The notes under the pieces: generated by a model
The model's database searches: none
Seen by the model: the letters and a program-made list of their open reading frames with translations, nothing else
Told to the model about the DNA's origin: nothing
Shown: one piece after another, positions 1 to 29,588 of the stretch
Layout: each line of letters begins with the position of its first letter
How positions within the stretch are numbered: the stretch's first letter is position 1
Origin: a virus
Virus record (IMG/VR): IMGVR_UViG_3300046007_003576
Span: 1-29,588 of that record
DNA length: 29,588 nt
Strand: one strand, 5' to 3'
Made by a program: the position numbers and the translations under genes

Positions 1-2
1 AA

Positions 3-878
3 GGCCAAAGATTGGCCGTTGATTTAGCGCAAGGCAATAACGACCTTGGTTCAGCCGATACGATTGGAGTTGTAATTGAAACGATTGCAACCAACCAAGA
101 AGGTTTTATCATGACCGTTGGCCAAATCGAAGGTATCAACACAACTGGAAGTTTGCAAGGTGAAACATGGGCGGATGGTGACGTATTGTATTTAAGTCCG
201 ACTACGGCAGGGCGCATGACCAATATTAAACCAAACGGTTCTACCGGTCACATCGTGGTTCTTGGTTACGTGGAATATTCGCACGCTAATAACGGGAAAA
301 TCTATGTAAAGATCATGAACGGATGGGAGTTAGACGAACTTCATAACGTTTACATTGACCCAGCAACGTTAGCCAATAACGATGTATTGGTTTACGATAG
401 CACTGCAGAACTTTGGCAAAATACCAAACCTTGGTTGATTGGTGCTCCATATACAATTTACAACTCTTCAGCTGCAGCTGCAATAGCTACCACAATAGAT
501 TTCACAATCAATACATCTCAACTTAGAAATGGTAGCACTATTATCTTACAAGGATATATGTCGAGAGCATCAGGAACTGGTACCGCAACTTTTAGCTGGA
601 CTGCTAATTCAAATGCTAATATAGCTTCACAATCTTTTACATCAGGAACACAATATGGTATTCAATTTTATTGGACTGCTAAGTACATATTAGCTACAGA
701 CAGCTTGAGATTTTTTAGAACTCCTACAACATCCTTTGTCAACAATACTACCAACGCTACTACGTTCTTTGATGTGGCAGCATCGGGAGGTGTATTTACC
801 ATAAACTTTAGAGCAACTGTTACTGCAGGATCTATGACAGGAGCAACTGAAAACTTAACCGCTCAAATTATTTACTAA
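3..878 (+). CDS. Phage fibre/appendage structural protein, C-terminal part (5' truncated)
   Basis: The reading frame is open from the first base, so the true start lies outside the window; the TTG at 12 is only an internal codon. The N-terminal part seen here (LAQGNNDLGSAD, then GSLQGETWADGDVLYLSP and YVEYSHANNGKIYVK) is a pattern I know from Bacteroidetes phage tail fibre or receptor-binding proteins, where it sits near the middle of the chain. The last 140 residues are Ser/Thr/Asn-rich and beta-strand-like, as in a receptor-binding tip. The gene at the far end of the window (from 29280) looks like the N-terminal half of the same kind of protein. Codon choice becomes more AT-rich after about 440, which fits an exchanged tip domain. 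The role in host binding is inferred from family resemblance and position. Confidence 0.75.
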   Translation, partial: GQRLAVDLAQGNNDLGSADTIGVVIETIATNQEGFIMTVGQIEGINTTGSLQGETWADGDVLYLSPTTAGRMTNIKPNGSTGHIVVLGYVEYSHANNGKIYVKIMNGWELDELHNVYIDPATLANNDVLVYDSTAELWQNTKPWLIGAPYTIYNSSAAAAIATTIDFTINTSQLRNGSTIILQGYMSRASGTGTATFSWTANSNANIASQSFTSGTQYGIQFYWTAKYILATDSLRFFRTPTTSFVNNTTNATTFFDVAASGGVFTINFRATVTAGSMTGATENLTAQIIY

Positions 879-879
879 T

Positions 880-1008
880 ATGAAATATCAATATTGGAAA
901 GAAGAAAGTGGGGAGTATGTACACTTCTCTGATACAATTCCTGAATCATACGTGAGATTGTTTGAATTAGGTGTAGATGGTAACTACTGGGAAATCTTTG
1001 TACCATGA
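880..1008 (+). CDS. Small acidic hypothetical protein (42 aa)
   Basis: A 42-aa ORF starts one base after the stop of the fibre gene, and its TGA overlaps the ATG of the next gene (ATGA at 1005-1008). This tight coupling on both sides is the main argument that it is real. It begins MKYQYWKEESGEYVHF, is rich in aromatic and acidic residues, and has no membrane segment or signal peptide. I do not recognise a family. Small proteins at this place in phage genomes can be fibre chaperones or lysis accessories, but nothing in the sequence decides this. Confidence 0.6.
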   Translation: MKYQYWKEESGEYVHFSDTIPESYVRLFELGVDGNYWEIFVP

Positions 1009-1304
1009 AGCAGTTACTACATGACCTCGGTATTAACCTCGGCCTATCATTTGCAGGCTTTGCAGGTTCGCTCGTTATGATCGGGAAAAAAGAATTCTCA
1101 TGGAAGAAAGCGTTGGTAAGTATTCCGAGCGGTGTATTTTCTGCAAACTACCTTACCCCGATTGTGGTGGAAGGTTTGGGAATGGAGAACGGATCAGCGG
1201 AATACGGTATTGCTTTTATAATGGGCTACCTTGGATTGAAAGGAACTGAAATTTTTGCAACTAAATTTATCAATAATGAAAAATCTAAAAAACCTGATGC
1301 CTAA
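1005..1304 (+). CDS. Putative holin-like membrane protein (99 aa)
   Basis: The protein has about three hydrophobic stretches (residues about 8-25, 35-55 and 65-85), a short charged loop KKEFSWKKA between the first two, and a charged C-terminal tail NNEKSKKPDA. Size and layout resemble phage holins of the LydA/holin superfamily type, which form inner-membrane lesions and release the endolysin. It overlaps the preceding small ORF by 4 bp and the next membrane protein by 29 bp. An M15 peptidase that could be the endolysin lies about 1.1 kb downstream. The holin call rests on topology and context, not on a diagnostic motif. Confidence 0.55.
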   Translation: MKQLLHDLGINLGLSFAGFAGSLVMIGKKEFSWKKALVSIPSGVFSANYLTPIVVEGLGMENGSAEYGIAFIMGYLGLKGTEIFATKFINNEKSKKPDA

Positions 1305-1527
1305 GAAGGCAAACGAAATGTCGGTGTATGAAAGAGCGACGGCTGAAACCCCTCCATTTTTTAAGAAACTGCGCACTATTGGTATTGTGGTTGGTGTGGT
1401 CGGGGGTGCTTTGGCTACTGCACCAGTTTCGCTACCCGCCTCGATTGTAGCTTTGAGCGGTTATTTGATCACGGCAGGAACAATTATTACAACTGTTTCG
1501 CAAATAACTGTTGACGAAGGAAAATAA
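1276..1527 (+). CDS. Small two-TM membrane protein, holin/lysis accessory candidate (83 aa)
   Basis: The start is placed at the ATG at 1276 (MKNLKNLMPKKANEM) because the in-frame codon at 1255 would overlap the previous gene more. After a basic, charged N-terminus with FFKKLRTIG come two hydrophobic segments, GIVVGVVGGALATAP and IVALSGYLITAGTIITTV, with a short turn between them, ending in a short acidic tail. I have seen similar short proteins (KK-basic N-terminus, small-residue-rich TM hairpin) next to lysis genes in Bacteroidetes phages. It may act as a second holin or antiholin with the protein just upstream. The last codons overlap a promoter-like sequence at 1511-1540. Confidence 0.6.
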   Translation: MKNLKNLMPKKANEMSVYERATAETPPFFKKLRTIGIVVGVVGGALATAPVSLPASIVALSGYLITAGTIITTVSQITVDEGK

Positions 1528-1540
1528 AGTCGTATCTTTG
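1511..1540 (+). promoter_or_regulatory. Bacteroidetes-type promoter
   Basis: TTG at 1511-1513, exactly 19 bp, then TATCTTTG at 1533-1540. This matches the Bacteroidetes housekeeping consensus (TTG/TTTG, 19 bp, TAnnTTTG). It overlaps the end of the small membrane protein gene. Transcription would start near 1547 and meet a terminator at 1591-1617, so it may make a short RNA. Confidence 0.6.
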
Positions 1541-1546
1541 TAGAGC

Positions 1547-1617
1547 AAGCCACGTTTTTTGCGTTGTTTTCGTAGTTTAATTTTTGGTTGAACCCCTGAG
1601 AAATCGGGGGTTTTTTT
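1547..1617 (+). ncRNA. Candidate short RNA of about 70 nt
   Basis: A good promoter (1511-1540) is followed within about 50 bp by an intrinsic terminator (1591-1617), and no credible ORF lies between them. A transcript would be about 70 nt, U-rich in its 5' half and capped by the terminator stem. No known RNA family was recognised. It could instead be a leader whose terminator is bypassed to feed the genes downstream, although those have their own promoter at 1657-1688. The start point is estimated from the promoter position only. Confidence 0.35.
1591..1617 (+). terminator. Rho-independent terminator
   Basis: AACCCC and GGGGTT pair around the spacer TGAGAAATCG, followed at once by a run of seven T. 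It closes the holin/fibre transcript and would also end the proposed short RNA. Confidence 0.8.
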
Positions 1618-1656
1618 ATGCGTTCAAAAAAAAGTTTCATTTTTTTTCGCAAAAAG

Positions 1657-1688
1657 TTTGCACAATTAAATTTTACTCCTTTACTTTG
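1657..1688 (+). promoter_or_regulatory. Early-class promoter sharing TTTGCACAATTAA
   Basis: TTTG at 1657-1660, 20 bp, then TTACTTTG at 1681-1688 (one mismatch to TAnnTTTG). The stretch AGTTTGCACAATTAA recurs in front of the ERF gene and, lacking one T, in front of the gene at 7201, always after an A-rich tract. The first ATG downstream is at 1709. Confidence 0.65.
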
Positions 1689-1708
1689 TAGAACCAAAGA
1701 GAAAAACA

Positions 1709-1849
1709 ATGAACAAAACGCAAACAACCATTTGGGGAATCGTAACGCTTTACGTATTCCTTCTAACCAAAAATCCATTCACACTTATTTACATGGTGTT
1801 TATCGGGGCTTACATTTCAAAAAGAATTCAAACCAAAAAATCCAAATAA
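1709..1849 (+). CDS. Small single-TM membrane protein (46 aa)
   Basis: This ORF starts 20 bp after the -7 element of the promoter at 1657-1688 and ends one base before the ATG of the next gene, so spacing supports it. It begins MNKTQTTIWGIVTLYVFLL and has a hydrophobic core from about residue 8 to 36 with TKNPF in the middle, so either one long or two short membrane segments. It ends in the basic tail SKRIQTKKSK. The positive-inside rule would put the C-terminus in the cytoplasm. Another frame is also open here, but it starts inside the terminator T-run and reads through the promoter. Function unknown; a small lysis or membrane-modifying protein is possible. Confidence 0.65.
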   Translation: MNKTQTTIWGIVTLYVFLLTKNPFTLIYMVFIGAYISKRIQTKKSK

Positions 1850-1850
1850 T

Positions 1851-2225
1851 ATGAAAACAATGAACGACAAACAATTTCCAGTTGACGCTTTGCGCTTTTG
1901 GAAGTTAGCACCCGACACTATTTCCTGCGGTTGGGACATCTTTATTGGCCACGCACATTCTGAGAATATGTGCGACCCCGTAAGCCATTACATTTTCAAC
2001 GATGTAATTACAATCTTCAAACACCTAAGGGGGTACATTGACCACGAAGATAGGCACGTTGGAGAATTGCTTAACGAGGTAATCCGATGGGACTTAAAAA
2101 ATTCAGAACTTTGCGTTACCGATGCAAGTTTCACTGAGCAAATCGGAATCGGTGTAGCGATCAGCTTTAAAATGAATTTCAACACGGTAGAAAACTATTC
2201 AGTCATATTTAGTTATTTCAAATAA
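1851..2225 (+). CDS. Hypothetical protein (124 aa)
   Basis: The ORF begins one base after the upstream stop, and its TAA shares a base with the ATG of the next gene (TAATG), so it is part of the same operon. The protein has no signal peptide or membrane segment. It has a His/Asp-rich middle (IDHEDRHVGEL, residues about 62-72) and several aromatic residues, and ends in a beta-like stretch. A second in-frame ATG (MNDKQF) lies three codons in. I do not recognise the family. Expression from the early-class promoter suggests a role before virion assembly. Confidence 0.6.
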   Translation: MKTMNDKQFPVDALRFWKLAPDTISCGWDIFIGHAHSENMCDPVSHYIFNDVITIFKHLRGYIDHEDRHVGELLNEVIRWDLKNSELCVTDASFTEQIGIGVAISFKMNFNTVENYSVIFSYFK

Positions 2226-2434
2226 TGCGAGAAATTAAACAAATCAAACGGGGGCGAAAACCTGCTCGCCCCTTGGTTTCCACGGCGTTAGCGCAACGAT
2301 GGGAGCAAGTGAGAAATGAACGGAAAATATCCGTACATCGACTTCCAGTTAGCCCACCAACTTACCGAAAGGTAATTAACACGGGGTACTGTGATCAGCA
2401 AACATTGGTAAAACTAACTAAATTCTTTTTATGA
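2225..2434 (+). CDS. Small basic hypothetical protein, possible DNA-binding (69 aa)
   Basis: The protein is strongly basic at the N-terminus (MREIKQIKRGRKPARPL). It continues with a helical region (LAQRWEQVRNERKISVHRLP) and a second helix near the end (DQQTLVKLTKFFL). This resembles a short helix-turn-helix protein with a flexible basic arm, but no clear signature is visible. It shares a base with the gene before it and overlaps the endolysin gene by 4 bp. A role in transcription control is only a guess. Confidence 0.55.
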   Translation: MREIKQIKRGRKPARPLVSTALAQRWEQVRNERKISVHRLPVSPPTYRKVINTGYCDQQTLVKLTKFFL

Positions 2435-2883
2435 TTAGCAAACACATTACACTAAATGAGGCCACAAAGAGCAACACGGCCACACGTTTAGGAATCAACA
2501 ACACGCCAAACGAAGCAACCATTGAAACCATGAAGCTAACCGCCGAAAAGGTATTCGAGCCATTACGGGAAATCGTTGGTGCAATCCGAGTGAGTTCCTT
2601 CTACCGTTCACCTGACCTTAACCGTGCCATTGGTGGAAGCAAAAGTTCACAACACTGCAAAGGTGAGGCAATCGATATGCAAGCGTTAAACACATCGAAC
2701 TTCCAACTATTCGAGGAAGCCTGCAAGCTACCCGACTTCGATCAAATCATTTGGGAGTTTGGCACAAAGCAAGAGCCTGATTGGGTGCATATCAGTTACT
2801 CAAAAACCAATAACCGCAAACAAATCTTACGTGCAACAAAGATCGGAAACCGCACCGCCTACGTGCCCTACCGCAAAGGTTAA
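2431..2883 (+). CDS. Peptidase M15-family endolysin (M15_3 type)
   Basis: The protein carries the zinc-peptidase pattern SSQHCKGEAID (His75, Asp82) and DWVHISY (His120), the ligand set of the D-Ala-D-Ala carboxypeptidase/VanY-like M15 fold. RVSSFYRSPDLNRAIGG (residues 53-69) is the usual segment before the first ligand. At 150 aa it is a single catalytic domain with no signal peptide and no separate wall-binding domain, typical of phage endolysins that cut peptidoglycan peptide links in Gram-negative hosts. It would need a holin to reach the periplasm; candidates lie at 1005 and 1276. It sits in an early-promoter operon rather than next to the holins. Confidence 0.88.
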   Translation: MISKHITLNEATKSNTATRLGINNTPNEATIETMKLTAEKVFEPLREIVGAIRVSSFYRSPDLNRAIGGSKSSQHCKGEAIDMQALNTSNFQLFEEACKLPDFDQIIWEFGTKQEPDWVHISYSKTNNRKQILRATKIGNRTAYVPYRKG

Positions 2884-2891
2884 AAAAATAG

Positions 2892-2922
2892 TTTGCACAA
2901 TTAACTTTCATTTGTATATTTG
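2892..2922 (+). promoter_or_regulatory. Early-class promoter for the recombination operon
   Basis: TTTG at 2892-2895, exactly 19 bp, then TATATTTG at 2915-2922. It carries the shared TTTGCACAATTAA box. The expected transcription start near 2929 lies downstream of the GTG at 2922 and so favours the ATG at 2940 as the ERF start. Confidence 0.75.
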
Positions 2923-2939
2923 TGAACCAAAACAAAATT

Positions 2940-3545
2940 ATGGAAACAATCAAAAACTTGGCGAAAGCTTTGGTTAAAGCAACCGCCCAAATCGAAGGAG
3001 CATCAAAGGACTCCACCAACCCACACTTCCGCAACAAATACGCAGACCTTGCAAGCGTTACGGAGGCAATCAAGAAACCGTTAAACGATAACGGTTTAAC
3101 GTACTCACAAATCATTCACCGCTTAGAAGGTGGCGTGGGTGTAGAAACGCTTATCATTCACGAATCAGGTGAAACTATGAGCAACGGTATTACGTTCGTG
3201 CCTGCACCTAAAAACGATCCACACGGGTACGGCAGTGCGCTAACCTATGCAAGACGCTATTCGCTTTCCGCTTGCTTCGGTGTAATCCAAGAAGATGATG
3301 ACGCTAACGGTGCTACCAACCTACGTACAACGGGCGATATTAACAAGGTTCAGAGCAAAAAGGAAGCTGCACCAAAGTTCGCAAAGGCTGACGAACTGCA
3401 ACCATTCACGGCTGAAAAGTACGCAAAGCTTTTAGAACTTCACGAAACCGACCCCGAGTTATGCAAGAAGTTAGAAGCGCACTACCGCATTACTTCCGAG
3501 GTTAAGGCACAATTCAAAAAAGATACTGGAAAGGATTGGAAATGA
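2940..3545 (+). CDS. erf: ERF-family single-strand annealing protein
   Basis: The hallmarks of the ERF family are present: NPHFRNKYADL (residues 27-37), PHGYGSALTYARRYSL (94-109) and an acidic EDDDAN patch just after it. ERF proteins bind single-stranded DNA and promote annealing, as in phage P22 genome circularisation and recombination. The C-terminal third is a charged linker plus a helical segment. The GTG at 2922 is in frame, but it lies in the promoter -7 element, so ATG 2940 is chosen (201 aa). The gene opens a cluster of small overlapping genes that are probably recombination and replication accessories. The 3' end overlaps the next ATG by 4 bp. Confidence 0.9.
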   Translation: METIKNLAKALVKATAQIEGASKDSTNPHFRNKYADLASVTEAIKKPLNDNGLTYSQIIHRLEGGVGVETLIIHESGETMSNGITFVPAPKNDPHGYGSALTYARRYSLSACFGVIQEDDDANGATNLRTTGDINKVQSKKEAAPKFAKADELQPFTAEKYAKLLELHETDPELCKKLEAHYRITSEVKAQFKKDTGKDWK

Positions 3546-3883
3546 CACACGAAGACAAAATCAAAGTAATCATTGAACTTTATTCAAAGATTAAAAACGC
3601 TGACCTTTCAAAAATGCTCGATATGACTCCCGCATTAATTCTTTATTACGCTCGGAAATACAACCTGAAAAAAGAGGGTGAATTTTTAGAAGATCAAATG
3701 AAACGGAGCATTGCTAAAATGAGAGAAGTAAGAAGATTGCAAAATGAACAATTTAACATTTTAAGAGAAAAAGAATTAACATATTGGGAGCGAGTAAATG
3801 AATTTCGCAAACAGCAAGTTGAAACGCACGGACGTTTCCATCCATTCTTTAAAATGCAACAAAAAAGTCAAGCAAATGGATAA
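3542..3883 (+). CDS. HTH-containing small protein (113 aa)
   Basis: Start at ATG 3542 overlapping the ERF stop (ATGA); the TTG at 3536 is not needed. The N-terminal 45 residues look like a helix-turn-helix of the kind seen in phage proteins that pick up DNA ends or operators (IKNADLSKMLDMTPALILYY, then ARKYNLKK). A long charged helix follows (about residues 50-95, QMKRSIAKMREVRRLQNE), likely a coiled coil. The protein is basic overall. DNA binding is inferred from the HTH pattern; the exact role is unknown. It overlaps the next gene by 8 bp. Confidence 0.65.
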   Translation: MTHEDKIKVIIELYSKIKNADLSKMLDMTPALILYYARKYNLKKEGEFLEDQMKRSIAKMREVRRLQNEQFNILREKELTYWERVNEFRKQQVETHGRFHPFFKMQQKSQANG

Positions 3884-4349
3884 TATCATAACCCAATCAA
3901 ACAACCTGCTTTCGTCCGTAACTGGACGGGAGCAGGTGGAATTGATGCACCAAGAATTTCGCATTCAAATTGAAGAGGGTAATATCAACCCGTTGGAGTT
4001 TGCAATCAAAGCACGCATGATCATTAAGGCCTTAGAGCAAACATTAACCGATACCCAATACCTTGCAATCAATGAGCAGGAAAAACATGGGAAAACGGCC
4101 GAAATGTTTGGAGCGGTGGCCACGACTTCCGAAATGGGTGTGAAGTACGACTACGAAAGTTGCAACGACATTGAATGGATTATTTTGAAGGAGAACGTAG
4201 AACGTACAACCGAAATGCTGAAAGCCCGTGAGAAGTGGTTACGATCACTTACCAAGCCCGAAAACATCGTGGATGCAAACGGGGAAATAATTACTATTAC
4301 CCCACCAATCAAAAGAAGTACAACAACCTTAAAAGTAACAATGAAATGA
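3876..4349 (+). CDS. Conserved phage protein of the recombination cluster (157 aa)
   Basis: The start is taken as ATG 3876 (MDNIITQSNN) rather than the upstream ATG at 3798, which would overlap the HTH gene by 86 bp. The pattern LEFAIKARMIIKALEQTL (residues about 42-59) and a C-terminal DANGEIITITPPIKRSTTTL resemble small phage proteins found next to ERF or RecT genes. In those, a helical N-terminus is followed by a short region with a KYDY core. No catalytic motif is visible. It is probably a DNA-binding or recombination accessory. The assignment is by resemblance and neighbourhood. Confidence 0.6.
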   Translation: MDNIITQSNNLLSSVTGREQVELMHQEFRIQIEEGNINPLEFAIKARMIIKALEQTLTDTQYLAINEQEKHGKTAEMFGAVATTSEMGVKYDYESCNDIEWIILKENVERTTEMLKAREKWLRSLTKPENIVDANGEIITITPPIKRSTTTLKVTMK

Positions 4350-4618
4350 GACCAAGCCCACAACAACTAATCGACTTCATTCAAGGTATTAAACTTAAAG
4401 CCATGGAAGTACACGTTAACGCTGAATACACCGCAAAGAAACTTGACCTTTCAAAGATTAGCCGTTTCGATATTTTAAACCAACGGATGCAACGGTTGTA
4501 CCGTTTACGTTCCCAGTGCATCGAACATAAGGACTTTTTCAAGGCACTCCAAGCCATGCACCTGATCAACCGTGTAGGCTTCGAACTTTCAAAAACATAC
4601 AACTACACTGCACTATGA
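4346..4618 (+). CDS. Hypothetical helical protein (90 aa)
   Basis: ATG 4346 overlaps the stop of the gene before it (ATGA). The in-frame codon at 4235 would overlap that gene by over 100 bp. The protein is basic and almost entirely helical (ILNQRMQRLYRLRSQCIEHK in the middle). It has no motif I recognise. Four-base overlaps on both sides make it part of the ERF operon and suggest it is translated with its neighbours. Confidence 0.6.
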   Translation: MRPSPQQLIDFIQGIKLKAMEVHVNAEYTAKKLDLSKISRFDILNQRMQRLYRLRSQCIEHKDFFKALQAMHLINRVGFELSKTYNYTAL

Positions 4619-4983
4619 ATTACCCCGACCCAACCAAAGAACAGTTAGCGATTACCCGAGCCGTTGTGTTGATGCAAGCCCTTGCAGAAACCTTGGACGA
4701 CCTAAAACGCACCAAGGCCTACCGTCAATCATTAAAGAACAGATTGAACCTTTTAGAGCAAGATTTGTCAGTTTACCTCAATACGTTATCCGTAGCGTTT
4801 TGGGGTGAGGATGAGGAGTTAATGATGCAAATAAGCCGAGGGATTGATGCGGTTACGGGTGCGCTCGCAACGTGGCATCCTGCGCAAATGGCAGTACTGG
4901 AAGACGTCCTAAATCAAATCGAAGAACAATTTAATCAAACAGAAAATGAAATATCAGAAACCAAAATCGAAGGAGGAAATTGA
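4615..4983 (+). CDS. Coiled-coil hypothetical protein (122 aa)
   Basis: The protein has long heptad-like stretches (LDDLKRTKAYRQSLKNRLNL at about residues 27-46, and VLEDVLNQIEEQFNQTENEI near the C-terminus) separated by a short hydrophobic middle (LNTLSVAFWG). It is acidic at the end. The 3' end overlaps the next gene by 38 bp in another frame. Function unknown; a small scaffold or partner protein of the recombination genes is possible. Confidence 0.55.
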   Translation: MNYPDPTKEQLAITRAVVLMQALAETLDDLKRTKAYRQSLKNRLNLLEQDLSVYLNTLSVAFWGEDEELMMQISRGIDAVTGALATWHPAQMAVLEDVLNQIEEQFNQTENEISETKIEGGN

Positions 4984-5155
4984 ATCCTTGAAATGGAAAA
5001 TGAGTTACTTAGAAAACCAATTAACGGGTCAACTATGCGATGAAGAAATGGTACTACGTCAGGAGATCAGCGAAATTAAGCAACTGCTTCGCTCGGTTGA
5101 ATACCCTGAACGTCCGACCGATTCAAACTTTGAATGTTTTGGATGCGGTTCGTAA
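4946..5155 (+). CDS. Small coiled-coil protein with Cys-rich C-terminus (69 aa)
   Basis: The N-terminal 55 residues form a charged coiled coil (EEIESLKWKMSYLENQL). The tail ends FECFGCGS, a CxxC-like pair that could bind metal or form a disulphide. It starts 38 bp inside the gene upstream, so it may be translationally coupled. I do not recognise it. The overlap is long for a phage gene but the reading frame has normal composition. Confidence 0.5.
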   Translation: MKYQKPKSKEEIESLKWKMSYLENQLTGQLCDEEMVLRQEISEIKQLLRSVEYPERPTDSNFECFGCGS

Positions 5156-5188
5156 GGTTTAAACTGACAAGACAAATACAAGAAAAAC

Positions 5189-5440
5189 ATGAAAACATCA
5201 ATTTACCACAGAACCTTTGCTTTTGCTTATGTGCTGTTAGTAGCTGTTATTTTTTGCGGTTGTGGAAACGGGACAACTGCAAAAGAGCAACCTATTGAAC
5301 AAAAAAAAGACTATCATGGCTACAAATTAATTGTGATAGATAGCTGTGAGTATTTAGAAGCAGGTGGAGTGCCAAGAGATTGGACTGTGCTAACTCACAA
5401 AGGAAACTGTAAATTTTGTGCAGAACGTAGCAAAAAATAA
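5189..5440 (+). CDS. Small putative lipoprotein (83 aa)
   Basis: The N-terminus has a basic start (MKTSIYHR), a hydrophobic stretch (FAFAYVLLVAVIF) and a lipobox-like FCGCGN with the lipid-carrying Cys most likely at residue 25. The mature part contains YKLIVIDSCEYLE and ends TVLTHKGNCKFCAERSKK. This HKGNCK-type tail is familiar from small proteins in Bacteroidetes phages. It should sit in a host membrane facing the periplasm. Phage-encoded lipoproteins can block superinfection, but no direct evidence for that is visible here. The gene ends the ERF operon, just before the promoter and leader of the replication initiator. Confidence 0.65.
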   Translation: MKTSIYHRTFAFAYVLLVAVIFCGCGNGTTAKEQPIEQKKDYHGYKLIVIDSCEYLEAGGVPRDWTVLTHKGNCKFCAERSKK

Positions 5441-5472
5441 TTGCTACTAAATCATTTATTGCCGCACATTTA

Positions 5473-5504
5473 TTTCGCTTATTAAACAAATCATGCTATC
5501 TTTG
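5473..5504 (+). promoter_or_regulatory. Promoter for the replication initiator leader
   Basis: TATCTTTG at 5497-5504 fits TAnnTTTG. The upstream element is weaker (TTTCG at 5473-5477, about 19 bp before). It lacks the TTGCACAATTAA box of the early class. The start point would be near 5511, leaving a leader of about 95 nt. Confidence 0.5.
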
Positions 5505-5518
5505 AAGCAGATTAATAC

Positions 5519-5605
5519 ACCGATGAGACAGATCGGTTTCAACAACATAAAGCCCTCTATTTGGTTTGCACTGTCTCTGCATTCCATTTAGGGGGTTAAT
5601 TTTTT
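5519..5605 (+). promoter_or_regulatory. Two-hairpin RNA leader with complementary loops (kissing-loop candidate and attenuator)
   Basis: Hairpin 1 is ACCGAT (5519-5524), loop GAGACAG (5525-5531), ATCGGT (5532-5537). Hairpin 2 has AGCCCTCTA (5551-5559) pairing with TAGGGGGTT (5589-5597). It then has a TT/TT internal loop, TGG/CCA, another TT/TT internal loop and TGCA/TGCA, closing on loop CTGTCTC (5571-5577). The two 7-nt loops are exact reverse complements, so they could form a kissing complex. Hairpin 2 is followed by TTAATTTTTT and then the ATG at 5606, so it also looks like an intrinsic terminator placed directly before the initiator gene. All pairings are read from the sequence; the regulatory role is inferred. 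No known riboswitch family was recognised. Confidence 0.6.
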
Positions 5606-6373
5606 ATGAACCTAATCGATTACAATTTTCGCCTTAATTCGATCATAAAGGAAGGCATATTAACGACCAATGAGATCGCCTTGATGTTTGTTATTATCAA
5701 CCTACAAAACACGCTTAGATCGGATTTATTCGGGTTGCCTACCCGTACAACCTCGGCACATTTGAACCTATCCCATCCAACGTATTACCGTACACTGGAA
5801 GGCTTACAAACGAAGGGATTGATAGCAATTTTAGAGCAAGGAAAGAAGAACCAAGCACCCATTATTCGAATCACATTCGATAAAAAAATTTTAGCGAATC
5901 CGTTTAGCATTTCACAATTCGAAACGTATGCGATAAAAGAAAATGAACAAATGCTATTAAAAAATTTTAGCGAATCCGTGCACATAAATAAGAAAGAAGA
6001 AAGAATCAAAAATAAAGAATCTACTAATAGTAGTAGTAGTATTAAAGAGCCATTTCAAAATTTGAAACCAAGTGATTGCAAAGAGTACATCAACGAGCAA
6101 TTAGAACTTTACATTCACAACCTTAAACAAGCAACAAATTACACCGTTGAACAAATACAAACCGCAGTCGATACCTTTGTGAACTACCAAGAACTTGAAA
6201 GCAAAATGTACCACTTCAAAGCAGATTCATTCAAACACTTTGCGCACTGGATAAAACGCATTGACCTAAACAAGATCAACAAACCAAAAGAACAAAAGCT
6301 TGACTCACGAAACATGACCGCAGACGAAATCGCTCAGTGGGTAGTCGAAAGAAAATTCGGAAAACAACCTTAA
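5606..6373 (+). CDS. Replication initiator / DnaD-like protein with N-terminal winged helix
   Basis: The N-terminal ~100 residues look like a winged helix: LTTNEIALMFVIINLQNTLR, then TTSAHLNLSHPTYYRTLEGL, then a wing GLIAILEQGKKNQAPIIRITF. This is the layout of phage replisome organisers and DnaD-type initiators that bind an origin. A charged, Ser-rich linker (about residues 125-150) leads to a helical C-terminal domain (YTVEQIQTAVDTFVNY, FKHFAHWI) that could recruit helicase or loader. Two copies of a 21-bp DNA repeat lie inside the gene, in different frames, followed by an AT-rich stretch, so the origin may be within the gene as in lambda O. A structured leader ends at its ATG. Confidence 0.7.
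   Translation: MNLIDYNFRLNSIIKEGILTTNEIALMFVIINLQNTLRSDLFGLPTRTTSAHLNLSHPTYYRTLEGLQTKGLIAILEQGKKNQAPIIRITFDKKILANPFSISQFETYAIKENEQMLLKNFSESVHINKKEERIKNKESTNSSSSIKEPFQNLKPSDCKEYINEQLELYIHNLKQATNYTVEQIQTAVDTFVNYQELESKMYHFKADSFKHFAHWIKRIDLNKINKPKEQKLDSRNMTADEIAQWVVERKFGKQP
5883..5979 (+). repeat. 21-bp direct repeat pair inside the initiator gene (possible origin iterons)
   Basis: Two exact copies at 5883-5903 and 5959-5979, 76 bp apart, consist of AAAAAATTTT followed by AGCGAATCCGT. They are read in different frames (KILANP versus KNFSES), so protein constraint cannot explain the match. An A-rich, TAG/TAC-repeat region follows to about 6045. This is the usual look of initiator-binding iterons next to an unwinding region. 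Confidence 0.55.
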
Positions 6374-6384
6374 AAAAAAACGAT

Positions 6385-7140
6385 ATGAAAATCAAAGAAA
6401 TGCAACCCCAAGCACGTGCTGAGTACCTAACCAAACAACTGCTCAAACTTTACGATTACTTCAACAACAATGTAACCGTTGGAGAAAACATCATGCGACA
6501 GGTGGAAGCGTTAGAGGAAGACCTTGAAACGTACAACAACTTAACCACCGATCAATTTGAGCAGGCATTAAGGAACGGACGTAAAGAAAGTACCGATGCT
6601 TTCAAACCATCCATTAGACTGATCGTGCAATGGGTAAGTAACTACGTTGTGCGCTTCAATAAGTCAGAGCAAAAGATTACGCACTCAGGAACAACGCTAA
6701 CACGTAACTACCCGATTGAACAGCGCAAAGCATGGATCATTTCAAGCTACCGTCAATACCACGAAGAAAAAAAGGACATGACCAAGTTCTACGATTTCGG
6801 TGCGCCTACGTACGAGGCAATCTACAAATACTGCGGTTACAACCTTTCAAACGAACAGCGTGAATGGTGTTTTGAAATGAGCAAACGTTTATCACTTTCG
6901 CAAATGTTCAATGCGTTTTTAACCCGTGACGAAAGCGACGAATTTAGAAACAACGCAACCGCCTGCGCTTACGCCTGCAAATTGTTTTTCGATCAGTTCC
7001 CAACGGAATCCGATTTAAGAACGCAGTTGGGGTACTTTGATAACGTTTCCAAAGATCACTTTGTAGCCAGTTACGAAAAGACCCCGTCGTTGGTAGCTTA
7101 CATGAGAAAGAAAAACGAAAATAATTTTGGACTTTCTTAA
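6385..7140 (+). CDS. Hypothetical protein downstream of the replication initiator (251 aa)
   Basis: The start at ATG 6385 follows the initiator stop by 11 bp; the upstream in-frame codon at 6337 would overlap the initiator. The protein is helical and charged throughout, with no Walker motifs, so it is not an obvious helicase or AAA loader. A recognisable segment is YYDY-like LLKLYDYFNNNVTVGENIM near the N-terminus. Position right after the initiator suggests a replication partner, for example an adaptor. I do not recognise the family. An A-run and the promoter at 7149 follow directly. Confidence 0.6.
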   Translation: MKIKEMQPQARAEYLTKQLLKLYDYFNNNVTVGENIMRQVEALEEDLETYNNLTTDQFEQALRNGRKESTDAFKPSIRLIVQWVSNYVVRFNKSEQKITHSGTTLTRNYPIEQRKAWIISSYRQYHEEKKDMTKFYDFGAPTYEAIYKYCGYNLSNEQREWCFEMSKRLSLSQMFNAFLTRDESDEFRNNATACAYACKLFFDQFPTESDLRTQLGYFDNVSKDHFVASYEKTPSLVAYMRKKNENNFGLS

Positions 7141-7148
7141 AAAAAAAG

Positions 7149-7178
7149 TTGCACAATTAATTTTTACCCTTATCTTTG
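7149..7178 (+). promoter_or_regulatory. Early-class promoter for the 7201-10444 gene block
   Basis: TTG at 7149-7151, exactly 19 bp, TATCTTTG at 7171-7178. It carries the shared TTGCACAATTAA box after an A-tract. The ATG at 7201 lies 22 bp beyond, which gives a leader of about 16 nt. Confidence 0.75.
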
Positions 7179-7200
7179 TAATACCAAAAACAAACAAGCT

Positions 7201-7380
7201 ATGACAACAATGATCAACAAACTAAGAGAAATTCAAAACGAAGAAATCGCAAACGGATTTTTAAACGGAAGCCTTTGGAATGATTTAGAAGATTTGATTT
7301 ACCAAATTCAAAATCCACAAGTTGAAACAATCCAAGGTGAATTGTACGCAGGTAAAACATTAAAACAGTTAGGGCTTTAA
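7201..7380 (+). CDS. Small acidic hypothetical protein (59 aa)
   Basis: This ORF begins 22 bp after the -7 element of a strong promoter, which is the best evidence that it is a gene. It begins MTTMINKLREIQNEEIANGF and ends GELYAGKTLKQLGL, is soluble and helical, and has no motif I can name. As the first gene behind an early promoter it may be made in large amounts soon after infection, a common place for host-takeover proteins. That role is only positional inference. Its stop codon lies in the loop of a small hairpin. Confidence 0.65.
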   Translation: MTTMINKLREIQNEEIANGFLNGSLWNDLEDLIYQIQNPQVETIQGELYAGKTLKQLGL

Positions 7381-7394
7381 TTAGCCCTTTCATT
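7371..7394 (+). terminator. Weak terminator or attenuating hairpin
   Basis: AGGGCT (7371-7376) and AGCCCT (7383-7388) pair around TTAATT, followed by the T-rich TTTCATTTT region. It would allow the first small gene to be expressed more than the genes behind it. The T-tract is interrupted, so partial termination is more likely than full. Confidence 0.4.
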
Positions 7395-7403
7395 TTAAAA
7401 AGA

Positions 7404-7643
7404 ATGATACAAACAACAGATAGCGAAAGGCATCTTGTTTTAAACAATTATCATTATTTTGATAAACAAGAATTGTTTTACTGGCATGATAAATTTACAA
7501 AACGATTAGAATACTTATCACCTCTTCTTGTTGAATTAGAAAATAAAAACATGAACTTAGAAGAAGTATGCAAACCTTTGGCACAAGAAGTTTTTGAATT
7601 GATTGAATTATTGAATCTTTTAAACCAAAAAACAAAAATATGA
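7404..7643 (+). CDS. Hypothetical helical protein (79 aa)
   Basis: An AT-rich ORF begins 23 bp after the previous stop. The protein is helical and acidic (LLVELENKNMNLEEVCK, then EVFELIELLNLLNQKTKI). It has no membrane segment or known motif. It overlaps the next gene by 4 bp, which supports its reality. More AT-rich codon choice than the ERF operon suggests a later acquisition, but that is only an impression from reading. Confidence 0.55.
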   Translation: MIQTTDSERHLVLNNYHYFDKQELFYWHDKFTKRLEYLSPLLVELENKNMNLEEVCKPLAQEVFELIELLNLLNQKTKI

Positions 7644-7897
7644 CACACGATTTAGATTTTGAAGACTTCGTTGTTTACTTTGAGACAACTTGGAATAAAC
7701 AAATTAAAATAATTAAGATCACGGATTACGAAGATAACGTAATCAAAAAGAGCGATCGAGAACTACAACGCATCCACAAACAAATCTTCAGCAATTGCGA
7801 GTACAACGATTGGTTTGGTGAGCGTGAAAAGTTTACTTACGTTGACGAATGGTTTAGCCAAAACATCGACTTCGACAAAGCGAGGGGAATCATTTAA
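7640..7897 (+). CDS. Hypothetical acidic protein (85 aa)
   Basis: The ATG overlaps the preceding stop (ATGA). The protein is rich in Asp, Glu and aromatic residues (MTHDLDFEDFVVYFETTW; NDWFGEREKFTYVDEWF). High negative charge with many aromatics is seen in DNA-mimic and inhibitor proteins of phages, but also in many plain small proteins, so no function is claimed. The next gene starts 3 bp after its stop. Confidence 0.55.
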   Translation: MTHDLDFEDFVVYFETTWNKQIKIIKITDYEDNVIKKSDRELQRIHKQIFSNCEYNDWFGEREKFTYVDEWFSQNIDFDKARGII

Positions 7898-7900
7898 CCC

Positions 7901-8221
7901 ATGATTAAACGCTCAAAATACAACAATAAAAAAACTAAGGTCAACGGTATCACCTTCGATAGCAAGAAGGAAGCCGATAGATACGTTTTTCTGACGATTA
8001 GAGCGACGAACGGAGAGGTGTTAGACCTACACCTCCAAGTGCCTTTCGTTTTCGCCTTAGAAGGCAAAAAAATGTTCACGTACAAAGCGGACTTCGTTTA
8101 CTACGACAAAACGCTAAGCAAGACGGTAATCGAGGACGTGAAAGGAATGCGCACTCCGTTGTACAAACTGAAAAAGAAACTAATCGAAAACCAACACCAA
8201 ATAACAATTACGGAAACATGA
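7901..8221 (+). CDS. DUF1064-type PD-(D/E)XK nuclease
   Basis: The protein matches the DUF1064 pattern: an N-terminal KYNNKKTKVNGITFDSKKEA (residues 6-25) with the first acidic residue Glu24, then YKADFVYYD (Asp64), then VIEDVKG with Glu78/Asp79 and Lys81. These form the D...(D/E)XK set of the restriction-endonuclease-like fold. Members are common in phage replication and recombination regions and are thought to act on DNA branch points or ends. At 106 aa it is of usual length. It overlaps the next gene by 4 bp. Confidence 0.75.
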   Translation: MIKRSKYNNKKTKVNGITFDSKKEADRYVFLTIRATNGEVLDLHLQVPFVFALEGKKMFTYKADFVYYDKTLSKTVIEDVKGMRTPLYKLKKKLIENQHQITITET

Positions 8222-8592
8222 ACCACCCATTTGATAAATACAAGTACAATCGGTTTGGCTTTGAAGTAGGCCAAGAACTGGAATGGTTTGAGTGGCTACA
8301 CAACTACCGTGCATCGCTCAAAGAATACCGAAACCAACTGAAAAACGAACGCTTTGAAGACGAGGAAGTATTAAAGCGTTTTATTGCAGTCAAGGAAGAG
8401 TTAATCCAAATATCTCAAACAATCCACGCCTTTGCAGCCAAGATTGCATTTAGACCTTACCACAAAGCTTTTTTGAAATCCACAAAAATAGACAGGGCAG
8501 AACTATTGAAGTTCAAAACTATCCTGTTAAAAAACTACGAAGAAAGCGAAAGTAAAGACGCAAAGTATTATCTTTCAATCATTAAATCCTAA
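8218..8592 (+). CDS. Hypothetical helical protein (124 aa)
   Basis: The ORF starts on the stop of the nuclease gene. The protein is charged and helical with a tryptophan-rich start (VGQELEWFEWLHNY) and a long charged helix around residues 30-60. No motif is recognised. Close coupling suggests that it works with or near the nuclease. Its first codons read CCCATTTGATAAATAC, a partial match to the late motif, but I treat that as chance. Confidence 0.55.
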   Translation: MNHPFDKYKYNRFGFEVGQELEWFEWLHNYRASLKEYRNQLKNERFEDEEVLKRFIAVKEELIQISQTIHAFAAKIAFRPYHKAFLKSTKIDRAELLKFKTILLKNYEESESKDAKYYLSIIKS

Positions 8593-8594
8593 CC

Positions 8595-8786
8595 ATGGAA
8601 AAAATTGTAATTCATATCCGAATTGAAAACGAAGACAGAGCAAGAATAGTTGAACGAGAATTGCCCTTTACACATGATTTTGAAAACCTCAAAGAAATCG
8701 TTACAGAAGTTCAGCTTTCACTTTATGATTTAGGTTGGTCTAATGAATTGGTTGAAAGAGCAGTTAAAGAAACAAAAGTATTTTAA
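8595..8786 (+). CDS. Small hypothetical protein (63 aa)
   Basis: The ORF starts MEKIVIHIRIENEDRARIV, a beta-strand-like opening, followed by two helices (FENLKEIVTEVQLSLYDLGW; ELVERAVKETKVF). The next gene opens in the same way, and both start in the context TAACCATGGAAA. The pair may be distant duplicates. No function can be given. Confidence 0.55.
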   Translation: MEKIVIHIRIENEDRARIVERELPFTHDFENLKEIVTEVQLSLYDLGWSNELVERAVKETKVF

Positions 8787-8788
8787 CC

Positions 8789-9058
8789 ATGGAAAAAGTA
8801 GTAACAATATCTTTGGAAACAAATAGTGAACAAAGAACCGAATGTTATTCAAATAATTTTGACTTTGATAGTGATAATTTCTGCATTCAAGATATACTTA
8901 CTATCACTTGTGAAAATTTAAAAAAAGCGTTTGGAATAAACGATGACGATATTATTAAATTGCTTGGTTCATCCAAGGAATTTTATGAATTAAAGCGTAA
9001 AGCAGAACATGAAGAGAATTACCCTTCAATGTTAAGACATAAACCCAAAGGTAATTAA
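8789..9058 (+). CDS. Small hypothetical protein, possible paralogue of its neighbour (89 aa)
   Basis: It opens MEKVVTISLETNSEQRTECY, matching the strand-first layout of the gene upstream, then gives LTITCENLKKAFGINDDDI where the other has a helix of the same register. The last third (LKRKAEHEENYPSMLRHKPK) is extra. Both neighbours have an AT-rich composition. Start and stop spacing is 2 bp on both sides. The paralogy is an inference from weak similarity. Confidence 0.55.
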   Translation: MEKVVTISLETNSEQRTECYSNNFDFDSDNFCIQDILTITCENLKKAFGINDDDIIKLLGSSKEFYELKRKAEHEENYPSMLRHKPKGN

Positions 9059-9060
9059 CC

Positions 9061-9939
9061 ATGGAAACAACCAAGCACGGACGTAACATCGTATCAATTC
9101 GATGCAAAGACGGAGATCAGTTCTTACTGCTATCCGATCTTCACTTTGATCACCCGAAATGTAGGCGTGACCTACTCCAAGATCACATCGAGAAAGCCAT
9201 TAACCTAGGAGCGAAAATCCTAATCAATGGTGACTTCTTTTGTATCATGCAAGGAAAGTACGACAAACGTGCGAGCAAAGACGATATTAGGCCTGAGCAT
9301 CAAGGCGGGAATTACTTTGACTTGGTTGTTAACGAAGCAGTTAAATGGTGGGCGAAGTACGCTCACCATTTACTTTTTGTAGGGTACGGTAACCACGAAA
9401 CGGCAGTGAGCAAGCGCCACGAAATAGACCTAACCGAGCGGTTTGTTTCTTTGCTGAATTACAAAACGGGTTCAAAGGTTCTCAATGGTGGGTATGCAGG
9501 TTGGATTGTGTTTAACGTGTATCGAAGAGACGAAGCCAAAACTTACCTCAACTTCAAAGTGAAATACCACCACGGCCACGGTGGCGGTGGAGTGGTAACA
9601 AAGGGAGTAATCCAGCACCAACGAATGGGCGCACAGGTTGACGGTGCAGACGTTCTTTGGATGGGTCACGTTCACGAACTTTACCACCACATTAACATCA
9701 AAGAAACTGTGCAAGTGGTAACACCTTACGAAATTAAACAACGCATCCAGCACGACATTAGAACGTCAACCTACAAAGACGAGTTTACCGACGGGGCTTT
9801 TGGTTGGCACATCGAACGGGGTGCGTATGGTAAACCAATCGGCGGATATTTAATGCGATTGAATTACGTTCGAGATAGGAAAGAAAAAGAGCGTAATTAC
9901 ATTAACCCCGATTTTCAAGCTATTTATTCAAACATTTAA
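9061..9939 (+). CDS. Calcineurin-like metallophosphoesterase
   Basis: All metal-binding blocks of the family are visible: SDLHFDH (Asp26, His28), INGDFF (Asp58), GYGNHE (Asn111, His112), YHHGHGG (about residues 169-175) and GHVHE (202-206). Such proteins use two metal ions to cut phosphoester bonds in nucleic acids or small phosphates. At 292 aa it is one catalytic domain, with a C-terminal segment rich in aromatic and basic residues. In a phage replication block it may act as a nuclease (SbcD/Mre11-like fold) or as an RNA or nucleotide phosphatase; the substrate cannot be told from sequence. No SbcC-like partner is seen nearby. Confidence 0.88.
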   Translation: METTKHGRNIVSIRCKDGDQFLLLSDLHFDHPKCRRDLLQDHIEKAINLGAKILINGDFFCIMQGKYDKRASKDDIRPEHQGGNYFDLVVNEAVKWWAKYAHHLLFVGYGNHETAVSKRHEIDLTERFVSLLNYKTGSKVLNGGYAGWIVFNVYRRDEAKTYLNFKVKYHHGHGGGGVVTKGVIQHQRMGAQVDGADVLWMGHVHELYHHINIKETVQVVTPYEIKQRIQHDIRTSTYKDEFTDGAFGWHIERGAYGKPIGGYLMRLNYVRDRKEKERNYINPDFQAIYSNI

Positions 9940-9943
9940 GGTT

Positions 9944-10168
9944 ATGGCAAAACCAATATTTTTAATGGGTATCAATCGTGGTGGTGTGACTGAGGAAATT
10001 TACAACACTATACAGAAACAATTAGAAGAGAAACTTCCAGATTACCACACGTTTGTTTATTTCACAAATTCCAACGAAATAGAATTTAAATGTTTTTATG
10101 AAAAGGACTTTAAAGAAATTAATTTTGAGCAATTAAATAAAATTATCACAGAACAATTTAAAAACTAA
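9944..10168 (+). CDS. Hypothetical protein (74 aa)
   Basis: The protein opens MAKPIFLMGINRGGVTEEIY and has an alpha/beta pattern: a strand (IFLMGI), a helix (YNTIQKQLEEKL), a strand pair (YHTFVYFTN; EIEFKCFYE) and a final helix (FEQLNKIITEQF). It is AT-rich like the genes at 7404 and 8789. No catalytic motif or family is recognised. It lies between the phosphoesterase and the SSB-like gene, 3-4 bp from each. Confidence 0.55.
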   Translation: MAKPIFLMGINRGGVTEEIYNTIQKQLEEKLPDYHTFVYFTNSNEIEFKCFYEKDFKEINFEQLNKIITEQFKN

Positions 10169-10171
10169 AAT

Positions 10172-10444
10172 ATGGAAAACGAAAAGTATGTAGGCAAAGG
10201 TTGGGCGAACCAATACGGTGTAAAGGTTCAACTAAAAAAACAAGATTTACTCGATTTACCCACCAACCAATACGGGGATATTGAAGTATTTGTAGGTCAG
10301 CGCAAAGAAGTTGACCAAAAGAGCAAAGCAACGCACTGGGTAAAATGGAAGGCGAAAGATGCACCGATGCAAGCACCGAGCGAAATTCACCCTGCATTAA
10401 CCAAGGCAGGATTCGTACCCGAAGACGACGGGTTACCTTTCTAA
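10172..10444 (+). CDS. Putative small ssDNA-binding protein with SSB-like C-terminal tip
   Basis: The last residues are PEDDGLPF, which matches the acidic, aromatic-ended tail (DDDIPF type) that SSB proteins use to recruit repair and replication enzymes. The body (residues 5-63, GKGWANQYGVKVQLKK to KATHWVKWKAK) is basic and strand-rich and could be a small OB-like fold, followed by a Pro/Ala-rich linker. At 90 aa it is shorter than bacterial SSB. No other SSB is seen in the window although ERF and an initiator are present, which adds weight. The fold is inferred; the tip is seen. Confidence 0.55.
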   Translation: MENEKYVGKGWANQYGVKVQLKKQDLLDLPTNQYGDIEVFVGQRKEVDQKSKATHWVKWKAKDAPMQAPSEIHPALTKAGFVPEDDGLPF

Positions 10445-10449
10445 AATTT

Positions 10450-10466
10450 CCCATTCAATAAGTATG
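10450..10466 (+). promoter_or_regulatory. Late-type motif copy A (CCCATTCAATAAGTATG), at the sigma-like gene
   Basis: First of four copies of CCCATTnnATAAGTATG, each preceded by a T-rich stretch. Here it includes the start codon of the sigma-like gene. The other copies stand at 16516, 23386 and 25597, all at structural genes. Confidence 0.6.
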
Positions 10467-10976
10467 CACCCACTAATCGCAGACGTACTCCAACACCAAA
10501 GTTATCGCAAATCCTGCTATGATATTGTGAGGGGTACGCACTTCGATGGGGAAGACCTATACCAAGAAATGCTTTTAGCACTACTCGAAAAAGAGGACGT
10601 GAAGTTGTGGGAGGTTTGGCACTCGGGAGGGCATCGTTGGTACGTGCTATCGTTAATCTACCGTTTATTTTTGGGTAAGGGTTCTTTGTGGGATCAGAAG
10701 TACCGAGATCGGTTGCTACGTGTTGACGTTGACTGGACTCGTGTTGAAGTGATCGCTGAAATCTACGATCATGAAAGCGAGGTTCAAACGACCAAGCAAA
10801 TGGAAGCGATTGAGGATGCAATAGCGGAACTGCATTGGTACGAGCGCAATTTGTTTATGGTTTACGTAGAAGCCAAAAATATGCGACGTATTAGCACATC
10901 GACCACGATACCATACAACAGTATCAGATTGACCATTAACACGGTTAAGGACAAATTAAAAAAGAAATTGAAATGA
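10464..10976 (+). CDS. RNA polymerase sigma-70-like (ECF-type) factor
   Basis: The protein has the two-domain layout of small sigma factors. A region-2-like helix HFDGEDLYQEMLLALLEKED (residues about 27-46) carries the DLxQE pattern. A region-4-like end runs from MEAIEDAIAELHWYERNLF through MVYVEAKNMRRISTSTTIPY to IRLTINTVKDKLKKKLK, corresponding to the helix-turn-helix that reads the -35 box. At 170 aa it is the usual ECF size. It is preceded by a motif shared with three structural genes, so it probably drives its own and late transcription. Similarity is by pattern and is modest in region 2. The gene overlaps the next one by 4 bp. Confidence 0.65.
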   Translation: MHPLIADVLQHQSYRKSCYDIVRGTHFDGEDLYQEMLLALLEKEDVKLWEVWHSGGHRWYVLSLIYRLFLGKGSLWDQKYRDRLLRVDVDWTRVEVIAEIYDHESEVQTTKQMEAIEDAIAELHWYERNLFMVYVEAKNMRRISTSTTIPYNSIRLTINTVKDKLKKKLK

Positions 10977-11212
10977 AATACCGAATCAAGCAATACAGCG
11001 AAAAGCAATTTTGCGCCCAAGTAAAGATAGATTGGTTTGCACGTTGGGAGTCAATAGATATAGATAACCCAGTATTTACTTGGAGCGATAATTTAGAGTA
11101 TAAAAAGCTTTGTATCGTTGAAACAATGCAACACGCTAAATTGATAATTGAACGACATAAGGAGTGGTTGGAAAGCAAGATTAGATACCCTAAATTTTTT
11201 GAAATAAAATGA
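10973..11212 (+). CDS. Small hypothetical protein (79 aa)
   Basis: The protein has a strand-rich start (KYRIKQYSEKQFCAQVKIDW), a WFARWESID segment and a C-terminal helix (MQHAKLIIERHKEWLESKI). Proteins of this type (a short beta unit with a Trp-rich centre and end helix) recur in Bacteroidetes phages without known function. It overlaps both neighbours by 4 bp. No signal or membrane segment. Confidence 0.55.
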   Translation: MKYRIKQYSEKQFCAQVKIDWFARWESIDIDNPVFTWSDNLEYKKLCIVETMQHAKLIIERHKEWLESKIRYPKFFEIK

Positions 11213-11466
11213 TTTACTTACAAATTTTATTTATAGCGTTTTTCTCTGCGTGTGCAGGGGTAACGATTACCAAGCTAACGGGTATTGGTGACAAGATCGG
11301 GTTCAAGCCATTTAACTGCTTTGTATGCCTTTCGTTTTGGACTGCGGTTGCTTCATTCTTTGCTACCGTTAGCCTTCCAGTGTTGAGCCTATTTGCTTAC
11401 TCTATTGGATGCGGTTTTATCGCTTGCATCATTGCTTACTTTTTAATCGATAGGATTTACCGATGA
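11209..11466 (+). CDS. Small membrane protein with CxxC motif (85 aa)
   Basis: Three hydrophobic segments are visible: YLQILFIAFFSACAGVTITK, LSFWTAVASFFATVSLPVLS and FAYSIGCGFIACIIAYFLI. Between the first two lies FNCFVCLSFW, a CxxC pair at the membrane edge. This pattern (a Cys-x-x-Cys-x-Ser-Phe-Trp turn) is known from small phage and bacterial membrane proteins of unknown role. It could bind metal or be redox active. It overlaps both neighbours by 4 bp. A function in membrane remodelling or lysis control is possible but unproven. Confidence 0.6.
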   Translation: MIYLQILFIAFFSACAGVTITKLTGIGDKIGFKPFNCFVCLSFWTAVASFFATVSLPVLSLFAYSIGCGFIACIIAYFLIDRIYR

Positions 11467-11654
11467 ACCCTGAACACTACGATAGAAAGGTGCAACCGAT
11501 TGATTTAATCGATGCCTTTGAGTTGAACTTCAACTTAGGTAATGTAATTAAGTACACCGCTCGGGCAAACTACAAACACGAAAACCCAAAAGAGGATTTG
11601 TATAAAGCAATTTATTATTTACGACGTGAATTAAAAAAATATGAAAATAGCTAA
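11463..11654 (+). CDS. DUF3310-family small phage protein
   Basis: The pattern HYDRKVQPIDLIDAFELNFN followed by LGNVIKYTARANYKHENPKEDLYKAIYYLRREL matches DUF3310 (the SaV-like group of short phage proteins, His-Tyr start, NFxLGNxIKYxxRA core, KAxxYLxRE end). The family is often called a nucleotide-kinase-like protein, but its activity is uncertain. At 63 aa it is the complete domain. It overlaps the membrane protein gene by 4 bp and the next gene by 14 bp. Confidence 0.8.
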   Translation: MNPEHYDRKVQPIDLIDAFELNFNLGNVIKYTARANYKHENPKEDLYKAIYYLRRELKKYENS

Positions 11655-12003
11655 CAAAATGACCGACGAACAGTTGAAGCGGTTAGAGCCATTGTACCAT
11701 AAATGGGTACAATTCCAAAACGAAAAGACCTTGCGCCTGAGTGGTGAACAAGTAGCGTTAATGGGTGGTGTATGGAGCGAGGTAATGGGTAAACGTTGGA
11801 CGGGTGGTTGTCAAGCCTGCACCGTTAACGCATTCTCGACTATCATGAACCATTACGACGCTGAACTTGACCGTAGGCATAAAGCAATCCATGAGCAACT
11901 TATTCAAGAAACGTTCACGGAAAATGAACCGACCGAAATTGTGAACACTAAACAAACAACCGATGCCACTACCGAAAAGAAATCAAGACGAAAGCAAAAG
12001 TGA
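11641..12003 (+). CDS. Hypothetical protein (120 aa)
   Basis: Either ATG 11641 (14-bp overlap with the DUF3310 gene) or ATG 11659 (MTDEQLKRLEPL, no overlap) could be the start. The protein has a helical body with WTGGCQACTVNAFSTIMNHY in the middle (a CxxC pair) and ends with a low-complexity tail, TTEKKSRRKQK. That tail overlaps the next gene by 41 bp in another frame. The basic end suggests nucleic-acid contact. No family recognised. Confidence 0.55.
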   Translation: MKIANKMTDEQLKRLEPLYHKWVQFQNEKTLRLSGEQVALMGGVWSEVMGKRWTGGCQACTVNAFSTIMNHYDAELDRRHKAIHEQLIQETFTENEPTEIVNTKQTTDATTEKKSRRKQK

Positions 12004-12415
12004 GTTCTTAGACCGTTGCATGATTAACACGGTTATGAAAACTGAGTACGAAGACCCAATCCAACGGTTAGCGGTGTGTAATGCTTTGAGCCGTAAGGAA
12101 AGCTACGCAAAGTTTGAAAGCCATTCCGATTACCCCGAAGCGGTGAAAAACAATGCAAAGCGAGGTATTGAACTGAACGAGAAAGAGGGTAACAAGTGTG
12201 CAACGCAGGTCGGTAAGGTTCGAGCGCAACAGCTTGCCAATGGTGAGCCGTTAAGTGTATCAACGATTAAACGGATGTACTCATATTTGAGCCGTGCAAA
12301 GACGTATTATGAAACGGGAAAGCCTACCGACTGCGGTTATATTTCCTACCTTCTTTGGGGTGGTTTAGCTGGCCTTCGTTGGAGTGAATCGAAGCTGAAG
12401 GAGATCGAGAAATGA
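11963..12415 (+). CDS. Conserved phage protein, DNA-metabolism or head-related (150 aa)
   Basis: The start MPLPKRNQDESKSEFLDRCM is followed by EDPIQRLAVCNAL, a pair of segments I know from phage proteins near portal/protease genes. The second half, YPEAVKNNAKRGIELNEKEG then KCATQVGKVRAQQLANGEPL, SVSTIKRMYSYLSRA and CGYISYLLWGGLAGLRWSESK, is a separate conserved domain in several phage families. The first part is often fused to structural proteins; the second is basic and may bind DNA. Its exact function is unknown. It overlaps its neighbours by 41 and 4 bp. Confidence 0.6.
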   Translation: MPLPKRNQDESKSEFLDRCMINTVMKTEYEDPIQRLAVCNALSRKESYAKFESHSDYPEAVKNNAKRGIELNEKEGNKCATQVGKVRAQQLANGEPLSVSTIKRMYSYLSRAKTYYETGKPTDCGYISYLLWGGLAGLRWSESKLKEIEK

Positions 12416-12606
12416 CCACGGAAAAACAACCCGATGTAATCGATCAGGCAATTAGTGCGGTTGAGTTGTACGCTTCCATTGCCAATTTACTGATGGATAT
12501 TGCAGAAACTGCCGATCATGTGAGCGTGGGCGGTGCTACCGATTACGAATTGAAACTTATGTGTATGCAGAAGCTAAAAGAAATCGTTAACAAAATTGAA
12601 ATATGA
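12412..12606 (+). CDS. Small helical protein (64 aa)
   Basis: A small acidic ORF (MTTEKQPDVIDQAISAVELY, then IANLLMDIAETADHV, then LMCMQKLKEIVNKIEI) with helical content and no motif. It has 4-bp overlaps with the genes on both sides, which support it as real. Function unknown; it may be a partner of the ParB-like protein that follows. Confidence 0.55.
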   Translation: MTTEKQPDVIDQAISAVELYASIANLLMDIAETADHVSVGGATDYELKLMCMQKLKEIVNKIEI

Positions 12607-13145
12607 AGATTGAAAAGTGGAAAGTATCGGAGGTTAAAGCGAACCCAAACAATCCAAGGGTAATTAAAGACGACAAGTTTAAAAAGTTGGTGAAGTCAAT
12701 TCAGGATTTCCCCGAAATGTTAGAACTTCGTCCGATCGTGGTAAATAGTGACGGTATTGTATTGGGTGGAAATATGCGATTGAAAGCGTGCAAGGAAGCA
12801 GGGTTGAAAGAAGTTCCAGTGATCAAGGCCGAAGATTTAACCGAAGATCAACAAAATGAGTTTATCATTAAGGATAACGTTGGTTTTGGTGAATGGGATT
12901 GGCAGGACCTTGCGAGTAATTGGGATGCCGAAGAACTGACCGAGTGGGGATTGGATTTACCAATTTTAAAATTAGATGTTGATTATTCAGAAAAAAATGA
13001 AGAAATTGATATTGATAGTTTAGATGAGACAATGACTATTAAATTAAACTTTACTGAATCTGAATATTGGATTGTTAAACAAAAATTGTCTGAAATAGCA
13101 TCAACACCAGAGCAAGCAATTTGGAAATTATTGGGCAATGAATAA
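12603..13145 (+). CDS. ParB/Srx-fold (ParB-like nuclease domain) protein
   Basis: The ParB N-terminal fold is clear: SEVKANPNNPRVIKDDKFKK (about residues 9-28), a LRPIVV strand, then GIVLGGNMRLKACKEAGLKE and VPVIKAEDLTEDQQNEFIIK. Phage proteins of this type often sit beside DNA methyltransferases and terminases and may act as DNA-binding or nicking enzymes. Residues after about 120 are distinctly AT-rich in codon use (DYSEKNEEIDIDSLDETM), matching the methyltransferase that follows. This marks a likely recombination joint inside the gene. It overlaps the methyltransferase by 8 bp. No CTP-binding or partition context (no ParA) is seen. Confidence 0.8.
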   Translation: MKIEKWKVSEVKANPNNPRVIKDDKFKKLVKSIQDFPEMLELRPIVVNSDGIVLGGNMRLKACKEAGLKEVPVIKAEDLTEDQQNEFIIKDNVGFGEWDWQDLASNWDAEELTEWGLDLPILKLDVDYSEKNEEIDIDSLDETMTIKLNFTESEYWIVKQKLSEIASTPEQAIWKLLGNE

Positions 13146-14148
13146 ACATCGATTTAATTACAAGTGGTATTTAAAGGACGGATACCCATCAAAAAACGGA
13201 TTAAAAGTATTCGGTACTTTTATTTGTGGTGGAGGTTCTACAATGGGGTATAAATTAGCAGGATTTGAACATTTGGGAGGTGTTGAAATAGATCCTCAAG
13301 TTGCTGATGTTTACAAAACTAATCACAATCCAAAATATTTATTTGTTGAAGATATAAGAGAATTTGCAAATAGAACTGAATTTCCTGAAGACTTATATAA
13401 CCTTGATATTTTAGACGGTTCGCCACCTTGTTCAAGTTTTTCAATGGCTGGTAACAGAGAAAAAGATTGGGGAAAAGAAAAGGTATTTCGTGAAGGTCAA
13501 GCAAAGCAAAGATTAGATGATTTGTTTTTTGATTACATAAAACTTGCAAAGAAATTACAGCCAAAAGTTGTTATTGCTGAAAATGTTAAAGGTATGTTGC
13601 AAGGCAATGCAAAGACTTATGTAAAACGAGTAAAAGACGAATTTGAAAAGGCAGGATACAAAGTACAATTATTTCTACTTAATGCTGCAAGTATGGGTGT
13701 ACCTCAAAAACGCGAACGAGTATTTTTTATTTGCCAAAGGAATGATTTAAACTTTCCGAAGTTAGAGTTGAAGTTTAATGAAAATGCAATAGTTTATAAT
13801 CAAATTGAAAATGAAATTATTGAAAATAAAATAGCAAATTGTGATTTACAATATTGGAAAATATGTGAAAATGGCAAAAGTATTGCAAGTGTGCATCCAA
13901 AAGGAAATAGATTTAATTCAATAAAACTACATCCTAATCAAGTTGTAAATACAATTGCAAGTGGAAGCGAATTATATCATTATTCAATACAAAAAGCATT
14001 ATCAAATAATGAATTAAAATTAGCTGGCAGTTATCCACTTGATTACAACTTTAAAAATATTGAGCCAAAATATTTAATTGGAATGTCGGTTCCTCCAGTA
14101 ATGACAGCACAGGTTGCAACTGAAATTTACAATCAATGGTTTAAATAA
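13138..14148 (+). CDS. C5 cytosine-specific DNA methyltransferase
   Basis: Conserved blocks are in order. Motif I is TFICGGGSTMG (27-38). An acidic GGVEIDP (Glu50) binds the cofactor. Motif IV is DGSPPCSSF with catalytic Cys98, motif VI is ENVKG (149-152), motif VIII is PQKRERVFF (189-197) and motif X is GMSVPP (315-320). The part between about 200 and 300 is the variable target-recognition region. At 336 aa it has normal length. No restriction endonuclease lies beside it, so it is probably an orphan enzyme that protects phage DNA from host restriction. Codon use is clearly more AT-rich than in the flanking terminase genes, which suggests horizontal gain. Confidence 0.92.
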   Translation: MNKHRFNYKWYLKDGYPSKNGLKVFGTFICGGGSTMGYKLAGFEHLGGVEIDPQVADVYKTNHNPKYLFVEDIREFANRTEFPEDLYNLDILDGSPPCSSFSMAGNREKDWGKEKVFREGQAKQRLDDLFFDYIKLAKKLQPKVVIAENVKGMLQGNAKTYVKRVKDEFEKAGYKVQLFLLNAASMGVPQKRERVFFICQRNDLNFPKLELKFNENAIVYNQIENEIIENKIANCDLQYWKICENGKSIASVHPKGNRFNSIKLHPNQVVNTIASGSELYHYSIQKALSNNELKLAGSYPLDYNFKNIEPKYLIGMSVPPVMTAQVATEIYNQWFK

Positions 14149-14154
14149 AACAAA

Positions 14155-14598
14155 ATGCCAAGCGGAGAAAAATTAAAAGGTAAAGCACCAAAAAACGGGT
14201 TCGATACCAATTCCGAAAACATCAACCGAAATGGAAGGCCAAAGCTATTAAAGAACGTTATTAAAGATACGTTCCTTCAAGAGTTCAACGTTAGGTTAAG
14301 CCATTCCCAAGCCAATGAAATCATAACTGGAATACTTGGAATGACCCGTACCCAACTCATGGATTACGCAAAGAGTGACGATGTACCTTTTTGGATTTCC
14401 ATGATTGCAAAGAAAGCACAAAGGGATTACGAGCGTGGTTCAATTCACTTGATAGAGGTGTTGATGGATAGGGTGTACGGAAAACCGAAGGAAACCGTTG
14501 ATACTACCGTGAGCCTACCAAAGGCCGAAATTCAGATTGGGTTGGTTCAAAGTGTTATACCGCTTTCAAATAGTGAGGATGCAATTATCTTGGATTGA
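14155..14598 (+). CDS. terS: Putative small terminase subunit
   Basis: It lies directly before the large terminase, with its TGA sharing one base with the ATG of that gene. The N-terminus has GKAPKNGFDTNSENINRNGR followed by PKLLKNVIKD, a start I associate with DUF5681-like and small-terminase proteins. A helical core follows (IHLIEVLMDRVYGKPKETVD) and a C-terminal tail that could hold the large-subunit contact. Small terminases recognise the packaging site. The call rests mainly on position, size (147 aa) and the KPKE pattern. Confidence 0.65.
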   Translation: MPSGEKLKGKAPKNGFDTNSENINRNGRPKLLKNVIKDTFLQEFNVRLSHSQANEIITGILGMTRTQLMDYAKSDDVPFWISMIAKKAQRDYERGSIHLIEVLMDRVYGKPKETVDTTVSLPKAEIQIGLVQSVIPLSNSEDAIILD

Positions 14599-15755
14599 TG
14601 TTTCAAACGTCTGTCATATTCGATCGCAACTACAATTCAACTGCCGAGGTTATTGTTAACCAAGGCGGTACAAGTTCGGGCAAAACTTACTCGATATTAC
14701 AGGTGCTATGTTTCAAAGCCATCGCAGAAAATAACCAAGTGATTAGCGTTGTAGGTCAAGACGTGCCTAACCTAAAAAGCGGTGCGCTTCGTGATATGCA
14801 AACGATCGTAGCGAGTTCGCCTGATATTCAAAGTTGGATTAAAGGGTACAATGCGAGCGATCGTATCTACACGTTTCACAACGGTTCAATAATAGAATTC
14901 AAAAGCTATCAAGACCCGCAAGATGCAAAGAGCGGAAAGCGTCATTACCTGTTTATGAATGAGGCGAACGGAATCAATTATTGGATATATTGGGAATTAG
15001 CACGAAGAACTAATAAACAGGTTTTTATCGACTACAACCCTAATGCTCGCTTTTGGGTGCATGATAAATTGATAGGAAAAGAAGGAGTTGAGTTGATCAT
15101 TAGCGACCACCGACACAACCCATTTTTAAGTGACAAAACAAGGCGGGATATTGAAGGCATCAGGAATGAAGACGAGGAACTTTGGAAGGTGTACGCCCGT
15201 GGAATGACTGGAAAGATTGAAGGGTTAATCTATCGTAATTGGGGCACGATTGGAACGATACCAAGCGATGCTCAGTTGATTGGCTACGGTATGGACTTCG
15301 GATTTACCAACGACCCGACCGCAGTGGTTGGAGTGTACCGTTACAATGGTGAGTTAATCATTGACGAAGTAATGTATCATAAAGGACTCACTAACCAAGA
15401 TATTAGCCTTTTTATGACCAGTTGCGCAGTTGATAGGAGCGTTAGCATTGTGGCTGATTCCGCTGAACCGAAAAGCATCGAGGAACTTAGGCGAATGGGT
15501 TGGAGAATTGAAGGTGCTAATAAAGGGAAAGATAGCATACTAAACGGCATCGATATATTAAAACGTTTCAGGTTTAACGTAACAAACCGATCGACTAACA
15601 TACTCAAAGAATTGAACGCTTACAAATGGAAGGAAAAGGACGGGAACGCTACCAACGTACCCATCGATTCATTCAATCACGGCATGGATGCTTTGAGGTA
15701 TTTAGCACTTAATAAATTAGCAGAAAAGAACAGAGGAAAATATGCAATACAATAA
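14598..15755 (+). CDS. terL: Terminase large subunit (packaging ATPase and nuclease)
   Basis: The ATG at 14598 (MFQTSVIF) overlaps the small-subunit stop by one base; the TTG one codon upstream is not required. The ATPase part shows Walker A GGTSSGKT (23-30) and Walker B YLFMNEAN with Glu122. The RNase-H-like nuclease part has acidic residues in YGMDFGFTNDP (Asp233), VADSAEP (Asp287) and NHGMDALRY (Asp364), as in the Terminase_3 family. At 385 aa it is compact but complete. It cuts concatemers and drives DNA into the prohead through the portal, which in this genome is encoded 10 kb downstream. Confidence 0.95.
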   Translation: MFQTSVIFDRNYNSTAEVIVNQGGTSSGKTYSILQVLCFKAIAENNQVISVVGQDVPNLKSGALRDMQTIVASSPDIQSWIKGYNASDRIYTFHNGSIIEFKSYQDPQDAKSGKRHYLFMNEANGINYWIYWELARRTNKQVFIDYNPNARFWVHDKLIGKEGVELIISDHRHNPFLSDKTRRDIEGIRNEDEELWKVYARGMTGKIEGLIYRNWGTIGTIPSDAQLIGYGMDFGFTNDPTAVVGVYRYNGELIIDEVMYHKGLTNQDISLFMTSCAVDRSVSIVADSAEPKSIEELRRMGWRIEGANKGKDSILNGIDILKRFRFNVTNRSTNILKELNAYKWKEKDGNATNVPIDSFNHGMDALRYLALNKLAEKNRGKYAIQ

Positions 15756-16359
15756 CATTTGGAAAAAATTAACTGTTGGTCAGTACCAACTTTTGGCCGA
15801 CCTCAATCACTTGGAAGGGTGGGAGTATATGCGCTCGGTTGTAGCGATTGTGGAGGGTAACGGATTTGATGAGGTTGATAATTACCCATTGATTGACTTA
15901 CGCAAGCGATACGAAGCCATTGCCAAGCAGTTGGAGAAAGAGCCGTTTAAACCGTTCAAATCATTTGTAAAGATTGACGGTAAACGTTACTACGTTACAA
16001 GGTTCTTTGACGAAATAAATACCGCTCAATTCGTAGAAATAAGCGAGTGGAATAAGACCAAAGAGGACGGTGTAAAGAACTTACATTTGTGCGTTGCATC
16101 GCTTCTACGTGAAACGAAGTTCGGTTGGTTTCCTGAAAAGTACAACGGGAAAGACCATTCAAAGCGTGCGACGTTGGTGAAGGAAAAGATGTTAGCGGTT
16201 GAAGCGTTGGGGTTGTCCGCTTTTTTTTTGGCCAGTTGGGTGAAGTTGCTCGAAGATTTACCAACCTATTTGGACAAGGAAATGCAGACGTTGAAGGCGG
16301 AGATGGACGCCCTGACCTTGGAACAGGATTCACCGAACGTTACGGGTGGATCGTTGTAA
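15742..16359 (+). CDS. Tail assembly chaperone, short (G-like) product
   Basis: This 205-aa ORF lies between the terminase and tail genes, and a second ORF in the -1 frame overlaps its end. It opens with KKLTVGQYQLLADLNHLEGW and has a helical middle with an SEWNK segment, then AVEALGLSAFFLASWVKLLE. At 16221 a run of nine T gives T TTT TTT in frame, a classic -1 slippery site. The layout is that of lambda G/GT tail chaperones, which bind the tape measure protein. Its 3' part beyond the slip site is made only when ribosomes stay in frame. Confidence 0.8.
   Translation: MQYNNIWKKLTVGQYQLLADLNHLEGWEYMRSVVAIVEGNGFDEVDNYPLIDLRKRYEAIAKQLEKEPFKPFKSFVKIDGKRYYVTRFFDEINTAQFVEISEWNKTKEDGVKNLHLCVASLLRETKFGWFPEKYNGKDHSKRATLVKEKMLAVEALGLSAFFLASWVKLLEDLPTYLDKEMQTLKAEMDALTLEQDSPNVTGGSL
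16221..16265 (+). other. Programmed -1 ribosomal frameshift site of the tail chaperone
   Basis: The slippery heptamer T TTT TTT (16221-16227) is followed by a 7-nt spacer and a stem-loop: GTTGG (16235-16239) with CCAAC (16261-16265), a one-base bulge, then TGAA with TTTA (16241-16244 and 16257-16260). The -1 frame is open from 16221 to the stop at 16500-16502. Slip site, spacer length and stem fit the standard -1 signal. Confidence 0.75.
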
Positions 16360-16502
16360 TTGATAGGTTAGCGAATAGCGATGTTCTCAAATGGAATGAG
16401 GTATTTGAACTTCCTGCGATGGAGTTCTTAAATTATGCGAGTTACCAAGTTGAGAAAAGCAAACATGAGGCGTTTGAAATAAAGCGTAGATCGAATGGGT
16501 AA
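16227..16502 (+). CDS. Tail assembly chaperone, T-domain made by -1 frameshift (GT-like)
   Basis: This frame has no good start of its own; the only candidate is a TTG at 16236. It is best read as the C-terminal extension reached by a -1 slip at 16221-16227. The fused product would be 162 residues of the upstream frame plus 91 from here, about 253 aa. The conserved part is RYGWIVVIDRLANSDVLKWN followed by ELPAMEFLNYASYQVEKSKH, which I recognise as the usual T-part of Bacteroidetes phage chaperones. The Gly-rich region before it is a linker. The stop codon lies in an inverted repeat that covers the next gene's start motif. Confidence 0.75.
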   Translation, partial: FGQLGEVARRFTNLFGQGNADVEGGDGRPDLGTGFTERYGWIVVIDRLANSDVLKWNEVFELPAMEFLNYASYQVEKSKHEAFEIKRRSNG

Positions 16503-16521
16503 CTTTTTTGATTTACCCATT
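16494..16521 (+). repeat. Perfect 9-bp inverted repeat overlapping the late motif
   Basis: AATGGGTAA (16494-16502) and TTACCCATT (16513-16521) flank the spacer CTTTTTTGAT. The left arm holds the chaperone stop codon, and the right arm contains the CCCATT of late-motif copy B. As RNA it would form a hairpin just before the start of the HK97-gp10-like gene. Confidence 0.6.
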
Positions 16522-16532
16522 TAATAAGTATG
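16516..16532 (+). promoter_or_regulatory. Late-type motif copy B (CCCATTTAATAAGTATG), at the first tail gene
   Basis: It differs from copy A by one base in the two-base spacer. A T-run (CTTTTTTG) lies 13 bp upstream of CCC, as in copy A. The start codon at 16530 is part of the motif. Confidence 0.6.
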
Positions 16533-17129
16533 GCATTTATCAAGTTTCAAGATGTAAGCGGAGCATTCAATAGTGCTATTGAAGGGATTGGTACTACAAA
16601 TGTTGACCAAGCTTTTGAAGGTGTTGAAAAGGAAATTGTTGATTGGTGCAGTGAACAAATCATATTATTTAGGAAACAAATTTATGATAACGGAAGTCAA
16701 GCGACGGGAAACCTTCAACAGTCATTAATTGTTGCACCGATCAAAAGATTTGGCAAAGGGTACGAAGTTCAAATAGAAGGGGCGGATTACTGGAAATTTT
16801 TAGAATTTGGTCAAAAGGGAACCGAAAATAGTAGAAAAGCGCCTAATTCTCCATTTACAATTAAAGAGTACCCGCGTTTGGAGGATATGGTAAAATGGAC
16901 TCAGGCAAAGGGTTTAAGATACGGAAAAAAAGATGTATATACTTTTGCAAAATTTGTGAGAAAATTAATTTGGAAAAATGGAACATATCCTTACCCATTT
17001 GTTCAACCAACACTTACTGAAAACAGATTAAATGATTTGGCGCAAAGGGTTGCTGATATTTCAGCAGAAGCATTTGTTTCAGTTCTTTTACCGAAAGATG
17101 CACCAAGAACGATGAAATTACCCAAATGA
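16530..17129 (+). CDS. HK97-gp10-like tail completion / neck protein
   Basis: The segment GSQATGNLQQSLIVAPIKRF followed by GYEVQIEGADYWKFLEFGQK is the core of HK97-gp10-type proteins, with the typical Gly/Tyr pattern and a C-terminal PYPFVQPTL. These join head and tail or complete the tail top. The gene is more AT-rich than its neighbours. It begins inside late-motif copy B and starts a run of tail genes with 1-4 bp spacing or overlaps. The assignment is by pattern; length (199 aa) is slightly above usual because of an extended N-terminus. Confidence 0.7.
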   Translation: MAFIKFQDVSGAFNSAIEGIGTTNVDQAFEGVEKEIVDWCSEQIILFRKQIYDNGSQATGNLQQSLIVAPIKRFGKGYEVQIEGADYWKFLEFGQKGTENSRKAPNSPFTIKEYPRLEDMVKWTQAKGLRYGKKDVYTFAKFVRKLIWKNGTYPYPFVQPTLTENRLNDLAQRVADISAEAFVSVLLPKDAPRTMKLPK

Positions 17130-17130
17130 T

Positions 17131-18462
17131 ATGGCAATAACAATAATAACCCAAGTAGCTGAACCAAGGTATTCGCCTGCGGGCAATCCGTTGGTATATG
17201 TGGTTGATAGTGATAATAAGACCGAACCGAACTTCCGATACGTAGCTAATGTTTCGATAAATGGAAACTTAGTGGCGAAATTAAAGACAGTGCCGAGCGT
17301 TACGAATAGCAACCGTGGACGTTTCAACTTTCAGGAAATCGTGCGAGGTTACTTTGAAGTTACCCCACGAATTGCAGATGGTTCGATTGTAGCTTCCGAA
17401 AGTTTTGGATGCCCTACTCAGTATATTGAGTTTGACGTTGAATTCGATGAAGAGTACACGGGTGGAGAACCAGCGCCACGGGAAGCCGAACCTGCTATCA
17501 TTTACAACGGTGCATGGACTGTTTTTGACTTTGCGCAATTTCCTTACTTCAAAGGTAATTACTGGATAGATAGCGATGCGGTTAACACTCGATTACCATT
17601 AACCAACCGACCACAATCGACTAAAGCTTACGCTAACTTTTCAAACACTTACAATCAAAGTGGAAACCTTTATTTCCTTTGCAGTAAAGAAGTAAGCCCA
17701 AACATTGATTACATCCGTTATCGGTACTATACGGAAGAAGGAACTATTATTCGTGAATACTTTATTCCAACGGTTAACCAAGCGTCGCATGGATCGAGTG
17801 AAGAAAACGAATTCCACCTTATTGCAGTTCCATTCATGCCGTTTGATGTTCAAAATATTTCAGGTTCAATAACATCTGATTCTCAAGATGGTTCAACAGA
17901 TTTTCCAAGCCTTGTTTCAAGTGATAAAAATTATTACACGGTAACGGCTTTTCAGGATGAAGGAACAAACCAAGCATCGATTGAATACACGGTATTATTG
18001 AATGGGGAGTGTTCACGTTTTGAATTTACCGAGGTACATTTTGAGAACCAGTTGGGTGGCGTGGATTCCTACGTGTTCACCAAGCCGAATCGAGAAAGGC
18101 AAACGATACAAAGAACGGAAGCGAGCCGTCCTTATTTGACGGATGGCTTTGAAGGTAATAGTGGTATTTACGGAGGTTACACTAACTTTTCAAAGTACAA
18201 CGCACAAGTTGATTACAACAAAGAGTTCACCGTTTCTTCCGATTGGTTGACCGATGAAGAATTTGAGTGGTTAGCGCAAATGGTTCGTTCCCCACGTCTT
18301 TGGTTACGCAAGGCTTTTAATACCGACGAAGGTGTTGTTGATTACTTAGTTCCCATTTTGGTAACCGATACAAGCTACAACGTTTGGAAACGTGACTTCG
18401 ATCAGTTGCACACGCTTACCATTACCTACAAATTTACCTTTGACGAATCGATGCCGTTATGA
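17131..18462 (+). CDS. Phage tail structural protein (443 aa)
   Basis: The sequence is beta-rich with no membrane segment. It has a Pro/Gly-rich start (AEPRYSPAGNPLVYVVDS), then VANVSINGNLVAKLKTVPS and GRFNFQEIVRGYF. Proteins with this start are common in Bacteroidetes siphovirus tail modules next to the tape measure. The C-terminal third (SSDWLTDEEFEWLAQMVRSP) looks like a compact domain. It is likely a distal tail or baseplate protein. I cannot say which ring it forms. It overlaps the next gene by 4 bp. Confidence 0.65.
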   Translation: MAITIITQVAEPRYSPAGNPLVYVVDSDNKTEPNFRYVANVSINGNLVAKLKTVPSVTNSNRGRFNFQEIVRGYFEVTPRIADGSIVASESFGCPTQYIEFDVEFDEEYTGGEPAPREAEPAIIYNGAWTVFDFAQFPYFKGNYWIDSDAVNTRLPLTNRPQSTKAYANFSNTYNQSGNLYFLCSKEVSPNIDYIRYRYYTEEGTIIREYFIPTVNQASHGSSEENEFHLIAVPFMPFDVQNISGSITSDSQDGSTDFPSLVSSDKNYYTVTAFQDEGTNQASIEYTVLLNGECSRFEFTEVHFENQLGGVDSYVFTKPNRERQTIQRTEASRPYLTDGFEGNSGIYGGYTNFSKYNAQVDYNKEFTVSSDWLTDEEFEWLAQMVRSPRLWLRKAFNTDEGVVDYLVPILVTDTSYNVWKRDFDQLHTLTITYKFTFDESMPL

Positions 18463-20660
18463 TAACAGAACTTTACATTGACGGGCAAAGATTGGATTTA
18501 AGCGACGATATTGATATTCGCTTAACCTATTCAATTACCGACATAGAAAACCCCGTAGAAAGGAAAGGAACGGTTAGCAGAACGATTGAAGTACCGGGAA
18601 CACCGCACAACGATAACGTGTTTGGTTCAATTTACCGATTTGATCAGTGGGTAATTGGCTTTGACCCGAGCGTTCGGGTAAATGCTTACGTGTTGCAGAA
18701 TAGTGTTGAGGTGTTTAACGGTATTGCTCAGTTGTTAGCGGTTAAAAGTGACGGTCAATTTAAGACTTACGAAGTAGGTTTGTACGGGGAGAATGTAAAC
18801 TTGTTTAAGCAGTTAGGCGATAGCGAATTGACTGACTTAGATTTCAGCGAGTTGAATCACGAATGGGATGGGAGTAATATCGTGGATGCGTGGACTAATT
18901 CGGTGGGAAGTACGGGTAACGATTACTATTACCCTGCAATCGATTACGGGCAAGGAGACTTCACCCGTACGCAAGCCCCAATACCTTACATTGATGAGTT
19001 TAATACGGAAGATTTTTACCCCGCAATCGCTGTTAAAAAGTACCTCGATAAAATTATTAACGGTGCTGGCTTTACCTATGTGAGTGACTTTTTTAATTCG
19101 CAATGGTTTAAACAGTTGATAGTACCGTATGGCGTTAGTGGTGTGCCTTATTTGACTCAGGAACAAATGCAGTTAAACTTGTTTTTTATTCGTTTGAATA
19201 ATGACTTTTCAGTAACAACACCTTCTGCTGGCACGCTATTTCAATTTGGAACTTCAACACCTGCACCGTATTTCAACGGTGGAAACTACAACACCAGCAC
19301 AAAAAAGTTTATTGCCCCTGCCGATCGCACATACAATTTTCAAGTACGGGTAACCGCTACATTGGTTGAAGGAACGGGTCCTGCTTCACAAGTTGCTTTT
19401 GATATTGGATTAAGAAAGAATGGTGTTCCCGTTGGGGCAGGTCCGTATCAAATAGTATGGCCATTTAATACACCAGCAAACACAACTATTACCCAAGATT
19501 TTTTCATTCAAGATACCGCAAACGTTGGTGATCAGTACGAAGTTGTACATTTTGGAGGTACACTTTTGTATACGATCAACGTTGAAGCAGATAATACGTA
19601 TTGGCTTAACCAAGTTACCAACCCTGTTATGTCTATTGGGGATACTTGGGATATGAACGAAACGATTATTCCCAAGGTTAAGCAATCCGATTTCCTTATG
19701 TACTTGGTTCGTATGTTCAACTTGTTTATCATGCCCGATAAATACGACCCGAAGAAACTTTACATTGAACCGTTTTCCGACTTTTACGATACTTCAACTT
19801 ACCTCGATTGGACTTCACGTTGGGACGTTGAGAAAGGTTACGAAGTAGTGCCATGTGGTTACATGAATCCAAAAACTTACAAGTTCAGCTACAAAGATGC
19901 GGGCGGGTTCTTTGAGAAACGATACCAAAGTGCGTATCAATCGAGTTACGGTTCACGTACCTACATTAGTTCAAACGAATTCAGCAATGGTGAGCAATCC
20001 GAGGACGTTGGATTTGGCAATAGTGTAATGGTTGGATTTTCTCCAAGCCCACGTATTTACGCACGTTATTACGACATGGATAACAAAGGAACTGCAAGCG
20101 GTGGAGATGTTGAATTGAACGTGAAACCCGTTACTCCCAACCTTCGTATTCTTTACCATGAGTACATTGAATTTCCGAGCGATACCGAGTTTGTTTTCGA
20201 GGGTAACGAATATACCAGTTATCCGTACGCAGGTACTTTGGATAATCCATATAACCCAACTTATGATCTTTGCTTTGGTATTCCACGTGAGTTGTACTAC
20301 CAATCGGACGAAACGAGCGGAGCGATTTATAGGTACACCAATAACAACTTATTCAATCGTTTTTGGTTGGATTACGTCAACCTATACACCGACAAAGACG
20401 CTAAAAAAGTAAAGTTATTTGTACAACTTTCAGCGGTTGATGTGTTGAACTTGGATTTCCGCAAACCAATTTATATTAACGGCACTTTATTTTACTTGCT
20501 ATCGGTAAACGATTACGATGCAAACAGCGACGAAAGTACCTCAATCGAACTTTTAAAAGTATTGGACTTAGCACCATTTGAACCTACCGTGTTTCAATTA
20601 ACGGGCGGTACAGGTGCATTTATTTCAGACGAACCTAAACCACAATTAATCACAGAGTAA
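18459..20660 (+). CDS. Large tail-tip / baseplate protein (733 aa)
   Basis: It opens MITELYIDGQRLDLSDDIDI and RLTYSITDIENPVERKGTVS, a pattern seen in Bacteroidetes phage tail proteins next to the tape measure. In it an N-terminal beta domain resembles hub or baseplate folds. The region around residues 250-380 is Thr/Asn/Gly-rich and probably a beta-sandwich insertion. Its AT-richer codons suggest a swapped domain. The C-terminal half (FLMYLVRMFNLFIMPDKYDP, then LYIEPFSDFYDTSTYLDWTS) is well formed and could be a hub-like domain. Its TAA shares a base with the tape-measure ATG. Confidence 0.65.
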   Translation: MITELYIDGQRLDLSDDIDIRLTYSITDIENPVERKGTVSRTIEVPGTPHNDNVFGSIYRFDQWVIGFDPSVRVNAYVLQNSVEVFNGIAQLLAVKSDGQFKTYEVGLYGENVNLFKQLGDSELTDLDFSELNHEWDGSNIVDAWTNSVGSTGNDYYYPAIDYGQGDFTRTQAPIPYIDEFNTEDFYPAIAVKKYLDKIINGAGFTYVSDFFNSQWFKQLIVPYGVSGVPYLTQEQMQLNLFFIRLNNDFSVTTPSAGTLFQFGTSTPAPYFNGGNYNTSTKKFIAPADRTYNFQVRVTATLVEGTGPASQVAFDIGLRKNGVPVGAGPYQIVWPFNTPANTTITQDFFIQDTANVGDQYEVVHFGGTLLYTINVEADNTYWLNQVTNPVMSIGDTWDMNETIIPKVKQSDFLMYLVRMFNLFIMPDKYDPKKLYIEPFSDFYDTSTYLDWTSRWDVEKGYEVVPCGYMNPKTYKFSYKDAGGFFEKRYQSAYQSSYGSRTYISSNEFSNGEQSEDVGFGNSVMVGFSPSPRIYARYYDMDNKGTASGGDVELNVKPVTPNLRILYHEYIEFPSDTEFVFEGNEYTSYPYAGTLDNPYNPTYDLCFGIPRELYYQSDETSGAIYRYTNNNLFNRFWLDYVNLYTDKDAKKVKLFVQLSAVDVLNLDFRKPIYINGTLFYLLSVNDYDANSDESTSIELLKVLDLAPFEPTVFQLTGGTGAFISDEPKPQLITE

Positions 20661-22774
20661 TGGCAGACGTACAAAAGGATATAGTATTACGAGTTAAGTC
20701 GGAAACCGACCAAGCCACGGGGCAATTCAAGAACTTGAAGCAAGAGCTTCGCTCGATTGAGAACGAGTTAAACAAGATGGCCGAAGCCGGGCAAACTGGG
20801 ACGGCTGCCTTCAATAAATTGCAACAGCGAGCGGGGGAAGTTAAAGATCAGATCGGCGATACCAAGAATGCGATCAAAGCTTTGTCTTCTGACACGTTCA
20901 AGCTCGACGCGTTCGCCCAAGGTGCCCAGGGTATTGCCGGTGGTTTCGCTGCCGCCCAAGGTGCCATGGCCTTGTTTGGCACGGAGAACAAAGCGGTTGA
21001 GGAAGCCATCAAGAAAACCCAAGGCGCAATGGCTTTGCTCCAGGGTGTGACTGCTATCACAAACATTCTTCAAAAAGACAGTGCGTTTTCGTTAGCATTT
21101 TTGAGTAAGGCGCAAACGGAAAATGCAGTAGCGACAAACGTAGCAACAACGGCCACAAAGGGATTCTCAAGAGCCTTAATTGCCACGGGTATTGGTGCTA
21201 TCATTGTTTTGATTGGTACGCTTGTAGCTTATTGGGATGACCTTAAAGAAGCGGTTGGTGGCGTATCGAAAGAAACTGAAAACTACATTGAAAAGTCAAA
21301 GCTTGACACAGAACAAGCGGAGAAAAAGTATAACTTGACCAAGGATACGGAGAACGTATTAAAGCTTCAAGGTAAATCGCAACGTGAAATCTTAAACATT
21401 AAAATCAAGGAAACCGATGCGATTATTATTGGCATAAAGAACCAAATCAAAGGCCAACAAATGGCTACCAAGCAAGCGGTTGAAGCTTCTAAACGTAACC
21501 AAGAAATTGCCAAAGGTGTTATTATGGCGCTTTTCAGCCCTATTAAAGCGCTTACATTAATGGTTGATGGGTTGATTAATGGATTAATTGAAACGGCTAA
21601 TTTTTTTGGTGCGGATATTGATTTCAAATTAAACCTTTCAAGCTTTGACCAATTACTTGCCGAAACAATTTTTGACCCCGAAAAGGTTGCAGAGGAAGGA
21701 AAGAAAACCGAAGAGGAACTACAAAAATCACTTGACAAAATAACCAACGAGCAAGCGGGTTTCAAGTTGGAAATTCAAAAGTTAGATCAAGAAGATAAGA
21801 AAAAACGTGAAGAAGCGGAGAAAAAAGCACAAGAAGCAGAAGAAAAAGCACGCAAAGACAAAGAGCAAAAAGACGAAGAACTAAAAAAGAAATTAGAGCA
21901 AAACGCAAAGGACTTTCAAGACCGTACAAACAAAGAGTATGAGGATAGCAAAAAGTCAAGCGATGCTTATTACGACCATTTAATAAACAACGCAAAGTTA
22001 AACGGGCAAAGTACCGAAGAATTGGAGTTGCAGAAATTGCAGAACCTACTTCAAATTCAAAAGGATTACGGGCTGTCAACTGTTGAAATAGAAGATCAAA
22101 TCGCTTTAAAGAAAAAGGAGATAAGCGATAAGCAATTAGAACAACAACGTGCGCAACTTGAAATCCAACGTCAAGACTATTCTCAAAGCTATAATCAAAT
22201 CAAAACCATTTTAGACAATGCGTATAAAACTGGATTGATTACTCAAAAGCAATATAATGAAGCGACGAAACAATTAGACAGCGCACAACTTCAAGGAAAG
22301 ATGGCTTTGACCAAGGCAGTTGCTGATTTGTTTGGTAGTTTATCGGATGCGTTAGGTAAGGAAACAAAAGCGGGCAAAGCACTTGCAACCGCACAAGCTT
22401 TGATTAACACGTACCTTGGTATTTCCGAAGTATTAAGAGCAAAGAACCCGTACCCAGAACCGTTTGGAACGGCTGTAAAAATTGCCAGTGCTGCAACAAT
22501 CGGTATCAATGGATTTAACACCGTTCGCTCAATCAACAAAGTTCAAGTGCCAGGTGGTGGCGGTGGCGGTCCTGTTGGTTCAATGCCTAACCTTTCAACC
22601 GCACCTTCTGCAATGGCTACAACTACACCGACGATCGGAAGCACCCAATTACAATTAGACGCACAGGGTAACCTACAACAAGGTTCCATGAGAACCTACG
22701 TACTTGAAACCGATATTTCAGACAAACAAAAACGCTCACAAAGATTACAAAGAACCGCAACATTAGGAAAATAA
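20660..22774 (+). CDS. Tail tape measure protein (704 aa)
   Basis: The N-terminal third has long helical heptads (TGQFKNLKQELRSIENELNK) and a Gly/Ala-rich stretch (FAQGAQGIAGGFAAAQGAMA). One or two hydrophobic segments follow (ALIATGIGAIIVLIGTLVAY, about residues 171-190), then a highly charged coiled coil of Lys/Glu/Gln (about 370-420). The C-terminal end is rich in Ala and Gly, with a PGGGGGGP turn. This is the profile of tape measure proteins, which set the tail length and line the tube. At 704 aa it predicts a tail of roughly 100 nm by the usual 0.15 nm per residue rule, an estimate only. Confidence 0.85.
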   Translation: MADVQKDIVLRVKSETDQATGQFKNLKQELRSIENELNKMAEAGQTGTAAFNKLQQRAGEVKDQIGDTKNAIKALSSDTFKLDAFAQGAQGIAGGFAAAQGAMALFGTENKAVEEAIKKTQGAMALLQGVTAITNILQKDSAFSLAFLSKAQTENAVATNVATTATKGFSRALIATGIGAIIVLIGTLVAYWDDLKEAVGGVSKETENYIEKSKLDTEQAEKKYNLTKDTENVLKLQGKSQREILNIKIKETDAIIIGIKNQIKGQQMATKQAVEASKRNQEIAKGVIMALFSPIKALTLMVDGLINGLIETANFFGADIDFKLNLSSFDQLLAETIFDPEKVAEEGKKTEEELQKSLDKITNEQAGFKLEIQKLDQEDKKKREEAEKKAQEAEEKARKDKEQKDEELKKKLEQNAKDFQDRTNKEYEDSKKSSDAYYDHLINNAKLNGQSTEELELQKLQNLLQIQKDYGLSTVEIEDQIALKKKEISDKQLEQQRAQLEIQRQDYSQSYNQIKTILDNAYKTGLITQKQYNEATKQLDSAQLQGKMALTKAVADLFGSLSDALGKETKAGKALATAQALINTYLGISEVLRAKNPYPEPFGTAVKIASAATIGINGFNTVRSINKVQVPGGGGGGPVGSMPNLSTAPSAMATTTPTIGSTQLQLDAQGNLQQGSMRTYVLETDISDKQKRSQRLQRTATLGK

Positions 22775-22775
22775 T

Positions 22776-23360
22776 ATGAATACTTACAATGATTTACCCG
22801 TTTACTCGCTTGTAGTAAACGATGACGAAGGCACGGGAGTTGACTTTGTCGCACTCGTTAACGCTCCCGCAATCGAGCGTAACTTCCAAGCCTTCAACAA
22901 CCGTGTGAAGTTCACCGCTAACGAAGACAAAAGGTTGGTTACAGGTCCGTTAATGATACCCGATTCAATGATTTTTAGACGTGACGAAAAGTTTGGGGAG
23001 TACTACGTAACCTACACCGCTGAAACGATCAAAAAGATAGCGGAAAAGTTTATGCAAAATCAGTACATTTCCAACGTCAACACCGAACACAAAACACCAG
23101 TGAAGGACGTGTTTATGATTGAATCGTTTATTACCGATGCTGACCGTGGTATCGGTTCGCCCAAAGGTTTCGAGGATTGCCCCGAAGGCACTTGGTTTGG
23201 TACGTACAAAGTGAACAACGAAGACGTATGGAATCAGGTTAAAGACGGAACGTTTAAAGGATTTAGCGTTGAGGGTGATTTTATTCACGCCCCATTCCAA
23301 GCATCAAAGCAACTGCCTTTGGAAGTCATTTTGATTGACGAAATTCTTGCGATGCTATAA
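22776..23360 (+). CDS. Prohead protease, XkdF-like (S78-type) serine protease
   Basis: The blocks VTGPLMIPDSMIFRRDEKFG, YYVTYTAETIKKIAEKFMQN and NVNTEHKTPVKDVFMIESFI, then GTWFGTYKVNNEDVWNQVKD and GTFKGFSVEGDF, match XkdF/Peptidase S78_2 proteins that mature the prohead. The catalytic His is likely in TEHKT, and the Ser in KGFSVEG. The gene is 194 aa, usual for a single protease domain. It comes just before the scaffold-like and capsid genes, as in HK97-type heads, though here it follows the tape measure. A late-motif copy lies 26 bp after its stop. Confidence 0.8.
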   Translation: MNTYNDLPVYSLVVNDDEGTGVDFVALVNAPAIERNFQAFNNRVKFTANEDKRLVTGPLMIPDSMIFRRDEKFGEYYVTYTAETIKKIAEKFMQNQYISNVNTEHKTPVKDVFMIESFITDADRGIGSPKGFEDCPEGTWFGTYKVNNEDVWNQVKDGTFKGFSVEGDFIHAPFQASKQLPLEVILIDEILAML

Positions 23361-23385
23361 TTTTTTTGTCACTTTTTTTTACGTT

Positions 23386-23402
23386 CCCATTTCATAAGTA
23401 TA
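23386..23402 (+). promoter_or_regulatory. Late-type motif copy C (CCCATTTCATAAGTATA), ahead of the scaffold/capsid operon
   Basis: This copy ends in ATA instead of ATG, and the start codon of the next gene is 16 bp farther on (23416). The motif is therefore not simply a start-codon context, which favours a transcription signal. A T-run (TTTTTTTT) lies just upstream. Confidence 0.6.
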
Positions 23403-23415
23403 AAACTTTTATCAC

Positions 23416-23994
23416 ATGGATATTAAAGCTGAATTGCTAAAAATTAAAAGCTATCTCATGTCGACCGAAGTTACCCCAACCGCCCAAGAGTTCGCCATGT
23501 ACGACCTTGCAAGTGGTGGTCAAGTATCGATCAACGGTGAAATCGTTGTAGGTGCGGAGGTAATGGTAATCGACGGAGATGGTAACGCCGTTTTTGCCCC
23601 AGACGGAGAGCACGAATTGGTTGGTGTTGCTAAGATCAAAACCGAAGCAGGTAAGATTGTTGAAATCATGCCTATCGAAGAAGAGCCAAAAATCGAAGTT
23701 GAAATCGAAGCAGGCGAAAAGAAAGAGGAAATGGCCGAAGCTGAAATGATGCCCGACCATGCTAAGGAAATGGAATCAATGAGCGAGCGTATCACCAAGT
23801 TGGAAGGTATGATTGCTGACATGATGACTCGCATGGATGGAATGGGTAAAGCTACCGAAGCCATGAGTGCTGTTGTTGAAGAGGTAGCAAGCCGACCAAC
23901 TGCCGAAGTTTCAAAGCCTGTTGCATTCACCTACATTAATCCAAAGAACAAACAAGCAGATAAATTTTCAAATCTTTTAAACGCATTAAAATAA
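23416..23994 (+). CDS. Scaffold-like / capsid accessory protein (192 aa)
   Basis: The protein has an ordered N-terminal part (GGQVSINGEIVVGAEVMVID, GEHELVGVAKIKTEAGKIVE), an acidic stretch (IEEEPKIEVEIEAGEKKEEM) and a methionine-rich coiled coil (ITKLEGMIADMMTRMDGMGK). It ends in KNKQADKFSNLLNALK. An acidic, helical, coil-rich protein between protease and capsid genes fits a scaffold that is removed during head maturation. The single N-terminal beta domain is also seen in Bacteroidetes phage capsid operons. The next gene begins 6 bp after its stop. Confidence 0.65.
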   Translation: MDIKAELLKIKSYLMSTEVTPTAQEFAMYDLASGGQVSINGEIVVGAEVMVIDGDGNAVFAPDGEHELVGVAKIKTEAGKIVEIMPIEEEPKIEVEIEAGEKKEEMAEAEMMPDHAKEMESMSERITKLEGMIADMMTRMDGMGKATEAMSAVVEEVASRPTAEVSKPVAFTYINPKNKQADKFSNLLNALK

Positions 23995-24000
23995 ACAAAA

Positions 24001-24948
24001 ATGAGTTACAATTTAGCTGGGTTAAGTACTTATACTAATCAACAAACCCTCCCCCTAATCACCAAGTCGTTATTCAACGCACGTACTATTTCTTTGATCA
24101 ACAAGCAAGTTGGTATCAAGTACGTTTCTTCGTTGAACTTGTTAGACACTACCACCGCTTTTTCTTACGGAAATACTTGCGGATTCAATGGTGCTAACAA
24201 CACAACTGATTTCACTCAACGCAACTTGACTGCGGTTCACACCAAGGTTCACGAAGCTATTTGCCCGAAGGCTTTGGAAGCGTACTGGATGCAAACGCAG
24301 TTGACTGCGGGTTCAATGCCTACAACCATTCCATTTGAGCAAGTTTACGCTGAACAAAAGGTTGCTTCTATTCAGAAGGCTTTGGAAACTGCGGTTTGGC
24401 AAGGTACAGGTGCTGACGGTTCAATCACTGGATTTGCTTCTATCTTTAACACTGCTTCCGTTACCGATTTAAACGCTTCTGCTTACGGTTGGGCTACTGA
24501 CCTTTCATTCGCTACTTTGCGTTCTACTCCCGGAAATGCAATTGCTTTGTTGAACACCTTTGAAACCTACCTTCCTGCTGACATCAAAGGGTATGATGAC
24601 GTTGCTATTTTCTGCGGTGTTGACGTATTCACTGCGATTAAGCAAGGTTTGGTAGCTGAAAACTACTTCAATATTTCTTACTTGAACGGAGTTGAGAACT
24701 ACGAATTGACTTTGCCCGGTTCAAACATCAAATTGTACGGGGTAAACGGATTGAACGGTACTTACGACCTTTATGCAGGACGTACTTCACACATGATTTT
24801 CGGTACAGATTTGTTGAACGAAGAAGAGCGTTTCGAAATCTTCTACGCAAAAGAAGCTGATGAAGTTCGTTTCGTGTGTGAGTTCAAGGCAGGCGTTCAA
24901 ATCGCATTCCCTGACCAGTGCGCTCGTTTCATGATGGCTGCATCCTAA
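24001..24948 (+). CDS. Major capsid protein
   Basis: It is a 315-aa protein with no cysteine-rich or membrane features. It follows the protease and scaffold-like genes and is followed by a strong terminator, as expected for the most abundant virion protein. The middle (WQGTGADGSITGFASIFNTA) and the end (LYAGRTSHMIFGTDLLNEEE) resemble HK97-fold capsid proteins of Bacteroidetes phages. Codon choice is even and GC-richer than in many neighbours, consistent with high expression. The assignment is from position, size and family resemblance. Confidence 0.8.
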   Translation: MSYNLAGLSTYTNQQTLPLITKSLFNARTISLINKQVGIKYVSSLNLLDTTTAFSYGNTCGFNGANNTTDFTQRNLTAVHTKVHEAICPKALEAYWMQTQLTAGSMPTTIPFEQVYAEQKVASIQKALETAVWQGTGADGSITGFASIFNTASVTDLNASAYGWATDLSFATLRSTPGNAIALLNTFETYLPADIKGYDDVAIFCGVDVFTAIKQGLVAENYFNISYLNGVENYELTLPGSNIKLYGVNGLNGTYDLYAGRTSHMIFGTDLLNEEERFEIFYAKEADEVRFVCEFKAGVQIAFPDQCARFMMAAS

Positions 24949-24971
24949 TCGAACGATTGAACTATTAACCG

Positions 24972-25004
24972 AGGGGGTGGGTGAAATCGCCCACCCTTTT
25001 TTTT
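24972..25004 (+). terminator. Strong Rho-independent terminator after the capsid gene
   Basis: GGGTGGGTG (24975-24983) pairs with CGCCCACCC (24988-24996) around AAAT, with one G-T wobble, followed by eight T. It separates capsid from tail-tube transcription. Confidence 0.9.
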
Positions 25005-25028
25005 GAACATAAATAAAAAAATAAAGAT

Positions 25029-25523
25029 ATGAGTTGCGCATTAACCGCAGGATACACTCTCGCTTGTAAGGATAGCGTTGGTGGATTAAAAGAAGTTTAC
25101 TTGGAAAACTTCGGGGATATTACCTATGGCGCTGAATCGTCAGGGGTAATTTCAACAGTAACAGGTTCGTTTTATAAATATGAATTGCCAATGAATACGG
25201 CTCAATTTACCGAAACGGTAACATCGAGCGTTGAAAATGGTACTACTTTTTATCAAACAGAACTTTCAATCGTATTGCCTAAGCTAACCGCAGGCCTTCG
25301 CAATGAGTTGAAGTTGTTAGCGCAAGCTAAATTGGCCGTTGTAGCCGTTGACCGTAACGGTGCAAAATGGATCATGGGATTGGAGAACGGAGTATATTTG
25401 ACCACTGGAACGTCTGCAACAGGCACTGCCATGGGTGATTTAAACGGCATGACTTTGACGTTTACTTCCATGGAGAAATCGCCCGTTGTTGAATTCTCAG
25501 GAACGATTGTAGTACATACATAA
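25029..25523 (+). CDS. Major tail tube protein
   Basis: The start MSCALTAGYTLACKDSVGGL followed by KEVYLENFGDITY is the usual opening of Bacteroidetes siphovirus tail tube proteins (Cys, then a short Gly turn). The centre AQFTETVTSSVENGTTFYQT and the end GDLNGMTLTFTSMEKSPVVE are also typical, with the FTS segment as the last core strand. At 164 aa it is of usual size. It is flanked by strong terminators, so it is probably a unit of its own or a read-through product of the capsid operon. Confidence 0.8.
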   Translation: MSCALTAGYTLACKDSVGGLKEVYLENFGDITYGAESSGVISTVTGSFYKYELPMNTAQFTETVTSSVENGTTFYQTELSIVLPKLTAGLRNELKLLAQAKLAVVAVDRNGAKWIMGLENGVYLTTGTSATGTAMGDLNGMTLTFTSMEKSPVVEFSGTIVVHT

Positions 25524-25546
25524 ACCTACACACTTTCCATATTTTG

Positions 25547-25574
25547 AAGGGGGGCGTTTACGCTCCCTTTTTTT
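25547..25574 (+). terminator. Rho-independent terminator after the tail tube gene
   Basis: GGGGGCG (25550-25556) pairs with CGCTCCC (25561-25567) around TTTA, with one G-T wobble and extra A-T pairs outside, then seven T. It ends the tail tube transcript before late-motif copy D. Confidence 0.9.
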
Positions 25575-25596
25575 ATTCGTTACATTTTCGTTTTTT

Positions 25597-25613
25597 CCCA
25601 TTATATAAATATG
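25597..25613 (+). promoter_or_regulatory. Late-type motif copy D (CCCATTATATAAATATG), ahead of the portal operon
   Basis: It lies directly after the tail-tube terminator and includes the start codon at 25611. One base in the right half differs (AAATATG instead of AAGTATG). The preceding stretch is again T-rich. Confidence 0.55.
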
Positions 25614-25979
25614 CAGTTGATCACAACGAACGCAGTTAACCGCCTATACTTTACCGCTACCGAAAACATGGTGAGCGGTGCATGGGTATATTTGAACATT
25701 CACCACGTAGCAACCAATGAAGATTATTTTTTCGACTTTCCAAAATCTCAAAACCTTAGTCCATTTACTGGCCGTTTTGATGCTTGGGATTGCAATGTTG
25801 GGAATTTACCCGTTGGTCAGTGTTTATATACATTGTACGAGGGTAATGAAGGAGCGGTCAACCCTGAAAGCGAAGAAATTTTAAACGTGTTGGAAGTTGG
25901 ATTATACGAAGTGTTGGCGAATGAAAACACCGACATCGTATTTGAAAACAATACAACTTATATCGAGCCAAATTTATGA
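25611..25979 (+). CDS. Small structural protein of the portal operon (122 aa)
   Basis: The protein is beta-rich and acidic, with no membrane segment (MQLITTNAVNRLYFTATENM, then HHVATNEDYFFDFPKSQNLS and PVGQCLYTLYEGNEGAVNPE). Similar short beta proteins stand before portal genes in some Bacteroidetes phages and may be tail or head decoration proteins. I cannot give a precise role. It opens the last late unit, at motif copy D, and overlaps the portal gene by 4 bp. Confidence 0.55.
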   Translation: MQLITTNAVNRLYFTATENMVSGAWVYLNIHHVATNEDYFFDFPKSQNLSPFTGRFDAWDCNVGNLPVGQCLYTLYEGNEGAVNPESEEILNVLEVGLYEVLANENTDIVFENNTTYIEPNL

Positions 25980-27826
25980 GTTCAAGAAGAGTAAAAAATG
26001 CGTATGGTATGCCTACCAGTTCGCCTATTGTACGACAGGACTTTGAAACGAAGTTACCCGAGTACAAGGTTGCGAACGGTAAGGATTATGTGATGTACGG
26101 AGAACATAACCGATACCCCGATTATTTGTTGGAAATGTACCAACGTAGCGCAAAGCATAACGCTATTGTAAACGGGAAGGTAAACTATATCACGGGTAAT
26201 GGGTGGACTTACGAAGCCGACAAAGTACCGAGCGAAATGCTTGGTGAGTTGAACCGATTGTTAGAGAACCCAAACCCATACGACGATTTAAACGATATTC
26301 TTTACAAAACCGCACTTGACTTTGAAATTTTTAACGGGTTTGCCTTGGAAATCGTGTGGAATATGAACGGTAAGGTTAGCCAAATCGCACATAAAAACTT
26401 TGGTAACCTACGTCGTAACGTCGATGGAAGCAAGTTTTATTACGCAGATGAGTGGAAGGAGTTTGGAGACCCCGAAGGACTTACGGAGTATATGCCATTC
26501 GACCCCGAAAAACGTTTGGGTAAGCAACTATTCTATTACTGTTCATACGCTCCGAGCGTTAGATACTACCCCATTCCCGAATACTTGGGTGCGCTTGCCT
26601 ACATCGAAACGGATGCACGTATTGCCAATTACCACGTGAACAACTTACGTAACGGTTTCCTTGGTGGATTTCTTTTTAACTTTAATAATGGAGTGCCTTC
26701 GAACGAAGAGCAAAGGGAAATCAAACGCCAATTACAAAAGCAATTAAAAGGCGATGACGGGGAGCGTATCGTGGTGAACTTTAACGATAGTGCGGACACT
26801 GGATTAAAGATTGAGCCATTAAACGCTAACGACCTCGATAAGCAGTTTAACATTCTTAACGAAACCATCCAAACTGAAATCTTTGTTGCTCACCGCGTAA
26901 CCTCCCCGATGTTGTTTGGTGTACGTGTTTCAGGGCAACTTGGTGGACGTTCTGAGTTGGTGGAAGCATACGAACTATTTAAGGCGGTTTATGTAAACGA
27001 CCGAGTTCAAAAGTTGGAAAAGGTATTCAACTACATTTTTTCTTTCAATGGTTTGGGCGTGTTAGAAATCGAACCAACTGAACCGATCACTGAAAGATTA
27101 ACGGAGCAGTCATTGCTTCAAATCATGACCAAAGACGAACTGCGAGAAAAGGCAGGTTTGCCACCTTTGGCCGAAGTAACCGTTACTGAACAACCGCAGT
27201 CATTTACGCACCAAGATTTTCGCAAAGAGAAAGATGAGTTAGCGTTGTTTCAAAAGTTTGGCCGTGACGCTTCCGAGTTTGAGGAAATTACACGCAGACC
27301 TATGCGTTATGGCTTCGAGTTATTGGAGCAAGAATTTGCTTCCGAATATGCCGAACTTGATGCGGACATTTTGAAAATGATTGAGAAAGACCCTGCAATT
27401 ACTTCGGATAAATTAGCGGAAAAGTTGGGAAAGTCAATAGAACTAATTTCAGACCGTATAAGCGCACTTATTGAAGCAAAGGCTATCAATATACGTGGAG
27501 CGTTAAAAGAGCTTGGAGAATCCGCAAAGGACTTTATTAAGCCACGTAATCCCGAAGGTGAACCATTGGTGCAAGTCATGTACAAATACGACGTACTTCC
27601 CGAGTTTGGTCCACAAAAGTTGATCGCAGGAAGCCGTGAATTTTGTGTGAAAATGGTTGACCTCGGAAGGTATTACACTCGTCAAGACATTAACCAAATT
27701 TCGCAAATCATGGGGTACAGTGTTTGGGAGCGTAGAGGTGGTTGGTACACCAGTCCTATTGATGGGCGTTCAAGACCATCGTGCCGTCACACTTGGATGC
27801 AAACCTTAGTAAAACCGAAAGCATGA
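25976..27826 (+). CDS. Portal protein fused to a winged-helix-like and a C-terminal Cys/His domain
   Basis: Residues 1 to about 400 have the portal pattern: YGEHNRYPDYLLEMY (41-55), NAIVNGKVNYITGNGW (62-77), FVAHRVTSPMLFGVR (303-317). This forms the ring through which DNA enters the head. Then come a charged linker, a winged-helix-like segment (ADILKMIEKDPAITSDKLAE, about 463-482, through IELISDRISALIEAKAINIR, 488-507), and a C-terminal domain with SREFCVKM, YYTRQDINQIS and CRHTW (553-606). The last domain resembles ends of Mu-F-like head proteins. At 616 aa the protein is longer than usual, which fits a portal-minor-capsid fusion. Its stop overlaps the next ATG. Confidence 0.82.
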   Translation: MSSRRVKNAYGMPTSSPIVRQDFETKLPEYKVANGKDYVMYGEHNRYPDYLLEMYQRSAKHNAIVNGKVNYITGNGWTYEADKVPSEMLGELNRLLENPNPYDDLNDILYKTALDFEIFNGFALEIVWNMNGKVSQIAHKNFGNLRRNVDGSKFYYADEWKEFGDPEGLTEYMPFDPEKRLGKQLFYYCSYAPSVRYYPIPEYLGALAYIETDARIANYHVNNLRNGFLGGFLFNFNNGVPSNEEQREIKRQLQKQLKGDDGERIVVNFNDSADTGLKIEPLNANDLDKQFNILNETIQTEIFVAHRVTSPMLFGVRVSGQLGGRSELVEAYELFKAVYVNDRVQKLEKVFNYIFSFNGLGVLEIEPTEPITERLTEQSLLQIMTKDELREKAGLPPLAEVTVTEQPQSFTHQDFRKEKDELALFQKFGRDASEFEEITRRPMRYGFELLEQEFASEYAELDADILKMIEKDPAITSDKLAEKLGKSIELISDRISALIEAKAINIRGALKELGESAKDFIKPRNPEGEPLVQVMYKYDVLPEFGPQKLIAGSREFCVKMVDLGRYYTRQDINQISQIMGYSVWERRGGWYTSPIDGRSRPSCRHTWMQTLVKPKA

Positions 27827-28404
27827 GCCAAAAAGCCCTATTCATAACCGAGAAGCAATTAAAAGATGCTTCATTGATTAACGAAAACGTTTCTATGGTT
27901 AAGTTGCGCCCGACGTTGATCATGTGCCAAGAAATGCACATTCAACCGATTTTAGGTAGCGACCTTTACAAAGAAATTGCTAATCAAATCATTGACGACG
28001 ATTTAACACAAGAGAATGAGGACTTACTTATTGACTACATTCAACCATGTTTGCAAATGTTTGTACAAATGGAGTTCCCGATGGCCTTCGGTTTCCAGTT
28101 ACGAAACAAGAACGTGGAGCGTGGTACGGATCAAAACAGTACGCAGGCCTCCATGAGTGAACTTCAAAGGTTAATTGATTACTACAAATCGAAAGCGGAG
28201 TGGTACGCTGAAAGGATTACACGTTATATCTTAACCAATATCACCGACTTTCCTGCGTATCAATCGCCAAGCGGGCAAATCGATACTATTTTACCAAACC
28301 GACGCAATTACACTGCTGGATTGGTGTTGAATAACTACGGTTGTTGTGGTGACTACGCAAGTCGTTACCAAGCTAACTTCAATCGGGATTGTGACTGTTA
28401 TTAA
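27823..28404 (+). CDS. Head-tail connector / neck protein (193 aa)
   Basis: The start is taken as ATG 27823 (MSQKALFITE), which overlaps the portal stop; the GTG at 27781 would run 46 bp into the portal gene. The protein is mostly helical with IYKEIA-like DLYKEIANQIIDD, then SELQRLIDYYKSKAEWYAER. It ends in a Cys-rich tail (NNYGCCGDYASRYQ, RDCDCY). Position straight after the portal and this size fit a connector of the gp6/gp15 type. I do not see a diagnostic motif. The cysteine tail could hold disulphides or metal. Confidence 0.6.
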   Translation: MSQKALFITEKQLKDASLINENVSMVKLRPTLIMCQEMHIQPILGSDLYKEIANQIIDDDLTQENEDLLIDYIQPCLQMFVQMEFPMAFGFQLRNKNVERGTDQNSTQASMSELQRLIDYYKSKAEWYAERITRYILTNITDFPAYQSPSGQIDTILPNRRNYTAGLVLNNYGCCGDYASRYQANFNRDCDCY

Positions 28405-28409
28405 AATCT

Positions 28410-28532
28410 ATGAGTTACCACAAAAAGAACGTCGACAAATTAAGGGTTTACCTATCAAAAGAGAAAGATGCAAAGTTGGAACACGATAAAAAGAAGCTTA
28501 AAGGAGTTCAGCGAAACCCACCCGCTCGTTAA
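28410..28532 (+). CDS. Possible small basic protein (40 aa)
   Basis: An ORF begins 5 bp after the connector stop (MSYHKKNVDKLRVYLSKEKD) and ends in VQRNPPAR. It is highly basic and helical. It overlaps the next gene by 65 bp in another frame, which is a lot, so it is uncertain. If it is not a gene, 28405-28467 is a short untranslated gap. It may serve to couple translation into the gene at 28468. Confidence 0.4.
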   Translation: MSYHKKNVDKLRVYLSKEKDAKLEHDKKKLKGVQRNPPAR

Positions 28533-29283
28533 TTCGTTTGGGACGGGTAACATTCTCGACCCTGATAGCGCACAAATAACCAATTTTGTTACTCCCGAAA
28601 TTGATCGGATTTATTACCCGTTAGTTTTTGCGACGTTGGATTCTTCGAGGTTTGGAAGCAACTCGGTTACGTTTACCGTTGGTTTGGTTTTCATGGATAA
28701 GATTGAGGAAAGCCAAAAGGTAGCTGACCGTCCGACAGGTTCAAATGCTTTGAACTTCCAAACACTCCAACCCGATGAGGTCATGAGCGACATGACCCAA
28801 CTGGCAGGGGATTTCATGATTAAGTACCAACGTACTTTTGGCAATGACTTCGATATTTCGGTGGATGCTAACGTTGATTACTTCGTGGATAGGTTTGGCG
28901 ATAGGGTTGCAGGTTGCAGGGCGGTGCTATCTTTTAACGTTCCACTTGCTTTGTCTATTTGCACCATACCGACTGAAATGAACCCCGATGTTTGTTACTT
29001 TGGAGGCGTGGAAGCTACGAACGAAATCGACCTTTACGAGGGTAGTACGATAGCGGTTGCACCCAATCAACCGATTAACATTACCTTTGACCCGTTAGCG
29101 GTTAGCAATTTGTTTCTTTGGTTTGCAGTTCCTTCAACTTATTCGTTTTCGCATTGGTTTAGAAGTGCATTCGATCAAGGTGCGTTCGATCAGTTGTTTG
29201 AAGTGTACGATACCGAGGATGATTACACAATTTACGTTACAATGTGGCAAACGGAAGCAACCGTTCAAATGACTATACAATGA
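28468..29283 (+). CDS. Tail terminator-like protein with extra C-terminal domain (271 aa)
   Basis: The N-terminal part (SWNTIKRSLKEFSETHPLVN, then YYPLVFATLDSSRFGSNSV and TFTVGLVFMDKIEES) resembles the Bacteroidetes phage tail-terminator or neck family, which caps the tail tube and joins it to the head. After about residue 180 comes a second domain (VCYFGGVEATNEIDLYEGS, LFLWFAVPSTYSFSHWF) of a type I know from fibre-like proteins in these phages. The join is unusual for a terminator. Its stop overlaps the ATG of the fibre gene (ATGA at 29280-29283). Confidence 0.6.
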   Translation: MQSWNTIKRSLKEFSETHPLVNSFGTGNILDPDSAQITNFVTPEIDRIYYPLVFATLDSSRFGSNSVTFTVGLVFMDKIEESQKVADRPTGSNALNFQTLQPDEVMSDMTQLAGDFMIKYQRTFGNDFDISVDANVDYFVDRFGDRVAGCRAVLSFNVPLALSICTIPTEMNPDVCYFGGVEATNEIDLYEGSTIAVAPNQPINITFDPLAVSNLFLWFAVPSTYSFSHWFRSAFDQGAFDQLFEVYDTEDDYTIYVTMWQTEATVQMTIQ

Positions 29284-29588
29284 TTAGATTAAGCGATAAT
29301 TTAGAAATCAACAAACCTGCACCCGTAGACGATCGTTTGGGCGTGTTTGTTTCAACTGCTTCGGCTTTAAGTTCTGTTCCCGAAGATCGACGTTACATTG
29401 GTTTAACGGTTATTGTGGACGATGGAACTGGAGCGACTGAGTATTGGTTCAAAGAAGGTGTGGCGGATGCTGACCTTGAAGCAAAGTCAACAGGTGGCGG
29501 TGGTGGTGTTCCTTACACCGGTGCAACACAAAACGTTGACCTCGGCACGTACAATTTAACTGCCGATCAATTAGCGTTGAACGTAAAC
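29280..29588 (+). CDS. Phage fibre/appendage protein, N-terminal part (3' truncated)
   Basis: The ORF starts on the stop of the gene upstream and is open to the window end (103 codons). The first 65 residues (LEINKPAPVDDRLGVFVSTA, VDDGTGATEYWFKEGVADAD) form a likely virion-binding domain. A Gly-rich hinge and VPYTGATQNVDLGTYNLTAD follow, a motif that repeats in Bacteroidetes phage fibres. It probably continues into the protein whose C-terminal part is at 3-878, but the ends do not join in frame, so sequence is missing. Confidence 0.75.
   Translation, partial: MIRLSDNLEINKPAPVDDRLGVFVSTASALSSVPEDRRYIGLTVIVDDGTGATEYWFKEGVADADLEAKSTGGGGGVPYTGATQNVDLGTYNLTADQLALNVN

Follow-up and report, generated by a model that had tools for sequence, protein, structure and literature searches.

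The leader and its operon

The window considered here is a stretch of 29,588 nucleotides of viral DNA (IMG/VR record IMGVR_UViG_3300046007_003576, positions 1 to 29,588). Between a predicted promoter and the first gene of an operon lies a short leader with two hairpins, H1 and H2, whose loops are complementary to each other (Table 1). The initial annotation had described two hairpins with complementary 7-nt loops, a long and interrupted second stem and a T tract before the ATG, and this description is correct to the base. The promoter box follows the consensus TAnnTTTG of the Bacteroidota SigA factor, which is placed at -12 to -5 relative to the transcription start (PMC9723704). A transcription start near 5511 had been expected; the spacing of the SigA box moves the predicted start to near 5509 (PMC9723704). 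H1 follows the box after a gap of 15 nt and begins at about +12 from the predicted start. The outer 9 bp of H2 include a U-G and a G-U pair, the two inner segments are UGG/CCA (3 bp) and UGCA/UGCA (4 bp), and beyond the stem come AA, TTTTTT at 5600-5605 and the ATG at 5606. The two loops are 39 nt apart, and in the 29.6 kb, both strands included, GAGACAG matches this loop pair only.

Table 1. Positions of the leader elements and of the first operon genes in the window
Feature	Position	Strand	Details
SigA -7 box TATCTTTG (TAnnTTTG), Bacteroidota	5497..5504	+	from sequence; consensus and -12..-5 placement from PMC9723704
Hairpin H1	5520..5536	+	stem CCGAT 5520-5524 / ATCGG 5532-5536; 7-nt loop GAGACAG 5525-5531
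Linker H1-H2	5537..5551	+	A/U-rich, single-stranded, 15 nt; A5551 able to extend H2
Hairpin H2	5552..5596	+	8 bp (9 with A5551-U5597), UU/UU, 3 bp, UU/UU, 4 bp
H2 loop	5571..5577	+	CTGTCTC, exact reverse complement of the H1 loop; putative kissing partner
Tail TAATTTTTT 3' of H2	5597..5605	+	U-rich, terminator-like, abuts ATG
First gene	5606..6373	+	255-aa protein, putative replication initiator or helicase loader
Second gene	6385..7140	+	kept together with the first gene in relatives

The first protein had been called a replication initiator. Its position agrees with that of annotated replication proteins elsewhere, and its identity is putative: a weak N-terminal HTH and a sub-threshold C-terminal similarity to DUF7833 were found, and the structure model is of low confidence (pLDDT 62). 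Two further hairpins were seen in the window. At 1590-1620 a simple terminator-like hairpin, CCCCTGAGAAATCGGGG, is followed by T7 and an ATG at 1618. Downstream of the operon, the region 7171-7403 holds a second TATCTTTG promoter box and, just 5' of the ATG at 7404, the hairpin AGGGCTTTAATTAGCCCT, for which no kissing partner was seen.

Folding and chance expectation

Computed folding of a 113-nt piece gives -32 kcal/mol (z = -3.8 relative to shuffles) with the H2 loop open and H2 unchanged, and a competing pairing displaces H1; RNA folded from the predicted 5' end forms exactly H1 and H2, both loops open. A simple terminator scan of the window did not flag H2, which it passed over because of the internal loops. 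The bare motif, a pair of hairpins whose 7-nt loops are complementary, turns up about 0.8 times per shuffled 29.6-kb strand and is thus not rare, so that chance is not excludable from the window alone and the decision fell to comparison. A fuller descriptor, consisting of the promoter, H1, a long H2 with a complementary loop and a T tract, was run on all fetched loci: it gave 16 matches in 54.5 Mb of shuffled sequence versus 34 distinct matches in 5.45 Mb of real loci, near relatives, of which there are many, being counted separately among the 34. Descriptor matches with an H2 weaker than -12 kcal/mol were taken as chance.

Relatives of the leader

BLASTN and TBLASTN searches with the window leader and gene against named phages and plasmids, and with the gene against species genomes, returned no relatives, and protein searches recovered 26 viral loci with the downstream gene. 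Their leaders fall into type A, which includes the window, and type B, and these have only the layout in common. Type A loops are GAGACAG/CTGTCTC, GGGACAG/CTGTCCC and GTAGGAG/CTCCTAC, and type B loops are TAGCGG/CCGCTA and TGGCGG/CCGCCA. In L010 and L011 the two types are interchanged between near-identical promoters and genes. The TAnnTTTG box is kept upstream of the leaders, L318 and L319 being without an exact match (the L318 leader was recognised by eye), and all homologous leaders have a T-rich tail 3' of H2.

The initial annotation had placed the leader directly before the initiator. A promoter upstream and, usually, replication genes downstream are indeed found, but the leader belongs to whichever gene comes first: in L006, L007, L009, L026/L100 and L156 it is followed by a C5 cytosine methylase as the opening gene of the same operon, so the leader is tied to the operon start and not to the initiator. 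In L059 it precedes another gene, and in many cultured phages an ORF of about 70 aa lies between leader and replication protein.

Two observations concern the architecture of these loci. The first protein (L023-L025 and window 5606-6373) combines one C-terminal half with either of two unrelated N-terminal halves, MNLIDYNF... or MTGYEIDN..., and this domain swap adjoins the swapping leader. The 41-kb record IMGVR 3300042868_005071 (L005, L023) contains two operon starts separated by about 30 kb, one with a type A and the other with a type B leader, and the N-termini of the two first proteins differ; the record possibly joins two related phages as a chimera or a concatemer.

Covariation and the transcribed strand

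The homologues that were aligned had mostly been recovered by protein or flanking-DNA similarity; type D leaders had first been found through their loops, and the complementarity in one of them, L314, is an independent check because that locus came from a protein search. Across four alignments, 14 kissing pairs have changed on both sides, distributed as 4/7 in type A, 4/7 in type D, 1/6 in type B and 5/8 in the group of lillamy, mumin, morran and V175. All 143 kissing cells are Watson-Crick pairs, with neither G-U nor unpaired cells, and sliding the partner by 1-3 columns destroys the complementarity. The H1 stem has itself changed from U-A to C-G, with compensation, in L010/L012. A lack of compensatory changes in relatives had been named in advance as evidence against the contact; such changes are present, and together the loop and stem covariation argues that the kissing contact is under selection. 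Chance origin of the kissing loops is ruled out by compensatory changes in homologues found without use of the loops.

On the transcribed strand the stems comprise 378 Watson-Crick, 56 G-U and 2 A-C pairs, and this excess of G-U over A-C points to selection on the sense RNA. The same count weighs against a DNA-level element, such as a replication origin or a hairpin in single-stranded DNA, for which adjacency to replication genes would speak; a co-directional promoter motif also lies upstream in types A-D and in the cultured set. Such an element, or a chance repeat, which the covariation rejects, is thus a highly improbable source of the pattern.

Distribution among cultured phages

Leaders with the same layout, mostly of unrelated sequence, occur in cultured phages, where they usually open the replication operon. 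The carriers are the Flavobacterium phages elemoC, elemoA_13-1A, morran, lillamy, mumin, 11b and V175 (of F. columnare), together with Cellulophaga phi19:1 and phi18:3 and Polaribacter P12002L. An annotated replication protein lies within the leader's operon in elemo, phi18:3 and P12002L; a helicase follows the leader in mumin, and the second gene matches replication-initiation families in V175. The descriptor added further leaders of unrelated sequence (L059 with GTAGGAT, L236, L256, L257, L268, L297, L302, L303, L316 and L320), and type D comprises L238 (TTCGCAC), L245 (GGTAGCAG) and L314 (CTACCAG). The 28 tabulated leaders have 27 distinct loop cores. The two loops are 39-49 nt apart in 23 of the 28 and 55-64 nt apart in the other five, and in most families H1 starts at or a few nt from the predicted +1.

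Among the longer spacings are those of L236, L256, L257 and L316 (61-64 nt); L236, L256 and L257 apparently have an extra hairpin inside the 5' arm of H2 and possibly form a three-way-junction subclass. In morran, lillamy, phi19:1, phi18:3 and L320 (loci L328, at about 14300-14330, L330, L334, L335 and L320) the H2 tail and the start codon are separated by a conserved stretch, AGTTnTnGGTnATCTTwAAACC.

The descriptor did not detect the leader in Cellulophaga phi38:1 (first 50 kb), 6H, P12024L, Bacteroides B40-8 or Phocaeicola BV185P1, nor in a Bacteroidota MAG, of which 255 kb was scanned, counting both strands. It is strict, P12002L with an H1 of only 4 bp having escaped it at first, so failure to detect the leader does not prove its absence. 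Rfam 15, searched with the window and L330-L335 at gathering thresholds and at E values up to 5, gave no match to the leader, the best sub-threshold score being 19.1 bits for BSnc119 against the 115 needed; in the literature, which was covered in part, no intramolecular kissing leader in such phages was found. The view that no described family has this layout is upheld by Rfam. The leader is a real RNA element, because unrelated phages keep its layout with different yet matching loops, and judging from Rfam and the part of the literature covered it is apparently undescribed so far. It probably governs the level at which the replication operon is expressed.

Loop change and leader swapping

In type D the stems are nearly invariant while the loops change: in two comparisons 6 and 8 of the 14 kissing-arm positions differ, while the 66 positions outside the arms show 2 and 4 differences (p = 2e-4 and 4e-5), and most other pairwise tests are not significant. 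The phages elemoC and elemoA_13-1A, from one host, agree at 399 of 400 positions in the start of the replication gene and at 104 of 148 in the leader, with different loops. The region upstream of the promoter differs as well, so that a recombination tract can explain the loop difference without selection on the loops. In type B, and in six Baltic phages of three genera that have one leader in common, the loops are conserved. A universally faster rate of loop change is not supported, type B and most pairs being not significant. Loop diversification nevertheless appears real but patchy: strong in type D, suggestive in elemo, and absent in type B and the six Baltic phages. Such patchy change, together with leader swapping, hints at self-recognition in trans without proving it.

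Attenuation and its alternatives

A cis-acting transcription attenuator at the 5' end of the phage's early replication operon, in which a kiss within the molecule holds the loop of the terminator, is in our assessment somewhat more probable than all other readings taken together. H1 would fold first, at or near the transcript start, and H2, which resembles an intrinsic terminator, would form some 15-20 nt later and have its loop captured by that of H1, the kiss being an intramolecular helix of 6-9 bp. RNA polymerase would then either terminate at the U tract after H2, releasing a leader of about 95 nt, or read through into the operon, and kissing would shift this choice. The near-constant distance between the loops agrees with a kiss formed inside a single molecule. 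That termination and attenuation take place at the leader we infer with fair confidence; the direction of the kissing effect and any autoregulation in trans are speculative and rather doubtful.

The suggestion that the second stem is terminator-like gains from the T-rich tail present in all families, a stem followed by a U tract between promoter and gene being the sequence pattern of a terminator or attenuator. Tails after H2 are classical or strong in 11b, P12002L, elemo, L059, L256, L268, L297 and L303. Types A and B and L316 have weaker ones, and in V175 and L316 the tail is broken. In the window UUAA sets the U6 tract off from the G-rich stem, and termination there may for this reason be weak. 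No structure that would compete with H2 as an antiterminator was identified.

Translation might be controlled instead, with the kissed H1-H2 block gating ribosome access and initiation taking place, without a Shine-Dalgarno sequence as in Bacteroidota, on the U-rich tail, which would then not be a terminator. In types A-D the ATG directly follows the U tract, and the minimum-energy fold of type A pairs CAUAAA, upstream of H2, with UUUAUG, which includes the start codon. However, the ATG lies about 20-55 nt past H2 in elemo, morran, lillamy, phi19:1, phi18:3, V175 and L320, and the common denominator is the kept T-rich tail rather than the distance to the ATG. Also against this reading, the 12 nt before the window's ATG hold 8 T, where 40 putative starts average 3.4, though two others also have 8. 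Since every family has the tail, and the distance from H2 to the ATG after it ranges from 0 to about 55 nt, attenuation is favoured over occlusion of the start codon, and we regard translation control as unlikely.

About equally unlikely is a static role in cis, in which a compact 5' fold would protect the mRNA, bind a phage or host protein or act on the polymerase, with no recognition in trans. The put antiterminators of HK022 are two adjacent 5'-proximal hairpins that act directly on RNA polymerase; two 5'-proximal hairpins are present in the leader, where an action of this kind would be hypothetical. The placement of H1 at or near the predicted +1 in most families, the conserved spacing and the steady stems of type D would suit this role. 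Unlike most protein-binding loops, though, those of the leader are almost unconstrained beyond their mutual complementarity, as the 27 distinct cores attest, and a terminator-like tail would be superfluous for a purely static element.

The initial annotation had also proposed ColE1-type control by another RNA with the same loop. In ColE1 (RNA I/RNA II) and R1 (CopA/CopT), replication dosage is set by intermolecular sense-antisense kissing between complementary loops of about 7 nt, with specificity given by the loop sequence; the complementary loops are alike here, but they are paired within one leader. The loops of 7-8 nt and the interior loops of H2 do resemble kissing-hairpin antisense targets (PMC4878617). 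Yet 13 of 15 leaders have no opposite-strand TAnnTTTG box, the only promoter type considered, less than 400 nt away, the G-U pairs favour the sense strand, and an antisense target would not require H1 and H2 loops complementary to each other. No third copy of the loop core exists in the window or in the complete genome of 11b; elemoC has one extra 7-mer of the core, without such a hairpin. With neither a conserved opposite-strand promoter nor, in the window and 11b, a third core copy, it is unlikely that the leader works with an antisense RNA made separately or with some other target in trans, and the proposal is not supported; a leader serving, as in ColE1, R1 and pT181 copy control, as target of a separately transcribed antisense RNA is very improbable.

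Comparison with known systems

The repZ leaders of the IncI/IncB plasmids ColIb-P9 and pMU720 form a pseudoknot that activates translation and is blocked by an antisense RNA. They resemble the phage leader in the long-range loop pairing within an initiator leader, whereas the phage leader has a terminator-like second hairpin and no antisense RNA was found for it. The pT181 repC leader (PMC4878617) is alike in more respects, being a replication-initiator leader in which an intrinsic terminator precedes the gene, loops recognise each other by kissing and the hairpins have interior loops, but it depends on opposite-strand antisense RNA and on refolding between terminator and antiterminator, whereas both loops here lie in one sense leader. 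Interior loops below the kissing loop are a feature of known kissing-hairpin regulators (PMC4878617) and are present in H2 of types A-D.

Within phages there is a likeness to seqA and seqC of the CI RNA of satellite phage P4, complementary segments in the leader of phage replication genes (PMC4825925). CI RNA derives from the same transcript and brings about premature termination upstream of the replication genes (PMC4825925); the sequence here, with both loops in one leader, would allow such a system. It differs in being a processed lysogenic-immunity RNA, while here a hairpin loop pairs with a terminator loop. Several carriers of the leader, Baltic phages among them, are reported to be virulent (PMC7077304), so a role in lysogenic immunity was rejected; the temperate phage 6H showed no leader.

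Implications for phages of Flavobacteriia

Because both loops are on one RNA, the terminated leader could act in trans, where it would pair with leaders still being transcribed from the same phage and lower operon expression with increasing genome copy number. On this tentative and rather doubtful reading a single sense RNA would combine the parts of sensor, target and regulator in setting replication-operon dose, and differences between loops would prevent cross-silencing in co-infection, amounting to an RNA-based compatibility system of Flavobacteriia phages. Flavobacteriia are a major group in the sea and in fresh water, and little is known of how their phages regulate genes. The leader appears to be a widespread control element of these phages and is testable at once, since cultured phage-host pairs carry it. 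If the kiss controls termination, the leader would be a compact attenuator that works without ligand, protein or antisense gene, and its 27 natural loop pairs, of whose non-matching core combinations about 1% are predicted to bind at -8 kcal/mol or better, would make up a ready-made collection of kissing regulators that are largely orthogonal.
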